DNA of 64,000 bases from Chitinophagales bacterium (GTDB taxonomy: Bacteria > Bacteroidota > Bacteroidia > Chitinophagales > UBA2359), in NCBI GenBank assembly GCA_016787295.1, contig JAEUUX010000164.1, positions 62,001 to 126,000 on the forward strand, read 5' to 3'. Below, piece by piece: positions 1-64,000 of the stretch; position 1 is the stretch's first letter; each line of letters starts with the position of its first letter. The notes below the pieces were generated by a model. It was not told the DNA's origin. It ran no database searches and worked only from the letters and a program-made list of their open reading frames with translations. Position numbers and translations under genes: made by a program.

Positions 1-1998
1 ATGGCGTTGGATGAAAATGCTGATGAATTAGTATATGCCACTTTTTTTGGCGGAAGCGGAATAGACGAACACGTGGACGGTGGTACGAGCCGTTTCGATA
101 AACAAGGTATTGTATACCAAGCTATTTGCGGTGGTTGTGGTGGTCAAAGCCAAATGCCTACCACCAGCAGCGCATGGTCACAAACCAACAATTCTAACAA
201 CTGCAATTTGGCAGCCGTAAAATTTGACTTTGACATTGCTCCCACTTTCGCTGCCCTCTATGCCAATCCTGCCACTACTGGCTGCGCACCATTCACAGTA
301 CAATTCAACAATGCCAGCAGCAACGCTGTCGAGTATTTTTGGGATTTGGGCAACGGCACCACCACCACCGAAACATCTCCTACTGTCACATACACCGAAA
401 CAGGTAACTACGAAGTTATGTTGATTGCCCGCAATTTGGAAACTTGCAACATCGCCGACACCACCTATACCACCATTAGTGTCGTAGACCCACTATCCTT
501 TAGCGCCGATTTTACGCTTAACATAGATTGTTTTAACCTCAATGTTTCTGCCAATCCTGTTGAGCCAACTAACGCACATATTTGGATATACAGTGATGGT
601 TTTACTACCAACGATGTAGCAGGTTTTCACACCCTGCCCAGCGTTGGGGACTATACCATTACACACATCATTAATAGTACCGTTGTCGGCTGTCCCGCTA
701 CCGATACCGTCACCCAAAGTTTTACGATTCTACCCAGCGTCAATGCAGGTTTTGTTGTCGATACAACACGCGGTTGCATTCCCTATACTGTCACTTTGAA
801 CAACCAAAGTGTTAATACAACTGATTATATATGGAATTTTGGCAATGGACAAACAAGTACCGAACCTAATCCCACTGTCACTTATCCCACACCAGGCTCC
901 TATACTATTAGTTTAATTGCCAATAATCCCAATAGTTGCAACCTGACAGATACTGCTACTTTGTTGGTCATTGCCTTAGATACTATTGTGACCGCCCAAT
1001 TCACCGAAACACTTCCCAATATCTGTGACCCACCTTTGGTAGCTTTTAGTAGCACATCAGGTGATGGACTCGATTACAGTTGGTTTTTTGGTGACGGAAC
1101 AAGCGATATTGGCACAAATGCCACACCAACACATCTATATCCTGCTCCTGGCACCTACAACGTGACTTTGATTGTTGACTCGCCCTGTGCCGACCCCGAT
1201 ACCATGCAACGTAGCCTCACTATCCTACCACCGCCCTTGGTAGATGCCACTTTGAGCGTCACGCCCGATAGTGGTTGTCCGCCTTTGGACGTGAGTATGA
1301 CCGCCACCGGCAATGCTACCATTTATCTTTGGGATTTGGGCGATGGCACTACCGCCACAGGCACCAATGTAAGCCATCAATACACCAATTCAGGCAGTTA
1401 TACTATCACCCTCAACGCCATAGATTCTACTACTTGCAATATTGTCGATATTTCCACAGCAACTATAGAAGTTTATGTATTTGCTCATGCCGACTTTTCG
1501 ATGAACACCGACACCATCGAAGCCACCGACCCTGTCGATTTCACCAACTTAAGCACCAATGCCACAAGTTATCTCTGGAACTTTGGTGATGGCACCACCT
1601 CCACTGACACCAATCCACAACACACCTATACCATAGCAGGCACTTATACTGTTTGTCTAACGGCTATGAACGAGCAACATTGTGATGATGACACTTGTCA
1701 AATTGTGACCGTTATACCACGAATCTATACAGGTATTCCCAATGTTTTTTCACCCAATAATGACCAATTGAACGATATATTATATGTCGAAGGCAGAGCA
1801 GGCATATCGGTCATGGATTTACGGATATATAACCGTTGGGGAGAATTGGTATTCGAAACCACCGACCCACAAGCTGGATGGGACGGCACCTATAAAGGTG
1901 TGCAACAAGAAATAGACAGTTATGCCTATATTTTTTCAGCCACACTCGTCAGCGGACGCACTATTAAAGGACAAGGAAACGTGACAATTATGCGTTAA
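1..1998 (+). CDS. PKD-repeat surface protein with T9SS type-B C-terminal domain, 5'-truncated by window edge
   Basis: The 665 visible residues are the end of a large secreted adhesin-like protein. The first ~45 residues (FFGGSGIDE, then DKQGIVYQ) resemble an SBBP-type beta-propeller repeat, so the ATG at base 1 is probably internal and the gene starts outside the window. About six PKD-like domains follow (roughly residues 78-570), most carrying the WxFGDGT/WDLGNGT core and a Y/H-x-Y-x3-G-x-Y-x-V/I strand; the second is degenerate. Residues ~575-665 (NVFSPNNDQLND, then IYNRWGELVFET, then the VTIMR end) match the gliding-motility-associated C-terminal domain that directs type IX secretion (type-B signal). 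Many Cys residues sit in the PKD domains. A surface location is inferred from the family; the ligand is unknown. No partner PorP gene follows here. Confidence 0.85.
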   Translation: MALDENADELVYATFFGGSGIDEHVDGGTSRFDKQGIVYQAICGGCGGQSQMPTTSSAWSQTNNSNNCNLAAVKFDFDIAPTFAALYANPATTGCAPFTVQFNNASSNAVEYFWDLGNGTTTTETSPTVTYTETGNYEVMLIARNLETCNIADTTYTTISVVDPLSFSADFTLNIDCFNLNVSANPVEPTNAHIWIYSDGFTTNDVAGFHTLPSVGDYTITHIINSTVVGCPATDTVTQSFTILPSVNAGFVVDTTRGCIPYTVTLNNQSVNTTDYIWNFGNGQTSTEPNPTVTYPTPGSYTISLIANNPNSCNLTDTATLLVIALDTIVTAQFTETLPNICDPPLVAFSSTSGDGLDYSWFFGDGTSDIGTNATPTHLYPAPGTYNVTLIVDSPCADPDTMQRSLTILPPPLVDATLSVTPDSGCPPLDVSMTATGNATIYLWDLGDGTTATGTNVSHQYTNSGSYTITLNAIDSTTCNIVDISTATIEVYVFAHADFSMNTDTIEATDPVDFTNLSTNATSYLWNFGDGTTSTDTNPQHTYTIAGTYTVCLTAMNEQHCDDDTCQIVTVIPRIYTGIPNVFSPNNDQLNDILYVEGRAGISVMDLRIYNRWGELVFETTDPQAGWDGTYKGVQQEIDSYAYIFSATLVSGRTIKGQGNVTIMR

Positions 1999-2040
1999 TA
2001 GGCGAAACAAGTTAATTAATTCCGTTATTTTGGCGACTTA

Positions 2041-2074
2041 TTGTGCTTTTTTTGGGAAAAACACCTTACTTTTG
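2041..2074 (+). promoter_or_regulatory. Bacteroidota-type promoter for the restriction-modification pair
   Basis: TACTTTTG at 2067-2074 matches the -7 core TAnnTTTG, and a TTG at 2041-2043 lies 23 nt upstream as a possible -33 element. The site lies between the end of the PKD gene and the endonuclease. Transcription would begin just after it, which rules out the TTG codon at 2041 as a start and favours ATG 2146. Confidence 0.5.
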
Positions 2075-2145
2075 CAGCGGACTTGAGTTGTTTAGCATTA
2101 AAAATACAAGGTTCAACAAAAAATCATAAAAAGCAGTTTTGGCAG

Positions 2146-3024
2146 ATGGTAAATCGAAAAATCTATTTCGCAGATTACAAGTCAGAAGCACATAACTGGA
2201 TAACACTTGCAGGAGGCGAGTATTATCCCGATGTGCTTAAAGACGCTGTTGAGTTATACACGCCAGTATTAGTAGTATTTGGACAATTACTCAAAAAATC
2301 TCATAGTGCTACGCATCTATTTGAACAAGTTTGCGAACTAAAAGAGCAATGGATACGCATACAGTTAGCACGCATATTCCGAAAATATGTTAGCCCTGAT
2401 TTACCTGTTGAAATGCTGAAAAAAAAAACACAAGTACAAGATATTTGCCAACGTTTTAGCAAGTCCTTTCGTCCTATCAATGAAGTACAAAGAGCATTTT
2501 TAAGCCGACCTTTAGCCGATGAAGTAATTTGTGCTTTGTTATGGGAATACAAGGATAGAGGTAAGAAAGGCTACGACCTTACAGAAAGACTGTTTAATCT
2601 ATTAGCAATTCAACTACCAACACTAACTTTAAAAGGTCCTCAAAGAGCAGGTAAAGATGTGCTGATGAAAGAAATTTTTGAAGATTACCCCAACCCTAAA
2701 CGTCCTGTAGATTTTGTAATTTATGAAGGCGAGCGCGTTTTAGCGATTGGTTTGGCACGATATGACGGTGACAGAGGCGGTGCGCAAGAAGATGACCGAA
2801 CAGGAGGTTATACTAATTGTGCGGACGAGATACTTAATTATGCAAAAAGCAAACACCCTAAATTGAAACTCATTTTTGTTAATGATGGTCCAGGGCTTCT
2901 ATTAGGGTCAATGTGGGATGATTATGCCAACTTAGAAAACCGCACAGATTGGCAAGACAAAATAATGGTAACAACGCTACGAATGATACCTGACCGTTTA
3001 ACTTTAACTTGGCTAAAATCATAA
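2146..3024 (+). CDS. Putative type II restriction endonuclease
   Basis: This 292-residue protein lies 3 bp upstream of a DNA methyltransferase gene, the normal arrangement of a type II restriction-modification pair. It has no helicase or membrane features. The most conserved-looking stretch is residues ~186-218: PVDFVIYEGE, then GLARYD, then DRGGAQEDDR. The acidic D189 followed by a beta-strand fits a PD-(D/E)XK-type core, although the expected ExK is not cleanly present (GLAR stands in its place). I recall the GLARYD/DRGGAQEDDR block from annotated restriction endonucleases, but cannot name the recognition site. Start: ATG 2146 is chosen because a promoter core lies at 2067-2074, downstream of the alternative TTG at 2041. 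The role as endonuclease is inferred mainly from context plus this motif. Confidence 0.6.
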   Translation: MVNRKIYFADYKSEAHNWITLAGGEYYPDVLKDAVELYTPVLVVFGQLLKKSHSATHLFEQVCELKEQWIRIQLARIFRKYVSPDLPVEMLKKKTQVQDICQRFSKSFRPINEVQRAFLSRPLADEVICALLWEYKDRGKKGYDLTERLFNLLAIQLPTLTLKGPQRAGKDVLMKEIFEDYPNPKRPVDFVIYEGERVLAIGLARYDGDRGGAQEDDRTGGYTNCADEILNYAKSKHPKLKLIFVNDGPGLLLGSMWDDYANLENRTDWQDKIMVTTLRMIPDRLTLTWLKS

Positions 3025-3027
3025 AAA

Positions 3028-4218
3028 ATGGCAACAGGAAACCCTATAAATTCTTGGCAATCCAATAACAATATTGTGAGCTTACAAATACACAAGCCCA
3101 CTGACAATACTGTTTATTTACAATACGAAGGAAAAAAGGCAGAAGCAGAAATTCTACTAAACAAACAAATAATTGACTACATCACCACCTATCCTTTACT
3201 CACTACGCAAGGGAAAAACGAACTAAAACAACTGTATTTTAGTGATAACTTAAATGCACTATATAGTTTTTTAGAAAATGAGCAAATAAAAGGCAAGGTA
3301 AACTTAATTTACATTGATCCACCTTATGCCACCCAAAGCGTTTTTCAAACCCATGCCCAACAAGATGCCTACACTGATTTGCTGACAGGTGCAGCATATT
3401 TTGAATTTTTGCGTGAACGTTTAATTTTATTGCGTGAATTGCTCGCTCCCACAGGTTCTATTTATGTTCATTTGGATAGCAATGCTGTTTTTGAAACAAA
3501 AATGCTAATGGATGAAGTTTTCGGGGCAAAAAATTTTAGAAATCTAATAACACGCAAAAAATGTAATTCTAAAAATTATACCCGAAAATCTTATGGAAAT
3601 ATTAGCGACTATATTTTATTCTATACCAAAACAGACAACTACACTTGGAACAGACCTTTTGATAGTTGGGAACAGGAAAAAATTATCAAAGAATTTCCTT
3701 GTGTAGAGAAAGAAACTAATCGCCGATACAAAAAAGTACCCATTCATGCACCAGGCATCCGCAACGGCGAAACAGGTGGCGAATGGCGCGGAATGCTGCC
3801 TCCCAAAGGCAAACATTGGCAATATACACCTGAAAAATTAGACGAATTAGACAAAAAAGGCGAAATTTATTGGTCACCCACAGGTAATCCTCGCCGAAAG
3901 GTTTATTTTGATAATAGCAACGGTATTCCTGTTCAGGATATTTGGACGGCATATTTAGATGCGTATAACCAAAATGTCAAAGTAACAGGCTATCCCACCG
4001 AAAAAAATTTAAGTTTACTACAACGTATCATTGAAACATCGACCAACAAAAACGACTTGGTATTAGATTGCTTTTGTGGCTCAGGTACAACCCTTGTAGC
4101 CGCCGATTTGCTATCACGCAACTGGATAGGTGTAGATAGCAGCCAAAATGCCATTGATACCATAATCCAAAGGTTAAAAGAAGAGCTAATTTACGATTTT
4201 TCATTACATCAAACATGA
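3028..4218 (+). CDS. Site-specific DNA methyltransferase (beta-class, N6-adenine or N4-cytosine)
   Basis: A 396-residue amino-methyltransferase that should protect host DNA from the upstream endonuclease. The catalytic motif IV DPPY is at residues 97-100 (LIYIDPPYATQ). The SAM-binding motif I, FCGSG, is at residues 349-353 within LVLDCFCGSGTTLVAA near the C-terminus. Motif IV before motif I, with the target-recognition region between, defines the beta class. The middle contains GEIYWSPTGNPRRKVY and DIW, then a TGYPTEKN stretch before motif I, common in Mod-like and type II beta-class enzymes. The gene begins 3 bp after the endonuclease stop, so the two are cotranscribed. Target base and sequence cannot be read from the sequence. 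Confidence 0.88.
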   Translation: MATGNPINSWQSNNNIVSLQIHKPTDNTVYLQYEGKKAEAEILLNKQIIDYITTYPLLTTQGKNELKQLYFSDNLNALYSFLENEQIKGKVNLIYIDPPYATQSVFQTHAQQDAYTDLLTGAAYFEFLRERLILLRELLAPTGSIYVHLDSNAVFETKMLMDEVFGAKNFRNLITRKKCNSKNYTRKSYGNISDYILFYTKTDNYTWNRPFDSWEQEKIIKEFPCVEKETNRRYKKVPIHAPGIRNGETGGEWRGMLPPKGKHWQYTPEKLDELDKKGEIYWSPTGNPRRKVYFDNSNGIPVQDIWTAYLDAYNQNVKVTGYPTEKNLSLLQRIIETSTNKNDLVLDCFCGSGTTLVAADLLSRNWIGVDSSQNAIDTIIQRLKEELIYDFSLHQT

Positions 4219-4310
4219 AATCTGTACGGTTACACACCTACAAATACCTCTTAACACAACAAATTTCTCATCGCTTCTATATATCTTCCCATCTATCCAA
4301 AAAAACATCC

Positions 4311-5138
4311 ATGCAAACGTCACTTTGGGCAGTTATCTTAGGTGGCTCCAGCGGTATGGGTTTAGCTACCGCCAAAAAATTAGCCTCCGAAGGATACCAC
4401 ATCTTTATTGCACACCGCGACCGCAAAGCGGCAATGACCACTATCAACGCCGAATTTGACCAAATACGGCAACACTCTATCCAATTTGCCGCTATCAATG
4501 CCGATGCCCTGTCCGAAGACGGGCAGCAGCAAATCATGGCAGCTCTACAAACAGCCTTGGGCAACGAAGGAAAAGTCAAACTACTCTTCCATTCCATCGC
4601 ATTGGGCAACCTAAAACCTTTGGCTATTCCCCCAAATCTTAGCGAAGCGGATATCGACAACACCCCATTATACCAAAAAGAGCCCCTCTCCCACGAAGAC
4701 TTTAACCAAACCATCTATGCCATGGCAACAAGTTTGGTCACTTGGTCACAATTGCTCCTCAATGGACAACACTTTGCCAACCGTTCCCGCATTTTGGGAA
4801 TGACCAGCGAAGGAGGCACCCGAGCGTGGCTGGGCTATGCCGCTGTGGGTGCAGCAAAAGCAGCCTTAGAATCCATCGTCCGAGCTATGGCAGTGGAGTT
4901 AGCACCCCACCAAATAACCACCAACGTCCTCAATGCAGGCGTAACCGACACACCTGCTTTGCGCCTTATTCCGGGCAGCGACCAAATGAAATCCACCGCC
5001 ATTCAACGCAACCCATTCCACCGCCTCACCACCCCCGAAGATGTAGCCAACGTAGTATACCTCTTGTGTCGCCCCGAAGCCGATTGGATAAACGGCTCCA
5101 TCATACGCGTCGACGGTGGCGAACAAATTGTAGGATAA
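4311..5138 (+). CDS. Enoyl-ACP reductase-like SDR (FabI/FabL type)
   Basis: A 275-residue short-chain dehydrogenase. The N-terminal nucleotide-binding motif is GGSSGMG (residues 11-17). A FabI-like block LLFHSIA (91-97) is present, and the active site is Y176-x6-K183 (YAAVGAAK). That spacing is typical of FabI/FabL enoyl-ACP reductases; classical SDRs have Y-x3-K. The C-terminal NAG...T and RVDGGE blocks are usual for the family. The likely role is NAD(P)H-dependent reduction of an enoyl-ACP or related acyl intermediate. ATG 4311 is preferred over ATG 4215: the extra 32 residues have no family counterpart and overlap the methyltransferase end. A hot-dog dehydratase follows after 12 bp, so these are probably one operon. 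The exact substrate is inferred, and a ketoreductase role is possible. Confidence 0.75.
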   Translation: MQTSLWAVILGGSSGMGLATAKKLASEGYHIFIAHRDRKAAMTTINAEFDQIRQHSIQFAAINADALSEDGQQQIMAALQTALGNEGKVKLLFHSIALGNLKPLAIPPNLSEADIDNTPLYQKEPLSHEDFNQTIYAMATSLVTWSQLLLNGQHFANRSRILGMTSEGGTRAWLGYAAVGAAKAALESIVRAMAVELAPHQITTNVLNAGVTDTPALRLIPGSDQMKSTAIQRNPFHRLTTPEDVANVVYLLCRPEADWINGSIIRVDGGEQIVG

Positions 5139-5150
5139 AATAATACCAAA

Positions 5151-5588
5151 ATGTATCAACACCTCTTAGACGCACTGCCCTACAGCCGTCCTTTTTTGTT
5201 TGTCGACCACATCGACGAAATATCCGACCAACACATCACAGGGCGATACACCTACCGCACCGACGAAACCTTCTATGAAGGACATTTCAAAAACAACCCT
5301 GTCACTCCCGGCGTTATTCTCATCGAAACTATGGCACAAATTGGCGGAGTCCTATTAGGTTTCCATCTCTTGGGCAGCGCCATGCACCAATATCAACCAC
5401 TTTTTACCCACATCGAAAACGCCGAATTTTTGGGAACCGTATTGCCCAACACCACTGTTATTGTCACTGCCCAAAAGCAATACTTCAGGCGCAACGTCCT
5501 GAAAGTTGCTGCCGAAATGACCAATACCAACGGCACTCCCCTTTGCAATTGCACCATTAGCTGCCAATTTGTTGAGCGAAAAACATAG
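5151..5588 (+). CDS. FabZ-like 3-hydroxyacyl-ACP dehydratase (hot-dog fold)
   Basis: This 145-residue protein matches the FabZ/FabA hot-dog family. It has LPYSRPFLFVD near the N-terminus (FabZ: LPHRYPFLLVD), then the active-site His in YEGHF (H45), NPVTPGV and the catalytic Glu in IETMAQIGG (E59). Both catalytic residues are present. It should dehydrate 3-hydroxyacyl thioesters carried on an ACP. It sits 12 bp after the FabL-type reductase and upstream of two ketosynthases, so the four genes could supply elongation, dehydration and reduction of one acyl chain. No acyl carrier protein or ketoreductase is seen beside them, so primary metabolism genes elsewhere may provide these. It may be a dedicated second copy rather than the housekeeping fabZ. 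Confidence 0.8.
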   Translation: MYQHLLDALPYSRPFLFVDHIDEISDQHITGRYTYRTDETFYEGHFKNNPVTPGVILIETMAQIGGVLLGFHLLGSAMHQYQPLFTHIENAEFLGTVLPNTTVIVTAQKQYFRRNVLKVAAEMTNTNGTPLCNCTISCQFVERKT

Positions 5589-5629
5589 CAAACATCAAAA
5601 TAATTATTTTTTGGGCGTTCCCTGGCGGG

Positions 5630-5727
5630 CGGGCTGCTGCGGGCTTCGCTACGCTTGGTGCTGCGTTGCTCTCCGCACTGGCTAACGCCACCCTCCGCAT
5701 CCCTAACGCGCTTCGCCATTCGAACAA
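5630..5727 (-). repeat. Dispersed GC-rich repeat, copy 1 (inverted relative to copy 2)
   Basis: These 98 bp are the exact reverse complement of 22818-22915, with no mismatch. By hand count the element is about 64% G+C, clearly above its AT-rich flanks. It begins 42 bp after the FabZ-like stop and ends 77 bp before the ketosynthase start. Similarity continues with small indels on the 5610-5629 side (TTTTTTGGGCGTT...CCC). Internally GCGTTAG, GCGAAGC and GCGGAG recur, so it is repetitive and could fold. A frame reading MAKRVRDAEGG is open in one direction, but this is more likely a composition effect than a gene. Confidence 0.9.
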
Positions 5728-5804
5728 TATCCACCTAACATTTTTTTGGAGGCGGGCTAACGCCTTGCCCATCATTCCAACAACAAAAAACCTATATAAA
5801 TAGC

Positions 5805-7100
5805 ATGAATCGTAGAGTTGTCGTCACAGGCATGGGCATAGTAGCACCCAACGGCACAGGTGTAGCCAATTTCAATACAGCATTGCAACGTGGCGAGTCG
5901 GGTATTCGCTTCATTGAAGAACTCAAAAACCTCAATTTCAATTGCCAAATTGGTGGTGTTCCAACCATCGACAACAATGCCTTAGCCCCATATCTTCCGA
6001 GCTACAACATCGAAACATTAAGTTTGGTTGTTCGCTATGCTTGCTTGGCAGCCATCGAAGCATGGCAAGACGCAGGACTCAGTGTCCCCGACATTGATAG
6101 CCCCGAACCGAATTGGGACACCGGACTAATCTTAGGCACAGGATTAGCTGCCCTCGATGTCATTGGACAAAAAAATGTGCCTTTAGTAGATGCAGGCAAA
6201 ATCAAACGTTTGGGTAGTACCATGATAGAACAAATCATGGTTAGTGGCAATAGCGCCTACGTATCAGGTATTTTAGCATTGGGCAACCAAGTAAGCACCA
6301 TTTCGAGCGCATGTAGCACAGGCACCGAAGCCCTAATTTCTGCCTATATGCGTGTTCGCGACGGCAAAGCCAACCGCATGTTGGCAGGCGGCTCCGAAGC
6401 CTACACACCCTACATTTGGGGCGGCTTCGACTCGATGCGCGTCATGAACGGCAATTCCAATGCCGACCCCACAGCAGGCTCCAAACCCATGAGCGCCAAT
6501 GCCAACGGCTTTGTGCCGGGAGCAGGAGCAGGTATCCTTATTTTAGAAGAACTGGAGACAGCATTGGCACGTGGTGCAAAAATCTATGCCGAGATAGTAG
6601 GCGGAGCAGTCAATTGTGGCGGACAACGCATGGGAGGCTCCATGACCGCACCCAACTCAATAGCCGTGCAACATTGCATCAAAGCAGCAATGCAAGATGG
6701 CAACATACAAACCCACCAAATTGATGCCATTAGCGGACACCTTAGCTCCACCATGGCAGACCCCGTAGAGGTCAACAATTGGGCAGAAGCATTAGGACGC
6801 ACAGGCTCCGATTTTCCCTATATCAACTCCACCAAATCCTTGGTAGGACATTGCCTTGGAGCAGCAGGCGCTATCGAAAGCATTGCAGCGGTATTGCAAA
6901 TCCATCAAGGGTTTATGCACCCTTCTCTCAATGCCAATCCCGTTCACGAAAAAATTCAACAAACCATCGATATCTCCAAGTGTATTCCTAATAACACTTT
7001 ATATCTTCCCGAAATAAATTATTTAGCCAAAGCAAGTTTTGGTTTTGGCGATGTAAACAGTTGTATTATTTTTAAAAAACACAATCTTGACTTTCGCTAA
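5805..7100 (+). CDS. Beta-ketoacyl-ACP synthase family protein, paralog 1
   Basis: A 431-residue FabF/KAS-II-type condensing enzyme. The nucleophile is C170 in SSACSTG. The two His positions are H312 in SGHLSSTMADP and H349 in NSTKSLVGHCLGAAG, with K344. The Cys-His-His triad is therefore complete. The first His motif, GHLSST, departs from the usual AHGTST of FabF and is shared with the next ketosynthase (GHLTAT). The end of the protein (FKKHNLDFR) is four residues longer than that of the paralog (FKKYN), and this extension coincides with an inverted-repeat arm at 7085-7105. It is expected to extend an acyl-ACP with malonyl-ACP in concert with the upstream reductase and dehydratase. The product is unknown; a specialised fatty acid, aryl-polyene-like or other polyketide-type chain is possible. 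Confidence 0.85.
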   Translation: MNRRVVVTGMGIVAPNGTGVANFNTALQRGESGIRFIEELKNLNFNCQIGGVPTIDNNALAPYLPSYNIETLSLVVRYACLAAIEAWQDAGLSVPDIDSPEPNWDTGLILGTGLAALDVIGQKNVPLVDAGKIKRLGSTMIEQIMVSGNSAYVSGILALGNQVSTISSACSTGTEALISAYMRVRDGKANRMLAGGSEAYTPYIWGGFDSMRVMNGNSNADPTAGSKPMSANANGFVPGAGAGILILEELETALARGAKIYAEIVGGAVNCGGQRMGGSMTAPNSIAVQHCIKAAMQDGNIQTHQIDAISGHLSSTMADPVEVNNWAEALGRTGSDFPYINSTKSLVGHCLGAAGAIESIAAVLQIHQGFMHPSLNANPVHEKIQQTIDISKCIPNNTLYLPEINYLAKASFGFGDVNSCIIFKKHNLDFR

Positions 7101-7353
7101 AAAATATGGGCAAAAAACAAATTAAAATACTTAGGTCAAAGTCCTGTTTTACGCCTCAAATACGTGAAGATAATGCGCAGAACGCTAAAATACTGTCACT
7201 TTTGACCTATTTTTGTTGTAATAGAGCTTCAACGATACAACATGTCGATTAGCAAATCTGTCCATCCGAGTACAAAAGAACCCTTTCATGCTAAATGTAG
7301 CCTCAAAATACCCGAATCTTTTTTTCGAGTTAATTTTTTAGCGAAAGGTAAGA
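7085..7353. repeat. Inverted-repeat-bounded segment between the two ketosynthase genes
   Basis: Arms 7085-7105 and 7333-7353 are inverted copies matching at 19 of 21 positions, with an uninterrupted 15-nt match (CTTTCGCTAAAAAAT against its complement). Inside lies a second inverted pair, TTAGGTCAAAGT at 7131-7142 and ACTTTTGACCTA at 7198-7209. The left arm overlaps the last codons of the upstream ketosynthase. No transposase ORF fits inside and I see no clear target-site duplication. It may be a MITE-like remnant or a structured intergenic RNA. This 386-bp gap (7101-7486) otherwise holds only the promoter at 7360-7388. Confidence 0.55.
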
Positions 7354-7359
7354 CAATAA

Positions 7360-7388
7360 TTGATAATATCTTAAATACATTAACTTTG
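7360..7388 (+). promoter_or_regulatory. Bacteroidota-type promoter for the second ketosynthase
   Basis: TTG at 7360-7362 is followed after 18 nt by TAACTTTG at 7381-7388, matching the TTTG/TAnnTTTG promoter pattern. It lies about 100 bp before ATG 7487 and just outside the right inverted-repeat arm. The second ketosynthase may thus be transcribed separately from the first. Confidence 0.55.
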
Positions 7389-7486
7389 TTACTATGTTTA
7401 CATATACTGCTCATGTCGTTTGGTTCATTCAGTAGATGCACGACCAAATGAAAATCAAATTCTTATTTCTAAAATAATACAATTTT

Positions 7487-8764
7487 ATGCAACCTCGAGT
7501 AGTTATTACAGGTATGGGCATCATCGCCCCTGGTGCTTCCAACATCAACCAATTTAATTGCAATCTTAAAAACGGAGTATCTCCCATTTCTTTTCAAAAC
7601 GAATTAGAGCGGCTCAATTTTAACTGCCATGTAGCCGCTGTTGCTAACATAGACAAAACAGAGCATTTGCCACTTTTAGAACAGTATGGGCTTGAAAAAA
7701 GTTGTGATGCTATAAAAATGACTATCATTGCTGGTTTAGCCGCATGGCGAGATGCACAACTTCCTATTATTGACAAGGAAAATATGACCGAGCCAGATTG
7801 GGATACAGGACTAATTATGGGTAGTATTTGGTCTGCTATTGACTACATTACCAGTCCTTTGGTATCAATGGTCAATGAAGGACAAACGCGAAAATTGGGT
7901 AGCCAAAGCATACCAACAAGTATGCACACAGGCAGTACAGCCTACTTATCGGGTATTTTAGGATTGGGCAACAAATGCTATGCCCTATCTACAGCTTGTG
8001 CCAGTGGACTCGATGCCCTATTAGAAGGTTACCATATCATTTGCAGGGGCGATGCCAAACGAATGCTGGTCGGTGGTGTCGAATCTCCTTCTCCTTATAT
8101 TTGGGCAGGATTTGATTCACTCAAAGCCTTAGTCAAAAACTTCAACAACGAACCGCATAAAGCCTCTCGACCGCTTAGTGCCTCTGCTCGCGGCTTTGTT
8201 CCCGGTAGCGGAGCTGGTATTTTGGTTTTAGAGTCCTTAGAATCTGCCCTTCAGCGCAATGCACCTATTTATGCCGAAGTTTTGGGCGGAGCAGCCAACA
8301 CAGGCGGACAAGTGAACAACGGTTCAATGACTATGCCCAATTATGGTGCGGTTAAACGTTGTATTGCAAAAGCCTTAGAAAAAACGAAAATACAACCTAA
8401 CGAAATAGATTTCATTAACGGACACCTAACCGCCACTAAAGCCGATCCTTATGAAATAGGAACTTGGGCAAGTTTTTATGACAAAAGCCATTTTCCCTAT
8501 ATCAACTCCACCAAGTCGATGGTAGGACATTGCCTCGGCGCGGCAGGAGCCATAGAAACTATTGCCACTATTTTGCAACTATCCGAAGGCTATATTCATC
8601 CTTCGCTCAACAGCGAAGACCTACATCCCGAAATAGAAAAATATATCTCTCATAAAGTTATACCCCAAAAAATGATAATAAAACCGGGTATGAAAATTGC
8701 CGCCAAATGCGCTTTTGGATTTGGCGATATAAATAGTTGTGTTTTATTCAAAAAATATAATTAA
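7487..8764 (+). CDS. Beta-ketoacyl-ACP synthase family protein, paralog 2
   Basis: A 425-residue condensing enzyme, clearly paralogous to the preceding gene along its whole length (for example PDWDTGLIMGS against PNWDTGLILGT, and STKSMVGHCLGAAG). Active-site residues are intact: C171 in STACASG, H313 in NGHLTATKADP, and H348 after STKSMVG. Both proteins share the unusual GHL[ST]xT first-His motif. Neither looks like a chain-length-factor partner, because Cys is retained in both. They may act as two condensing enzymes of different specificity or as a heterodimer. Its own promoter is likely at 7360-7388. A secreted repeat protein starts 7 bp after its stop. Confidence 0.85.
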   Translation: MQPRVVITGMGIIAPGASNINQFNCNLKNGVSPISFQNELERLNFNCHVAAVANIDKTEHLPLLEQYGLEKSCDAIKMTIIAGLAAWRDAQLPIIDKENMTEPDWDTGLIMGSIWSAIDYITSPLVSMVNEGQTRKLGSQSIPTSMHTGSTAYLSGILGLGNKCYALSTACASGLDALLEGYHIICRGDAKRMLVGGVESPSPYIWAGFDSLKALVKNFNNEPHKASRPLSASARGFVPGSGAGILVLESLESALQRNAPIYAEVLGGAANTGGQVNNGSMTMPNYGAVKRCIAKALEKTKIQPNEIDFINGHLTATKADPYEIGTWASFYDKSHFPYINSTKSMVGHCLGAAGAIETIATILQLSEGYIHPSLNSEDLHPEIEKYISHKVIPQKMIIKPGMKIAAKCAFGFGDINSCVLFKKYN

Positions 8765-8771
8765 CCCCGAC

Positions 8772-9848
8772 ATGATTCCAAAACACTTTGTGCTAACCTT
8801 TTGTTTTATAATTGCTTCACAAATGCTTTCAGCGCAAACCTTAGCCCACTATACCGATGTTTTGGGCAGGTTGTGGGTATTTGACAATGGCAATTTTCAA
8901 CAATTAGAACACCAAAATTTCAAAAACATTCAGCGCGGCAACGACTATTTGCTATATGTCAATGCTTTGGGCGAAATGGTGTGGTATAAAAACGGACAAA
9001 AAAACGTTCTCCAACGCGCCGCACAACCTCAATTCTGGAAAGCAAGTCGCTATCTGCTCTACGATTATTCGCAAGGAGCAGTAAAAGTGTTTTTCGACAA
9101 CCAAAAAGAAACCATAGCTTTGGGTAGAGATATTCAAATTTCGGTCAATGATAGTATCGCCGCTTTTGTCGACTATGACCGAATTATGAAAGTATTTTAT
9201 CAAGGTGAAAAACACAACATTACTATCGACCCTGTCAAAGAAATGGTGACCAGCAAAAGTAGTGTTGGATATATCACCCAAGCAGGTAGCTTTTTTGTTA
9301 CCTACAACAACGAACCCAGTTTGGTGACCAATGACCCTTTGAATCGTTATCATATTGGTATTAATTTTGCCGTTTATGAAACACAATACAACGAATTTGG
9401 CGTATTTGACGCAGGCGAAACCAAACAATTGGATTTTTCGATTCCCCAAAGTTGGACGGCTGGAGACAATATATTGGCGTATGTCAATAATCAAGGTATT
9501 TTTAAGGTATATTATGATGGTGAGGAACAAGAACTTTCATCAGTACCGCCCATCAGCTACCAAATCTTTGACAATACCCTTGCCTACATGGACAACATGA
9601 AAAATTTCCATGTTTTTTGGCGTGGCAAAGACTATCTATTAGAAAGTTATCAACCCGAAAAGATAGCTATGTTCGAAGGCATTGTTGCTTATTATGACAA
9701 CTACAAACAACTTAAAGCGTTTTATGAAGGCGAACAAATTGTTGTGAGTCGTGATATTCCAAATGATTTTGAGGTACAAGGCAAAGTTATCCTTTATCAG
9801 TTGGGCAACAAAGACTACAGAGTGTTTTTTAAAGGTAAAAATTATTAA
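8772..9848 (+). CDS. Secreted protein with degenerate ~43-residue repeats, function unknown
   Basis: A 358-residue protein of no family I recognise. ATG 8772 gives a good signal peptide (MIPKHFVLTFCFIIASQMLSAQ, cleavage after AQ); the alternative start at 8739 overlaps the ketosynthase end. The mature part consists of about seven to eight degenerate repeats with the pattern A/L-Y-x-[DN]-x-x-x-x-[FL]-K-V-F/Y-Y-x-G-[ED]-x, for example GIFKVYYDGEEQEL, RIMKVFYQGEKHNI, QLKAFYEGEQIVV and DYRVFFKGKNY. This spacing suggests a beta-propeller or beta-solenoid exported to the periplasm or surface. It follows the second ketosynthase by 7 bp and is probably cotranscribed. A link to that lipid-like pathway is only positional. 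Confidence 0.65.
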   Translation: MIPKHFVLTFCFIIASQMLSAQTLAHYTDVLGRLWVFDNGNFQQLEHQNFKNIQRGNDYLLYVNALGEMVWYKNGQKNVLQRAAQPQFWKASRYLLYDYSQGAVKVFFDNQKETIALGRDIQISVNDSIAAFVDYDRIMKVFYQGEKHNITIDPVKEMVTSKSSVGYITQAGSFFVTYNNEPSLVTNDPLNRYHIGINFAVYETQYNEFGVFDAGETKQLDFSIPQSWTAGDNILAYVNNQGIFKVYYDGEEQELSSVPPISYQIFDNTLAYMDNMKNFHVFWRGKDYLLESYQPEKIAMFEGIVAYYDNYKQLKAFYEGEQIVVSRDIPNDFEVQGKVILYQLGNKDYRVFFKGKNY

Positions 9849-9922
9849 TATTTGGGCAGAAACACTTTGGGTTAATCCCAAAAACAATAAATTATTGTCA
9901 CCCCAATACAAATATTTCAACA

Positions 9923-10453
9923 ATGACTCCCAATTATTTCGAATTTTTTGACCTTCCTGTTAGCTTTCTCCTCGACGAACAGCAACTCAAACAGCGTTTT
10001 TTACGCAACAGCAAACGCTATCACCCCGATTTTTATACCCTTGCCACAGCCGACGAACAGGAATATGCCCTACAAATGGCAACCCTCAACAATGAAGCCT
10101 ACCGCACACTCGCCAGCCAAGACCAACGCATTATGTATGTTCTACAGCTCAAAAACATCATTAACGATAATGAACGCTATCAACTACCATCTGATTTTTT
10201 GATGGAGATGATAGACCTCAACGAAGCCATAGATGACCTATTGCCCGACAGTACAGCACAACAATACCAACATATCCAACAAGAACTCCAAAAGTACATC
10301 GACCAACTGCAAGATGACACCCAAAAACTGCTTGTAGCATATAACCAAACCCCAGATACAGCAACTATTTTGGAAAAAATAAAAAAAAATCACTACAAAA
10401 TGAAATATCTCTTGCGCATTCAAGAAAAACTACTTACCTTTGCACCGCAATAA
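9923..10453 (+). CDS. hscB: Fe-S cluster assembly co-chaperone HscB (Hsc20-like J protein)
   Basis: A 176-residue protein with an N-terminal J domain and the HPD motif at residues 34-36 (KRYHPDFY). It begins NYFEFFDLP, the HscB hallmark, and continues into the C-terminal three-helix HscB_C region (residues ~90-170: SDFLMEMIDLNEAIDD, then the helical, Gln-rich end). HscB delivers the IscU scaffold to an Hsp70 (HscA/DnaK) during Fe-S cluster transfer. Length is close to the usual ~170 residues. No hscA, iscU or fdx lies beside it, so the gene is separated from the classic isc cluster here. tRNA-Leu follows 49 bp downstream. Confidence 0.85.
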   Translation: MTPNYFEFFDLPVSFLLDEQQLKQRFLRNSKRYHPDFYTLATADEQEYALQMATLNNEAYRTLASQDQRIMYVLQLKNIINDNERYQLPSDFLMEMIDLNEAIDDLLPDSTAQQYQHIQQELQKYIDQLQDDTQKLLVAYNQTPDTATILEKIKKNHYKMKYLLRIQEKLLTFAPQ

Positions 10454-10502
10454 GACAAAAGGCTTATGGAATACTCAAAGCAAAGAATTTTGTCCGCAAA
10501 AT

Positions 10503-10590
10503 GCCTAGATGGCGGAATTGGTAGACGCGCTGGTCTCAAACACCAGTGGGCTAAACCCCCGTGCCGGTTCGAGCCCGGCTCTGGGCACCA
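10503..10590 (+). tRNA. tRNA-Leu, anticodon CAA
   Basis: The 88-nt sequence folds as a class II tRNA. The acceptor stem GCCTAGA pairs with TCTGGGC (one G-U), discriminator A, and CCA is encoded at 10588-10590. The anticodon stem CTGGT/ACCAG encloses loop CTCAAAC, giving anticodon CAA (reads UUG). A long variable arm follows, then the T arm GCCGG-TTCGAGC-CCGGC. A terminator hairpin lies 50 bp downstream. Confidence 0.95.
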
Positions 10591-10640
10591 ACGGTTGCTC
10601 AATACCAAGAGGTATGGTCAAAATTTCTTATCTTATTGTT

Positions 10641-10683
10641 AAAAATCCCCCCGCAGCTTTATCCGAGCTGTAGGGGGATTTTC
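10641..10683 (+). terminator. Intrinsic terminator after tRNA-Leu
   Basis: AAAATCCCCC...GCAGCT pairs with AGCTGTAGGGGGATTTT around a short loop, ending in a T run. It should end the hscB/tRNA transcript. The following 10684-10941 has one further hairpin (CATTTTGTTCTT at 10722-10733 against AAGAACAAAAATG at 10738-10750) and otherwise nothing I recognise. Confidence 0.75.
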
Positions 10684-10941
10684 GCATGTATTATACTCAA
10701 TAGTAATTGCTTCAACAGGGTCATTTTGTTCTTATCAAAGAACAAAAATGGTATAATTTTACGGTTATTGCACTTTTATCACCTATTTGGGAACTTTTCA
10801 AACTGTTTCGTTGTTCTGTACATAACCACAACAACCAACAGCATTGTTTCTCACTTAGTTTCTGTTGGATTTGGAAGGGTATGCTTATCAAAAAACAAAA
10901 TATGTTTCAACATTTTTTTATTACTTATCAAATCAACAGCC

Positions 10942-11412
10942 ATGATGAAATGGAGAACTTTCAATGGCGAACGAATCGTTTCTATTAAAGATGCGGTTGA
11001 ACAAGCCATCATTCGCGAACGCGCCGCAGGACACAAATTGAAGGTGTGTATTGGCACCGATTCACAAGTGCGCGGCAATGGTATTGACTTTGCGACAGTT
11101 ATTGTTTTTTTGCGCGAAAAACGCGGTGGATTCATGTATATTCATACAGAAAGCACCGAAAGAAACATCTCGCTCAAAGAACGAATGATTACCGAAGTTG
11201 CCAAATCTATTCAAATCGCCTACGAATTATGCGACCTTCTCGACCAATATGATGTCGACTTGGAGGTTCACGCTGACATTAACACCAATCCACAATTCGA
11301 ATCCAATGTTGCCTTGCGCGAAGCAATTGGTTACATTTTGGGTATGGGTTTTTCTTTCAAGGTGAAGCCAGATGCTTTTGCCAGCTCAAGCTGTGCCGAT
11401 AAAGTAGTCTAA
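10942..11412 (+). CDS. YkuK-like (DUF458) RNase H-fold protein
   Basis: A 156-residue protein of the YkuK/DUF458 family, whose fold resembles RNase H. Visible family traits are KVCIGTDSQVRG (residues ~34-45; the D is the likely first acidic site), FATVIVFLREKRGG, the block LEVHADIN (second acidic residue) and GYILGMGFSFKVKPDAFASSSCADK at the end. The function is not established; nuclease activity is only suggested by the fold. The true start is ATG 10942 or 10945, since upstream in-frame sequence runs through the terminator at 10641-10683. It is monocistronic, with a hairpin at 11551-11581 beyond it. Confidence 0.75.
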   Translation: MMKWRTFNGERIVSIKDAVEQAIIRERAAGHKLKVCIGTDSQVRGNGIDFATVIVFLREKRGGFMYIHTESTERNISLKERMITEVAKSIQIAYELCDLLDQYDVDLEVHADINTNPQFESNVALREAIGYILGMGFSFKVKPDAFASSSCADKVV

Positions 11413-11548
11413 ACATTCCCTATTGCGCTATTTGTTTGCATAATCAAGGAATTGATGAATGCTTGGTTTTGAGAGTTTCTGCTCCCAAGACCTGTGGGTT
11501 TTTGCGCTTTTTTATGGATTATTAGATTTTTCATTGTTATAAACACAA

Positions 11549-11585
11549 CAGAACGACCACCCTATAATAAGGCGGTCGTTCTTTG
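11549..11585. terminator. Hairpin between convergent genes
   Basis: GAACGACC at 11551-11558 pairs with GGTCGTTC at 11574-11581 (the stem continues inward with one mismatch), followed on the plus strand by TTTGTTTTG. It lies between the YkuK-like gene (plus) and the lipoprotein gene (minus) and may serve both. Confidence 0.6.
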
Positions 11586-11612
11586 TTTTGTCCCAATGTT
11601 ATTATGGGTGTA

Positions 11613-12125
11613 CTATTGGCATTTGAACTGCTGCTCGATGTCCTGCCGATTTTGGGCGTGTTGTAGGCTATCTTGCAGCAACCCTTGTTGTAGAAAAGTA
11701 AGTGTTTTTCCGCCACAAACAAAACAATATACATCAGCACGAATATTTTTGTCGGCATTTGTGGTATAGTATCCGCCTTTCATGGCAGGAAAACCTGCAA
11801 ATTGGGCTGTTTGGGGAGGGATAAAGCGGGTGCGCCATTGCAAAAAAAAAGGATTTTCGCGCACAGCCTCTTCTTGTGCGGTAATGGCATCGGTGGGTTC
11901 CGATTCGCCGTCTAAGATAGTAAATGAAATAAAAGCGTATTGGTCGGGTGTATCTTTTTCGCAAGATACATAAAAACCAGAACCACCAAGGCTATCTATG
12001 GTTTCGATAGTCCACATATTGGGCAAAACAAAACTAACTCCATCTGCCGAAAAAGAAGCGTTGTGGAGGTTTTGGCAGGCAAAAAAAGTGGCAGATAGCA
12101 GCACTGTCCAAACAATTTTATACAT
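11613..12125 (-). CDS. Small lipoprotein, PsbP/DcrB-like region possible
   Basis: A 170-residue exported protein. ATG 12125 gives a short lipoprotein-type signal (MYKIVWTVLLSATFFAC), with the Cys at residue 17 as a plausible lipidation site, although FFA-C is a weak lipobox. The body begins FSADGVSFVLPNMWTIE and later has an Ala/Gly-Phe-Pro-Ala-x-K-Gly-Gly-Tyr-Tyr stretch and CFVCGGKTLTF. This order resembles the PsbP/DcrB-type fold, but I would not name it firmly. Several Cys in the mature part could form disulfides. It follows the upstream ~166-residue conserved protein by 23 bp on the same strand and is likely cotranscribed from the promoter at 12683-12714. Function unknown. Confidence 0.6.
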   Translation of the reverse strand: MYKIVWTVLLSATFFACQNLHNASFSADGVSFVLPNMWTIETIDSLGGSGFYVSCEKDTPDQYAFISFTILDGESEPTDAITAQEEAVRENPFFLQWRTRFIPPQTAQFAGFPAMKGGYYTTNADKNIRADVYCFVCGGKTLTFLQQGLLQDSLQHAQNRQDIEQQFKCQ

Positions 12126-12148
12126 ATAGTTGTGGTATTTTTCGCCTT

Positions 12149-12649
12149 TTAAAGTACCAACCTTCGTTGCCAACTTTGTTCCAAAGGTACTATCCATTGA
12201 CTATCAAATTGGGCTTTAGTGGTCACCAAATTGTTGAAAACATTCGTAAAATCGTTGATATGTTGCTGTTGATAGGCTTCTATAAACCCTTTTTGGTCGG
12301 CGTGGTTCAAGTGGTGGTCTATGAGATAGGCTACTCGAAATCGGTCGAATAGACTGACTTGATATTGTTGTTCGATGGATTTGATGAAATGCACCGATTT
12401 GTCGATAGAACAACCGCTGGCAGCCGCTTGGCTTTCGTCGACCATCAAAACAATGAACAAACGCCAAAATACCTTGCCTGCCGCTCGCAAAGCATGGCTA
12501 TGGGCTGTCCAAGTAGTGGTAAAATCAGCGATTTGGTGGTTGATTTGCTCGGTTTCTTCGGGTGTGAAAAATCGGTTACTTTGATATATCCACACGCGCG
12601 CATCGGGAGACAAGGCGGCGATATTATCTAACATGGCATTGTTGGTCAT
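12149..12649 (-). CDS. Conserved Bacteroidota protein (often labelled 'ABC transporter ATPase'), function unknown
   Basis: A ~166-residue soluble protein (161 if the second ATG at 12634 is used). Conserved-looking blocks are ARVWIYQSNRFFT near the N-terminus, W-x-AHSHAL, FIVLMVDESQAAASGCSIDKSVHFI in the centre, and LFDRFRVAYLI. No Walker A or ABC signature is present, so the common database label 'ABC transporter ATPase' for this family is not supported by the sequence. The central DE...ASGCSID block is the best candidate for a functional site. An upstream start at 12748 is excluded because a promoter lies at 12683-12714. It is the first gene of a two-gene operon with the lipoprotein downstream. 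Confidence 0.65.
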   Translation of the reverse strand: MTNNAMLDNIAALSPDARVWIYQSNRFFTPEETEQINHQIADFTTTWTAHSHALRAAGKVFWRLFIVLMVDESQAAASGCSIDKSVHFIKSIEQQYQVSLFDRFRVAYLIDHHLNHADQKGFIEAYQQQHINDFTNVFNNLVTTKAQFDSQWIVPLEQSWQRRLVL

Positions 12650-12682
12650 ACGGGTAATCTCAAAATTTGTTTTTTTTGCGGG

Positions 12683-12714
12683 CAAAGGTACGGAAGGTGT
12701 TTGACATTTGCAAA
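12683..12714 (-). promoter_or_regulatory. Bacteroidota-type promoter, minus strand
   Basis: Read on the minus strand, TTTG (12714-12711), a 20-nt spacer and TACCTTTG (12690-12683) form a textbook TTTG-N20-TAnnTTTG promoter. It lies 34 bp upstream of ATG 12649. Confidence 0.75.
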
Positions 12715-12759
12715 TTGGAGCAACATTTATGGGTATTTTCCTATCCAATTGGTAAAAAC

Positions 12760-12796
12760 AAAAGCGGTTGTCTTTGTATAAAGAACAACCGCTTTT
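12760..12796 (-). terminator. Intrinsic terminator of the thioredoxin-like gene
   Basis: AAAAGCGGTTGT and ACAACCGCTTTT form a 12-bp stem with a short loop, with T-rich sequence on the minus-strand side. It lies 26 bp beyond the minus-strand stop at 12822. Confidence 0.8.
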
Positions 12797-12821
12797 ATTG
12801 TTTTTTTGTTGCCTATCTGTA

Positions 12822-13370
12822 TTAGTTAATTGGGGATTGATAGGTTTTTAGAAAATTTTCCCAAGAAGTGCCTTGTTTGTGTGCATTTTGACCAAAAAAA
12901 TGTAAGATTTGGTCTAATGTTTTGGCATCGCGATAGCCGGGTAATGCTTGTATTTTGTTGAAACTTTCGTCCAAAAACACGATAGAGGGGTAACTCATTT
13001 TGCCATCGAGTAGCGTAACTGCCAATTCGTTTACGCCGCTACGTCCGTTTTCAACATATTTGAACGTCATGTCACCCACTTTGATGGTTTCACGCGTTTC
13101 GGCGTTGAGTTTCACGGCATAGTATTTTTGGTTTAGATAGCGTGTTACTTCGGGATGATTAAATGTTTCTTTGTCCATTTTTTTGCACCAACCGCACCAG
13201 TCTGTATAAACATCTACCAACACTTTACGTTGTTCGGTGAGACTTTTTTGAACGGCTTGCTCAAAGGATAGCCATTCAATAGTTGTTTGGTTGGCGGTGG
13301 CTTTGGGTGTTTCTGCAAAAGGCAAGAAAACAAAAGCTAAGGTGAACAGAGAGAAAATTATTTTTTGCAT
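12822..13370 (-). CDS. Exported thioredoxin-fold protein
   Basis: A 182-residue protein with an N-terminal signal sequence (MQKIIFSLFTLAFVFLPFA) and a thioredoxin active site WCGWCKKM (C59, C62). The core VLVDVYTDWCGWC and the following YPSIVFLDE (cis-Pro region) fit the thioredoxin_7/DUF255-like group found in Bacteroidota periplasms. A C-terminal extension (YRDAKTLDQILHFFG) is usual for this group. It probably reduces or exchanges disulfides in the periplasm; partner proteins are unknown. It is a single-gene unit with its own terminator at 12760-12796. Confidence 0.8.
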   Translation of the reverse strand: MQKIIFSLFTLAFVFLPFAETPKATANQTTIEWLSFEQAVQKSLTEQRKVLVDVYTDWCGWCKKMDKETFNHPEVTRYLNQKYYAVKLNAETRETIKVGDMTFKYVENGRSGVNELAVTLLDGKMSYPSIVFLDESFNKIQALPGYRDAKTLDQILHFFGQNAHKQGTSWENFLKTYQSPIN

Positions 13371-13446
13371 ACATGCTTGGTTTAAAAAAGTATATCTTTG
13401 GTAAGACTCTCCGAAAGCCGAAAGGTTTAGTGTGATGGTGGTGGCA

Positions 13447-14097
13447 CTATGTTGTTTTTTCCAAAAGATACATTTGGTCGATATTACCTTTTTCGGTTTC
13501 GGTGAGATAAGGGAGCATTTCGGTTTTTACCAAGCGGAGGTCAGGAAAACGGTCTAAGAAAAGTTGGGCATAATTGGCTTTCCACAAAAAGCCTTCGTTA
13601 CCACGATAGTTGATGGCAGTTGTCTGTGGGGCGTAGTATTCGAATCCCATGATGTAGCGAGCCGAACAGCGATACATTTCGCCCATAATTTTGGGCAAAT
13701 CATCAGGAGCAATATGGATTAGTACGCCATTGGTGCAAACCACCTGAAAAAAGCGGTCTTTGAAGGGCAAATCAAAACCCGAACCTTGTATGATGTTGAT
13801 GTTTTGCAATAGGCTTTTAGCTTTTTCGACTGCATACCATTGCAGTTCCACGCCATAAAGTTGTGTAAAACCTTGTCGTTGTAGGGCTTCTAATTGCTGT
13901 CCTGTGTTGCAGCCCACTTCCAAAATTGGGCTATCGAGGGGCAAGTGTCCGATAAATTCGGTGTTGAGCTGTATTTTGGTTTTGCCGTATAGGTTGCGAT
14001 AAAAATCGTTCCAGGCTTCGTGTTCACGTGTGTTACGGTCGGTATATTGACGACCAAATTCACCTTTCCAAAATTCTTGTTGTTCGGTAGAATACAT
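13447..14097 (-). CDS. SAM-dependent methyltransferase, pseudaminic-acid-associated methylase-like
   Basis: A 216-residue class I methyltransferase. The SAM-binding motif ILEVGCNTG is at residues 58-66; an acidic residue ends the next strand (LYGVEL), followed by IQGSGFDLPFKD. The N-terminal signature EFWKGEFGRQYTDRN and the VLIHIAPDDL motif match my memory of the 'pseudaminic acid biosynthesis-associated methylase' family. None of the Pse/Leg sugar genes are nearby, so the substrate stays open. ATG 14097 is chosen because the upstream alternative at 14157 coincides with a promoter core at 14157-14164. Confidence 0.7.
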   Translation of the reverse strand: MYSTEQQEFWKGEFGRQYTDRNTREHEAWNDFYRNLYGKTKIQLNTEFIGHLPLDSPILEVGCNTGQQLEALQRQGFTQLYGVELQWYAVEKAKSLLQNINIIQGSGFDLPFKDRFFQVVCTNGVLIHIAPDDLPKIMGEMYRCSARYIMGFEYYAPQTTAINYRGNEGFLWKANYAQLFLDRFPDLRLVKTEMLPYLTETEKGNIDQMYLLEKTT

Positions 14098-14156
14098 AGA
14101 TTTATATGAACGTTTTTTTAAGGGCGAAAAAAAAGAGAGATTTATTTTAAGCGGCA

Positions 14157-14164
14157 CAAAAGTA
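14157..14164 (-). promoter_or_regulatory. Promoter -7 element for the methyltransferase
   Basis: Minus-strand TACTTTTG matches TAnnTTTG. It lies 60 bp upstream of ATG 14097. A -33 TTTG at the right distance is not clear, so confidence is moderate. Confidence 0.45.
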
Positions 14165-14334
14165 CGCTTTTTTGTTGGTATGTAGTATGTTAAAAATCAT
14201 CAATAGGACACATTGTAAACAAACTCCTTGATACAACTTCCTAAAAATAGCTTTGTAGGATTGTTAGCGGTGTGATACAAATGTTGCAGGTTTGCCAGAT
14301 TTTGTAGATGCTTGTATTTTGCGGTATATGCAAT

Positions 14335-14372
14335 AAAAAACATCGGATATATGTGTGTATCCGATGTTTTTT
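14335..14372. terminator. Symmetric hairpin terminator
   Basis: AAAAAACATCGGATA pairs perfectly with TATCCGATGTTTTTT around an 8-nt loop, so it would terminate in either direction. It lies ~170 bp beyond the small minus-strand ORF ending at 14543. The rest of the 445-bp gap 14098-14542 holds only the promoter element above and no supported gene. Confidence 0.75.
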
Positions 14373-14542
14373 AGGTATAAGAAAAGACAATGAAATTAAT
14401 GTAATAATAAAGAATATATTAATTATTCTATACGACTCACGCCAAGCAACCTATGTCCAAAAAAGATTACTTGTTCAAAGAGAATTGTATTACTTCAAGG
14501 TATCTTTGCTATGTTAAATGAGCGTTTGGGGGATTGGGACGT

Positions 14543-14776
14543 TCAAGGTAGTTTCTTTATTACCTCCAGAATTTGACTCAGCAAATTGGCAGGCATCTGC
14601 TTACGCGGAAGTTTATCACATAAAAAAGTTCTTAATTCAGGATCATCATCTTTCATTTGTGGTGGTCCTGCAAAATAGTTTGCCAACGATTCGTTAGCAG
14701 TATCTGCTGGTCTGATACCACCTGCTACGCCATTCGGGTCAGCACTAATACGAGATTTATGATTTCGTTGTTTCAT
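14543..14776 (-). CDS. Small protein downstream of the sigma factor, function unknown
   Basis: A 77-residue, mostly polar ORF beginning MKQRNHKSR. It lies 130 bp downstream of the ECF sigma-factor gene on the same strand. There is no membrane segment and no zinc-finger HxxxCxxC. The end, LPRKQMPANLLSQILEVIKKLP, resembles the amphipathic tail seen after the zinc finger in short anti-sigma-like proteins, a weak likeness. It has an ATG start and a terminator downstream (14335-14372). It may be a regulator of the sigma factor or an unrelated small protein. I do not recognise a family. Confidence 0.45.
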   Translation of the reverse strand: MKQRNHKSRISADPNGVAGGIRPADTANESLANYFAGPPQMKDDDPELRTFLCDKLPRKQMPANLLSQILEVIKKLP

Positions 14777-14906
14777 ATCAATTTGTTTGGTGTTAGGAGA
14801 AAATGTGGGTTATTTAATAGAGTAATTGGATTAAGGAAAACTGGATACTACTCCGCATTCTGGGGGAGATAGGTTTTGGGAAAAATAGAATGAGGAGTAG
14901 TGCAGT

Positions 14907-15653
14907 TTATTTATTTTTATTGATTTTAGAAGTTTTGCCTTTGGGGGTTTTGTAACCATTTTCGGTAGCGTAATCTGTGAGAAGTTCGCGCATTTGTTGG
15001 CGACCGCGCGCAATGCGCGACTTCACCGTGCCAATTTCTATATGCAATACTTCCGAGATTTCTTCATAAGACATGTCTTCTATATCACTCAACAAAATAG
15101 CGCTTCGATACACTTCATTAATTTTGTAGATAGCCTCAATAACTTCGTCGCTTAACATTTCTGTAAAAACGGAGTCTTTTAGGTTTAACGGTTTATTTTG
15201 TTGTGTATTGTCTTGCAGTTCGCTATACTTAGGATTTTTATCAATTTCTTTGTCATGATAATCCATAATATCTGCATAATCTATTTGTGGGTGACGTGCT
15301 TTTTGTTTGTTTTTGTTGTAGTATATATTGCGCAAAATAGTAAATAACCATGCTTTGCTCGATGTGCCAATTTGAAACTGATGTAGGTTTATATAAGCCT
15401 TATACATTGTTTCCTGCACCAATTCGTCACACTCATTAGGGTCTTTGGTAAGGTAATGGGCATACGTATAGAGTGCGTTGTTGTGCGGCAGAATCTGTTT
15501 GTTGAACAAAGAATCCTTCTCCTCCTTGCTAAGTATAACAGGAGGTTGTTCATTATCGGCAATGTGGGCTATCTCAGGATCGCTGCTCGGATTTAGGTCA
15601 GGAGCAAAAACCTCTTCTTCTTTTTGAGAGGGTTCTTGGTAATTGTTCAACAT
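14907..15653 (-). CDS. ECF-type RNA polymerase sigma factor
   Basis: A 248-residue sigma-70 family protein. Residues ~50-125 form region 2 (YTYAHYLTKDPNECDELVQETMYKAY, then KAWLFTILRNIYYN). Residues ~165-222 form region 4 (YRSAILLSDIEDMSYEEIS, then LHIEIGTVKSRIARGR). An unusual ~45-residue acidic, Glu/Pro/Asp-rich N-terminal extension precedes region 2. A ~35-residue polar linker lies between the regions. Start: ATG 15653 is used because a promoter core (TATCTTTG, minus strand) sits at 15837-15844 and the longer frame from 15839 would begin inside it. No classical anti-sigma gene is adjacent; the small ORF ending at 14543 is the nearest candidate. It would redirect RNA polymerase to a stress or envelope regulon. 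Confidence 0.85.
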   Translation of the reverse strand: MLNNYQEPSQKEEEVFAPDLNPSSDPEIAHIADNEQPPVILSKEEKDSLFNKQILPHNNALYTYAHYLTKDPNECDELVQETMYKAYINLHQFQIGTSSKAWLFTILRNIYYNKNKQKARHPQIDYADIMDYHDKEIDKNPKYSELQDNTQQNKPLNLKDSVFTEMLSDEVIEAIYKINEVYRSAILLSDIEDMSYEEISEVLHIEIGTVKSRIARGRQQMRELLTDYATENGYKTPKGKTSKINKNK

Positions 15654-15836
15654 ATAAGATAAATTAAAGGGCGAGTGTGTGGGAGGCAAATAAGTGTTTT
15701 TGGGGAGGGAATAGATACTGTTTGGTGTGTGTTTTTCTCTTAGAAAAACACAAGTAAAGTGTGCAATAGGTTTTGTGCTTATTAAGACGCACAAAGGAGC
15801 ATTTGGGTCACAAAACAGGATTAGGATATTTGTGGG

Positions 15837-15844
15837 CAAAGATA
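15837..15844 (-). promoter_or_regulatory. Promoter -7 element for the sigma factor gene
   Basis: Minus-strand TATCTTTG (followed by C) matches TAnnTTTG. It implies a ~180-nt leader before ATG 15653. The upstream TTTG is too close (12 nt) to be a standard -33 box. Confidence 0.45.
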
Positions 15845-15865
15845 AGGTTTTTTTGACAAAAAGTA

Positions 15866-16762
15866 TTATTTTTTATTGCTAACTTTAAACAAAAAAGTTT
15901 TTTCTTCTTGCGTAAGACTATCATAACCTGTTTGGGCTATTTTATCCAGTATTTGGTCAATGCGTTCTTGTTCCGATAAAGTAGGTGATGAATTGGAGCG
16001 GGTTGTGTTTTTGGGTTGTTGATAAGACTGTTTGGCGGGTTCTTTATTTTTGTCAATAAGTTGTATTACTTTATCGGTCAAACGATTAAAGGTTTTTCCC
16101 CAAGCATCGCCACGTTGCCATTGACGTGCATAAACAATTCCAAAAATAGCGCCACCGATGTGCGCAATATGTCCGCCTGCGTTGCTTTGCGGAATAGAAA
16201 TCAGGTCGATGATAAATAGGGCTAAGGCTAAAAATTTGATGGGTATACGTCCCAACAATATCAAATGCAGGGTATAGTTGGGGCTAATAGCTGCCATACA
16301 GGTCAAAATTGCCATAACACTCGCCGACGCTCCGTAGGCTATGGCATCGCTATTCCGAAAAACAGGGAACAAAGCATAGCTCAACAAAACAGCTACTGCA
16401 CCTGCCAAACCGCCCAGAATATAGACAGGTAGGATACGGCGTTGGGTCACAAAATCGGACAGGATATTGCCAAACCAATACAATACGAGCATATTCATAA
16501 AAATGTGCCAAAGATCGATGTGCAAAAACAGATGTGTAATCAGCGACCAAGGTTGCCACATCAAATCTTTGAGACTGCTGGGCAATGCCAATCCCTCAAC
16601 GATTTTCTGAAAAGGAGTATTAATCCCGAATAGAAAACCCAACAAGCGAATCAACCCCAGCACTACAAACACCCCCACATTTATCCAAATCAGGCGAATG
16701 GTGGTGTTGCCATATCTAAGGCTGTTTTTTATGTCATCGATGATAGAAAACTGTACACTCAC
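15866..16762 (-). CDS. Rhomboid-family intramembrane serine protease
   Basis: A 298-residue membrane protein with about six hydrophobic helices. The conserved HIDLWHIFMN (residues 81-90), the serine motif G144-A-S146-A and the catalytic H201 in AHIGGAIFG make the Ser-His dyad complete. A soluble C-terminal tail (~215-298) ends in the short helical motif ERIDQILDKIAQTGYDSLTQEEKTFL, found behind many Bacteroidota rhomboids. It cleaves transmembrane substrates within the inner membrane; targets are unknown. The start codon is GTG 16762: the N-terminus SIIDDIKNSLRYGN fits homologs and no ATG is near. That GTG overlaps the TGA of a small upstream frame (GTGA). Confidence 0.88.
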   Translation of the reverse strand: MSVQFSIIDDIKNSLRYGNTTIRLIWINVGVFVVLGLIRLLGFLFGINTPFQKIVEGLALPSSLKDLMWQPWSLITHLFLHIDLWHIFMNMLVLYWFGNILSDFVTQRRILPVYILGGLAGAVAVLLSYALFPVFRNSDAIAYGASASVMAILTCMAAISPNYTLHLILLGRIPIKFLALALFIIDLISIPQSNAGGHIAHIGGAIFGIVYARQWQRGDAWGKTFNRLTDKVIQLIDKNKEPAKQSYQQPKNTTRSNSSPTLSEQERIDQILDKIAQTGYDSLTQEEKTFLFKVSNKK

Positions 16763-16959
16763 GGTAAATAGGGGTTATTGTTTTTTGGTAGAGAGAAAAA
16801 AATGTTGCTTGGAAATAGGAGGGATACAACAAAATAGGAAGAGCGATGTTGCCCCAAATAAGGTGAGTAGGCAAATACCATGCCTATTATAATAACAACG
16901 CAACTACCCAAAACGTTCCCAAACAAAGCTAAATAATAGTTTTTTTTGTCAACGAGCAA
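16759..16959 (-). CDS. Possible small one-helix membrane ORF overlapping the rhomboid start
   Basis: A 66-codon frame beginning with TTG and containing a hydrophobic segment (LALFGNVLGSCVVIIIGMVF). Its TGA overlaps the rhomboid GTG start as GTGA, a layout compatible with translational coupling. It has a weak start, no recognised family and lies in an AT-rich leader, so it may be chance. The 458-bp gap 16763-17220 contains this frame and two divergent promoters only. Confidence 0.2.
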   Translation of the reverse strand: MLVDKKNYYLALFGNVLGSCVVIIIGMVFAYSPYLGQHRSSYFVVSLLFPSNIFFSLPKNNNPYLP

Positions 16960-17013
16960 TTTTAGCTATCAAATACTTATTTTTGTGTAGCTATAAACCA
17001 GCTTATTGGGCGG

Positions 17014-17021
17014 CAAAGATA
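17014..17021 (-). promoter_or_regulatory. Promoter -7 element for the rhomboid gene
   Basis: Minus-strand TATCTTTG (then C) matches TAnnTTTG and would give a ~245-nt leader to the GTG at 16762. The -33 element is not clear. Confidence 0.4.
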
Positions 17022-17135
17022 CACAAAAAAAACGATACTTTGTGAAAATTTTGATAATACCGTACTATTTTTTATAACCCAACAGCATTTTATCCGATAA
17101 GAAAAGCACAGCTTTTACACAAAAAAACAGCATTT

Positions 17136-17167
17136 TTTGCTAAATCGAACAAAAAAACTTAACTTTG
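17136..17167 (+). promoter_or_regulatory. Bacteroidota-type promoter for the YebC-family gene
   Basis: TTTG at 17136-17139, 20-nt spacer, TAACTTTG at 17160-17167: an exact TTTG-N20-TAnnTTTG. It lies 53 bp upstream of ATG 17221 and excludes the in-frame upstream start at 17137. Confidence 0.75.
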
Positions 17168-17220
17168 CACCGCAAAAAATCATTTTCCATACAAAAAAAT
17201 TTTTTTTACACAATACAATC

Positions 17221-17934
17221 ATGGGAAGAGCATTTGAATACCGCCGCGCCCGAAAAGAAGCAAGATGGGGTAAAATGGCAAAAGTATTTACCCGAATTGG
17301 ACGCGAAATTGCTATTGCTGTCAAACAAAGTGGTCCCGACCCCACCAATAATTCCCGTTTGCGCGTTGCTGTCCAAAACGCCAAAGGTGCGAATATGCCC
17401 AAAGAACGTGTCGAGTCGGCTATCAAGCGTGCTTCGTCAAAAGAGGCAGAAAACTATGAAGAAGCTGTATACGAAGGCTATGGACCACACGGCGTAGCCA
17501 TCTTGGTAGAATGTCAAACGGACAACACTACCCGAACTGTTGCCAATGTGCGCACTGCCTTTAATCGTGGTGGTGGAGCATTGGGCAAAACAGGCTCGCT
17601 CGATTTTATTTTTGAACGCAAAGCTGTGTTCAAGGTCAAAGCCGAAAGTGTGGATATCGAAGAACTCGAATTTGAACTTATCGACTTTGGTGCCGAAGAT
17701 GTACAATTGGACGAAGAAGAGGGTTTGGTGTATGTTTATACCGCTTTTTCTGATTTTGGACAAATGCAAAAAGCCTTGGAAGAAAAAAACCTCGAAGTGG
17801 TTAGCTCCGAATTAGAGCGTATTCCAAGCACTACTGTCGACCTATCCGAAGAGCAAATCGCCCAAATAGAAGCGCTTATTGAACGATTAGAAGACGACGA
17901 AGATGTGTCCAAAGTTTTCCATAATATGGCATAA
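17221..17934 (+). CDS. YebC/TACO1-family protein
   Basis: A 237-residue protein with the family hallmarks MGRAFEYRRARKEARWGKMAKVFTR at the N-terminus, RLRVAVQNAKGANMPKERVESAIKRA, then YEGYGPHGVAILVE and NRGGGALGKTGSLDFIF. Length is normal (~240). Members have been described as DNA-binding regulators (PmpR) and, more recently, as ribosome-associated factors helping translation of difficult peptide motifs. The sequence cannot separate the two. The start ATG 17221 lies 53 bp beyond a strong promoter. It is monocistronic, with a terminator at 17967-18005. Confidence 0.9.
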   Translation: MGRAFEYRRARKEARWGKMAKVFTRIGREIAIAVKQSGPDPTNNSRLRVAVQNAKGANMPKERVESAIKRASSKEAENYEEAVYEGYGPHGVAILVECQTDNTTRTVANVRTAFNRGGGALGKTGSLDFIFERKAVFKVKAESVDIEELEFELIDFGAEDVQLDEEEGLVYVYTAFSDFGQMQKALEEKNLEVVSSELERIPSTTVDLSEEQIAQIEALIERLEDDEDVSKVFHNMA

Positions 17935-17966
17935 AGACTTTTTAACTATTTGTGTTTCCTGTCTAC

Positions 17967-18005
17967 AAAAACCTATAAGCGTCCCTCGTAGCCTTATAGG
18001 TTTTT
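17967..18005 (+). terminator. Intrinsic terminator after the YebC-family gene
   Basis: AAAACCTATAAG pairs with CTTATAGGTTTTT around a 13-nt loop, ending in five T. Confidence 0.85.
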
Positions 18006-18070
18006 ATTGCTTATTGGCTACCTCGTCTCCTGTCGCAACTTATTTTTTTGTTGTTTAAATTTTTTATGTT

Positions 18071-19129
18071 ATGATATACGGCATAATAGGAGCTGGAAGT
18101 TTTGGCATTGCTCTTGCCAATGTTATTGCAGAAAAAACGAAAGTGTTGGTATTTACGCGCCGCCCCGATGTTGCGACTAATATCAAAACACTTCGCCGAA
18201 ATCGCAACCAAAACGTTCACGAAAACATAGAAGCCACTTTAGACATTGAGCGTTTTTGTGGCGAATGCAACCTTATTTTTCCTGTTGTTCCATCGAGCGA
18301 TTTTCGCAATGTAATGCGTTTGGCAGCCCCACACCTTAAACCCTATCATCAACTGATTCATGGTACAAAGGGTTTGCAGGTGGAGCTACCCAACCAACAA
18401 AAATGGGACGGCAATAGCGCCATCAAAAAAGATTATATCAAAACCATGAGCCAAATCATCTTGGAAGAGACCAACGTTTTGCGCGTTGGCTGTCTTTCGG
18501 GACCCAATTTGGCGCTCGAGATGGCACAAAAACACCCTTGTGCGACTGTTATTGCCAGCAAATTTGATAGTGTCATTGATGCGGGTTATGAAGCGCTTCA
18601 CAGCCACCGGTTCAGGGTATACCGCAGCCACGATATTTTTAGCGTTGAATTAGCAGGTGTGTTCAAAAATATTATGGCAATAGCAGCAGGTATTTCGGCA
18701 GGTTTGGATTTTGGTGAAAATGCCAAGGCAATGCTTATCACACGCGGTTTTCGCGAAATCATTCACCTTGCCAAAACACTTGGAGCCAACCCCAATGCGT
18801 TTTTGGGTGTAGCGGGCATTGGCGACCTCATTGCTACTTGTTCGAGCAATTTGAGCCGCAATTTTTCGGTAGGGCAAAGATTAGCCAAAGGTGAAACCAT
18901 CAATGATATAAAAAATACTATGACCGAAACCGTTGAGGGTATTAACACAACTTTGCTTGCTCATGCCTTGGCGAAACAATACCGCCTCCAACTGCCCATT
19001 ACCACCGCCTTAACGCGCTTGTTTCAGAACGAATGCGATGTGCCAACCGCACTTAATGAACTTCTACAACACCCCAACGATGAAGATGTAGATTTTTTGG
19101 CAACCCCCACCTCATCCGCCGCTAATTAA
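18071..19129 (+). CDS. gpsA: NAD(P)H-dependent glycerol-3-phosphate dehydrogenase
   Basis: A 352-residue enzyme that reduces dihydroxyacetone phosphate to sn-glycerol-3-phosphate for phospholipid synthesis. N-terminal Rossmann motif GIIGAGSFGIALA (residues 4-16), then HGTKGLQ in the central region. The catalytic Lys lies in VELAGVFKNIMAIAAGISAGLDFGENAKAMLITRG, and VAGIGDLIATCSSNLSRNF follows, all GpsA signatures. It is slightly long at the C-terminus (typical ~330). The lpxK gene starts 2 bp after its stop, so both are in one operon for envelope lipid precursors. Confidence 0.92.
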   Translation: MIYGIIGAGSFGIALANVIAEKTKVLVFTRRPDVATNIKTLRRNRNQNVHENIEATLDIERFCGECNLIFPVVPSSDFRNVMRLAAPHLKPYHQLIHGTKGLQVELPNQQKWDGNSAIKKDYIKTMSQIILEETNVLRVGCLSGPNLALEMAQKHPCATVIASKFDSVIDAGYEALHSHRFRVYRSHDIFSVELAGVFKNIMAIAAGISAGLDFGENAKAMLITRGFREIIHLAKTLGANPNAFLGVAGIGDLIATCSSNLSRNFSVGQRLAKGETINDIKNTMTETVEGINTTLLAHALAKQYRLQLPITTALTRLFQNECDVPTALNELLQHPNDEDVDFLATPTSSAAN

Positions 19130-19131
19130 GC

Positions 19132-20166
19132 ATGATACTTTCTTTTTTGTCCAAAATCTATGGGAATGCCATACGATTCCGCAATCATTTGTATGATATT
19201 CGGTACTGGAAATCGCTCGAATTTACTGTGCCACTCATTAGTATTGGTAATTTGCGGGTAGGTGGTACAGGCAAAACACCCCACATAGAGTACCTTATTC
19301 GCCAACTCGAAGGGCAATATCGAGTAGCGACTCTTAGCAGAGGATACCGCCGCCGCAGCAAAGGCTACCTTCTCGCCAACGATGAAAGTACAGCACAAAG
19401 TATTGGTGACGAACCTATGCAACTCTACCGAAAATTTGGTCATCAAATAGCGGTGGTGGTGTGTGAGGAGCGCGCTGTTGGCATTGTCAACCTCCTTGTC
19501 GACCGTCCCGATGTGCAAGTGATTTTGTTGGACGATGCCTACCAACATCGAGCCGTATTGCCCCATCTCTCCATTTTACTCACTCAATATCATCAGCCTT
19601 TTACGCGCGACCAACTGCTGCCCAAAGGTAGATTGCGCGAACCCGCAGACCAGAAAAAACGTGCCGATATTATTATGATTACTCAATGCCCCGCCACACT
19701 CACCACCGCCGACAAGCAGGCTATGCACACCGAAATTCAGCCACTCCCACACCAACAATTGTTGTTTAGTCATTTGCGCTACGAAAAAGCCTATCATTGG
19801 CAAAATCCTCAACACAATTTGCCCGATTCGTTACAAAACCACCATTTGTTGTTACTTTGTGCCATTGCACAACCCGAAACTTTACAACAACACCTTCAAA
19901 ATCAGTGCCAACAACTCACCACTCTTAGTTTTAGTGATCATCATACTTTTACTCAACAAGATATCGACAGTCTTGTACAGATTTTTGAGCAAATACCTAC
20001 CGATTCGAAAATCATTATTACCACCGAAAAAGATGCTGTGCGCCTACAGCCCTATCACCAACAACTCCAAAATATACCTATTTTTGTTTTGCCCATAGCG
20101 GTCTATCTCGATCCACAAGATGAGGCTATATTGCTCCAAAAAATCCACACCACATTGTCCAAATAA
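19132..20166 (+). CDS. lpxK: Tetraacyldisaccharide 4'-kinase (lipid A)
   Basis: A 344-residue enzyme that phosphorylates the 4' position of the lipid A disaccharide at the inner membrane. The Walker-like ATP site is SIGNLRVGGTGKTP (residues 37-50). It is followed by LSRGYRRRSKGY and GDEPMQLYRK, then ILLDDAYQHRAV (Walker B region), RLREP and the C-terminal FSDHHTFTQQDI, all LpxK signatures. Length is normal. It begins 2 bp after gpsA and is followed 18 bp later by a Fur-family regulator. It shows the organism makes lipid A and is thus Gram-negative. Confidence 0.92.
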   Translation: MILSFLSKIYGNAIRFRNHLYDIRYWKSLEFTVPLISIGNLRVGGTGKTPHIEYLIRQLEGQYRVATLSRGYRRRSKGYLLANDESTAQSIGDEPMQLYRKFGHQIAVVVCEERAVGIVNLLVDRPDVQVILLDDAYQHRAVLPHLSILLTQYHQPFTRDQLLPKGRLREPADQKKRADIIMITQCPATLTTADKQAMHTEIQPLPHQQLLFSHLRYEKAYHWQNPQHNLPDSLQNHHLLLLCAIAQPETLQQHLQNQCQQLTTLSFSDHHTFTQQDIDSLVQIFEQIPTDSKIIITTEKDAVRLQPYHQQLQNIPIFVLPIAVYLDPQDEAILLQKIHTTLSK

Positions 20167-20184
20167 ACCCTAATAAATCTCTAA

Positions 20185-20628
20185 ATGCCACACCACCATA
20201 GAACTACCCAGCAAACTGCCATCCAACTCCTCCAACGCCGACAACTGCGTCTTACTGCTTGTCGCATAAGTGTAGTCCACAATTTATTGGAACAAAAAAA
20301 CGCTATTAGCCAACCCGAATTGGAAAATGAACTCCAAGATTTTGACCGTGTAACCTTGTATCGCACCCTACATACTTTTCTTGAAAAAGGAATTATTCAC
20401 CAAATTTATGACGATTCGGGAGTCATTAAGTATGCACTTTGCACCGAACATTGCGACCATGACCACCTGCATCAGGACGAACATGTGCATTTTAAATGTA
20501 TGTTGTGTAAGCAAATTACTTGTGTCGACTCTGTGTCTATTCCCACTATTCAGCTACCACAAGGCTATACTTTTGTAGATGCTAACTTTTTGGTGCGCGG
20601 AATTTGTAGTGGTTGCCAGAAAAAATAA
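20185..20628 (+). CDS. Fur-family metal-dependent transcriptional regulator
   Basis: A 147-residue Fur/Zur/PerR-type repressor. The winged-helix part has the recognition segment FDRVTLYRTLHTFLEKGII (residues 53-71). The dimerisation part has a His-rich stretch CDHDHLHQDEHVHFKC (90-105) for regulatory metal. Two CxxC pairs, C105-C108 and C141-C144, would hold the structural zinc. Which metal it senses cannot be told; the His-rich hinge would suit zinc or iron. It is 18 bp downstream of lpxK and probably on the same transcript. A very strong hairpin follows at 20668-20714. Confidence 0.88.
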   Translation: MPHHHRTTQQTAIQLLQRRQLRLTACRISVVHNLLEQKNAISQPELENELQDFDRVTLYRTLHTFLEKGIIHQIYDDSGVIKYALCTEHCDHDHLHQDEHVHFKCMLCKQITCVDSVSIPTIQLPQGYTFVDANFLVRGICSGCQKK

Positions 20629-20667
20629 CTTCTTGTTTTTCGCAAGCATATAGGCTTTCGAAATTTC

Positions 20668-20714
20668 AAAGGTTAGTACAAATGCTTGATTATCAGGCAT
20701 TTGTACTAACCTTT
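20668..20714. terminator. Long perfect hairpin between convergent genes
   Basis: An 18-bp perfect stem (20668-20685 with 20697-20714) extends by four more pairs including one G-U, leaving a 3-nt loop. It separates the Fur-family gene from the convergent glucosaminidase gene. There is no long T run in either direction, so it may be an RNA 3'-end stabiliser or a protein-binding palindrome as well as a terminator. Confidence 0.65.
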
Positions 20715-20817
20715 AAAAGTATTCCAAAGTTGTAGAACAAACCAAAACAACTATTGGGAGCAAATTTGCTTGTCGAATTTAGTAAGTATGGATAACAGAT
20801 AATAGTGAAAAATATGA

Positions 20818-22167
20818 TTAATTTTGTGAAGGTTTTTGGGTTTGTAGATAAATAAAATCTCCTTCTTTTAATTTAGAGGTAGTTGTCAGGTTGTTAAATT
20901 TGCAAAGTGTTTTGACCTGCACACCATAAATTTGTGAAATATCTATTAGAGTTTCACCAAATTGTACAATATGAATTTTTTTATCAGGTGCTACGGTTTT
21001 GGCTTTGGCTTGTAGGAAAATAGGTACTCCTGCATGAAATGTTATACCACGTGGCAAATCGTTGTATTCATATACTTTTTCGATAGGCAGTTGGTAGCGA
21101 AAAGCTATATAGGAAGGATACAAACCGCGATTAGCAACCAAACCTACACAACCATTGACCTCTATTTCGTTGATAATCAAAGCACCTACATTTTCCTCTT
21201 GCGCTGCAACGGTGTCCATATTGGCTAAGGTATTTGCCATATCACTTTCTTGTTCTTTCGCAATTATGGGTAGGTTAGATTTAGGTACAGGTGCGGTAGC
21301 TTCCGACGATTTGGTGATGGTTTGGGTAGGCGGAGGAGGAGGAATTGCTGTGGGTTTAGTGGTACTAATAGGCGGCGTAAAATTTGGTTTGGTAGTGCTT
21401 GGATTTGGTGTGGTGGGTGTGGTCGAAGCGTTGTTTTTAGCTGGAGCTGTTGCTGCTACTGTAGTGGTGGCAGGCGGCGGCATACTTGCTGTCTTTATTC
21501 CGATGCTCGACAAAGCGGTATTGTTGTTAGGAGCATTGCTGTTTAAAGTGTGTGAATTGAGGCTGATAATGGCTTGTATTTTGGTGCTTGGCACTTCTGC
21601 CCATATATTGGGTATTGGCTTGGGTGGTTGTCCAACCAAAAAACCTTCTACATCAAAAGCATGTAGGTCATACGTTTCTATAAGCCGAATGATGATGTCA
21701 GCATAATTGGGATTGGTGGCATACCCTGCTTTTTGCAAACCTTGTGCCCAGCCTTTATAATCGTTGCGAGCCAACGAAAACAAATGGTCATAACGGTGAG
21801 TGTGGTGGAAACGCAAGAACATAGAATGGTCTATATACGATTCATAGTCCGAAGGATACTTCCTAAAACATTCACCAATAGTATCATCGTCCATGGTGTA
21901 GGTATCGCCTTTCCAATAATCTTTGCATTTGATTCCAAAATGATTATGCGCTTCCAGAGACAGTTTGCTATCGCCAAAGTTGGTCTCGAGCATGGCTTGA
22001 GCCAATTTTACACTAGCAGGAATACCCATAAGATACATTTCTTCGATAGCAATTTGTTTGTGAGTTGCTACATAGAGTTGTACTTTTTTCATGCGTTCGT
22101 CGTTGTCGGCACAACTACTTTGCGTAAATAATAGAAAGAATAAGCAGGCAGGTAAGAAATATTTCAT
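20818..22167 (-). CDS. Exported glucosaminidase (GH73/FlgJ-like) with C-terminal LysM domains
   Basis: A 449-residue cell-wall enzyme. The signal sequence starts at ATG 22167 (MKYFLPACLFFLLFTQSSC, Cys 19 possibly lipidated; lipobox QSSC is weak). Residues ~25-160 are a glucosaminidase domain: IPASVKLAQAMLETNFGDSKLS (catalytic Glu in LET), HNHFGIKCK, YESYIDHSMFLR and GWAQGLQKAGYATNPNYAD. A long Pro/Thr/Ala-rich linker follows (~190-290). Two LysM-like modules close the protein (~335-385, and ~398-442 with HIVQFGETLIDISQIYGV). It hydrolyses GlcNAc linkages in peptidoglycan, with LysM binding the wall. A minus-strand promoter is likely at 22272-22304. Confidence 0.85.
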   Translation of the reverse strand: MKYFLPACLFFLLFTQSSCADNDERMKKVQLYVATHKQIAIEEMYLMGIPASVKLAQAMLETNFGDSKLSLEAHNHFGIKCKDYWKGDTYTMDDDTIGECFRKYPSDYESYIDHSMFLRFHHTHRYDHLFSLARNDYKGWAQGLQKAGYATNPNYADIIIRLIETYDLHAFDVEGFLVGQPPKPIPNIWAEVPSTKIQAIISLNSHTLNSNAPNNNTALSSIGIKTASMPPPATTTVAATAPAKNNASTTPTTPNPSTTKPNFTPPISTTKPTAIPPPPPTQTITKSSEATAPVPKSNLPIIAKEQESDMANTLANMDTVAAQEENVGALIINEIEVNGCVGLVANRGLYPSYIAFRYQLPIEKVYEYNDLPRGITFHAGVPIFLQAKAKTVAPDKKIHIVQFGETLIDISQIYGVQVKTLCKFNNLTTTSKLKEGDFIYLQTQKPSQN

Positions 22168-22271
22168 AAATTGATAATACATAGCCAAATGGTTAAACAA
22201 AACGTAAAGTGATTAGTTCAAAAAAGACAGAGATAGATAAGTTGATGGTATACAGTAAAATTTCAAGGGTG

Positions 22272-22304
22272 CAAAGGTACTAATTTTTTGCCCAAATTTG
22301 GCAA
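22272..22304 (-). promoter_or_regulatory. Promoter for the glucosaminidase gene
   Basis: Minus-strand TACCTTTG (22279-22272) with a TTG at 22304-22302, spacer 22 nt. It lies ~105 bp upstream of ATG 22167 and is arranged divergently from the promoter at 22321-22353. Confidence 0.5.
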
Positions 22305-22320
22305 CTATAGACACAGCTAT

Positions 22321-22353
22321 TTTGTGTAAAGCGTATGATTTGTAGTATCTTTG
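22321..22353 (+). promoter_or_regulatory. Promoter for the DUF1801 gene
   Basis: TTTG at 22321-22324, 21-nt spacer, TATCTTTG at 22346-22353 (then CAGCC). It lies 37 bp upstream of ATG 22391. Confidence 0.7.
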
Positions 22354-22390
22354 CAGCCAAATACCGCAAAATTTAAGCCAATTTTTATTT

Positions 22391-22753
22391 ATGAGTCATA
22401 CTCCTGAAAGTTATATTGCGCAACAAGACGAGCCAATTGCTCAAATCATGCAAATTCTCTATCAATTTATTATGGCAAGTTCTCCTGCTATCACTTGTCG
22501 TTTGAATTATGGGGTTCCTTTTTTCTACCAAAAAAAATGGTTGTGTTATCTAAATCCGCTCAAAAAAGGAGGAGTAGAATTGGCTTTTGTTCGAGCCAAT
22601 GAGTTGTCTAATGAAAATGCTTATTTAGATTTCAAAAAACGCAAACAAGTAGCAGGAATTTCCATTATATCACCCAACGAGATTCCTTTTGAAGCAATAG
22701 ACGAAGTGCTTAAAGAAGCCTTGTTGTTAGACTCTATGAAGAGACCTAAGTAG
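22391..22753 (+). CDS. DUF1801-family protein
   Basis: A 120-residue protein with the DUF1801/YdhG-like pattern: an N-terminal helix (YIAQQDEPIAQIMQILYQFI), then NYGVPFFYQKKWLCYLNP, then GVELAFVRANEL and the C-terminal DEVLKEALLLD. The fold is small alpha/beta; biochemical function is unknown. It has its own promoter 37 bp upstream. A GC-rich dispersed repeat begins 64 bp after its stop. The 315-bp gap 22754-23068 contains that repeat and the terminator at 23016-23054. Confidence 0.75.
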   Translation: MSHTPESYIAQQDEPIAQIMQILYQFIMASSPAITCRLNYGVPFFYQKKWLCYLNPLKKGGVELAFVRANELSNENAYLDFKKRKQVAGISIISPNEIPFEAIDEVLKEALLLDSMKRPK

Positions 22754-22817
22754 GTGTGTTCTTTTATCTATTTTGTCGGAAGAAAGGTGTTTTTTGCTGT
22801 AAAAAATAACGATACTT

Positions 22818-22915
22818 TTGTTCGAATGGCGAAGCGCGTTAGGGATGCGGAGGGTGGCGTTAGCCAGTGCGGAGAGCAACGCAGCACCAAGCGTAGCGAA
22901 GCCCGCAGCAGCCCG
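22818..22915 (+). repeat. Dispersed GC-rich repeat, copy 2
   Basis: These 98 bp match the reverse complement of 5630-5727 at every position. Beyond 22915 the two copies still resemble each other with small indels (CCCGCAGGGAAACGCCC here). An ATG at 22826 opens a frame reading MAKRVRDAEGGVSQ, also present in copy 1. The A+T-rich flanks contrast sharply with the element. No target-site duplication is obvious. Both copies lie shortly after the stop codon of a plus-strand gene, but in opposite orientation. Confidence 0.9.
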
Positions 22916-23015
22916 ACCCGCAGGGAAACGCCCAAAAAAATCGATGTATTATCGGACTATTTAAGCAAAATAGAACAGTAGTCTACAAAAAAAAGTTCTT
23001 TTGAACTATTACCTC

Positions 23016-23054
23016 AAAAATCCCCAAACTAATATGGAATAGTTTGGGGATTTT
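23016..23054. terminator. Hairpin terminator after the kinase gene
   Basis: AAAATCCCCAAACTA pairs with TAGTTTGGGGATTTT around an 8-nt loop, with A/T runs on both sides. It lies ~15 bp beyond the minus-strand kinase stop at 23069. Confidence 0.8.
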
Positions 23055-23068
23055 AAAGTTATTCATTT

Positions 23069-24172
23069 TTACATAAATAACCAAGATAGCAACAACCACA
23101 ATAGTAGCCATGCGATTCCTGCAAAAGGCAATAATTGCAATACTTGTTTGGCATTTTGAGGTTGTCGGTTTTTGGTGAACAAATAATATACCAATCCCAC
23201 TAAAGGCGAAGCAAGAGTACAAATGACAAAAATAGTTATTTTTTGGGCTTGTGACAAAGGCATTTCTATTATTGGAGTAGCGGTAGAACGCGTTTTGGCT
23301 GGACTAATAGCGGTTTTGCCTTCGAGTAATTGCAATAATTGGTGGGCGGTTTGCACACGGTCTTCGGCATGTTTTCGCAAACACCAAGCTATCATGTCTT
23401 TGTATGGTGCGGGCACTTGGGCAATGTGTTCGTTAATATCTTTTTTAAGGATATTGAACATTACTTGTTCATGTGTGTTGCCTTCGTTGCGGTTGCCAAA
23501 AGGCGATTCGCCCGTAAATATCTCTGCTACTATCACCCCAAATCCCCACAAATCTACATTAGTTGATAATTTGCCATTTTTCCCGAATTGAGTAGGGTCT
23601 AATTGTTCGGGTGCAATATATTCCACTGTTCCCAGCAATTTGGAGGACAAACGGCTATCAGCAGCTTGTCGAGCTAAACCAAAATCACCTATTTTTACTA
23701 TCCATTGGTTGTTTTGGTGGTGCATAAGGATATTTTGTGGCTTGATATCGCGATGAATAATGCCACGGTCGTGCAGGTAGGCTAAGGCTTGCAGGATTTC
23801 GGTAAGTGCTTTTTTAATGGTTTCTTGCGATGGAAAACTTGCCATAAAATCATCAAAATCACCACCATTGACATACTCCATAATGCCAACTTGCACTTTG
23901 CCGTCGGGTGCTTTGAGGTCTTCTTCGGGAGCCAAAAGGGTTTCTACTCCATAGAATTGTATTAAATTGGGGTGCTGGATTTCGAGCATTTTTTCTACTT
24001 CTGCCTGAACGCTGTAGCGATCTCCCAACGAACCATAGTAAAATTTAAGGGCTACATCACGTTGATAGTAGTTATCGCGAGCCTTATAAACTTTAGCAAA
24101 ACCACCTTCTCCTATTTTGTCATAAATAGGGTCGTAGTGGTAGCGTTTTCGAAATTCGGTAATATTGGTCAT
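23069..24172 (-). CDS. Hanks-type Ser/Thr protein kinase with C-terminal membrane helices
   Basis: A 367-residue kinase. The glycine loop is GEGGFAKVYK (residues 21-30) with catalytic Lys in ALKFYYG (K43). The catalytic loop is HRDIKPQN, the metal site DFGLARQ, and activation-segment features are GTVEYIAPEQ and a DLWGFGVIVAEIFTGESPF helix. All core catalytic residues are present. After the kinase domain (~275) come a basic linker and two hydrophobic helices at ~303-325 and ~345-367, placing the kinase on the cytoplasmic face of the membrane. There is no PASTA or other outer sensor domain. No phosphatase gene is adjacent, and substrates are unknown. Confidence 0.9.
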   Translation of the reverse strand: MTNITEFRKRYHYDPIYDKIGEGGFAKVYKARDNYYQRDVALKFYYGSLGDRYSVQAEVEKMLEIQHPNLIQFYGVETLLAPEEDLKAPDGKVQVGIMEYVNGGDFDDFMASFPSQETIKKALTEILQALAYLHDRGIIHRDIKPQNILMHHQNNQWIVKIGDFGLARQAADSRLSSKLLGTVEYIAPEQLDPTQFGKNGKLSTNVDLWGFGVIVAEIFTGESPFGNRNEGNTHEQVMFNILKKDINEHIAQVPAPYKDMIAWCLRKHAEDRVQTAHQLLQLLEGKTAISPAKTRSTATPIIEMPLSQAQKITIFVICTLASPLVGLVYYLFTKNRQPQNAKQVLQLLPFAGIAWLLLWLLLSWLFM

Positions 24173-24353
24173 ATTGTTGGGACAAAATAGGGGATTATGG
24201 AGGCGATTGAGAATGTGTTGTATCGAGCAAAAGCTAATAAAATACCTGAAATTTTTCTAAAAATAGTTATTGGGTAAATGCAGAAATGTATTGTGATTTC
24301 ACTGCGATGGTAATTCATTTCTCTGGAAGAAACTCCCAAAAGTAGAGTATAGA

Positions 24354-24950
24354 TTAACTTGGTTTATCTACATACAATTTTCGCTCTACTAAACAATAAT
24401 AAACCGAATCTGGAACGAGGTAGCGCACCGAGCCACCGTTTTGGATAATTTTTCTGATGTCGGTCGCAGATATTTCGAAGCGCGGCACCTGTAATAGGTT
24501 GATTTTGGGGTGATTTTTATAAGTATCGGGTATTTGATAACCAAAGCGTGGATAAACAATAATTTGGTAGTATTGCAAAATTTTCTGGTAGTTTTTCCAT
24601 TTGTGCAAATGCTCCAAATTGTCTTCTCCCATGATAACTGCAAATTGATGGTCGGGATATTTTTCTTGCAAATAGGTCAAAGTGTCGATGGTATAGGAGG
24701 GTTTGGGCAGGTTAAACTCTATGGTGCTGGCTTTCACTTTGGGGTTATCCTCCAATGCCAATTGCACCAAGTAGAGGCGGTCGTATTGGTTGAGGAGGTT
24801 TTTGATGTCTTTGAAAGGGTTTTGTGGCGAAACAACCAACCATACTTCATCTGCCATTTGCTGGTTCACAACGGTTTGTGCAATAACCAAATGTCCGTTA
24901 TGAACAGGATTGAAAGAGCCAAATAGCAAACCAATTTTTTTTGCGGACAT
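24354..24950 (-). CDS. nadD: Nicotinate-nucleotide adenylyltransferase
   Basis: A 198-residue nucleotidyl transferase making deamido-NAD from NaMN and ATP in NAD synthesis. The ATP-site motif is GLLFGSFNPVHNGHL (residues 7-21, with the HxGH-type NGH), then VVSPQNPFK, the MGEDNLEHLHKWKNY block, VPRFEISATDIRK (ISxTxIR signature) and VPDSVYYC near the end, all NadD signatures. Length is normal. It stands alone between a kinase and a thiolase gene. Confidence 0.93.
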   Translation of the reverse strand: MSAKKIGLLFGSFNPVHNGHLVIAQTVVNQQMADEVWLVVSPQNPFKDIKNLLNQYDRLYLVQLALEDNPKVKASTIEFNLPKPSYTIDTLTYLQEKYPDHQFAVIMGEDNLEHLHKWKNYQKILQYYQIIVYPRFGYQIPDTYKNHPKINLLQVPRFEISATDIRKIIQNGGSVRYLVPDSVYYCLVERKLYVDKPS

Positions 24951-25006
24951 ATCCTTTTGAGGCGTTTGTGGAATTACGATAGTGTTGGTATAGACATACC
25001 AATATC

Positions 25007-25054
25007 AACTACAAAGCAACACCTGATTTTGGGATTTGATGTTGCTTTGTAGTT
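25007..25054 (-). terminator. Hairpin downstream of the thiolase gene
   Basis: AACTACAAAGCAACA at 25007-25021 and its complement at 25040-25054 form a 15-bp perfect stem with an 18-nt loop. It lies ~48 bp beyond the minus-strand thiolase stop. T-richness after the stem is limited. Confidence 0.6.
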
Positions 25055-25101
25055 CATAGTTTGAGACGCTATGAAAAAAAATGCTATTGCTGCTGTATGT
25101 A

Positions 25102-26280
25102 TTAGTTCAGCGATTCATACACGGCTGCGATACCCTGACCACCGCCAATACAAGCTGTCACGATACCATATTTGCCGTTGGTGCGATGTAGGTCGTTGAG
25201 CAACTGCACGGTCAGTTTAGCGCCTGTACAGCCTAATGGATGTCCAAGGGCGATGGCTCCGCCATTAACATTGACTTTGGCAGGGTCTAATTGGGCTTCG
25301 CGAATAACTGCCACAGCTTGTGCTGCAAAGGCTTCGTTTAGCTCAATAAGGTCGATGTCGTTGAGCGATAAATTGGCTTGTTGCAAAGCGCGCGGAATGG
25401 CAGCCACAGGACCAATGCCCATGATGCGTGGCTCCACACCCATGCTCACACAACTTACCAAACGACCAATGGGTGTAAGGTTGAGTTCTTTGACCATTCG
25501 CTCCGACATCACCATTACAAATGCGGCTCCATCAGAGGTTTGGGATGAGTTGCCAGCCGTTACGGTGCCGTTGGCGGCAAAAACGGGTTTCAAAGAAGCT
25601 AAACCGGTGGTTGTAGTATCGCGACGAACGCCTTCGTCTGTGTCCACTATATAGCTGCGCTCGGAGCGTTTGCCTTTTTCGTTTACATATACTTCTTTGA
25701 CATTGATAGGGCAAATACCCGTTTTGAAATAACCTTTATCGATAGCATTAGCGGCTTTTAGGTGGGACTGATAAGAGAACTCGTCCTGTTGCTCGCGCGA
25801 AACGCCAAACTCTTTCGCTACGGCTTCGGCAGTCAAACCCATGCCAATGTAGTAATCAGGATTGGTTTTGGCTACTTCGTAGTTCAAAACTGTGCGCCAA
25901 CCCACCGTTGGCACCAGCGACATAGACTCCGTGCCGCCTGCAATAATGCAGTCTGCCATACCTGCTCTAATTTTGGCAGTTGCCATAGCAATCGTTTCGA
26001 CACCCGAACCACAATAGCGGTTAACGGTAACGCCTGCGGTATTTTTGGCAATGGCGCGAACGGCAATCATTCTGCCAACTTGCAAACCTTGTTCGGCTTC
26101 AGGAACGGCGTTGCCTACAATCAGATCGTCGATGCGTGTGGGGTCTAATTGTGGAACTGCCTTAAGGAGATGTTGGATGACATCTACTGCCAAATCATCA
26201 GGACGAACAAAACGAAAACCACCGCGAGTGGCTTTGGCTACGGCAGTACGGTAGCCTGCTACAATATATGCTTCTGTCAT
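25102..26280 (-). CDS. Acetyl-CoA C-acyltransferase (thiolase)
   Basis: A 392-residue thiolase. The nucleophilic Cys is C90 in VNRYCGSGVETIAMA, and IIAGGTESMS follows. The catalytic His is in NVNGGAIALGHPLGCTGAK, and the second Cys is in TACIGGGQG near the C-terminus. It either cleaves 3-ketoacyl-CoA in beta-oxidation or condenses acetyl-CoA. The N-terminal YIVAGYRTAVAKATRGGFRFVRPDD is more like FadA-type degradative thiolases found in Bacteroidota. No fadB-like partner is adjacent in the window. A single gene with a hairpin downstream. Confidence 0.9.
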   Translation of the reverse strand: MTEAYIVAGYRTAVAKATRGGFRFVRPDDLAVDVIQHLLKAVPQLDPTRIDDLIVGNAVPEAEQGLQVGRMIAVRAIAKNTAGVTVNRYCGSGVETIAMATAKIRAGMADCIIAGGTESMSLVPTVGWRTVLNYEVAKTNPDYYIGMGLTAEAVAKEFGVSREQQDEFSYQSHLKAANAIDKGYFKTGICPINVKEVYVNEKGKRSERSYIVDTDEGVRRDTTTTGLASLKPVFAANGTVTAGNSSQTSDGAAFVMVMSERMVKELNLTPIGRLVSCVSMGVEPRIMGIGPVAAIPRALQQANLSLNDIDLIELNEAFAAQAVAVIREAQLDPAKVNVNGGAIALGHPLGCTGAKLTVQLLNDLHRTNGKYGIVTACIGGGQGIAAVYESLN

Positions 26281-26374
26281 TTTCTAAAAAAACAGTTAAT
26301 TTTTATTGGTAATTATAATTGGCGATTAAGCGGTGTGAGGTTAGAAATATTTAGATGAATTGAAACAACAAAGC

Positions 26375-27382
26375 CTATTTTTTGTGTTTATCCAACACGC
26401 TTTGCACAAACATGACAGGTTTATCCAATGCTATGGCAATACCTTCTGCATCGATATGTAGGGTAGTGTGCATTCTTAGGATATGTTGTTCGATTTCAGC
26501 TTGCTGTTGAGCCAAGATTTCTTGCTGCTGCGCCAAAATTTGCTCTTTTTCAGCTTGCTGTTGAGCCAAGATTTCTTGCTGCTGCGCCAAAATTTGCTCT
26601 TTTTCGGCAATAATTTGTTCGAAAGTCTTGCCATAGACTTCTACTGCGTACTCGTTGACAAACATCATACGAGCTTGACTTACAAATTTCATAGTAGGGA
26701 AGATTTCGGTGATTAATTTTTGTTCGAGTTCTTCGGGTAATAGCATCAAAAGACGAATAAACGCAAAAATATCTACAATGCTTTTGCGGGAATAATTTTT
26801 CTCTACGAGAAGATTCAGTAATTGGCGCTTGAAACCAAAACGTTTGGCATAGTCGTTCTTGCTTTGCAAAACGTATAGATTTGCCAAAACTGCCAAAGCG
26901 CAGATATTGGGTGAAGCCAACAAATCGGCTTCGGTTTGATTTTTTACCACATAGGAATTAAATTCAAAAGACAATTTGGTGCCATACGTGTTTTTGTTGT
27001 ACACATTGTGGCGCAAAGGCACTTGGTCGCCTACGTAGATGACCAAAGTCGTGATGTCGGCTTCGTAGCGGTCATAGATGCGGTAATAATATTTGAATAC
27101 TTCGCGCGAATAGTGGGACGGAGCATCGCCTTCTATTTCTACGTGTACCAACACAAAACTATCTTCGCCATTTTTGAGGCGAACTTTGATGAGTTTGTCA
27201 CTGATTTTCTTGCCTTTTCGCTCTTCGTCGGCGAACAGTTTGTGGAGTTCTTGTTCCAAAAATTCGGGAGCAACAGAAAAATTAACATCTTCGTAAAGGT
27301 CGGGCAGAAAGTATTGGATAAATTCTTCTACAAAAGTATATATCAACTCTTTCCACCGAGTGTCGAAATCTATGGTTAACAT
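26375..27382 (-). CDS. Rpn/PD-(D/E)XK-family putative nuclease (transposase-like)
   Basis: A 335-residue protein of the Rpn/'PD-(D/E)XK transposase' family. The N-terminal domain shows RWKELIYTFVEEFIQYFLPDLYEDV, then KISDKLIKVRLKNGEDSFVLVHVEIEGD. This supplies the acidic residue and the E-x-(E/Q)-type core strand (HVEIEG), and YYRIYDRY follows. The E-x-K is altered to E-I-E, which may weaken nuclease activity. Residues ~260-300 are a Gln-rich coiled coil built from an 18-residue repeat, EKEQILAQQQEILAQQQA, encoded by an exact 54-bp tandem duplication. There are no terminal inverted repeats around the gene. Family members promote RecA-independent recombination in E. coli, and the role here is inferred. 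Confidence 0.75.
   Translation of the reverse strand: MLTIDFDTRWKELIYTFVEEFIQYFLPDLYEDVNFSVAPEFLEQELHKLFADEERKGKKISDKLIKVRLKNGEDSFVLVHVEIEGDAPSHYSREVFKYYYRIYDRYEADITTLVIYVGDQVPLRHNVYNKNTYGTKLSFEFNSYVVKNQTEADLLASPNICALAVLANLYVLQSKNDYAKRFGFKRQLLNLLVEKNYSRKSIVDIFAFIRLLMLLPEELEQKLITEIFPTMKFVSQARMMFVNEYAVEVYGKTFEQIIAEKEQILAQQQEILAQQQAEKEQILAQQQEILAQQQAEIEQHILRMHTTLHIDAEGIAIALDKPVMFVQSVLDKHKK
26497..26604. repeat. Two exact 54-bp tandem repeats inside the Rpn-family gene
   Basis: 26497-26550 and 26551-26604 are identical. The unit is 18 codons long, so copy-number change keeps frame and would lengthen or shorten the coiled coil. A partial third unit follows with changes. Confidence 0.95.
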
Positions 27383-27487
27383 ATTTGGAGGATCCTTAGA
27401 TGGTTATTGGTCAAATATGGTCATTGAGTAGTTTGGTAATGTAATTTTCAATATGTTGTGCCTCAAGAAGCTCAAAACAATATGTCA

Positions 27488-30313
27488 TTAACCCAAAATA
27501 TAATTAATGTCTTCTTCGGTCAAAGATTTGAGTGAGGCGGAGTCTGCTCCTATTACATTGTCAAACAATTGGCTTTTGACTTGTTGAAGTTTAAGAATTT
27601 TTTCCTCGATGGTGCCGCGCGTAATCATTTTGTAGCTCAATACTGTTTGCGTTTGCCCAATGCGGTGCGCACGGTCAGTGGCTTGATTTTCGGCAGCTTG
27701 GTTCCACCAAGGGTCAAAAATGAATACCATGTCAGCGGCGGTGAGGTTAAGTCCCGTACCACCTGTTTTGAGGGTCATTAAAAACACGCGACAGTCGCGG
27801 TCGTTCTGGAATCGCGACACTACTGCTTTGCGGTCGTGAGTAGAGCCTGTCATGCTTACATACTGAACACCAATTTTGTTTAGTTCCTCGCCAATCAAAT
27901 CGATAGCTGATAAGAAATTAACAAATATCAAAATTTTGTGTCCGTTGGCAATGGCATCTAATAACTGCTCGATAAGCAATTCCACTTTGGGCGAACTAAT
28001 TTTGCTGCCTGTTTTGGTTTCAGGAATAGACGCAATTTGGCGCAATTCCATCAAAGCCTGAAAAATAAACAATTGTGTTTCTTTGATACCTTTGGAGGCA
28101 ATTTGTGAACGAATAGCATTTTGATAGTATTGGCGGCGTTGTTCATAGAATTTTTTCTGTCTATCGCTCATTTCTACAAACAGTGTTTGCTCGATTTTGT
28201 CGGGCAACTCGGTCAATACGTCTTTTTTGAGACGGCGCAAAATGAATGGATAGATTTTTCGACGCAAATCTTTGATAACCGTTGGGTCGTTGTTGCGCTG
28301 AATAGGTGTGCCATAGTATTGGTTAAACGTATCTAAACTGCCAAACATAGCAGGATTGAGGAATCGGAACAACGAATAGAGTTCGGATAAATTGTTTTCG
28401 ATGGGTGTGCCACTTAATGCCAACCGATGTTTGCACTGTAGCAACATAACCGCTTTGGTGGCTTGGGCAGATATATTTTTGATATTTTGTGATTCGTCCA
28501 ATACGACATAATAAAACTCGTGTTGTTGAAATTTTTCAATATCATTGCGCACCATAGCATAGGTTGTAAAAATGAGTTGTGCCTGTAGAGCGTCTTCTAT
28601 ATTGCGGGTAGCAGCATAATAGGTATAAGTTTTTAGGAAAGGTGCAAAACGACGGATTTCATTTTCCCAATTGAACACCAACGTTCGGGGCATGATGATG
28701 AGTGAAGGTTGGTGTAGGGGTGTTGTTTCGTTATAGATTTTTGCAAACAGAGTGATGGCTTGCAAAGTTTTGCCCAAACCCATGTCGTCGGCGAGGCAAC
28801 CACCCAACTGTTTTTCGTGGAGATAAGACAGCCAGCGATAGCCATATTGTTGGTAAGGGCGGAGTTCGGCTTGCACAACAGGAATGGGATCTTTTTGGTC
28901 TTTGATGTGGTTAAAACCTTCAAAAATTTCGCGCGATTTGGCAAAGGTAGCTAATGAAAGTTTTTCGTCTATTAATTCGTCTATGAGTGGCAGGTCGAAA
29001 AAAGACATTTGTACTTTATCTTTTTTTCGACGGAAAAGCCGTTGTAGTTTTTTCATATATTGCTCATTAACAATAGCATGTCTGCCGTCGTTGAGCAATA
29101 TGTAGTTTTGGTTACTATATTGTGTTAATGCGTCGAAGATGGACACCAACTCTCCCTCAAAGTCGAGAAAAGCCTCCCCTTCCAAGAAATCGATGCCATG
29201 TTCCAACCGCAGTTGCAGTTTGGGTTGAATATTGGCAATTCGGTAGGTTTTGAGTTTATCGGAGCCATATATCCTGAAAACTTGCAACAAATTAGGCAGT
29301 TCATAGTAGATAAAGTGCGAAGCTAAGTCGCGTTCCATGATAAACAAATTGTCTTCGCGCGAAAATGCCTCGACGGAGCGACGGTCTTTTTTAATAACTT
29401 TTTTGAGCAAGCTATCTATGTTTTCTGCCACCTCTTCGAGTGATTTTTGCTGTAGGTCTTTGACCACAATACTATGATCCAAATCGTTGAGTTCGGCAAT
29501 GCGGTGGACTTCAAACTGTTCAAAAAATTCAAAGTTATAGTTGTCCAAGCTTTGTCCGACACGCATATATAAGGATTCTGCTTCATCGATTCGTTCAAAT
29601 ACCAAACAGGCTTCGGCTTCGGCTTTCTCGTCACTAAATTTCACTTCAAAATCGTCATAGACCACTTCTACGTCATTGATATAAGAAAAAAATAGGGACA
29701 AAAATTGTGGTAAATCTTCTTGGTCGATAGTAGAAGTGAATAGGCGTAAACGGTTGAAGTTGCCGCCTAATGACTGTGTTTCGATGATAAATTGGTTGTC
29801 TACCAATGAATAGTTGTCGGTTAAGCAAACAAAATTGTTATACACCAATTCGTCTACATATAGCTGAATGGTTGTATCAAACACTTGTTTAGCGTTTACA
29901 TTGTCTCTATCGATTGGGGAGGTTGCTTGTATGTGTAATTTGATAGTACCTATGTCTTTGTTTGTTTCCAGTATTTGCTGTTGGTGTCCAATGATTTTGT
30001 TGGATTCCACCAAAAAAGGCATTAAGTAATTATGTTCGTGGAGGTAGATTCGGTTTTCGGGATTTTCCCAATTGATGACAAAAGCGTTGCGTTGTTGTAT
30101 GGCTTCGACATAGCGCAAAATTTGTCTATCTACACCAGTATAATTGGTATAATTGGTAGCATTGATGGGTTTTCGTTTGGTATCTACGATTTGTAGGTAA
30201 TAACCACTTAGGTCGGACAAGATTTGATAGAAAACATCTTTTTTTGCCACCTTATTATTGGCGATGGGTGTAGATGAACGTTTAAATGTGTTAAACTGGT
30301 TGTTAAATTCCAT
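27488..30313 (-). CDS. SNF2-family DEAD/DEAH-box helicase
   Basis: A 941-residue ATP-dependent DNA translocase. The first ~470 residues are a poorly conserved N-terminal region. The helicase core starts at LRPYQQYGYRWLSYL, with Walker A LADDMGLGKTLQAI, motif Ia IIMPRTLVFNW, motif II DESQNIKN (DESQ in place of DEAH), motif III LALSGTPIENN, and later VFLMTLKTGGTGLNLTAAD and DRAHRIGQTQTV (motif VI). All SNF2 motifs are intact. Such HepA/SNF2 proteins remodel DNA-protein complexes such as RNA polymerase or repair intermediates. The gene stands alone 53 bp from the PBP gene upstream on the same strand and may be cotranscribed with it. Confidence 0.88.
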   Translation of the reverse strand: MEFNNQFNTFKRSSTPIANNKVAKKDVFYQILSDLSGYYLQIVDTKRKPINATNYTNYTGVDRQILRYVEAIQQRNAFVINWENPENRIYLHEHNYLMPFLVESNKIIGHQQQILETNKDIGTIKLHIQATSPIDRDNVNAKQVFDTTIQLYVDELVYNNFVCLTDNYSLVDNQFIIETQSLGGNFNRLRLFTSTIDQEDLPQFLSLFFSYINDVEVVYDDFEVKFSDEKAEAEACLVFERIDEAESLYMRVGQSLDNYNFEFFEQFEVHRIAELNDLDHSIVVKDLQQKSLEEVAENIDSLLKKVIKKDRRSVEAFSREDNLFIMERDLASHFIYYELPNLLQVFRIYGSDKLKTYRIANIQPKLQLRLEHGIDFLEGEAFLDFEGELVSIFDALTQYSNQNYILLNDGRHAIVNEQYMKKLQRLFRRKKDKVQMSFFDLPLIDELIDEKLSLATFAKSREIFEGFNHIKDQKDPIPVVQAELRPYQQYGYRWLSYLHEKQLGGCLADDMGLGKTLQAITLFAKIYNETTPLHQPSLIIMPRTLVFNWENEIRRFAPFLKTYTYYAATRNIEDALQAQLIFTTYAMVRNDIEKFQQHEFYYVVLDESQNIKNISAQATKAVMLLQCKHRLALSGTPIENNLSELYSLFRFLNPAMFGSLDTFNQYYGTPIQRNNDPTVIKDLRRKIYPFILRRLKKDVLTELPDKIEQTLFVEMSDRQKKFYEQRRQYYQNAIRSQIASKGIKETQLFIFQALMELRQIASIPETKTGSKISSPKVELLIEQLLDAIANGHKILIFVNFLSAIDLIGEELNKIGVQYVSMTGSTHDRKAVVSRFQNDRDCRVFLMTLKTGGTGLNLTAADMVFIFDPWWNQAAENQATDRAHRIGQTQTVLSYKMITRGTIEEKILKLQQVKSQLFDNVIGADSASLKSLTEEDINYILG

Positions 30314-30365
30314 AATTCTTTAAGATGTTATTGAGTCGATTCGGGTAGTTATTTTTGTTCAGGGA

Positions 30366-32486
30366 TTATCTCAACTCTATATAGACTGTTTGTCCTTGTT
30401 TGTAGGATGAGCCGCTTTGTGGTTGTTGTTTAATCACCTTACCTCGTCCATTGAAGCGCACCTTGAGGCGGTTTTTCTCCAATACATATACCGCATCGCG
30501 CAGCCCCATACCCATGACATTTGGTACTGCTTTTTCGGACATACTGAGGCGGTAGGTATAGATGGAGTCGTGCGAACGGCTAACAGTTTGCCACTCTGTT
30601 GGAGCATATTGACAAGAGATGTCCAATTTTTGGTAGAGTCGCATTAGGTCGGCACCATAACCATTTTTGGCTACAGGTGGCAAGGCTCGTAAGGTATCAG
30701 GTATTGATTTTTGGTTGATAGGAGTTTGGTATTTGTAGCTCAAAGCGTAGCATTTTTGAATAATTTCTTTAAAAACGGGACCTGCCACCGAAGCTCCATA
30801 ATAATCGCCTTGTGTGGGCGAATTGATGACCACAATGCAGGAATAGACAGGTTTTTCGGCAGGAAAAAAACCTGCTATAGAAGCTTGGTAGATTTCTTTA
30901 TAACCTTCGCGATTTTTGGCGATTTTGGCAGTACCAGTTTTGCCTGCAATAGAAAAATCGGGTGTATAGAGGGCTTTGGCTGTTCCTTCTTCCAATACCC
31001 CTTTTAATATATCGCGCACTTTTTGAGCAGTTTCGGGACGACAGATTTGTTTTTCCAAAACCGTTGGATTGTAATGGCGTATGACTCTTTGTTCGTCTTT
31101 TACGTCGGTTACTAAATAAGGTTTCATCATTTTTCCGTCGTTGGCGATGGCATTATAGAAGGTGAGCAATTGTAGTGGTGTGAGTTTTACTTCATAACCA
31201 ATGGACATCCAAGGCAAGGTGACACCACTCCAATCTGTAGAAGAAGGATTTTTTATCATAGGAGCTTGTTCGCCTATGATATCGATTCCTGATAATTGGT
31301 CTAAGTGCATAGCTCTAAGTTTGTCGACAAACTTATTAGGATTTTTGCCATAGAATTGGTCTGCCAATTTGGCGATACCCACATTGGAGGAGGTTTCCAT
31401 GATTCGGCGCACGGTTTCTTTGCGTTGGCTTGGCGGGTGGGAGTCGGTCATCAACTTGTCGTAGAATTTCTTTTTGCCCCATTCCAAATCAACTTGCATG
31501 GTATCGGTCACGAGATTGTGGTCTAACAGCGCTGTCAAAGAAGCCACCTTGAAAGTTGACCCCATTTCGGAGAGTTCTCCAACAGCATAATTATAACGCT
31601 CAGAATAAGTGTCATCGGGCGAGCTATTGTTGGTAGTGTCTCTGCCCAAATTGGCGATAGCTTTTATTTTTCCTGTGGCGGTTTCCATAACCACAGCACA
31701 ACCGTATGCAGCTTGGTGTTGTCGGAGGGTTGTCAGGAGTGCATTTTCTACCACTTCTTGTAGGTTGATATCGATGGTTGTATACACATCATTGCCTTCA
31801 TATTCGCCTGTTTGGAAATCGTCGTTAATGGCTATCCAATCGTTGCCCGCCACCCTGCGAATAATGCGCCGCAGAGGTTTGCCTATAAGATAAGTACCAT
31901 AAAAACCTTCTACTCCCGAAAAAATGATGGTATCTTCTTTACCACCTATTGGGTAGCCAATAGTTCGCCGCCCCAGCGAGCCAAAAGGGGCAAGTCGCTG
32001 GTAATAGGGGTCTATGATAAGTCCGCGTTTATATTTGCTTTTGTTAAAAATACTCAATTGCTTGATTCGCTGCAATTCGGCATAGTTTGTCCGTCTTTGT
32101 ATAAGGACATACGCGTTTCTTTGTCGGCGTTTTTCGTCGAAGTGGGCTTTGTATTCTTCGGGATTGGTATCAGGATATAGTTCACTCAACAATAAGCACA
32201 AAGAGTCAACATGGGCAGTATATACACTATCAGGCAAAAAGGTGTTGTCCCAATGTAAAGAAAACAATGGCATGGAAGTGGACAATAAACGTCCATCTTC
32301 TGAATAGATATTGCCGCGCGTGCCTGTGGTATCCTCTATTTTATAGTTTCGCTTACCCATTTCACGCCATTTTTCGCCCTCTACGACCTGTATTTTGAAC
32401 GCTTGTGCAAAAATAAGCGTGGCTAAAACACATAGTACTATAAAGATGATATTAATTCTAAGAAGAATGTCTTTTTTTATGCCCAT
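30366..32486 (-). CDS. ftsI: FtsI/PBP2-type peptidoglycan transpeptidase with PASTA domain
   Basis: A 706-residue class B penicillin-binding protein. It has an N-terminal membrane anchor (~12-30), a dimerisation domain beginning GTRGNIYSEDGRLL, and the transpeptidase domain with S310-T-F-K313, S366-S-N and K516-T-G-T. All three active-site motifs are intact. One PASTA domain lies at the C-terminus (~640-706, VPNVMGMGLRDAVYVLE...GSSYKQGQTVYIEL). It cross-links septal peptidoglycan in the periplasm during division. In many Bacteroidota ftsI sits with mraW and murE; here no dcw genes flank it, so this may be a relocated ftsI or a second class-B PBP. Confidence 0.85.
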   Translation of the reverse strand: MGIKKDILLRINIIFIVLCVLATLIFAQAFKIQVVEGEKWREMGKRNYKIEDTTGTRGNIYSEDGRLLSTSMPLFSLHWDNTFLPDSVYTAHVDSLCLLLSELYPDTNPEEYKAHFDEKRRQRNAYVLIQRRTNYAELQRIKQLSIFNKSKYKRGLIIDPYYQRLAPFGSLGRRTIGYPIGGKEDTIIFSGVEGFYGTYLIGKPLRRIIRRVAGNDWIAINDDFQTGEYEGNDVYTTIDINLQEVVENALLTTLRQHQAAYGCAVVMETATGKIKAIANLGRDTTNNSSPDDTYSERYNYAVGELSEMGSTFKVASLTALLDHNLVTDTMQVDLEWGKKKFYDKLMTDSHPPSQRKETVRRIMETSSNVGIAKLADQFYGKNPNKFVDKLRAMHLDQLSGIDIIGEQAPMIKNPSSTDWSGVTLPWMSIGYEVKLTPLQLLTFYNAIANDGKMMKPYLVTDVKDEQRVIRHYNPTVLEKQICRPETAQKVRDILKGVLEEGTAKALYTPDFSIAGKTGTAKIAKNREGYKEIYQASIAGFFPAEKPVYSCIVVINSPTQGDYYGASVAGPVFKEIIQKCYALSYKYQTPINQKSIPDTLRALPPVAKNGYGADLMRLYQKLDISCQYAPTEWQTVSRSHDSIYTYRLSMSEKAVPNVMGMGLRDAVYVLEKNRLKVRFNGRGKVIKQQPQSGSSYKQGQTVYIELR

Positions 32487-32587
32487 TTGGGATAAGTTTT
32501 AACAAATTGGGGTGTAAAGATACAGAAAGTTTGCCAAAATAAAGGAATTTTGGCACAAAAGAGAGGTATAGTAGCGATTTTTTTGAC

Positions 32588-33841
32588 TTAAAACTGCCAT
32601 TGATGGTCAACTAAGATAGGAGACATAGCCATTTGCCCAACATGTTGTTTGCCTATTGACTGCTGTTCGCGCTGCACAATTTGTTGGTTGCCAAAAAAAT
32701 CACCTGCCAAAACTTCTATTTTCGCTACGTCCCACACCCAATCGGCGATGTGTTTGCCCGCTCGGCATTGGATAGATATTTGGTAAGAACCCGACAACAA
32801 AGGAAATTTGGGTATATGACACACTATTTCGCCGGAAGGTGCAATGTCGTTCAAAACTCCAGATGACATGTTGGAGCTACACTCAAAAATACATTCGTTA
32901 CTGTGGTCGTGAAAAATGATGTTGAATGTCAAGCCATTAAGGGTTGTGTGGGTTTGGTATTTGAGACGAATGGTAAGAGATTGTCCTGTTTGTATCACAT
33001 CAGATTCGTTACCTTGTGGGTCAAAAAGACGTATTTCGGTGAATCTTAGTGTGCCATTGCCTTGTCGGTCGGTGCGTTCGGCAAGGTCTGAACTGATCGA
33101 GTCGCGCATATAAATATATTGGTTGACTGTTTCTTGGATAGAACCTTGCATAACCATAGCACCTTGTTGGAGCAAAATGCCTTTGTTGCACAAATCCAAT
33201 ACAGCTCCCATGTCGTGGCTCACAAACAAAATAGTTCTGCCCGACTGGGTAACATCGTGCATTTTTGCCATGCACTTCTTTTTAAATTCAGCATCACCCA
33301 CAGCCAACACTTCGTCGATGACCAAAATGTCGGGTTCGAGGTGAGCTGCTACCGCAAATGCCAAACGCACCTGCATACCACTGGAATAATGCTTAACAGG
33401 GGTTTCTAAAAATTTTTCTATGCCACTAAAAGTTACTATCTCGTCATACTTTTGCTGGATTTCTTGGCGCGACAAGCCCAACAAAGCACCATTGAAAAAC
33501 ACATTTTCGCGTCCCGTAAGTTCGGGGTGAAATCCTGTTCCGACTTCCAAAAGACTTGCCATGCGCCCACGCGAAATGGCATAGCCTTTGGTGGGTGGCG
33601 TGATGCGCGACAAAACTTTAAGCAAAGTAGATTTGCCCGAGCCATTTTTGCCCACAATACCCACAACATCGCCTTGTTGTACATCAAAGCTAATGCCTTT
33701 TAATGCCCACATGAAATTGTGTTGGTCTTTTTTGAATTTCAACGAGTTTATCAGAGACTCGCGCAAGGTGGGATAGCGGCGGCGCTCGGCACCTATTTTA
33801 AATTTTTTGTGTATATCGTGAATTTCTAATATAGGTTTCAT
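32588..33841 (-). CDS. Polysaccharide ABC transporter ATP-binding protein (Wzt-like)
   Basis: A 417-residue ATPase of an O-antigen/teichoic-acid-type exporter. Walker A GKNGSGKST, the LSSG-type signature as YSSGMQVRLAF, and Walker B ILVIDEVLAVGD are intact. The usual TagH/Wzt spacing with RGRMASLLEVGTGFHPELTGREN is present. The last ~160 residues are a beta-rich domain (FTEIRLFDPQG...RLKYQTHTT...FECSSN) matching Wzt C-terminal glycan-binding domains, implying recognition of a modified glycan end. ATG 33841 is used; the upstream ATG at 33877 overlaps the preceding gene. It forms an operon with the membrane protein and permease upstream. Confidence 0.9.
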   Translation of the reverse strand: MKPILEIHDIHKKFKIGAERRRYPTLRESLINSLKFKKDQHNFMWALKGISFDVQQGDVVGIVGKNGSGKSTLLKVLSRITPPTKGYAISRGRMASLLEVGTGFHPELTGRENVFFNGALLGLSRQEIQQKYDEIVTFSGIEKFLETPVKHYSSGMQVRLAFAVAAHLEPDILVIDEVLAVGDAEFKKKCMAKMHDVTQSGRTILFVSHDMGAVLDLCNKGILLQQGAMVMQGSIQETVNQYIYMRDSISSDLAERTDRQGNGTLRFTEIRLFDPQGNESDVIQTGQSLTIRLKYQTHTTLNGLTFNIIFHDHSNECIFECSSNMSSGVLNDIAPSGEIVCHIPKFPLLSGSYQISIQCRAGKHIADWVWDVAKIEVLAGDFFGNQQIVQREQQSIGKQHVGQMAMSPILVDHQWQF

Positions 33842-33857
33842 GTTTTTAATGGTTGTA

Positions 33858-35429
33858 TTATTGGGTAGATAGCTCAACTTTTTCTAGTTGAAACTGATTG
33901 GGATTATCATCAAAACAAAAATACTGTATTTTTTTGTGTTGATGTTGTTGGGCTATTTGCACTGCTTGCTCGATAGAGTCTACGGTTTGTAGGTTGCGAT
34001 GAGCATAGAAAGTTAGAAAAAAAACAGCATTGGAAATTGGGTGTGTAGTCTCCAAATGAACAAAAATAGCGGCATTTGGGTCTTGTCGTTCTTGAATAAT
34101 TTTACCCCAAGCAACTAATGTCGGATTGGGAAGAGCCGAACGGAGATATGGCATGTATTGCAAGGTGCTGTGGTGGGCTATCAACACAAAAATGGATAAC
34201 AAAAAAGCATATTGCCATCTGGCGATAACATTGAAAATTCGTATGGACAAAAATGCCAACAGAAGGCTAAACGGTATGGCTATTTTTGCCCATAAATGGA
34301 GGTGTAATGTGGTTGCATTGATAAATAATGAATTGTACATAACCGTAGAACAAACAGCCAATAACAAAATTATTTTTTCGGCGATTGACCATTTTTGAAG
34401 TGTATAGTTGGCAAAACGATAGTAAAGGAATAGACAAATTATGATAACAAATCCATACGAATAATAAGATAAAGCGTTTTGATAGGCATGATAAAATGCT
34501 GATAGGAATTTATGATGATAAATATTGAGACCTCCTTCGCTGTAGGTAGTCGAAAAGTATCCGCTTCGTAACACCAAACGCAATACTAAACTTCTTATGC
34601 CTTGATACCAACCTGCTATGGAAAGGAACTGGAATAGGGTGAGCAAATAGCTCAAGCAACTGGTTAAGGTCACCCAATAACATGCTTTTTTTAGCGATTT
34701 TTGAGGATAAAAACATAGACCTATCCACCAACTTATCATCAAAAATAGCCCTAACCATTCGCTATAACACAATAAAAATGTGGCAAAACACAAAAGAATC
34801 AGTTGGGTAGAGGTGGGACGATGGATATATGTTTGTGCAAAAACAAGCACCAGCAACAGCCCAATTTGCCCATACATTTCGGGGAAATAGATATGAAGGT
34901 GTAGGTGTAGCATGGGAGGCAACAACAAATAAACAGTAGCAGCCAAGATAGCCGCAATTAAACCATTGAACGAACGATGTTGGTACAATATCAGCCGTAT
35001 CAGCAAAAGAGTACTGACTAAATGCAAAACTAAGTTTGTCCAATAGAGGTAAAAAGACCATTGGTTGGGTGTGTGAATATCCAAAATTTGAAACACCCCA
35101 TAAGTAGTAATGTAGCTAAGGCAAGGATAGGAGATATAATAATTGTTGCCTTGTTGGTCTTCTAATCGCTTGAAGTAGGTAATAAATTTGTTGCCTGATT
35201 GATGATAGGTTTGGCGCGGGGCAAAATGGCAGTTAGCAATGCCACTCGAGTCCCAAATCTCCCAAGTACTGAATAAAATATTGTGACAATCATTAGCAGT
35301 ATAGGGTTTGGCATGGATATAGGGCAGGCGTAGATAGGCACTATAACCCCAAAGCAGTATGACCATCACACATGCTACTATATAATAATGGTAACGCAAA
35401 AAATAAACTACCATAAGAAAGGAAGGCAT
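33858..35429 (-). CDS. Multi-pass membrane protein, GT-C glycosyltransferase-like
   Basis: A 523-residue protein with about ten hydrophobic helices and short loops, the last ~100 residues being more soluble. The first extracytoplasmic loop (~40-110) carries acidic and aromatic residues (AKPYTANDCHNILFSTWEIWDSSGI), the usual site of a GT-C catalytic Asp, but I cannot identify a family with certainty. It lies between the permease and ATPase genes of a glycan exporter: its ATG overlaps the permease stop as TAATG and the ATPase starts 16 bp later. It may decorate the exported glycan or its lipid carrier at the outer face of the inner membrane. Confidence 0.6.
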   Translation of the reverse strand: MPSFLMVVYFLRYHYYIVACVMVILLWGYSAYLRLPYIHAKPYTANDCHNILFSTWEIWDSSGIANCHFAPRQTYHQSGNKFITYFKRLEDQQGNNYYISYPCLSYITTYGVFQILDIHTPNQWSFYLYWTNLVLHLVSTLLLIRLILYQHRSFNGLIAAILAATVYLLLPPMLHLHLHIYFPEMYGQIGLLLVLVFAQTYIHRPTSTQLILLCFATFLLCYSEWLGLFLMISWWIGLCFYPQKSLKKACYWVTLTSCLSYLLTLFQFLSIAGWYQGIRSLVLRLVLRSGYFSTTYSEGGLNIYHHKFLSAFYHAYQNALSYYSYGFVIIICLFLYYRFANYTLQKWSIAEKIILLLAVCSTVMYNSLFINATTLHLHLWAKIAIPFSLLLAFLSIRIFNVIARWQYAFLLSIFVLIAHHSTLQYMPYLRSALPNPTLVAWGKIIQERQDPNAAIFVHLETTHPISNAVFFLTFYAHRNLQTVDSIEQAVQIAQQHQHKKIQYFCFDDNPNQFQLEKVELSTQ

Positions 35430-36247
35430 TAGACGATGTCTGCAAAATAAGATTCATTTTTGCGGAAAACATAAACTCCCACCACAAAAACTATTATTGT
35501 CGAGATAATACTAACGCCAATCAAATGCCATTCTATTGGAGCATCGCTAAAACAGGCTCGCGCCAAATTGACCGCTCCTGCTACAGGATTGACAGCAAAG
35601 GCATATTGGGCTAACTCACCTTTGAAAACACTTGATGAATAAATAATGGGGCTTACAAACAATAGCATCTGCACCAAAAAAGGTACAGCATATTTAAAGT
35701 CGCGATATTTGACATTCCAAGAAGCCAAAAAATAACCCATACCACTCGTGCTAACAATGGTAATAAGCAAAGCTAATGGATACAGAAAAATGACCCGAAA
35801 CGGATTGATATAGGGTTGATAATATAGCAAAAGCAAGAAAAAAACGATGAATGCCATAAAAAAATCGAACACCGCCACCAATACCGAAGAGGTGGGAATG
35901 ATGAGGCGCGGAAAATAGATTTTTTTGACAATGCGCGAGTTCGTAATCAGACTATTGGCTGCATTGGTCAATCCGCTCGAAAAAATGTTCCAAAACATTA
36001 AGCCCGAATAGGCAAAAATAGGATAGGGAAGGTCACCCGAAGGAATGTTGAGTCCGCGACGAACAAGGGTGAAGGTGAGCATCATCATAAAAGGTTGTAG
36101 AATAGCCCACAACACGCCAAAGATGGTTTGCTTGTATCTCACTTTTACATCGCGCCACACAAAATAGTAGAACAATTCACGGTATGCCCAAATATCTGCT
36201 AATCCCAAAGAAAAATTAGAAATCGGGCGAATGGTATATTCCATCAA
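35429..36247 (-). CDS. ABC-2 type polysaccharide export permease (Wzm/TagG-like)
   Basis: A 272-residue membrane protein. The amphipathic start YRELFYYFVWRDVKVRYKQTIFGVLWAILQPFMMMLTF is the family signature. Five to six membrane helices follow, with IVKKIYFPRLIIPTSSV in the middle and the C-terminal VNPVAGAVNLARACF. It should form the channel that, with the Wzt-like ATPase, exports lipid-linked glycan across the inner membrane. It is the first gene of the three-gene minus-strand operon. A promoter -7 element TAATTTTG (minus) lies at 36298-36305. Start M1 or M2 (36247/36244) cannot be distinguished. Confidence 0.9.
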   Translation of the reverse strand: MMEYTIRPISNFSLGLADIWAYRELFYYFVWRDVKVRYKQTIFGVLWAILQPFMMMLTFTLVRRGLNIPSGDLPYPIFAYSGLMFWNIFSSGLTNAANSLITNSRIVKKIYFPRLIIPTSSVLVAVFDFFMAFIVFFLLLLYYQPYINPFRVIFLYPLALLITIVSTSGMGYFLASWNVKYRDFKYAVPFLVQMLLFVSPIIYSSSVFKGELAQYAFAVNPVAGAVNLARACFSDAPIEWHLIGVSIISTIIVFVVGVYVFRKNESYFADIV

Positions 36248-36297
36248 TAAAAATATATTTTTTGACTACAAAAAAGGCAATTTTAGCAAATCGGAGG

Positions 36298-36305
36298 CAA
36301 AATTA
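36298..36305 (-). promoter_or_regulatory. Promoter -7 element for the glycan export operon
   Basis: Minus-strand TAATTTTG, ~50 bp upstream of ATG 36247; no clear -33 box. It is divergent from the plus-strand element at 36400-36407. Confidence 0.4.
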
Positions 36306-36399
36306 CGATAATAAACTAATAGTAAGACGTTTTTGTGCGGGTATTTTGTCATAGTTTTGTAAGTTTGATTTTTTAGTACCAAAATCGGCATTTTTTTAC

Positions 36400-36407
36400 T
36401 AATTTTG
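36400..36407 (+). promoter_or_regulatory. Promoter -7 element for kynurenine monooxygenase
   Basis: TAATTTTG followed by CACC, ~52 bp before ATG 36460. The only TTTG upstream is 32 nt away, too far for a standard -33 box. Confidence 0.45.
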
Positions 36408-36459
36408 CACCGATTTAGAGCCTCATTGGGGTCATAAGCAAGGCATAATACTATATATA

Positions 36460-37839
36460 ATGAATAAGCAACAACAACAAACACGCACTGCCATTATTAT
36501 TGGAGCGGGTTTAGTGGGTTCTTTGTGGGCGGTTTATTTGAGCAAAGCCGGCTATGCCGTGACTATCTATGAACGCCGAAAAGACTTGCGCAAAACCAAA
36601 ATGTCAGCAGGTCGTTCTATCAACTTGGCAATGTCTTATAGAGGCTGGAAAGGTTTGGACGATGTGGGTGTGGGAGACGATATTCGCAAAATAGCTATCC
36701 CAATGTATGGCAGAACAATGCACTATTTGGACAATAGCACTTCTTTTCAGCCGTATGGCAACAACAACCAAGCTATCTACTCGGTGGCACGTGGTGCTAT
36801 CAATCAACAACTGATGGACATTGCCGAGTCGCACACCCACACCCAAATACATTTTGACGAAGAGTGCATCGATGTGGATTTGGAAGGAGGCAAAGCTGTT
36901 TTTAGAAACACCCAAACAGATGCGATAACCACTGCCGAAGCTGAGGTAGTTTTTGGTACTGACGGAGCATTTTCGGCGGTGCGATATCAAGCCCTCCAAA
37001 AATTAGACCGCTTCAACTATTCACAAACCTATATTGAAGACGGCTATCGCGAAATTCTATTGCCTGCCAATCCTGATGGTAGCTACAAAATGGCAAAAGA
37101 AACCCTACATATTTGGCCCCGCGGCAGGTTTATGCTCATTGCACTGCCCAATTTTGATGGTTCGTTCACCTGCACCCTTTTCATGCCGTTTGACAACCAC
37201 AAATACTGTTTCAACAACTTAAAAACCAAACAACAAGTCGACGATTTTTTTGAAGACCTTTTTCCCGATTTCTATCGCATGATGCCTAATGTGGCAGACG
37301 AATGGGAAAATCACCCTTTGTCATCACTTGCCATTATCCGCTGTTTTCCTTGGACACACAGCAAAGTGGCTTTGGTGGGTGATGCCGCACATGCCACCGT
37401 GCCTTTCTTTGGACAAGGCATGAACTGTGGTTTTGAGGACTGTAGTGTTTTGTGGGAACTGATGCAAAAACACGACCACAATTGGGCGGCTATTTTCAAA
37501 GAATATGAAGTGTTGCGCAAACCCAATGGTGATGCAGTGCAAGACCTTTCGCTCAAAAATTACCTTGTTATGCGCGACAAAGTTGCCGATCCTGATTTTT
37601 TGCTCACCCAAAAAATAGAACGCCGAATCAACTACCTATATCCCGAATCTTATTTTCCGCTGTATACTATGGTGTCGTTTACCAATATCGCCTATACCAC
37701 CGCCCTCGAAAAAGGGGAAGCACAAGAGGCAATGATGCGACAACTTATCCGCAAAAACCACCTTACGCCCGACACGGACGAAGCCACCATCGACCGCATT
37801 ATTCACGAGTTTATGAAAACCAACAGTAGCTCGAAATAA
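36460..37839 (+). CDS. kmo: Kynurenine 3-monooxygenase (FAD-dependent)
   Basis: A 459-residue flavin hydroxylase converting kynurenine to 3-hydroxykynurenine in tryptophan breakdown. FAD-binding GAGLVGSLWAVYL (residues 15-27) and YERRKDLRK open the protein. The KMO-type AGRSINLAMSYRGWKGL follows, then GTDGAFSAVR, and the second flavin motif is KVALVGDAAHATVPFFGQGMNCGFEDC. The C-terminal region (YPESYFPLYTMVSFTNIAYT) also resembles KMO. No kynureninase, tryptophan dioxygenase or 3-hydroxyanthranilate dioxygenase is in the window, so the other pathway genes must be elsewhere. Confidence 0.93.
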   Translation: MNKQQQQTRTAIIIGAGLVGSLWAVYLSKAGYAVTIYERRKDLRKTKMSAGRSINLAMSYRGWKGLDDVGVGDDIRKIAIPMYGRTMHYLDNSTSFQPYGNNNQAIYSVARGAINQQLMDIAESHTHTQIHFDEECIDVDLEGGKAVFRNTQTDAITTAEAEVVFGTDGAFSAVRYQALQKLDRFNYSQTYIEDGYREILLPANPDGSYKMAKETLHIWPRGRFMLIALPNFDGSFTCTLFMPFDNHKYCFNNLKTKQQVDDFFEDLFPDFYRMMPNVADEWENHPLSSLAIIRCFPWTHSKVALVGDAAHATVPFFGQGMNCGFEDCSVLWELMQKHDHNWAAIFKEYEVLRKPNGDAVQDLSLKNYLVMRDKVADPDFLLTQKIERRINYLYPESYFPLYTMVSFTNIAYTTALEKGEAQEAMMRQLIRKNHLTPDTDEATIDRIIHEFMKTNSSSK

Positions 37840-37899
37840 TGAGTAGGTGATTTAGTGTTGTTATATTGCATTTTTGTTCACCCCCAAACGCACAATATT

Positions 37900-38540
37900 A
37901 TGCAATTTTTTGATGTAAAAAAAATTAGATATGACTTAGATGCTATATTGGGGCATTTTGGAATACAGATGGGTACCGATTGCCCAGAGCTACAGCGTTT
38001 GTTAGACGTGTCAATAGCTTCTGATTATAGTCTGCCTCCTTTGTTGTTCGAAAAAAGCCATAAATTAAAAATGGAAGGTATGTTGTGGAACGAAGAAGAA
38101 CTTAAAATGCACTTTATTTCGGCAGTATTTTTATTGACTGATGTGGAAGTTCCGCAAAAAATCAAACTTTTTTATGAACGTTCATTATCGGCAGTTGTGC
38201 AAGATACCACCTTAAATGTTGTGGTAGATGCTATGTTGGCAAAGCCTATAGCATTAACACTCCACAAAAACCTTATTTTTTTCTGCAAAAGTTCAAAAAA
38301 GGCAAAAAAACTATTGACGATGCCGAAGGACAAATGTTGATAGCCATGCTGATAGCGCAACAACTCAACCAAGACGAACAGCCTGTATATGGTTGTTATT
38401 TGTTGGGCAAAGATTGGTATTTCACAGTTTTGTACCAAAAACAATACTGTTTCAGCAATGCGTATGATGCCACACAAACCAACGAATTGGCGCAAATTGT
38501 TCATATTTTACAAAATCTTAAAACTATACTGCCTCGATAA
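37900..38540 (+). pseudogene. Conserved hypothetical gene split by a -1 frameshift
   Basis: Two abutting frames together make one ~213-residue protein. The first (ATG 37900) runs to a stop at 38338-38340. The second reads LQKFKKGKKTIDDAEGQMLIAMLIAQQ and continues to the stop at 38540. Changing frame by -1 at 38276-38283 joins NLIFF to LQKFKK without a break in the alpha/beta character. There the sequence is seven T followed by C, a U-UUU-UUC slippery heptamer in the reading frame. Either one T was lost (mutation or assembly error) or the site is recoded. The frame from 38286 to 38334 has no start codon before the ATG at 38334, supporting a single ancestral gene. The C-terminal half (YGCYLLGKDWYFTVLY, NAYDAT) seems familiar from uncharacterised Bacteroidota proteins; function unknown. 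Confidence 0.65.
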
Positions 38541-38581
38541 ACAACTGTTAATGTTTCGTTATTCAACTAAAAAATATTCCC

Positions 38582-39520
38582 TTGTCCGAAACTGCTACCA
38601 AAGATATTTCTGTTGTAGTGCCTGTATACAATAGTGAAGGCACACTGAACGAACTTTTTGAAAGAGTTAAACAAACTTGCACTACATATCAATGGTCATT
38701 CGAAGTTGTTTTTGTGGACGACCGTTCGCGCGACAAAAGTTGGGCGGTGCTAAAACAGCTCAAACTACAATATCCCGAATATATTACAGCCGTTAAATTG
38801 GCTAAAAATTCGGGACAGCACAGCGCCTTGATGTGTGGATTCAATTATATTAGCGGCAATTGGGTGGTGACTATTGATGATGACCTCCAAAATCCGCCCG
38901 AAGATATTGTGAATTTGGTGACTTGTCAGCGCGATACTCGCGCCGATATTATTTATGGTATTTATCAAAAAGGAGCCAAAAAACACAGTATTATTCGCAA
39001 CATTGGCAGTATTGTGTTGCGCAAAATACTCGAAAATGCCACAGGTTCGGTACGCGAAGCCTCCGCTTTTCGGTTGGTCAATGCCAAAATCATTCGCCAA
39101 ATCAGAAAACACCACCAAACACACCTCTACATAGACCAGATTTTGAGCTGGTATAGCCAAAACACAGCTACCACATTAGTACAACATTTAGAAAGACAAG
39201 TAGGAGAATCGGGTTATAATTATAGCAAATTAGTCTCTTTTACAGTTGGTATTTTGATTAATTATACTGTTCTGCCTTTGCGTTTTATCACCATGATAGG
39301 GCTGGGAGCATCTTTTATTAGCTTTTTATTGGGTTTGTATTATATTGGTCGTAAATTATTTTGGGGCATCAATACACCCGGTTTTACCACCATCATTGTT
39401 GCTATTACGTTGAGTGCAGGACTAATTTTGTTTTGTATGGGTATTATTGGAGAATATATTGCTCGGATATACGTTTCGCAAAGCAACAAACCCATCTATT
39501 CAGTAGAAAGAATAATATAA
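38582..39520 (+). CDS. Family 2 glycosyltransferase, polyprenyl-phosphate sugar transferase-like
   Basis: A 312-residue enzyme with an N-terminal GT-A domain (DISVVVPVYNSEGTL; VDDRSRDKSW; the nucleotide-metal site IDDDLQNPPED) and a C-terminal part with two membrane helices (~230-260 and ~265-300). This is the layout of GtrB/DPM1-like transferases, which load a sugar onto polyprenyl phosphate at the cytoplasmic face for later use by GT-C enzymes. The start is TTG 38582: no in-frame ATG fits, and the VVVPVYN strand begins at residue 11. It heads a plus-strand stretch of surface-modification-type genes. Confidence 0.85.
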   Translation: MSETATKDISVVVPVYNSEGTLNELFERVKQTCTTYQWSFEVVFVDDRSRDKSWAVLKQLKLQYPEYITAVKLAKNSGQHSALMCGFNYISGNWVVTIDDDLQNPPEDIVNLVTCQRDTRADIIYGIYQKGAKKHSIIRNIGSIVLRKILENATGSVREASAFRLVNAKIIRQIRKHHQTHLYIDQILSWYSQNTATTLVQHLERQVGESGYNYSKLVSFTVGILINYTVLPLRFITMIGLGASFISFLLGLYYIGRKLFWGINTPGFTTIIVAITLSAGLILFCMGIIGEYIARIYVSQSNKPIYSVERII

Positions 39521-39580
39521 CAACAATAGTCCCAAAAACAACTTGTGTAAATTGTACAATAAAAATCCTTAAAAAAGTCC

Positions 39581-39588
39581 TACCTTTG
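39581..39588 (+). promoter_or_regulatory. Promoter -7 element for the hydroxylase pair
   Basis: TACCTTTG followed by CCGCC, 41 bp before ATG 39630. An upstream TTG is 26 nt away (39552-39554), slightly long. Confidence 0.5.
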
Positions 39589-39629
39589 CCGCCAAGCTAA
39601 CCATTTTTAATAAATAAAATCCTGTTCTT

Positions 39630-40313
39630 ATGGAAACAACCGAACAAGCCGTTTATTTTTACAACCCTGCCGATTTTGATTGGGTAAAAACCTTAGAAGA
39701 CAATTGGCACCTTATTCGTCGCGAATTGGAGAACATTTTGTTGCTCCCCGCCGACACCAAACCAAACCCTTATTGGAAAGCCTCTCACCCTGCGTATGTC
39801 AAATCCGATGCTCCTATAGCATGGAAAACGTATGGGTTCTTATTTTTTGGTATACAACAAAAAAACCATTGTGAAACTTGTCCCGAAACATGGCGATTAT
39901 TGTCCCAAATTCCGGGATTGACAGGCGCTGAATTTTCGATGATGGAACCCGGTACGCACATCTTGCCCCACAAAGGCTATACCCGAACTGTTTTGCGCTC
40001 CCACTTGGCAGTGGTTGTTCCTGAAAACGCAACAGCTTGTGCCTTGCGCGTTGGCGACCAAACACGTCACTGGGAAGAAGGCAAAGTGATGGTGTTTGAC
40101 GATAGCTATGAACACGAAGCATGGAACAAATCAGACGAACGCCGCGCCGTTTTGATGTTTGATATTGCTAACCAAGCTATGGGTTATACTGCCGACCAAA
40201 TCTGCCGTTATAAACTATCTAACGTGCAAGACCCATTTATGCTGGGCATTGCTCCTGCCGAAAAATGGATGGAATGGTACGAACAAGGTCATTTTCCACA
40301 AGAATTAGCCTAA
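39630..40313 (+). CDS. Aspartyl/asparaginyl beta-hydroxylase-family protein, tandem copy 1
   Basis: A 227-residue Fe(II)/2-oxoglutarate oxygenase. The metal ligands are H114 in THILPHKGYTR and H162 in FDDSYEHEAWN. Arginines in VLRSHL and ERRAVLMFDI are placed to bind 2-oxoglutarate. A CxxC (C81-C84, HCETCPETWRLLSQIPG) precedes the core and is conserved in the next copy. Family members hydroxylate Asp/Asn side chains or, as LpxO, a lipid A acyl chain; there is no membrane segment here. The gene following 46 bp later is a close paralog. The substrate is unknown, and a lipid or peptide target in this envelope-gene region is plausible. Confidence 0.85.
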   Translation: METTEQAVYFYNPADFDWVKTLEDNWHLIRRELENILLLPADTKPNPYWKASHPAYVKSDAPIAWKTYGFLFFGIQQKNHCETCPETWRLLSQIPGLTGAEFSMMEPGTHILPHKGYTRTVLRSHLAVVVPENATACALRVGDQTRHWEEGKVMVFDDSYEHEAWNKSDERRAVLMFDIANQAMGYTADQICRYKLSNVQDPFMLGIAPAEKWMEWYEQGHFPQELA

Positions 40314-40359
40314 ACAAACCTATTTCCATTTTCCCCTCCCAATAAAACACAATAATTGT

Positions 40360-41046
40360 ATGCAAACAACAGAACAACCAACTTATTTTTATAATAAAGA
40401 AGACTTTCCTTGGTATAAAATACTGGAAGATAATGTTGATATTATTCGCCAAGAATTGGAAACCGTGATGTCGTCACCTGCCAGCCACAAGTTGAGCAAA
40501 GCATGGATGGCAGCACACCCCAGCTATGTCAAATCCGAGACAGGACAAGAAATCGCTTGGAAAGTCTATAGCTTTATCTTTTTGGGCATTCGCCACCAAT
40601 TTCACTGCGAACAATGCCCCAATACTTACCGCCTTTTGTCGCAAATACCGGGGATCACAGGTGCCGAATTTTCGATGATGGAACCCGGCACACACATCTT
40701 GCCCCACAAAGGTTATACCCGAATGGTCTTGCGTTCGCACTTAGCCCTTGTGGTTCCCAAAGACCCAACTACTTGCGCCTTGCGCGTGGGTGACCAAACA
40801 CGCCACTGGCAACAAGGCAAAGTGTGGGTGTTTGACGATAGCCACGAACACGAGGCATGGAACAAATCCAACGAACGCCGCGCCGTTTTGATGTTTGATA
40901 TTGCCAATCCCGAAATGGGCTATACCGCCGACCAAATCTGCCGCTACAAATTGGAACGCGCCGATGACCCTTTTATGCTCAAAATTGCACCGCCCGAAAC
41001 ATGGCTACAGTGGTATGAACAAGGGTATTTTCCGGAAGCGGAATAA
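40360..41046 (+). CDS. Aspartyl/asparaginyl beta-hydroxylase-family protein, tandem copy 2
   Basis: A 228-residue paralog of the preceding protein. It shares the N-terminal TTEQ-x-x-YFYN, the CxxC (C83-C86), H116 in THILPHKGYTR and H164 in FDDSHEHEAWN, and long identical runs around AEFSMMEPGTHILPHKGYTR and VGDQTRHW. Both catalytic centres appear intact, so the pair could be two active isoenzymes. The proteins differ most around residues 40-70 and near the C-terminus, where substrate choice may lie. The 243-bp gap after it (41047-41289) holds only an inverted repeat (41124-41210) and no convincing gene. Confidence 0.85.
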   Translation: MQTTEQPTYFYNKEDFPWYKILEDNVDIIRQELETVMSSPASHKLSKAWMAAHPSYVKSETGQEIAWKVYSFIFLGIRHQFHCEQCPNTYRLLSQIPGITGAEFSMMEPGTHILPHKGYTRMVLRSHLALVVPKDPTTCALRVGDQTRHWQQGKVWVFDDSHEHEAWNKSNERRAVLMFDIANPEMGYTADQICRYKLERADDPFMLKIAPPETWLQWYEQGYFPEAE

Positions 41047-41123
41047 ATTATGAGCCATTTCTTGCAATATCCACACTGCCATAGACTTCTATTTTTTTCT
41101 TATAGTCTGACAATACTTGATGG

Positions 41124-41210
41124 ATACACATCTGCCGCTTTTGTTTTTTGATGACAAATATGTTCTTTTTTTTGTTTTGTATATATGGATAAAAAGCGGC
41201 AAATGTGTAT
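41124..41210. repeat. Long-loop inverted repeat in intergenic space
   Basis: ATACACATCTGCCGCTTTT (41124-41142) and AAAAGCGGCAAATGTGTAT (41192-41210) form a 19-bp stem with one mismatch around a 49-nt AT-rich loop, with a T run after the second arm. It could be a terminator of the hydroxylase pair or a small mobile-element trace. A 69-codon minus-strand frame across it has no support. Confidence 0.55.
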
Positions 41211-41289
41211 TTTTTTAAAATATATTTGTTTTTATCGCTCCCGTTTTGTTCGTTCATAATTAAAAAGCTACTACAAAACTATATTCTTT

Positions 41290-41901
41290 ATGTTCTCTAC
41301 TTTTTACCAAAACACCACAAAAGCACTAAGGGCGTTCCAACTCCGCCGTGAACATGCGTCTTTGGGCGAAATTTCAGAAATTTCTATACCACCCGTTTTG
41401 CTCGAATCCGTTCAGTTTAATCTACAAGAATTAGTACATCAGCATTCGGAGTACATTATCTGCGAAACCCTCATATTTCCAATTTTGTACGAAGCATGGA
41501 GACCTTTCTCCGAAGACCTAATGCTGTGGAGTCACCAGACCATAACAACAGATAAAGGTTTGAGTGGTTCGCCTGATTATCTAATTACCAAGCGCTTAGA
41601 ACTGAACAGAGTGGTGCAAGGATCTCCATTTTTGGTGGTGGTCGAAGTCAAACAAGATGATTTTATAGGTGCATGGGGGCAGTGTTTGGCAGAATTATAT
41701 GTAATGCAACAAGTCAATAAAAATCCCGATTTATTGCTATTTGGCATTGTCACGAACGGCAAAGTGTGGGAATTTGGTAGTTTGCAACATGATTGTTTTG
41801 TGAAATATACCAATATCTGTACTGTTCATCATATCTTGAGCTTATATAGCACCCTCACACACCTTCTCGGAATATGCCAACAACAAGTTCGGTTGCTATA
41901 A
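41290..41901 (+). CDS. PD-(D/E)XK-like protein, function unknown
   Basis: A 203-residue soluble protein. The segment GSPDYLITKRLELNRVVQGSPFLVVVEVKQDDFIGAWGQCLAEL contains the order SPDY...VVVEVK, a good match to a PD-(D/E)XK nuclease core (D, E, K), and the W-x-Q-C-L-A-E-L helix behind it. The N-terminal half is helical with an acidic-aromatic patch (YEAWRPFSEDL). It resembles uncharacterised proteins from cyanobacteria and Bacteroidota related to restriction-like nucleases. No methyltransferase is adjacent, so it is not evidently a restriction system. It is followed 33 bp later by a DUF4269 gene. Confidence 0.6.
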   Translation: MFSTFYQNTTKALRAFQLRREHASLGEISEISIPPVLLESVQFNLQELVHQHSEYIICETLIFPILYEAWRPFSEDLMLWSHQTITTDKGLSGSPDYLITKRLELNRVVQGSPFLVVVEVKQDDFIGAWGQCLAELYVMQQVNKNPDLLLFGIVTNGKVWEFGSLQHDCFVKYTNICTVHHILSLYSTLTHLLGICQQQVRLL

Positions 41902-41934
41902 CCGCCAAACAAGAACAGGCACTCGTTAACCAAT

Positions 41935-42459
41935 ATGTCATTTTCTACTATTGACTATTTAGCCACAGGCAACCCCAAACAACAAGAAGTATATCGGCTA
42001 TTGCAGCAATATGCCGTGTGGGATATTCTTTTGCCTTATACTCCCTTGCTGGCAGGAACTATTCCCATTGCCATAGACATCGATACGAGTGATTTGGATA
42101 TTATTTGTTGTTGGCAAGACCAAACAGCATTTATTGCTCATATTTGTCAACACTTTGCCCATTATCAGCATTTCCGAATCATCGCAACACAAGTTCGTCA
42201 ACGCGAGACTGTCATAGCTAATTTTGTGTTAGATGGTTTTGAGATAGAAATTTTTGGTCAAAATCGTCCTTCTGCACAACAAGAAGCCTTTCGACATTTG
42301 CTTATCGAACACGAAATTTTGCTTAGTCGCGACAACGATTTTCGACAACAAATTATCGCCCTTAAGCAAGCAGGCTGGAAAACGGAGCAGGCTTTTGCCC
42401 ACCTTCTCGGCTTATCAGGCGACCCTTATATAGCATTGTTACAATATCACCAACCTTAG
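41935..42459 (+). CDS. DUF4269-family protein (nucleotidyltransferase-like)
   Basis: A 174-residue protein with the DUF4269 arrangement: an N-terminal GNPKQQEVYRLLQQYAVWDIL, then LAGTIPIAIDIDTSDLDIICC (a G-[ST]-x9-12-D-x-D nucleotidyltransferase-like core), then ETVIANFVLDGFEIEIFGQNRP. This is followed by AFRHLLIEHEILLSRD, often seen in the family, and the end LGLSGDPYIALL. It probably has the nucleotidyltransferase fold; activity is unproven. It may be cotranscribed with the PD-(D/E)XK-like gene. Confidence 0.75.
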   Translation: MSFSTIDYLATGNPKQQEVYRLLQQYAVWDILLPYTPLLAGTIPIAIDIDTSDLDIICCWQDQTAFIAHICQHFAHYQHFRIIATQVRQRETVIANFVLDGFEIEIFGQNRPSAQQEAFRHLLIEHEILLSRDNDFRQQIIALKQAGWKTEQAFAHLLGLSGDPYIALLQYHQP

Positions 42460-42553
42460 TCAGATTCCCTCCCTAAAATCAATTTTGTAAAATAAAACCA
42501 ACTGTTGCTCTATTTAAGCAGTGGTAAGTGTTGTTTATTTTGAAAAATTGCTC

Positions 42554-43600
42554 ATGCTAAAAAAACTATTTTTCCCTAATGATGATAAAGCCGACCATTT
42601 TGCACCGCTTGACGGTTTGCGTGGTTTGGCAGTGTTGTTGGTGCTATTTGGGCATGCGCGCCTGATAGGTATGCCTTTTCCCAATTTTATGGACATTGAC
42701 CAGATTGGTGTAAGCGGAGTGCATCTTTTTTTTGTATTAAGTGCCTATTTGCTTGACCGCCAAATTGCCAATACCTTATTACAACACAAAGCAGATATAC
42801 GCTATTGGCTAAATTATTCTTTGCGACGCATATTGCGCATATATCCTTTGTTTTTTCTATCGCTGTTGCTGTATTGTTACCTAACAACGCGTATAAACGT
42901 GGAAGGTGATATGGTATTTGGTCATACAGTTTTACCCAAAAGTATTATCAGATATCTAACCCTACAAAAAGGAGAAGGATTTTATTGGTCTATTCCTGTT
43001 GAGTTTAAGTACTATTTTATCTCTCCTTTTTTAATGCTCTTTTGTCACTATGTTCTTCGATGGAATATTAAACAGATACTACTGTTTTTTATTGTTTGTA
43101 TTGGAGTTTCTATAGCTATAAAAATGAACATAAACCTATCCAAAATATCGACCATTAACTATTTACCTATTTTTTTGATTGGAACTATTTTATCTATCAC
43201 CGATTTGTTGAAACAAGATAATTTGTTAAATTGGCAAAAAAAATATGCTAAACTCACAGAAATAATAGGCTGGCTCGCTTTGGGAGGTATATTTATTACC
43301 AATATTTTGGGATTATCGAGTGCTTATAAAAATGCTATTTTATGGGGCATTGTGCTTTTTGCCACAAAATATGGGTATGGTTGGTTCCGCTATCTATTTA
43401 GTCTATCATTTTTGCGTCTTTGGGGTGTTTTGAGTTTTAGCGCCTATTTACTGCATAGAGCAGTGTTGGGATATGTACATCATGTTGCAAATATACCCAA
43501 TAAAATAGAGTTTTTTGTTTTCTTGGGCTTAACACTGCTTGTTTCGACAATATCTTATCTTTTAATAGAAAAACCGTTAAGCCGCATTCGTCTCCGTTAA
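42554..43600 (+). CDS. Acyltransferase family 3 (OafA/YrhL-like) membrane protein
   Basis: A 348-residue membrane enzyme with about ten helices. The family signature is at the N-terminus: FAPLDGLRGLAVLLVLFGHARL, with the essential His in FGHAR. It is followed by VSGVHLFFVLSAYLL and RRILRIYPLFFLSL. It would O-acylate a glycan or other surface molecule using an acyl donor. ATG 42554 places LDGLRG at residue ~18; the GTG at 42521 adds 11 unlikely residues. It lies among glycosyl-, sulfo- and hydroxylase genes, fitting glycan decoration. Confidence 0.85.
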   Translation: MLKKLFFPNDDKADHFAPLDGLRGLAVLLVLFGHARLIGMPFPNFMDIDQIGVSGVHLFFVLSAYLLDRQIANTLLQHKADIRYWLNYSLRRILRIYPLFFLSLLLYCYLTTRINVEGDMVFGHTVLPKSIIRYLTLQKGEGFYWSIPVEFKYYFISPFLMLFCHYVLRWNIKQILLFFIVCIGVSIAIKMNINLSKISTINYLPIFLIGTILSITDLLKQDNLLNWQKKYAKLTEIIGWLALGGIFITNILGLSSAYKNAILWGIVLFATKYGYGWFRYLFSLSFLRLWGVLSFSAYLLHRAVLGYVHHVANIPNKIEFFVFLGLTLLVSTISYLLIEKPLSRIRLR

Positions 43601-43660
43601 TTTAGTAGGTATTTTTATATGGCTAAATAGTTTGTTTTTCCCAAAAAAATAATATTATAA

Positions 43661-44755
43661 ATGATATACGATATAGAAAAATTGCGTCAACTGCCTATTT
43701 ACTTTATTGTTGGTGCAGCTCGGTCGGGTACTACTTTGTTGGAAAAAATCCTGAATGCTCATCCAAAGGTAGTCTCTACGGGTGAATTGCGCTATACGAT
43801 GGTATTTTTGGATAAATACCGCACCATGACCACCATGCCGCCGCGATTCATGGTCGATATTGATGTATATGAAAAAATGCGCCTCAAAAATGTAGGCAAA
43901 GCCAAACGCGTAGCTGCGGATAGCCAAGCAGTAGAAAAACGACAACGATTTAGACAAATTTTGTCCGAAAATGCTCCCTTGATGGATTATGCTTCGGTAT
44001 CCAAACTAATGCTACTTCGTAACCATATAGATAAACTGGAACAAGGAGGTTTGGAAGCACTTGTGAACAAAAATCCTGATTATATTTTTTATGTCAAACA
44101 ACTATTATCACTCTATCCTGCTGCCAAGATAGTAGCATGTATTCGCGACCCAAGAAGCGTTGTTCTATCACATAAACAACACAAAGGTAAAAATGATTTT
44201 TCGCAATATATGGGCGATGATGTGTCGGCAGTAGCCTATTTCTGGAAAGTTTGTAACGACGATATTTTAGCCTTACAACAACAATATCCAAACCAAATTG
44301 CATTGGTACATTACGAAAAATTGGTGACCGATAAGGAAAATACGCTTCGCAAAATAGCCTCTTTTTTGGATATCTCTTTTCACCCAAATTTGCTCGAACA
44401 CGATAAACACAATGCACTCAAAAAAAAATTACCCGCAGACGACCAACAAACCCAGCAGTGGGAACAGAAAAAACACGACGATTTGCACCGAAATGTCTAT
44501 ACAGACCGCTTGGCAGCATGGCAAAACGAACTTAGCTCCGACGAAATAGCCATTGTTAATTATATCTGCCACGAAACAGCTCAAAAATTAGGTTATGATA
44601 GTCATGCTGTTTCTATTAGTTGGAATAAAAAAATGGCTATTGCCCTATCAACTTTTAAAAGCTATCTTGTTTGTAATATATTTATTATTCATTACTACAA
44701 AATTCCTTTTGCGTTGCGGCAGTTGTTAATCAAGTACCTAAAAATACGAAAATAA
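43661..44755 (+). CDS. Sulfotransferase-family protein
   Basis: A 364-residue protein with the PAPS 5'-phosphosulfate loop PIYFIVGAARSGTTLLEKIL (GAARSGTT at residues ~18-25) and the 3'-phosphate site KIVACIRDPRSVVLSHKQ. These are the two defining sites of the sulfotransferase family. It should transfer sulfate from PAPS to a sugar, lipid or peptide hydroxyl. No PAPS-making genes are adjacent. The C-terminus (~330-364) is hydrophobic then basic and may contact the membrane. Neighbouring acyl- and glycosyltransferases suggest a sulfated surface glycan or lipid. Confidence 0.82.
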   Translation: MIYDIEKLRQLPIYFIVGAARSGTTLLEKILNAHPKVVSTGELRYTMVFLDKYRTMTTMPPRFMVDIDVYEKMRLKNVGKAKRVAADSQAVEKRQRFRQILSENAPLMDYASVSKLMLLRNHIDKLEQGGLEALVNKNPDYIFYVKQLLSLYPAAKIVACIRDPRSVVLSHKQHKGKNDFSQYMGDDVSAVAYFWKVCNDDILALQQQYPNQIALVHYEKLVTDKENTLRKIASFLDISFHPNLLEHDKHNALKKKLPADDQQTQQWEQKKHDDLHRNVYTDRLAAWQNELSSDEIAIVNYICHETAQKLGYDSHAVSISWNKKMAIALSTFKSYLVCNIFIIHYYKIPFALRQLLIKYLKIRK

Positions 44756-44879
44756 CAATATCACTTGTCTGTCAAATCAGTATCATCACTATTCCATAAA
44801 GTTGGCGAACTTGGTTCGTCAAAAAATTAGGTTTTGCTCGTTAATCTATCTTTTTGCTTCCATTTTTGCCTATTAATTT

Positions 44880-46889
44880 ATGTTTATTAATTCAAATAAC
44901 TATCAAATATCCACGCTCAATCTGGTTTTGTTATTCTTGCTATTGCCAACTTTGTTGCTCCTCGTTTGGGGACTTAACAAAGGTTTTGACCTTAGCGATG
45001 AAGGGTTTCACATGCTATTGCTCCACTTTCCGAGCGAAAGTGGTGGTTTTAATCGCTATCAATGGCTATTTAGTTGGATGAATTTGGGCATTATTAGCTC
45101 CAAAGTTGTTCGTTTGCTTCTTACGCTTTTGTCATCGGCAATTTTTTCATGGGGATTGTGGCGATGGATACAGTCTAATAGCTTTTTTAAAGAACAACAT
45201 CGTTTTTTTAATTTTACTACCCTATACCTATTTATTACGCTGGCTACTTTTGTCAACTATTCGCAACAGCCCCGCACCTTGTCCTACAATAACCTGACGA
45301 TGGTGTTTATGCAGTTGGCAGTAGGAGTATTTTGTTACTTTCTGGTGCTTAACAAACAACAAAAACCTTTGTGGCAACGACTGTTTGCTCTTATTGGTAT
45401 TGCGCTGATGCTGGCATTCTTGTGGCTCACCAAATTTCCTGCGGCAATAAGTTTGTTTTTGTTGTTCGTATTTGTATTGTTGGGTACATTACTCAACCAA
45501 AAACCTTCTTTCAAAACCGTTTTAATGGTCATTGGAGGTTCTTTGGTGCTTTGTGTGATTTTTATAGGTGCCTATAGCATACTGACACATAAAAGCATCA
45601 CTAATTTATATGAGTCTACCTTAAGCATTGTTTGGAAGCATTATAGCGAATACAACAAAGGAGTAAATAAATACAACGCCCAACACAACATTTTTTACCT
45701 GCTGATTTCCTATTACAATACCTCCTACAAAGCCATTGTTACAGCCGTTTTCAAGCCTTTCACGGTGCCTTTGTTGTTTTTTGCGCTTAGTGTGTTGTAT
45801 CGTTATATCAAAAACAACATTGCTTTTCCGCACAACCAATATGCCTATTGGATAGTTCCTATTGTGGGAATTGGAGTAATGGGTGTATATTTGCTGACCA
45901 TCTTTGCCAACAATTGGCACATCAATGGCGACCGCTACAACCGCAATGCTTTTAATCTATATTTGTTTTCATTAGCTTGTTTGGGGGCGGCTACTTTGGG
46001 TTTTGCTTCTTGGGAATGGTTCAAAAAGTGGTGGCAGCAAGCCGACTATCGTGACCTGTTGTTGATTCTATTTATGTTGTTTATGTTGCCTATTGGCGGA
46101 GCAGCAGGCACCAACAATCCTTTGCCGCTACAATGCACACAACAAGCGTATGCGTGGTGCGCCATTTTCTTTATTATGGGATACTATTTGAGCCGCAAAA
46201 CCGATTTTGCCCTACCACAATGGACATGGTTGTTGGTCTTGGCGGGATTAGTGTGTTCACAAGTTTATCAAGGTTATGCCATGCACCCTTTTCGCTTGAA
46301 TGGCAACATGTTTAACCAAAAACAACAAATCAAAGACATTCCACTTGCCGCTGGAGTGTATGTGGATAGCCGTACTAAAAACATGGTACAACGAATCTAT
46401 AACCTTATCCACGACCGCACCAAATTTGAAGAAGGCGACCCTATTATCTCATTTACCTATAATCCCGGTATTACATATCTTATGGGAGGTGTTAGCCCAA
46501 CATCACCTTATTACAAAAATGAACGCAACTTTTTTGACCGTAATTGTTTCAATATCATGAAAGCCTCGCTGCCCAACCTACATAATACCATCATAATAGA
46601 TTACAGTGACCGCCGCATTTCGTCGGAACTAAAAAACTGCTTCCTGATGCAAGGCATAGACCTTGAAGGCACTTATCTTAAAATAGGTACCGTTCCTTAT
46701 TATCGAAGCAAAAACAGAAAATTGGCAATTTATGCACCTAAACACCTCCTCATTACACCTCCCACAGAAGAGGAACTTTCCGAACCTGCTAACCAAGACC
46801 TTAAAATGCCCAGCGATGAAAAAAATAATGCCGCTGATGAAAAAACAACACAGCCCGACGAGGAAGAGGAATTTGACGACATTCATTAA
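44880..46889 (+). CDS. Large polytopic membrane protein, GT-C-like, with acidic tail
   Basis: A 669-residue protein with about eleven to twelve hydrophobic helices in the first ~470 residues and a soluble extracytoplasmic C-terminal part. Early in the first loop is FDLSDEGFHMLLLHFP (residues ~37-52), resembling the D-E motif of GT-C glycosyltransferases. The C-terminal ~200 residues (VYVDSRTKNMVQRIYNLIHD...GDPIISFTYNPGITYLMGG) look like the soluble domain seen after such cores. The last ~40 residues are very acidic (PDEEEEFDDIH). I do not recognise the exact family. With the GT2 gene at 38582 it could use polyprenyl-linked sugars. Confidence 0.6.
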   Translation: MFINSNNYQISTLNLVLLFLLLPTLLLLVWGLNKGFDLSDEGFHMLLLHFPSESGGFNRYQWLFSWMNLGIISSKVVRLLLTLLSSAIFSWGLWRWIQSNSFFKEQHRFFNFTTLYLFITLATFVNYSQQPRTLSYNNLTMVFMQLAVGVFCYFLVLNKQQKPLWQRLFALIGIALMLAFLWLTKFPAAISLFLLFVFVLLGTLLNQKPSFKTVLMVIGGSLVLCVIFIGAYSILTHKSITNLYESTLSIVWKHYSEYNKGVNKYNAQHNIFYLLISYYNTSYKAIVTAVFKPFTVPLLFFALSVLYRYIKNNIAFPHNQYAYWIVPIVGIGVMGVYLLTIFANNWHINGDRYNRNAFNLYLFSLACLGAATLGFASWEWFKKWWQQADYRDLLLILFMLFMLPIGGAAGTNNPLPLQCTQQAYAWCAIFFIMGYYLSRKTDFALPQWTWLLVLAGLVCSQVYQGYAMHPFRLNGNMFNQKQQIKDIPLAAGVYVDSRTKNMVQRIYNLIHDRTKFEEGDPIISFTYNPGITYLMGGVSPTSPYYKNERNFFDRNCFNIMKASLPNLHNTIIIDYSDRRISSELKNCFLMQGIDLEGTYLKIGTVPYYRSKNRKLAIYAPKHLLITPPTEEELSEPANQDLKMPSDEKNNAADEKTTQPDEEEEFDDIH

Positions 46890-47113
46890 TTGGGTATTTT
46901 CAAATCATTACACACAGGCAAGATAGATAAACACAAAACTTCAACAAAAATCAATACACAAACAAATGCCATCTTTGGCAACAGGAACATATTTTGTTGT
47001 TCGAATAAAATTTTATTAGTATTCAACATAAATTTCGCTCCCCCCAAAGTCCCACCATTCACTCCATCAATCTAACAAATAACATTATTATACTATATTA
47101 TACGTAATACAAC

Positions 47114-48286
47114 ATGTCTTTGTCTTTTAACAACACCCAAATAGCATTTGCACACCTTTCTAACATGCAATTGCGAAAAAGCTTTTATTTGTTCAAAGTA
47201 ATGAACAACAACCATTTGGTGAGTGTTGGCACGCGCCTAACCAATATGGCATTGGCTTTTCGCTTGCCTGTTAGTCCATTTATCCGTCCTACATTTTTTG
47301 ACCATTTTTGTGGTGGTGAAACCCTTGAAGATTCAAAGGATAATATCGCAGCTTTGGGCAAATACAACGTCAAAACATTGTTGGACTATAGTGTCGAAGG
47401 TAAAGAAACCGACACCGATTTTGACCACAGCCTGCAACAATTGTTGGCAGGTGTGGCTTTTGCCAAAAACAACCCATATGTGCCAGTGGTGGTTGCCAAA
47501 ATTACAGGCATGGCTCGCTTTAGTTTGTTGGAACAATACCACGCAGGCGAAACCCTGCAACCCAAACAGCAAAAACAATGGACACGCCTGCGCGAACGCT
47601 TGCATACACTTTGCAAAGCCGCCCAACAAGCTAATATCATACTTTACTTTGATGCCGAAGAAAGTTGGATACAAATTGCTCTCGACGACCTCATCAGCGA
47701 AATGATGCGTACCTATAACCGCGAAAAAGCCATCGTCTACAACACTGTCCAGCTCTATCGGCACGACCGCCTTGCATACCTAAAAGCTGCTCATAGAACC
47801 GCTCAAAAAGAAGGCTATCTCCTTGGGGTGAAGTTGGTGCGCGGTGCCTACATGGAAAAAGAACGACAACGCGCCCAAGACAAAGGCTATCCCTCACCGA
47901 TTCAACCCGATAAAGCCGCCAGCGACCACGATTTTGATGCAGCTTTGTCTTATTGCATAGACCACATTGAAGACATTGCTTTTTGTTGTGCCTCCCACAA
48001 CGAAGTCAGTAATTTGTACTTATGCGAATTGATGCAAAACCACAACATTCCAGCCCAACACCCACACGTTTGGTTTGCACAACTCTATGGCATGAGCGAC
48101 AACCTTTCTTTCAATTTGGCACACGAAGGCTACAATGTTGGCAAATATCTGCCATATGGCCCATTGCGCGACGTAATGCCCTACCTCATCAGACGCGCTC
48201 AAGAAAACACTTCTGTAGCAGGACAAATGAGCCGCCAATTGCAATTGTTCCAGAAAGAAATGATTAGAAGAGGCTTGAAATACTAA
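47114..48286 (+). CDS. Proline dehydrogenase
   Basis: A 390-residue single-domain PRODH, oxidising proline to pyrroline-5-carboxylate with FAD and passing electrons to quinone. Family blocks are LLDYSVEGKE (residues ~90-99), VVVAKITGMAR, ILYFDAEESWIQ, AIVYNTVQLYRHDRL, GVKLVRGAYMEKERQRA and the C-terminal FAQLYGMSDNLSF with YLPYGPLRDVMPYLIRRAQEN. The FAD and substrate residues in KLVRGAY and RRAxEN are all present. Unlike PutA there is no fused P5C dehydrogenase domain, normal for this phylum. The 225-bp gap before it (46890-47113) holds nothing I recognise. Confidence 0.93.
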   Translation: MSLSFNNTQIAFAHLSNMQLRKSFYLFKVMNNNHLVSVGTRLTNMALAFRLPVSPFIRPTFFDHFCGGETLEDSKDNIAALGKYNVKTLLDYSVEGKETDTDFDHSLQQLLAGVAFAKNNPYVPVVVAKITGMARFSLLEQYHAGETLQPKQQKQWTRLRERLHTLCKAAQQANIILYFDAEESWIQIALDDLISEMMRTYNREKAIVYNTVQLYRHDRLAYLKAAHRTAQKEGYLLGVKLVRGAYMEKERQRAQDKGYPSPIQPDKAASDHDFDAALSYCIDHIEDIAFCCASHNEVSNLYLCELMQNHNIPAQHPHVWFAQLYGMSDNLSFNLAHEGYNVGKYLPYGPLRDVMPYLIRRAQENTSVAGQMSRQLQLFQKEMIRRGLKY

Positions 48287-48374
48287 AATATTTGCTACTT
48301 TTGGCAACTCAACAATGTTGTCAAAAAAAATAACCCAAAAAATCCAAAAAAAATCGACAAAAAAAAGCATAGCA

Positions 48375-48405
48375 TTTGCGCCACCAAAAAAAAGTCGTAC
48401 CTTTG
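48375..48405 (+). promoter_or_regulatory. Strong Bacteroidota-type promoter of the rpmB operon
   Basis: TTTG at 48375-48378, 19-nt spacer, TACCTTTG at 48398-48405, then CACGC. It lies 38 bp before ATG 48444. Confidence 0.8.
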
Positions 48406-48443
48406 CACGCTGAAATAAAAACACCCTAAATAAACATAGCGAT

Positions 48444-48668
48444 ATGTCTAGAATTTGTGACTTAACAGGCAAACGCCCCATCACAGGAAACAAAGTTTCC
48501 CACTCTAACCGTAAAACCAAACGTTGGTTTTATCCTAACTTGCAAACTAAAAAATTCTATGTGCCAGAAGAGGATATGTGGATTACTCTAAAAGTATCGA
48601 CTTCGGCGATTCGTACTATCAACAAAAAAGGTGTTTACCAATACCTCAAAGAATTGAGCCAAGCGTAA
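48444..48668 (+). CDS. rpmB: 50S ribosomal protein bL28
   Basis: A 74-residue ribosomal protein with ICDLTGKRPITGNKVSHSNRKTKRWFYPNLQ at the N-terminus and KVSTSAIRTINKKGVYQYL at the end, the L28 signature. It is the first gene of the rpmB-rpmG-DUF4295 run seen across Bacteroidota. A strong promoter precedes it and a terminator at 49326-49364 closes the unit. Confidence 0.96.
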   Translation: MSRICDLTGKRPITGNKVSHSNRKTKRWFYPNLQTKKFYVPEEDMWITLKVSTSAIRTINKKGVYQYLKELSQA

Positions 48669-48770
48669 TACTTGCTTTTGATAGATCGTTTTTGCGCAAT
48701 CGCGCTACATGGCAGACACCCCAATATGTGTGTCTAATTTGAGTGTTCATCTAAAAAATTTAACAACATC

Positions 48771-48959
48771 ATGGCAAAAAAAGCTAAAGAAAACCGCATA
48801 CAGGTCATCTTAGAATGCACTGAACATGCCTCTTCAGGTATGCCGGGAATGTCGCGCTATGTTACTAGCAAAAACCGCAAAAATACGCCAAGTCGTATCG
48901 AGTTGCGCAAATACAATCCCGTTTTGAAACGTTATACCGTTCATAAAGAAATTAAGTAA
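48771..48959 (+). CDS. rpmG: 50S ribosomal protein bL33
   Basis: A 62-residue L33 with [37 protein letters not shown] and the VHKEIK end. It keeps only one Cys of the possible zinc-ribbon set (LEC), so it is the zinc-free (C-) form. It lies 102 bp after rpmB, and the next small gene follows after 123 bp. Confidence 0.95.
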
Positions 48960-49082
48960 CTATTTTTTTGCCGAATTTCGCGCTTACTTAGGCTCGTGGA
49001 ATCGGCATGACGGACTCATTGTGTTTATTGTCCGTTTTCATTTTTTAATTTCCATTGTTAAACACCTAAAATTTTAATTGCT

Positions 49083-49253
49083 ATGGCAAAAGTCAGTAAG
49101 AACGCAAAAGTAGGTAAACGTGGTGCAGCCGATGGTGGTAAAAACCATGTGAAAATCGTAGTGAGCGAGCGCGACCCTAAAACAGGTGCCTACGTTTATA
49201 AAGAAAAAATGGTACACAAAGACAAATTAGAAGAAACATTGAAAAGCTTCTAA
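49083..49253 (+). CDS. DUF4295 small ribosome-associated protein
   Basis: A 56-residue, Lys-rich protein starting MAKVSKNAKVGKRGAADGG and ending KDKLEETLKSF. It corresponds to DUF4295, a family restricted to Bacteroidota and typically placed right after rpmG, as here. From memory, a protein of this kind was identified as an additional large-subunit protein (bL38) in a Bacteroidota ribosome structure; I am not fully sure of that link. Short length and basic charge fit a ribosomal protein. It is the last gene before the terminator at 49326-49364. Confidence 0.88.
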   Translation: MAKVSKNAKVGKRGAADGGKNHVKIVVSERDPKTGAYVYKEKMVHKDKLEETLKSF

Positions 49254-49325
49254 GCTAAACCATACCTTTTTTAATCAATAGCCTGCAAATTCATTGGATT
49301 TGTAAACGGTTGCTTATTATACAAT

Positions 49326-49364
49326 ATCCTCACCTAAGTCAAATTAACTTAGGTGGGATTTTTT
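49326..49364 (+). terminator. Terminator of the ribosomal-protein operon
   Basis: CACCTAAGT pairs with ACTTAGGTG (stem extended by ATCC/GGAT with a mismatch), followed by six T. Confidence 0.8.
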
Positions 49365-49380
49365 GTGCGCATATCATTAA

Positions 49381-49424
49381 AAAAATCCTACCAGATTCCA
49401 TTAATGGAGTTTGGTAGGATTTTT
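49381..49424 (-). terminator. Terminator of clpB
   Basis: AAAAATCCTACCA pairs with TGGTAGGATTTTT around an 18-nt partly self-complementary loop (TCCATTAATGGA). It lies 5 bp past the minus-strand clpB stop. Confidence 0.8.
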
Positions 49425-49428
49425 AATA

Positions 49429-52044
49429 TTAGCTAACAGCCGCGCTTGTGTCATTGTAAAACACCAAATTACCATTAACCGCATCAATAATCATCGGTTG
49501 TTCTTTGGTGAATTCACCCAATAATATCTTTTTGGATAGCGGGTTCACAATTTCTTGCTGGATTAGACGTTTTAGCGGACGAGCGCCCATTTGTATGTCA
49601 TAGCCATAGTCGGACAACCATTTGAGAGCATCGTAGGTCAATTCTATCTTGAGGTCTTGTTGTGCCAACAGTTTTTCGACACCTGCCAACTGGATTTTCA
49701 CAATATCAGCAATTTCGCTTTGCAACAAAGGTTTGAACATGATAATTTCGTCTATACGGTTCAAAAATTCGGGACGCAGGGTTTCGCGCAACAAATTTAG
49801 TACCTCCACTTTGGTAGTTTCATAAACACCCAAAGCTTGTTTTGCCGATTTCACACCTTCAAAATTTTGTTGAATGATGTGACTACCCAAATTGGAAGTC
49901 ATAATGACGATAGTGTTTTTGAAATTCACCATACGACCTTTGTTGTCGGTGAGGCGACCATCATCTAACACTTGCAATAAGACATTAAACACATCGGGAT
50001 GTGCTTTTTCAATTTCGTCCAACAACACTACAGAATAAGGTTTGCGACGAACGGATTCGGTCAATTGTCCGCCTTCTTCATAGCCCACATAGCCCGGAGG
50101 CGCACCTACCAAGCGCGAAACGGTATGTTTTTCTTGGTATTCGGACATATCAATGCGGGTTAGGGCGTTTTCATCATTGAAAAGATAATCGGCTAAGGCT
50201 TTTGCCAATTCGGTTTTGCCCACGCCTGTTGTTCCCAAAAAGATGAACGAACCAATAGGACGTTTGGGGTCTTGCAAACCCGCTCGGCTACGACGAATAG
50301 CATCAGCAATGGCTGTAATAGCTTCCTCTTGTCCCACCACACGTTGGTGTAGCTCGCCTTCTAAGCGCAACAATTTTTGTTTTTCACCTTCCAACATTTT
50401 GGTCACGGGAATGTGTGTCCATTTAGCAACCACTTCTGCAATATCTTCGGCGGTCACTTCTTCTTTGATGATTCGCTGGTGCGACGATGCTGCTAACTGT
50501 TTTTCGTATGTTTTTACGGCATCTTCTGCTTCTTTGATTTTGCCATAGCGCAACTCAGCCACCTTGCCATAATCACCTGTTCTTTCGGCTTGTTCGGCTT
50601 GCAGTTTGTAGTCCTCTATTTGGTGGCGTTGTTGCTGGATTGCTTCGATAACGTCTTTTTCGGCTTTCCATTGTGCCAAAAACTCGTCGCGTTGTGTGTT
50701 GAGACGGCTCAATTTTTGGTTGATGTCAGCAATTTTTGCGGTATCGTTTTCGCGTTTAATGGCTTCGCGCTCAATCTCCAATTGCCGGATTTTGCGTTCT
50801 GCCTCATCCAATTCTGTCGGTAAAGAGTTCATCTCTAATCGCAACTTAGCAGCGGCTTCGTCGATAAGGTCGATGGCTTTATCGGGCAAAAAGCGGTCGG
50901 TGATGTAGCGGTTAGACAATTCGGCGGCGGCAATAATTGCTTCGTCTTTGATTTGGACTTTGTGATGGTTTTCGTAGCGTTCTTTGATACCACGCAAAAT
51001 AGAAATAGAGTCCTCGACAGATGGTTCTTCTATCATCACTTTTTGAAAACGGCGTTCGAGGGCTTTGTCTTTCTCAAAATACTTTTGGTATTCGTTCAAA
51101 GTTGTTGCCCCAACAGCGCGCAATTCGCCACGTGCCAAAGCGGGTTTTAGGATATTAGCGGCATCTAAAGCACCTTCTGTTGCACCTGCGCCAATGAGGG
51201 TGTGAATTTCGTCGATAAACAAAATAACACGATCTTCGGCCTTGCTGATGTCTTTGATAACCGCTTTTAGGCGTTCCTCAAATTCGCCGCGAAACTTAGC
51301 ACCAGCCATCAATTCGCCCATATCTAAAGAATAAATCACTTTGTCCTTGAGGTTTTCGGGTACGTCGCCACGAATGATTCGGTGAGCAATGCCTTCGGCA
51401 ATGGCAGTTTTCCCCACGCCCGGCTCACCCACCAAAATGGGATTGTTTTTGCCACGACGCGACAAGATGTGCAATACACGCCGAATCTCCTCGTCGCGCC
51501 CAATAACAGGGTCTAACTTGCCTTGTTGTGCCATATCGTTGAAATTTAGAGCATATTTCTCCAAGGCATTAAATCGTTCTTCGGCGCTTTGAGAGCTAAT
51601 TTTTTCGCCTTTACGCAATTCGGTGATAGCAGACAGCAAGCCTTTGTCGCTCAAACCTTCGTCTTTGAGCAATTGTGCCGCCTCGCCACCAACTTCTAAA
51701 ATGCCACGTAAAAGATGTTCGACGGATACAAATTCGTCTTTGTTTTGTTTGGCTAATTGTTGTGCCTTATGTAGTGCTTGGTTGAGGCTGCTGCCAGTAT
51801 AGACTTGGGTGCTACCGCCCACAACGCGCGACATCCTCCCCAAAGTATTGTCTACATTGTTGACTAAGCGTTGTATATTCACACCATTTTTTTTCAACAA
51901 ATAGGCAGTTACTTTTTCGTCATTGTCCAATAAGGCTTTGAGCAAGTGAATAGATTCTATGGTAGCATGTTGTCGGTTCATCGCTTCGCCTTGAGCCGCC
52001 GCTAAGGCTTCTTGCGATTTAATGGTGAATTGATTAAGGTTCAT
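49429..52044 (-). CDS. clpB: ATP-dependent disaggregase ClpB
   Basis: An 871-residue Hsp100 chaperone that, with DnaK, threads aggregated proteins through its hexamer. It begins [18 protein letters not shown] (ClpN domain). The first AAA+ module has Walker [14 protein letters not shown] and Walker [16 protein letters not shown]. The long coiled coil ([23 protein letters not shown] onward, ~410-530) is the M domain that separates ClpB from ClpA/C. The second module has [42 protein letters not shown] and [15 protein letters not shown], then sensor 2 [10 protein letters not shown]. All motifs are intact, and length is normal. No heat-shock operator (such as CIRCE) was seen in the 356-bp upstream gap. 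Confidence 0.96.
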
Positions 52045-52086
52045 TATTATATACTTTTATTATGTTAGTGGGATAGGGTAAAATTT

Positions 52087-52118
52087 TTTGGGAAAACCAT
52101 AAATTTAACGTACTTTTG
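52087..52118 (+). promoter_or_regulatory. Promoter with long leader before the C25 peptidase gene
   Basis: TTTG at 52087-52090, 20-nt spacer, TACTTTTG at 52111-52118, then CACCC. It points toward ATG 52401, giving a ~280-nt leader. The leader carries one tiny frame (ATG 52168 to TAA 52200, 10 codons) and otherwise nothing recognised. The 356-bp gap 52045-52400 holds only this. Confidence 0.65.
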
Positions 52119-52400
52119 CACCCAAATCCTGGTTACTTAATCATTTACAAATAGCATACCGACTTGAATGAAAGGGAACAACACTGTAAAAATGTCATAA
52201 ATCTTTTTATTTGTCTGTCAAAACAGCAACATACCATAAAAGATTGTGCCATTTTTGCAGTTTTTTTATCGAAAGAAAATTGCTGATGCAACCTAATAGC
52301 AAGTTGTTACGTCTATTAAATGCAAAATTAACCATTTTTAATCACACTCTCTCTATTGTTTTTGTGTTAAAAAAATAAAAATTTCTAAATAATTTTTTCC

Positions 52401-55400
52401 ATGAAAAAACAGGTCATACCATTTTTTTTACTGTGGGCAATGCTGTTTGTTGCCCAATTTGCTCATGCCCAGTATGGTAATGAGTGGATTAATTATTCCA
52501 AAACTTATTACAAATTTAAAGTAGCTGCCGATGGAGTTTATCGTATTCCATTTAGCACTATACAAAATGCAGGCTTGAGTAGTCAAGTTGCATCGGGTTT
52601 TAAGTTGTTTCACAAGGGCGTAGAAGTCCCCATCTACACCACCACTAACGGAACATTGAGTAATAGTGATTATATTGAGTTCTTTGGTGAAAAAAATACA
52701 GGCGCTTATGACACGCAACTGTATGAACAAGCAGAGTGGCAATTGAACAAATATGTGAGTATGTTCTCCGACACTATCTCTTATTTTTTGGTATGGGACA
52801 ATACCACAATTGGCAAACGTTATGTTAACCAAGCCAACAATGTGAGCAATCCTCCTGCCGCCGAAACTTTTTTTATGCACACCCTCACCAATGCCTATCG
52901 CAATGTTCACATTGCTGGTAATCCTTTCCGTTTGGGAGGTGCCAACCATTGGTTCGCCGACTTTGAAGACGGTGAAGGTTTTGGGTCTACGGATATTAAT
53001 GCAGGGACATCTTTGGAAATCAATATGCCCACCAGTGGCAGGTATTCGGGACCAGGGGCAACTGCTGCCAATTTGACCATTCGAGCTGCGGGCAGAAGCC
53101 AAGAAATTGGTATTATCAATGAACACCACATCAATATAGCAGTTAATGATGTGGTATATGTAAATACTACTTATGATGGTTATGAAAATACAGAATACAA
53201 TACAGAAGTATTTTTAAGCGATATTACCAACAACAATACTTTGGTGACTTTTACATCGGTGGGAGATATCGCCAACGATGAAAAAAACACTGTGGCGTAT
53301 GCTTCCTTAACCTATCCGCGCAATTTTGACTTTGGAGGGGCTAACCGCTTTCGCTTTAAGTTAGCCAACAGCCAGCAAAAATACCTCGAAATTACCAATT
53401 TCGCAGGCGGAACAGCGCCCGTTTTGTATGATTTGACCAACAATTTGCGCTTAGTGCCTGTGGTTGATAATGGAGTATATAAGTTTTTATTGCCACAAGG
53501 ACTTAATCCAAGCGCTCCACGCGACTTATATCTATTTTCGACCGACACGCCTTGTGCAATAGGTTGTTCTTTTCCTGTGTGTAATCCAACACAATGTTAC
53601 TTTTTTACCGTTCCAACTTTAACTGCGACACAATTTACCAACTATGCCGCAGCAGCTAACCAAGGAAACTATATCATTATCACGCACCGCAGTTTGCGAC
53701 AAGGCGGCACCGATTGGGTGCAGGAATATGCCAACTACCGCGAATCGGCTGCGGGTGGTAACTACAATGTTATGATAGCAAATATCGATGACCTATATGA
53801 CCAATTTGCAGCAGGTATTCCCAAACACCCACTTTCTATCCGAAAATTTTTGGACTATGCCATAGATAACTGGAACATAGACCCGCGTTTTGTATTCCTT
53901 ATTGGTAAATCGGTGAGCTATAACAATTTTGCAGGCTTCTACTATAATGCCAATTTGGTACCTACCTTTGGTTTTACACCTTCAGATAATATGTTATCTG
54001 TCGAGGGAGTTGGTTCTTATCTTCCGCGCATAGCCACAGGACGTTTAAGTGCTGTATCAGCTAATCAAGTACGAGATTACTATGAAAAAATGTTGGAATA
54101 TGAAACCGAAGTGCCTTGCACGCGCGAAGCACGCGAATGGATGAAAAACGTTTTACACATATCCGCTGCCAAAACCAATTCTGAACACGAAGATTTTACC
54201 CAAATTTTGGCAGACTTTGGAGCTACCATATCGGGTCCTCAATATGGTGGTAATGTTACCAATTTTGATTATTGTGCTGGATTTTGTGATGCTATTCCAA
54301 CCCAAACTGATTTTCCAGAATTCGAAACAGCTTTTAATAATGGAGCATCTTTGGTTACTTTATTTGGACATGCAGTTGGGTCGACGGCATGGTATTTTCC
54401 TAATATGCACGAAAATCCTTCTGATTTCAGTAACTATGGTAAATATCCTTTTATTATTTCTAATTCTTGTTTTGTAGGCAATGTACATCAATATAGTTTT
54501 TCAGATCCTAACAATTCTTTGGCTGAAAAATATGTTTTGGCAGATGGTTTGGGATCTATTGGTTATTTAGCGACGGTTTTCTTTGGTATTCCAAGTTATC
54601 TCAACGAATTTTCTGGTACACTTTATAACCATCTTTCGGTTACTGACTATGGACAACCTATAGGTAGTTCTTTTGTGGAGGTGTTAAACGACTTATATAA
54701 TAACAATATCAATGATCCTAACTATTTAGGCACAAAAGTTACCGCCGAAGAATTTACCTTTGTAGGTGACCCTGCTGTTGTTTTAGCGGGTTCGTTTGCT
54801 AATCCTGAGTTTATTGTCGAAAACAATGGCACAACCACCGATGTACAAGTATTCAACCATGATACAGGTGCCCCTATTGTTGGCAACAACTTGCCTGCGG
54901 GCGTTAATTCGATAGACATCGTTGTACATGTTTCTAATATCGGTCAAATCCTTGATGGCAATCTTTCTATCCGCATCGACCGCCAATTGAACGGAGGTAC
55001 TGCACAAATTGCTGCCCAACAATTGGTGGCAAACCCCACATCAGAAGGAACATATACCTTTACCATTGCGATAAATCCTGCTTCTTTCACCGGTTTAAAC
55101 ACCTTTACAGTGGTGATTGATGCCTTGAATCAATATATTGAAGACTGCGAAGACAATAACCAAGTGAGTCTAAACCTCAATGTGCAAGACCCCAATTGCG
55201 CAGGTTTGCCACAACCCCAATTTAGTGTTCCCTCTACCTTCTGTGTTGGTGACCCATCTGTGACCCTAACTTCTAACATTGGAGGTACTGTGTTTAGTGG
55301 TGATGGTGTTTCAGGTAATGCCTTCACACCCAGCACACCCGGTACCAAAACCATTGTTGCTACTTACACTGATAGCAATACGGGTTGTGTAGTAACCAAT

Positions 55401-57809
55401 GCGGTCACTGTGACTGTCAATGCCATTCCAAGTGCCGCCTTTACTGCTAACGCATTGAGTACTTGTGTGGGTAATACCGTAACATTAACGCCTACCAACT
55501 TCAACCAAAACTATGCCTATAATTGGGGATTGTCGGGTGGTGTTGGTTCGGGCAACAACCAAAATTATAATGTGGTTTGGAATACACCGGGTATAAAAAA
55601 TGTGACTTTGGTGGTGGTTAATGGTGATTGTCAAACAGAACAAACTGTCCAAATCAACGTGCAAGCACCTTTGGCAACCCCCAATGTATCTTGTGCCAAT
55701 ACAACCCTTAATAGTGTAACATTTGGCTGGAATGCTATTAGTGGCGCTACCTCTTACCAAATTTACACCAATGGCAATCTTTCACAAACTACCAACAATA
55801 CCAGCTATACCGTATCAGGATTGGCAACAGGCGAAGATGTAAGCATTACTGTAGTAGCAGTAGGAACCGGTATTTGTGGTAATAGCCCTGCTTCAGCACC
55901 ACAAACATGTTCGGCACAAGATTGTTCGCCTTTGACCTTGAGCATTCCTCAATTAGAAAACCAGACTACTTTTTGTAGTGATGATAATATTGTTTCATTA
56001 ACATCATCACAAAATGGTGGTGTGATAACAGTTAATGGCGTTACTACTAATATCCTAAATCCGAGTTTGTTAAGTACCACACAACCTACTACGGTTACGA
56101 TTAGTTATGTAGAAGGTGCTTGTGATTACCAAGAGTCGTACAGTGTGGTGGTTAATTCCGCTCCAAACGCACAAGTTACTGGGTCATCACAAGTTTGTCC
56201 TGGCGGTTCAATTGTACTTTCGGCGGGCGATTTCGAATCTTATCAGTGGAGCAATGGTGCAACAACACCAACCATTACGGTCACCACAGCAGGAACGTAT
56301 AGCGTAACTGTTACAAACGATGTAGGATGTTCGGACAATGCCGCCAAAACCATTACCACAGCTCCCGAACCAACTTTGGACGTAACATCAGGCAATGGTG
56401 GTACACAAATTTGTGCAGGTAGTTCTTTGACTCTTTCTGCTACAGATGGCTTCAGCAATTATAATTGGAGTGGTGCGGCAGGTGTTGGTTCGACCATTAC
56501 TATCTTTGGTGCTGGAACATATACCGTTACAGCCACCGACATAATTGGCTGCCAATGGTCAGAAAGTATCACCATTACCAGCTCAAGCGTACAACAACCT
56601 GTTATTACTTTGAATGGACAAACAGCTAACCCTGCTATTTGTGGTGGTTCTACCAATCTCTTAGATGCAGGTTCGGGCTATGCTTCATATAGCTGGAGCA
56701 ACGGCGACCAAACCCAAACCAGCACCATAAGCCAAGCGGGTGTTTATACGGTTACGGTAACAAACGGAGCAGGTTGTAATGCAGTAGCAGCTTTTGAAGT
56801 AACAAACGCCACTGTTAGCGCACCCAGCCTTACTGCAACTGCCACCGAAATTTGTAATGACCCTTCAACGATTACTGCCCAAGCAGGATACGAAGCCTAT
56901 AGCTGGAGCAATGGCGGAGCAACCAATACCATCACGGTCACCGAAGCAGGTGTATATACCGTGACAGTTACACAAGCAGGTTGCCAAGCCACTCAAAGCA
57001 TCGTTATCACTACCTCTGCACAGTCGTTGCCATTAGCCGCTTTTGTGCTAACATCTGAACCTACTGTTTGTTCGGGTGCCAGTATATTTTTGGACAATCA
57101 GTCCGAAAATGCCGAAAGTTACCTATGGACTGTTACCAATACCACAACCAATAGTACCCAAACAAGTACGGAGGCAGAACCTTCGTTCAGCCTAACCGAA
57201 GAGGGTAGCTATAGTATTACTTTGCAAGTTGATGCCGTTTGTGGCAGCAGTACAGATAGCGAACAACTTTCTACAGCCGTTACGGTTGCCAATGCACCTA
57301 GCATCGATGTAACTGCTAATCTAACAACCCTTTGTCCGGGCGAAGAAGTAGAACTGACCGCACAAGCTTCAACTGGTGCTACGCTATTGTGGTTTGTCAA
57401 CAACCAAGCCACCGACAATACCGCCAGCACTTTTGTACATAGTCCTTTGCAAACAACTGTATATACAGTTCGTGCAATGAACAGCATTGGTTGTATGGCA
57501 ACAGACTCGGTGCAGGTGACCATTGATACCGCTTGTGAATTGCCCAACGCCATTACTCCAAATGGAGATAACTATAACGAAAATTGGCGCATTCCGTTGG
57601 CTTATACCGACCCTAACCTCAAAGTAGAAATCTTTAACCGTTGGGGACAGCTCATCTGGAATACGACTGCCTATAATAATGATACAGACGCATTTAAAGG
57701 TAAAAACAACAATGGCGACGAAGTGGCAGAAGGTACATACTATTATGTTATCACGCCTTCGACCAGCGCCAGAGAGGTATTAAGCGGACACATTACTGTA
57801 TTGCGATAA
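52401..57809 (+). CDS. C25 (gingipain/PorU-like) peptidase with Ig/PKD-like repeats and T9SS type-B domain
   Basis: An 1802-residue exported protein. The signal peptide is MKKQVIPFFLLWAMLFVAQFAHA. Residues ~25-440 are the N-terminal region seen in PorU-type proteins (WINYSKTYYKFKVAADGVYRI). Residues ~430-790 are a C25 domain: IVTHRS-like start, FVFLIGKSVSYNNF, YLPRIATGRLSA, then H657 in LVTLFGHAVGS and C690 in IISNSCFVGN, the expected His-Cys dyad. Repeated Ig/PKD-like beta domains (~860-1700) contain YxWSNGxxT...GxYxVTVT units. Residues ~1713-1802 (NAITPNGDNYNENW, IFNRWGQLIWNT) are the gliding-motility C-terminal domain. It is probably a cell-surface protease or C-terminal-signal processing enzyme (PorU2-like). 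A PorP/SprF gene follows. Confidence 0.88.
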   Translation: MKKQVIPFFLLWAMLFVAQFAHAQYGNEWINYSKTYYKFKVAADGVYRIPFSTIQNAGLSSQVASGFKLFHKGVEVPIYTTTNGTLSNSDYIEFFGEKNTGAYDTQLYEQAEWQLNKYVSMFSDTISYFLVWDNTTIGKRYVNQANNVSNPPAAETFFMHTLTNAYRNVHIAGNPFRLGGANHWFADFEDGEGFGSTDINAGTSLEINMPTSGRYSGPGATAANLTIRAAGRSQEIGIINEHHINIAVNDVVYVNTTYDGYENTEYNTEVFLSDITNNNTLVTFTSVGDIANDEKNTVAYASLTYPRNFDFGGANRFRFKLANSQQKYLEITNFAGGTAPVLYDLTNNLRLVPVVDNGVYKFLLPQGLNPSAPRDLYLFSTDTPCAIGCSFPVCNPTQCYFFTVPTLTATQFTNYAAAANQGNYIIITHRSLRQGGTDWVQEYANYRESAAGGNYNVMIANIDDLYDQFAAGIPKHPLSIRKFLDYAIDNWNIDPRFVFLIGKSVSYNNFAGFYYNANLVPTFGFTPSDNMLSVEGVGSYLPRIATGRLSAVSANQVRDYYEKMLEYETEVPCTREAREWMKNVLHISAAKTNSEHEDFTQILADFGATISGPQYGGNVTNFDYCAGFCDAIPTQTDFPEFETAFNNGASLVTLFGHAVGSTAWYFPNMHENPSDFSNYGKYPFIISNSCFVGNVHQYSFSDPNNSLAEKYVLADGLGSIGYLATVFFGIPSYLNEFSGTLYNHLSVTDYGQPIGSSFVEVLNDLYNNNINDPNYLGTKVTAEEFTFVGDPAVVLAGSFANPEFIVENNGTTTDVQVFNHDTGAPIVGNNLPAGVNSIDIVVHVSNIGQILDGNLSIRIDRQLNGGTAQIAAQQLVANPTSEGTYTFTIAINPASFTGLNTFTVVIDALNQYIEDCEDNNQVSLNLNVQDPNCAGLPQPQFSVPSTFCVGDPSVTLTSNIGGTVFSGDGVSGNAFTPSTPGTKTIVATYTDSNTGCVVTNAVTVTVNAIPSAAFTANALSTCVGNTVTLTPTNFNQNYAYNWGLSGGVGSGNNQNYNVVWNTPGIKNVTLVVVNGDCQTEQTVQINVQAPLATPNVSCANTTLNSVTFGWNAISGATSYQIYTNGNLSQTTNNTSYTVSGLATGEDVSITVVAVGTGICGNSPASAPQTCSAQDCSPLTLSIPQLENQTTFCSDDNIVSLTSSQNGGVITVNGVTTNILNPSLLSTTQPTTVTISYVEGACDYQESYSVVVNSAPNAQVTGSSQVCPGGSIVLSAGDFESYQWSNGATTPTITVTTAGTYSVTVTNDVGCSDNAAKTITTAPEPTLDVTSGNGGTQICAGSSLTLSATDGFSNYNWSGAAGVGSTITIFGAGTYTVTATDIIGCQWSESITITSSSVQQPVITLNGQTANPAICGGSTNLLDAGSGYASYSWSNGDQTQTSTISQAGVYTVTVTNGAGCNAVAAFEVTNATVSAPSLTATATEICNDPSTITAQAGYEAYSWSNGGATNTITVTEAGVYTVTVTQAGCQATQSIVITTSAQSLPLAAFVLTSEPTVCSGASIFLDNQSENAESYLWTVTNTTTNSTQTSTEAEPSFSLTEEGSYSITLQVDAVCGSSTDSEQLSTAVTVANAPSIDVTANLTTLCPGEEVELTAQASTGATLLWFVNNQATDNTASTFVHSPLQTTVYTVRAMNSIGCMATDSVQVTIDTACELPNAITPNGDNYNENWRIPLAYTDPNLKVEIFNRWGQLIWNTTAYNNDTDAFKGKNNNGDEVAEGTYYYVITPSTSAREVLSGHITVLR

Positions 57810-57820
57810 AAAAACTATTG

Positions 57821-57856
57821 TTTGGGTAAACGTCCCTTCTAAAAGCGTTTACCCAA
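57821..57856 (+). terminator. Hairpin between the peptidase and PorP/SprF genes
   Basis: TTTGGGTAAACG pairs with CGTTTACCCAAA around a 12-nt loop and is followed by TATTCTTGTTTTAATTTT. It may terminate or attenuate readthrough into the downstream gene. Confidence 0.65.
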
Positions 57857-57901
57857 ATATTCTTGTTTTAATTTTCTTATTATTATCATTTATTTATCTC
57901 C

Positions 57902-58816
57902 ATGAAAAAATTATTCCTTTTAATAGCTTTGGTAGGAACTCTGACAAATATTGCCAAAGCACAGCAAATCCACCAATTGAGCCAATACATGCTCAACGAT
58001 TTTGCATATAATCCTGCTGTTGCGGGAAGTAACGATAAATTTATTACTAAATTTATTTTTCGCAAACAATGGACAGGTGTCGAAGGCTCACCCACAACAG
58101 GTGTTTTAAGCGTACATGGCAACCTAAGCCCCGAAAAGAAAATCGGTTTGGGAGCTATCCTCTATTCTGATGTGACAGGACCCACGCGCCGTAGCGGTAT
58201 ACAACTGGCGTATGCCTACCACCTACCTATTAGCCTCGACCGCACCACTTATTTAGGTATGGGACTTAGTGCCAGCATTATGCAATATGGCATTAAATTC
58301 GACGAACTGATCTTGCAACAAAACGACGACCCGCAAATTGGTAGTGCGGCTGCTACAAAAATTGGTGCCGATGCCAACTTGGGCTTATACCTCAAAAACC
58401 CCAACTATTGGGTCGGAGTTTCGGCAAATCAATTGTTTGCCAGCAAATTCAAATTTGACGGCAATACCGAAAATATCCAAAATGCCCGTCACATCTATTT
58501 GACAGGAGGCTACCGCTATTTGGTGAACGACAATTTTGCTTTGACACCTGCTTTGCTTGCCAAATTTGTGAAAGCCAACCGTCCGCAAGCGGAAATCAAT
58601 TTACGTGGCGCTTATATCGATACCAATAATAGCAACGAATACTGGTTAGGTGTGGCTTATCGTACCGAAGACGCTGTGAGTATTCTAGCTGGTCTCGACT
58701 TGGGAATGGGTTTCAATTTTGCATACAGTTATGACATTACGACCTCAAAATTGAACACTGTTAGCAATGGTTCACACGAAATTTCGTTGGGATACAATTT
58801 TGCTATTGTTAAATAA
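57902..58816 (+). CDS. PorP/SprF family type IX secretion system outer-membrane protein
   Basis: A 304-residue outer-membrane beta-barrel. The signal peptide is MKKLFLLIALVGTLTNIAKA. The mature start is QQIHQLSQYMLNDFAYNPAVAGSNDKF, followed by RKQWTGVEGSPTTGVLSVHG and later beta-strand repeats, and the final YNFAIVK, all PorP/SprF signatures. SprF-type proteins pair with large type-B C-terminal-domain cargo encoded just upstream, here the 1802-residue peptidase, and aid its export or anchoring. A hairpin at 57821-57856 separates the two genes, and a terminator follows at 58859-58898. Confidence 0.93.
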   Translation: MKKLFLLIALVGTLTNIAKAQQIHQLSQYMLNDFAYNPAVAGSNDKFITKFIFRKQWTGVEGSPTTGVLSVHGNLSPEKKIGLGAILYSDVTGPTRRSGIQLAYAYHLPISLDRTTYLGMGLSASIMQYGIKFDELILQQNDDPQIGSAAATKIGADANLGLYLKNPNYWVGVSANQLFASKFKFDGNTENIQNARHIYLTGGYRYLVNDNFALTPALLAKFVKANRPQAEINLRGAYIDTNNSNEYWLGVAYRTEDAVSILAGLDLGMGFNFAYSYDITTSKLNTVSNGSHEISLGYNFAIVK

Positions 58817-58858
58817 GCAACTGTTGTCAACCTAATGTAACAATAGAACTATTCGAAA

Positions 58859-58898
58859 CAAGAATCCGTAGCATTCTCAAAAGATGCTACGGATTCTT
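58859..58898 (+). terminator. Terminator after the PorP/SprF gene
   Basis: AAGAATCCGTAGCAT pairs with ATGCTACGGATTCTT around a 9-nt loop, followed by GTTTTTG. Confidence 0.85.
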
Positions 58899-58948
58899 GT
58901 TTTTGCGCTATGGCGCTGATAAATTAGGAAATATCGGTTAAAAATAAT

Positions 58949-59359
58949 TCATCGTTCTTTGACAAGTGTTGTTTGGCATATTTCAAAAACATTATCTTTA
59001 AAGACCACTTTGTAGGAAAAAACCAAACTATCTTTTTGAGCATACCAAATTCCGTCTCCTTGTCCTTCAAGAGACATATCTCCCAGAAATTTTTGATAAG
59101 GAATGGTAAAACTTGAATCTGTGAGCATTTTCGCCGATAAATTAATTTTCGGAGAATCAAATCCTCCTATACCGTCAATAAAAAAATGTCGTTTATTCGA
59201 GCTTTTGTTTATTTTTGCATTATACCGAAAACTTTCACCATCAACAACAATATCGGTGCCTATATAGGTGCCTACTGTTGGAGTAGTTATTTTTTGGAAT
59301 ATAGCACAACCCATAGTTGTCCAAAGCGCAATAACAAGTAAGAAAAATATTGTTTTCAT
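58949..59359 (-). CDS. Small lipoprotein, function unknown
   Basis: A 136-residue protein with a clear lipoprotein signal, MKTIFFLLVIALWTTMGC (lipobox TMGC, Cys 18). The mature part is beta-rich (GTYIGTDIVVDGESFRYNAKI, FIDGIGGF, FSYKVVFKDNVFEICQ), like a small barrel or lipocalin-type sheet, but I do not recognise a family. It stands 34 bp downstream of the GH3-family gene on the same strand and may share its transcript. Confidence 0.65.
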   Translation of the reverse strand: MKTIFFLLVIALWTTMGCAIFQKITTPTVGTYIGTDIVVDGESFRYNAKINKSSNKRHFFIDGIGGFDSPKINLSAKMLTDSSFTIPYQKFLGDMSLEGQGDGIWYAQKDSLVFSYKVVFKDNVFEICQTTLVKER

Positions 59360-59393
59360 TATGTATTTTAAAGGTTTTGCGTTGTATAAAATA

Positions 59394-60920
59394 CTATAAT
59401 TTATCCGCTTCTTTCCAGATTGTCAATATCTGCTCGAGAAATTGGCGGTCATTGGATAGACGTGGTACTTTATTTTGTCCGCCTAATTTGTTTTTTTGTC
59501 GCAACCATTGCTCAAAAATATTCGACGGTACAGCCCGAACTGTTGGCATACGCATAGCAATATCTTTGAATCGTTTGGCTTCATAGTCCGAGTTGATTTG
59601 CTGTAAGGCATAATCCAAATCGGTAGCAAATTGTTCCATATCTTTGGGTTCTTGCTCAAAAGCAATTAGCCATTCATGTGCGCCATTTTGTGTGTCATCG
59701 AAATAACATGGTGCTACGGTATAATCGCGCACGGCTACTTGATGTTTTTTGGCTACTTGTGCCAACGCTTGGTCTGTGTTGTCGACCATCACTTCCTCGC
59801 CAAAAGCATTGATATAGTGTTTTGTTCTACCTGTCACCTTAATTCTATACGGACACAAAGTCGTAAATTGTATGGTATCGCCGAGCATATAGCGCCACAA
59901 TCCGCTGGTATTGGAAATGACTAAGGCATAGTTCACGCCCATTTCTACTTCGTGTAATTGCAAAGTGCGTGGGTTGGGAGCATTGATTTCGCTCATTGGC
60001 AAAAATTCATAGTAAATATCATGGTTCACCAACAGCAACATATCTTCGCGCTGCGGTTGATCTTGTATGCCAAAAAAACCTTCAGAGGCATTGTAGGTTT
60101 GCCAATATTGCACTTTTTCGGACGGAAATAATTGCTCAAATTGCTGTCTGTAAGGTGCAAAACTCACGCCACCATGCAAATACAATTCAAAGTCGCGCCA
60201 CACCTCAGACATATTTTCGGCTTTTGTATTGGTGATAATGCGGCGCAACAACACCAACAACCAAGTAGGCACGCCTGCCATTTGTGTGATTTTTTGGCGA
60301 ATGACCAAATTAGCGGTGCGTTCCAATTTCTCCTCCCAATTGGGCAACAAAGCAATATCGACGCTGGGTGTGCGCAAATATCGCCCGATTGAAGGCATAT
60401 TGTGGCTCAAAATTGCCGACAAATCGCCATACATTGCTTTTTGATTCAGCGGATTCAACTGGCTGCTACCACCAACAACCACTCCTTTGCCCTCAAACAA
60501 TTGGCTTTGTGGGTTAGCGGTGATGTACAAAGTCAAAATGTCGGAACTTGCCTTAAAATGGTTTTCATACAATTGGCGCGTGCTTATCGGAATATATTTA
60601 CTTTTGTCTGCTGTTGTTCCCGACGATTTGGCAAAGTATCTTATGTCGCTATGCCACAACACATTTTGTTGCCCATCAAAAATAGGCTGAATAAATGTTT
60701 TCAGACTTTCGTAATCCTGTAAAGGCACCATTTGGGCAAACTGTTCGGGTTTTTTTAGGCTGTTGAAATGGTATGTTTTGCCAAAATTGGTGTTACGAGC
60801 CGCATAACACAAATACGTCCACAAATGTTGTTGACAAGGGATAGGGCGATGTATCCACTGCTGCACTTTGGGCAAGCGGGAACGAAAATGGTAGTTTAAA
60901 GCACGAGCCGCTAATTGCAT
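59394..60920 (-). CDS. GH3 (auxin-responsive promoter) family protein
   Basis: A 508-residue member of the GH3 acyl-adenylate/amido-synthetase superfamily, common but uncharacterised in Bacteroidota. The ATP-site motif is YFAKSSGTTADKSKYIPI, then the second block YNASEGFFGIQDQP, and GLWRYMLGDTIQFT. Other family landmarks are QWIHRP near the N-terminus and GRTKHYINAFGEEVM in the C-terminal domain. In plants GH3 enzymes join amino acids to acyl acids; the bacterial substrate is unknown. ATG 60920 is used, since a promoter core (minus TATCTTTG at 60940-60947) sits just upstream of it. Confidence 0.85.
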   Translation of the reverse strand: MQLAARALNYHFRSRLPKVQQWIHRPIPCQQHLWTYLCYAARNTNFGKTYHFNSLKKPEQFAQMVPLQDYESLKTFIQPIFDGQQNVLWHSDIRYFAKSSGTTADKSKYIPISTRQLYENHFKASSDILTLYITANPQSQLFEGKGVVVGGSSQLNPLNQKAMYGDLSAILSHNMPSIGRYLRTPSVDIALLPNWEEKLERTANLVIRQKITQMAGVPTWLLVLLRRIITNTKAENMSEVWRDFELYLHGGVSFAPYRQQFEQLFPSEKVQYWQTYNASEGFFGIQDQPQREDMLLLVNHDIYYEFLPMSEINAPNPRTLQLHEVEMGVNYALVISNTSGLWRYMLGDTIQFTTLCPYRIKVTGRTKHYINAFGEEVMVDNTDQALAQVAKKHQVAVRDYTVAPCYFDDTQNGAHEWLIAFEQEPKDMEQFATDLDYALQQINSDYEAKRFKDIAMRMPTVRAVPSNIFEQWLRQKNKLGGQNKVPRLSNDRQFLEQILTIWKEADKL

Positions 60921-60939
60921 ATACCTCAATTTTTGGGGA

Positions 60940-60947
60940 CAAAGATA
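60940..60947 (-). promoter_or_regulatory. Promoter -7 element for the GH3-family gene
   Basis: Minus-strand TATCTTTG matches TAnnTTTG, 20 bp upstream of ATG 60920. It excludes the longer frame beginning at 61055. No clear -33 box. Confidence 0.45.
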
Positions 60948-60979
60948 CGACAATAGCTGGCATTTTGAGTCATTGTGAC

Positions 60980-61008
60980 TTTGGTTTGCTAAAAATATTG
61001 TACCTTTG
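60980..61008 (+). promoter_or_regulatory. Promoter for the BatD-like gene
   Basis: TTTG at 60980-60983, 17-nt spacer, TACCTTTG at 61001-61008. It lies ~110 bp before ATG 61119 and is divergent from the GH3 promoter. Confidence 0.65.
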
Positions 61009-61118
61009 TGGCATATTTGGCGCTTTGAGGCGTTTTTTAAAATCAAAACAACCACTAATTCATCGCCAAATTGTTTTTTGCATTGTTTGATTTTGTTTTT
61101 TTGCTTATTTTATTGACT

Positions 61119-63734
61119 ATGCAATTAGCTTGGTTTAGAACTTCCGTGTTGTTGATTTTTTGTTGTTGGTTGTTGACAAATCAATGGCTGTTGGCACAAA
61201 ATTTTAGCGTTTCACCCCAACAAACCACCACAGGACTACAAGAAACTTTCACCCTAAGTTATACACTTTCGGGTGCGGAATTGCGTGATTTTCAAGCACC
61301 CGACTTCAGTAATTTTCGCATTGTGGGTGGTCCCAACAAATCGCAAAGCATTACGATGACCAATGGTAGCGTGGCGCGCAGCATTGGCATTTCTTACATC
61401 TTATTGCCACAAAAAGTAGGTACTTTCATTATCCCGCCCGCAACGGTAGTGACTGACAACAAAAAAAGTTTGCGTTCGGGCAAGGTGACGGTCAAAGTGG
61501 TGCAGGGCAAGACACAAACCCAACCACCTGCCAGCCCTTTTGGTAATTTGCCCTTTGGTTTTCCTGCTCCGCCCATGCCGCCACAACAACAACCCACACC
61601 TGCGCCGCGTGCCAATGACGAGCCGCCACGCTTGTTCCTCAAAATCAAATTGGACACCAACAGCGTTTTTGTCGGACAACAATTGGGTGTTACTTATCAA
61701 CTCTATACCAACACACCCGTCTCGACTTTTGAACTCGAAAAAGCACCACAATTTACCGGCTTTTGGGTAGAAGAGTTACCAACTACGGGCGCTCCACAAA
61801 ACGGGACTTACAAAGGTGCTAATTTTAAGATAGTAGATGTGAAACGCTATGCTCTTTTTCCACAACAAGCGGGCAAGCTAAACATCGATGCCATAACAGG
61901 TATCGCTCAAGCCGAAATCATTGACCCATCTGCCAATACATGGTTTGGACAAGCTATTATACAGAAAGTATCGGTCAAAAGCGACTCCGCTACTATCCAA
62001 ATCCAAGCTTTACCGACTAATGCACCCGCAGAATTTACGGGAGGCGTGGGTAATTTTATCCTCAAAGCCAGCACCGATAAAACCACTTTAGCCCAAAACG
62101 AGTCTTTCAAATTGTTGGTAGAAATGAATGGTACAGGCAACGTCAAGTTTATTGGCGAGCCAATCATCGTTTTTCCACCAAGTTTTGAACATTTTGACCC
62201 GCTCAACACCGAAACCATTACGCCCATAGGCAATCACATTGGCGGCACCAAGACATTTGAATATACCATCGTACCCACAGAGCAAGGGAGATACGAAATT
62301 CCACCGATTCAGATAGCATATTTTGACCCATCTTCGCGCCAATATCGCCGCCTCGAACAAGCTGCCATACCCATCACCGTTACGGCAAGCAATGGGGCTA
62401 TAGCCAATTTGGACGAAGGTAATATCTATCCGCTTCGCACTGCACCTTTGTTGTCTATTGGCTCAAAAATAGGAGCTTTGTTGCGATGTCCTATCTATTG
62501 GATACTGTTGCTGTTGCCCATTTTGCTATATATTGGGCGATACATCAGGCAGCGTTTCCGTCCTCAGAACGCTGAAAATACCACAGAATTACTACATCAA
62601 ACTGCCTATTCGAGCGCCATTCACCATATAGAACAAGCCTATCGTACTGCTGCCAAACATCCTTCAACAACTTTCTATGAACAGCTTTTGGACAACTTAC
62701 AGCAGTATTTTCGCCGAAAAAACATACTGCCCGACGAAGCTATTTTGTCCGAAAACAAGCTGTCACAAGCCCTCACATATGCGCAAATACCCGATACTTT
62801 GGTACAACAATGTTTGTCTTTGATTGCTCAAAGCACTACCTATTTGTATGCACCTTTGGCTATTAATGTCGATAATATTCGCACCGATTATGCTCAGGCA
62901 CAAGCCGTTTTGCGACAAATAGAAGACCATTTAAATGGTTCATCGAGCCAAACCAATGCCTTTAAATTAGCAATATGGCTGGGTGTGTTAGGCATATTTT
63001 CGACTCCTGTTTTTGCAAATGACAACTGGGAGACAGCCGAGCAGCAATACCAACAAAAAAACTACCGACAAGCCGCGCAAATTTACGAGCAATTGTTGCA
63101 AAATGGCGAAAAATCGGCAGCACTTTACCACAATTTGGGCAACTGTTACTATCAATTGCAACAAACGGCTCCTGCTATATTGAACTATGAACGAGCTTTG
63201 CGCTTGTCGCCCCGTAGCACCGATATACAGCACAACCTACAACAAGCCAATAAACGCGTAAGCCAAAAAGTAGATACCTTGCCTTTGTTGTTCTATCAAA
63301 AAGGACTACAGACTTTGGCTTCATTTTTATCTGTCAATGTGTGGGCAATATTGGCATTGGTGGCGGTTTGGGTTTGGTTTGTTGCACAAAAAAAACAACT
63401 TCATCGCATTTTTTATTACCGAAAACAACGTTTTACACTATTTTATAGTTGGCTATGGGCAGCAGTGGCGCTATTGTGCCTATTGTTTGCCTATCAAAGT
63501 TATCGCTATAGCCATGCGCCCGAAGCCATCATATTTGCACCGATATTGCAGTTGCAAGCACAACCCTCGCCCGAAGCCAATACCCTATTGGAACTGTCAG
63601 CAGGAGCAAAAGTACGGATTATAGACGATGCTGCCGACTGGTGGAAAGTACAAGCTATGAACGGCGAAATAGCTTGGGTGGAGCAAAAGTATTTGCATAA
63701 AGTTATAGATACCAACGTTAATGAAGCCCCGTAG
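61119..63734 (+). CDS. BatD-BatE-like fusion: aerotolerance protein with TPR and SH3-like domains
   Basis: An 871-residue envelope protein. A signal segment (RTSVLLIFCCWLLTNQWLLAQ) is followed by a BatD part: FSVSPQQTTTGLQETFTLSYTL, FQAPDFSNFRIVGGP, and a second BatD module with FTGFWVEELP and YALFPQQAGKLNI. A membrane helix (~465-485) and a cytoplasmic-type helical region follow. A further helix (~618-635) ends in a possible cleavage or anchor (GIFSTPVFA). Then comes a TPR unit (AEQQYQQKNYRQAAQIYEQLLQ, LYHNLGNCYYQL), two more membrane helices, and an SH3-like domain (LELSAGAKVRIIDDAADWWKVQAM). TPR plus SH3 is the BatE pattern, so two usually separate genes appear fused. ATG 61119 is preferred to TTG 61071. 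Confidence 0.8.
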   Translation: MQLAWFRTSVLLIFCCWLLTNQWLLAQNFSVSPQQTTTGLQETFTLSYTLSGAELRDFQAPDFSNFRIVGGPNKSQSITMTNGSVARSIGISYILLPQKVGTFIIPPATVVTDNKKSLRSGKVTVKVVQGKTQTQPPASPFGNLPFGFPAPPMPPQQQPTPAPRANDEPPRLFLKIKLDTNSVFVGQQLGVTYQLYTNTPVSTFELEKAPQFTGFWVEELPTTGAPQNGTYKGANFKIVDVKRYALFPQQAGKLNIDAITGIAQAEIIDPSANTWFGQAIIQKVSVKSDSATIQIQALPTNAPAEFTGGVGNFILKASTDKTTLAQNESFKLLVEMNGTGNVKFIGEPIIVFPPSFEHFDPLNTETITPIGNHIGGTKTFEYTIVPTEQGRYEIPPIQIAYFDPSSRQYRRLEQAAIPITVTASNGAIANLDEGNIYPLRTAPLLSIGSKIGALLRCPIYWILLLLPILLYIGRYIRQRFRPQNAENTTELLHQTAYSSAIHHIEQAYRTAAKHPSTTFYEQLLDNLQQYFRRKNILPDEAILSENKLSQALTYAQIPDTLVQQCLSLIAQSTTYLYAPLAINVDNIRTDYAQAQAVLRQIEDHLNGSSSQTNAFKLAIWLGVLGIFSTPVFANDNWETAEQQYQQKNYRQAAQIYEQLLQNGEKSAALYHNLGNCYYQLQQTAPAILNYERALRLSPRSTDIQHNLQQANKRVSQKVDTLPLLFYQKGLQTLASFLSVNVWAILALVAVWVWFVAQKKQLHRIFYYRKQRFTLFYSWLWAAVALLCLLFAYQSYRYSHAPEAIIFAPILQLQAQPSPEANTLLELSAGAKVRIIDDAADWWKVQAMNGEIAWVEQKYLHKVIDTNVNEAP

Positions 63735-63792
63735 CGCCCAACCCGCAAGAAACCGCTCAAATAAAAATAATATTATAAAATTTGTGTTGTAG

Positions 63793-63812
63793 ATAGGTCA
63801 AAGACCTATTTG
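63793..63812 (+). terminator. Short hairpin after the BatD-like gene
   Basis: ATAGGTC at 63793-63799 pairs with GACCTAT at 63803-63809 with a 3-nt loop, followed by TTTGT. A weak terminator or local hairpin. Confidence 0.35.
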
Positions 63813-63848
63813 TAGCATAATAGATAGGTAAATTCAAAATTAATGGTT

Positions 63849-64000
63849 ATGAAAAAATACCTTTTTGTTTGTCTTTGTGGTTTATTTTTGTCTGCACAAT
63901 GTAGCAAAAAAAGAATCGACCCCACCACAACCACTCAACCCACTACAACAACTAAGCAACATGTAGAAGTGGCACCGCCGCTGCCTGCCACTACTCCCAT
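63849..64000 (+). CDS. Start of a lipoprotein gene, truncated by the window end
   Basis: Fifty codons are visible. The N-terminus MKKYLFVCLCGLFLSAQC is a lipoprotein signal (lipobox SAQC). It is followed by a basic KKRID and a Thr/Pro-rich low-complexity stretch (PTTTTQPTTTTKQ) that continues to the window edge. An in-frame ATG two codons earlier (63843) is an equal alternative. The domain content lies outside the window, so no function can be given. Confidence 0.65.
   Translation, partial: MKKYLFVCLCGLFLSAQCSKKRIDPTTTTQPTTTTKQHVEVAPPLPATTP

What the first reader, a model, noticed from the sequence alone, without database searches (positions are those of the whole stretch)
5630..5727. A 98-bp GC-rich repeat with two mismatch-free copies in inverted orientation 17 kb apart
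5630-5727 is the perfect reverse complement of 22818-22915 over 98 bp, while flanks diverge by small indels and then entirely. The element is ~64% G+C by hand count inside AT-rich intergenic DNA, has recurring GCGTTAG, GCGAAGC and GCGGAG words, and carries no transposase. Perfect identity between noncoding copies implies recent spread or strong constraint. It could be a REP/MITE-like element, a structured RNA or a protein-binding site. A frame reading MAKRVRDAEGG is open in both copies and risks being called as a false gene.
Basis: seen in the sequence. Interest (0 to 1): 0.65.

Follow-up and report, generated by a model that had tools for sequence, protein, structure and literature searches.

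The report
Mobile-like folded repeat related to Flavo-1
The 98-bp match is part of a folded, non-coding repeat present in well over a hundred copies in this bacterium, often inside a small transposon, and it belongs to a wider set of folded elements in Bacteroidota that overlaps an RNA family of unknown function called Flavo-1.

Summary
In detail: 5630-5727 is the exact reverse complement of 22818-22915, 64.3% G+C. It is not a two-copy curiosity: the genome holds at least 159 copies of the conserved end (217 by a looser pattern; none in the reversed control). The real unit is longer: a structured element (5613-5709 minus, 22836-22933 plus) with a 16-nt extension. A covariance model built only from 60 elements of other genomes finds both window copies (E 1e-9, 1e-6) and at least 145 places in this genome. 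Those elements fold as a three-way junction with strong compensatory changes, and 8 of 12 tested match Rfam Flavo-1 (RF01705). The window's version does not match RF01705: a relative, not a member. About 59% of sampled copies, including 22.8 kb, sit inside a 205-279-bp MITE with TA target duplications (IS630/Tc1 style); the others, including 5.6 kb, are naked, without target duplication. No Y1/RAYT transposase was found here, so the REP/RAYT idea is not supported. The MAKRV frame is not a gene. Most likely: a non-autonomous structured repeat that spreads by an unknown route and also hitchhikes in a MITE. Function and mobiliser remain inferred.

The parts
5613..5709 (-). structured element, naked copy
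   Evidence: covariance model R1, 33.5 bits, E 1e-6
5710..5725 (-). 16-nt extension GTTCGAATGGCGAAGC, typical of this genome's copies
   Evidence: conserved across naked and MITE copies; conservation drops outside it in naked copies
5741..5764 (-). partner GC-rich module GGCGTTAGCCCGCCTCCAAAAAAA, found upstream of part of the naked copies
   Evidence: 4 exact-pattern occurrences in 464 kb, all just upstream of a core
22836..22933 (+). structured element, copy inside the MITE
   Evidence: covariance model R1, 44.7 bits, E 1.2e-9
22820..22835 (+). 16-nt extension GTTCGAATGGCGAAGC
22753..22978 (+). MITE (about 226 bp) carrying the element; ends TGTTC... and ...GAACA; the left end of this copy has a few extra bases
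   Evidence: arms shared with 53 other sampled copies
22751..22752 (.). left TA, presumed target duplication; also the first two bases of the TAG stop of the upstream gene
   Evidence: sequence; TA on both sides in 26 of 33 two-ended MITE copies
22979..22980 (.). right TA, presumed target duplication
   Evidence: sequence

Best explanation
The 98-bp repeat is the main part of a roughly 114-bp non-coding, structured, dispersed repeat. It is a lineage-specific relative of elements found across Bacteroidota that share the frame GCGTTAGGGAT ... AGCCCGA-[CCC hairpin GGG]-AACGCCC and fold as a three-way junction; many of these are matched by the Rfam model Flavo-1. Shown: in this genome it occurs in two settings, naked copies with unrelated flanks and no target duplication, and copies inside an IS630/Tc1-style MITE with TA duplications. 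Inferred: the element is non-autonomous; the MITE is moved in trans by a transposase not found here; the naked form spreads by a separate route that makes no duplication (single-strand transposition or recombination); exchange between copies helps keep them alike; and the conserved fold is what the copying machinery or a host factor recognises. Its placement gives no sign of a gene-regulatory role.
For: Copy number and controls. A model built without this genome finds both window copies and nothing else in the window. Compensatory changes in other genomes: covariation 0.250 against 0.084 shuffled and at most 0.060 slid; one pair 134 of 144 Watson-Crick against 66 shuffled; also within this genome, 0.122 against 0.034. 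MITE ends and TA on both sides in 26 of 33. Naked copies without target duplication. MITE and naked cores intermixed on the tree, at least 6 changes forced by supported branches. Intergenic, no orientation bias between tandem genes (17:13), few in divergent gaps.
Against: No filled/empty site pair was shown, so movement of the naked form is inferred. No mobiliser found. The strand-specific wobble bias (57:20) and retention at one Flavobacterium locus also fit a functional RNA. The tree has few columns and related sequences inflate covariation counts.
Confidence: 0.7

Rival explanations
1. It is a functional non-coding RNA family, as Rfam classes Flavo-1: the RNA, in trans or on neighbouring transcripts, does something useful and selection keeps the fold.
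For: Compensatory changes; wobble-type departures favour one strand 57 to 20; at one Flavobacterium locus the boxes are invariant in five species while the distal hairpin is replaced; Rfam and PMC2864571 rate Flavo-1 a probable RNA.
Against: Hundreds of copies, no orientation preference to genes; in F. psychrophilum Flavo-1 hits lie on either strand of transcripts and many outside them (PMC9723704); carriage in a MITE.
Confidence: 0.17
2. A REP/REPIN-type element moved by a Y1 (RAYT or TnpA) transposase.
For: High copy number, folded, no duplication for naked copies; Bacteroidetes have Y1 subclass 2.6 genes flanked by atypical structures with copies elsewhere (PMC6006769); two relatives have a Y1 gene within about 1 kb of an element (L037, L307).
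Against: No Y1_Tnp in this genome; G017 and G047 have many RF01705 copies and no Y1 hit; of 12 Y1 loci scanned, only one had a Flavo-1 hit above cut-off nearby, in a genome full of copies.
Confidence: 0.08
3. The element is simply the inside of the MITE, and naked copies are decayed MITEs.
For: No arm pair without a core was found; MITE and naked cores are intermixed on the tree.
Against: Naked copies up to 99% identical in the core have no trace of arms; elements of the same frame occur in other families and genera with other flanks; a diverged subfamily here is nearly all naked.
Confidence: 0.05

Closest known systems
Flavo-1 RNA (Rfam RF01705)
   Same: Shares the outer boxes and strand; 8 of 12 elements of the same frame in other Bacteroidota match RF01705 above cut-off; very many RF01705 copies in relatives G002, G017, G020
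   Different: The window copy and a subfamily copy do not match RF01705 even at permissive E-values; different distal arm; 16-nt extension; carried in a MITE
MITEs of IS630/Tc1-type elements (Correia-like)
   Same: 205-279 bp, inverted ends, TA duplications, no coding gene
   Different: Cargo is a structured repeat that also exists outside the MITE; parental transposase not found
REP/REPIN elements with RAYT
   Same: High copy, intergenic, folded; naked copies without duplication
   Different: Larger three-way junction; GTAG/CGTC tag not seen by eye, not scanned; no Y1 gene in this genome
ERIC-like intergenic imperfect palindromes
   Same: About 100-130 bp, intergenic, conserved ends, structured (own knowledge of ERIC)
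   Different: No sequence link tested; different phylum

Membership tests
Flavo-1 (RF01705) | Match to the Rfam model at or above gathering score | tested here: not met
   No hit to the window copy at E up to 10, none to a subfamily copy, none in this genome
Flavo-1 (RF01705) | Shared conserved frame and fold with sequences that do match RF01705 | tested here: met
   Model R1 from 60 such elements finds both window copies; 8 of 12 elements tested match RF01705
Flavo-1 (RF01705) | Acts as a transcribed RNA | not testable with these tools
   No expression data for this organism; mixed evidence in F. psychrophilum (PMC9723704)
IS630/Tc1-type MITE | TA target duplication | tested here: met
   26 of 33 two-ended copies; applies to the carrier, not to naked copies
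IS630/Tc1-type MITE | Inverted ends shared with a full-length IS630-family element | tested here: inconclusive
   Only one partial DDE_3 gene in the genome, without these ends in its visible flank
REP/RAYT | Cognate Y1 transposase in the genome | tested here: not met
   PF01797: no match; controls rang
REP/RAYT | Short palindrome with GTAG or CGTC tag | not tested
   Not scanned; the element is a roughly 98-nt three-way junction

The most novel reading that the evidence does not exclude
Flavo-1 and its relatives are a phylum-wide class of mobile, three-way-junction elements with fixed junction boxes and a freely replaced distal hairpin, spread by a machinery that is neither RAYT nor the MITE transposase, and here riding in a MITE as a second vehicle.
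Probability: 0.3. Interest if true: 0.7.

Novelty: new variant of a known kind. Interest (0 to 1): 0.5.

Why it matters
Flavo-1 has been listed as a probable small RNA of unknown function since 2010. Linking its frame to a high-copy repeat that is also carried in a MITE gives a testable alternative: that the conserved fold belongs to a mobile or recombining element. It also warns that such copies can be called as false ORFs and often lie at contig ends, so they may break assemblies.

Tried and rejected
RAYT/Y1 link: tested in this genome and 60 relatives, no tracking with copy number. Rfam families for the window copy: none. attC-like site: dropped, since box order is GTT...AAC where attC has AAC...GTT (own knowledge). 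Intrinsic terminator: dropped, because the element's own T-run precedes the hairpin rather than following it (sequence). Autonomous partner inside the MITE: the 1.5-kb insert in L061 is a different transposon with its own ends. Plasmid, phage and viral copies: none. Literature by motif letters and by repeat terms: nothing relevant. Target duplication of naked copies: none for k 2-9.

Full report
OBSERVATION. The 98-bp stretch 5630-5727 equals the reverse complement of 22818-22915 exactly; it is 64.3% G+C in a 41.1% G+C window. Chance is excluded: a 30-nt probe has two matches and none in 100 shuffles. In the whole genome (5.42 Mb, 296 contigs) 40 places match the 98 bp at 98-100%, where the listing stops. 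The conserved end GGGCGTTTCCCTGCGGGTCGGGCTGCT has 159 matches with at most 3 mismatches against 0 in the reversed control; a looser gapped form has 217. Several of the best matches lie within about 130 bases of a contig end, so the true number is probably higher.

TWO SETTINGS. I took 97 distinct copies with flanks. Of 91 with enough flank, 54 carry shared AT-rich arms and 37 do not. With arms the unit is a 205-279-bp MITE with ends TGTTCYATTTT... and ...AATGGAACA, and with TA outside one further base on both sides in 26 of 33 two-ended copies, as for IS630/Tc1 elements (established knowledge). The window copy at 22.8 kb is of this kind; the MITE runs about 22753-22978 and its first base completes the TAG stop of the DUF1801 gene before it. 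Naked copies, including 5.6 kb (between a FabA-like dehydratase gene and a ketoacyl synthase gene), have unrelated flanks and no target duplication. Cores range from about 71 to 100% identity, so spread is not one event. On a tree of cores, MITE and naked copies are intermixed, with at least 6 label changes forced by supported branches: cores have moved between settings or exchange sequence. That would also explain why a naked and a MITE-borne copy can be identical over 98 bp. The tree has few columns, so this is a rough result.

RELATIVES. In 395 genomes drawn from the phylum the end pattern occurs in 24, against a single match of the reversed control. Those elements share GGGCGTT-hairpin-TCGGGCT ... 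ATCCCTAACGC with a variable middle, and 8 of 12 tested match Rfam Flavo-1 above its cut-off. I aligned 60 elements, none from this genome, and built a covariance model. It finds both window copies, 44.7 bits (E 1.2e-9) and 33.5 bits (E 1e-6), and nothing else in the window. It finds 34 places in 400 kb of this genome and at least 145 in the genome, where scoring stopped, but none in 18 of 31 genomes. Many of the best hits are a diverged subfamily with another middle (TTGTAAGGGCAGCC...). RF01705 itself does not recognise the window copy or the subfamily copy tested, so I do not file it under Flavo-1.

FOLD. On the GCGTTAGGGAT strand the consensus is a three-way junction: P1 GCGTT/AACGC; P2 GGG/CCC, then T-A and a variable pair; a distal arm with small internal loops; and a short CCC/GGG hairpin. 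P1, P2 and the hairpin foot hardly vary and the search pattern largely required them, so they prove nothing by themselves. The variable pair does: T-A 78, A-T 46, G-C 10 of 144, 134 Watson-Crick against 66 shuffled. Over the whole structure covariation is 0.250 against 0.084 shuffled and at most 0.060 when slid; in this genome's copies 0.122 against 0.034 (that alignment was fitted to the model, so it leans towards it). Wobble-type departures favour the GCGTTAGGGAT strand 57 to 20 (my sum over six pairs). The window copy adopts this fold at -37.0 kcal/mol against an unconstrained -37.9; its overall stability is not unusual (z -1.07). Sequences are related, so these counts are not independent events.

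WHAT IT DOES. Copies lie in intergenic DNA. Of 52 that could be classified, 18 are in convergent gaps, 4 in divergent gaps (23% of intergenic length is divergent) and 30 between tandem genes, 17 in the genes' direction and 13 against (simple ORF calls; 39 further copies were at stretch edges or overlapped mostly short ORFs that run through the element). That is the pattern of a tolerated insertion rather than of a leader, terminator or attenuator. For Flavo-1 in F. psychrophilum the literature reports hits on either strand of transcripts and many outside them (PMC9723704); the original paper rated it a probable RNA and not cis-regulatory (PMC2864571). Against a purely selfish reading, at one Flavobacterium locus the element stays at the same place in related species, with invariant boxes and a replaced distal hairpin.

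MOBILISER. None found. Y1_Tnp is absent from this genome and its presence in relatives does not follow element number. Two relatives have a Y1 gene within about 1 kb of an element (L037, L307); a third hit is weak. This is suggestive at most. The only DDE_3 gene is partial and lacks the MITE's ends in its visible flank.

VERDICT. A high-copy structured repeat, shown to share frame and fold with a Bacteroidota-wide set that overlaps Flavo-1, shown to ride in a MITE, inferred to be non-autonomous and mobile in naked form too. The function of the fold is open.

Noticed in passing
window 63723-63765: A decayed piece resembling the element's 3' half overlaps the stop codon of the BatD-like gene 61071-63734 (79.5% identity over 43 bp, weak score).
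   Followed up: partly
G002, G017, G020: RF01705 Flavo-1 is present in at least 60 copies each in three relatives (64 candidates scored per genome), far more than expected of an ordinary sRNA.
   Followed up: partly
L136, L137, L139, L141, L144 near 1440-1600: At one Flavobacterium locus the element is kept in the same place in five species, with a G-C pair that is rare elsewhere, while the distal hairpin is replaced.
   Followed up: partly
L036, L038, L039 (G015, G010, G005), near 1507-1680: Elements in three relatives carry a longer distal arm with a shared motif GGGCTGA...GGAAGACAC.
   Followed up: no
L061:12052-13600: A MITE copy is interrupted by a separate transposon with ends ACATGGCTGCC and a transposase-like frame.
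   Followed up: partly
L165, L175, L245, L255: Elements of the same frame occur in records labelled Fibrobacter and Treponema, outside Bacteroidota; transfer or misbinning not separated.
   Followed up: no
L240:6810-6886: An element of the same frame lies on a Bacteroides fragilis plasmid (Q1F2-p2), a possible vehicle between species.
   Followed up: no
L037:2240-2755 and L307:394-852: Y1 transposase genes about 0.7 kb from an element in two relatives with few copies.
   Followed up: partly
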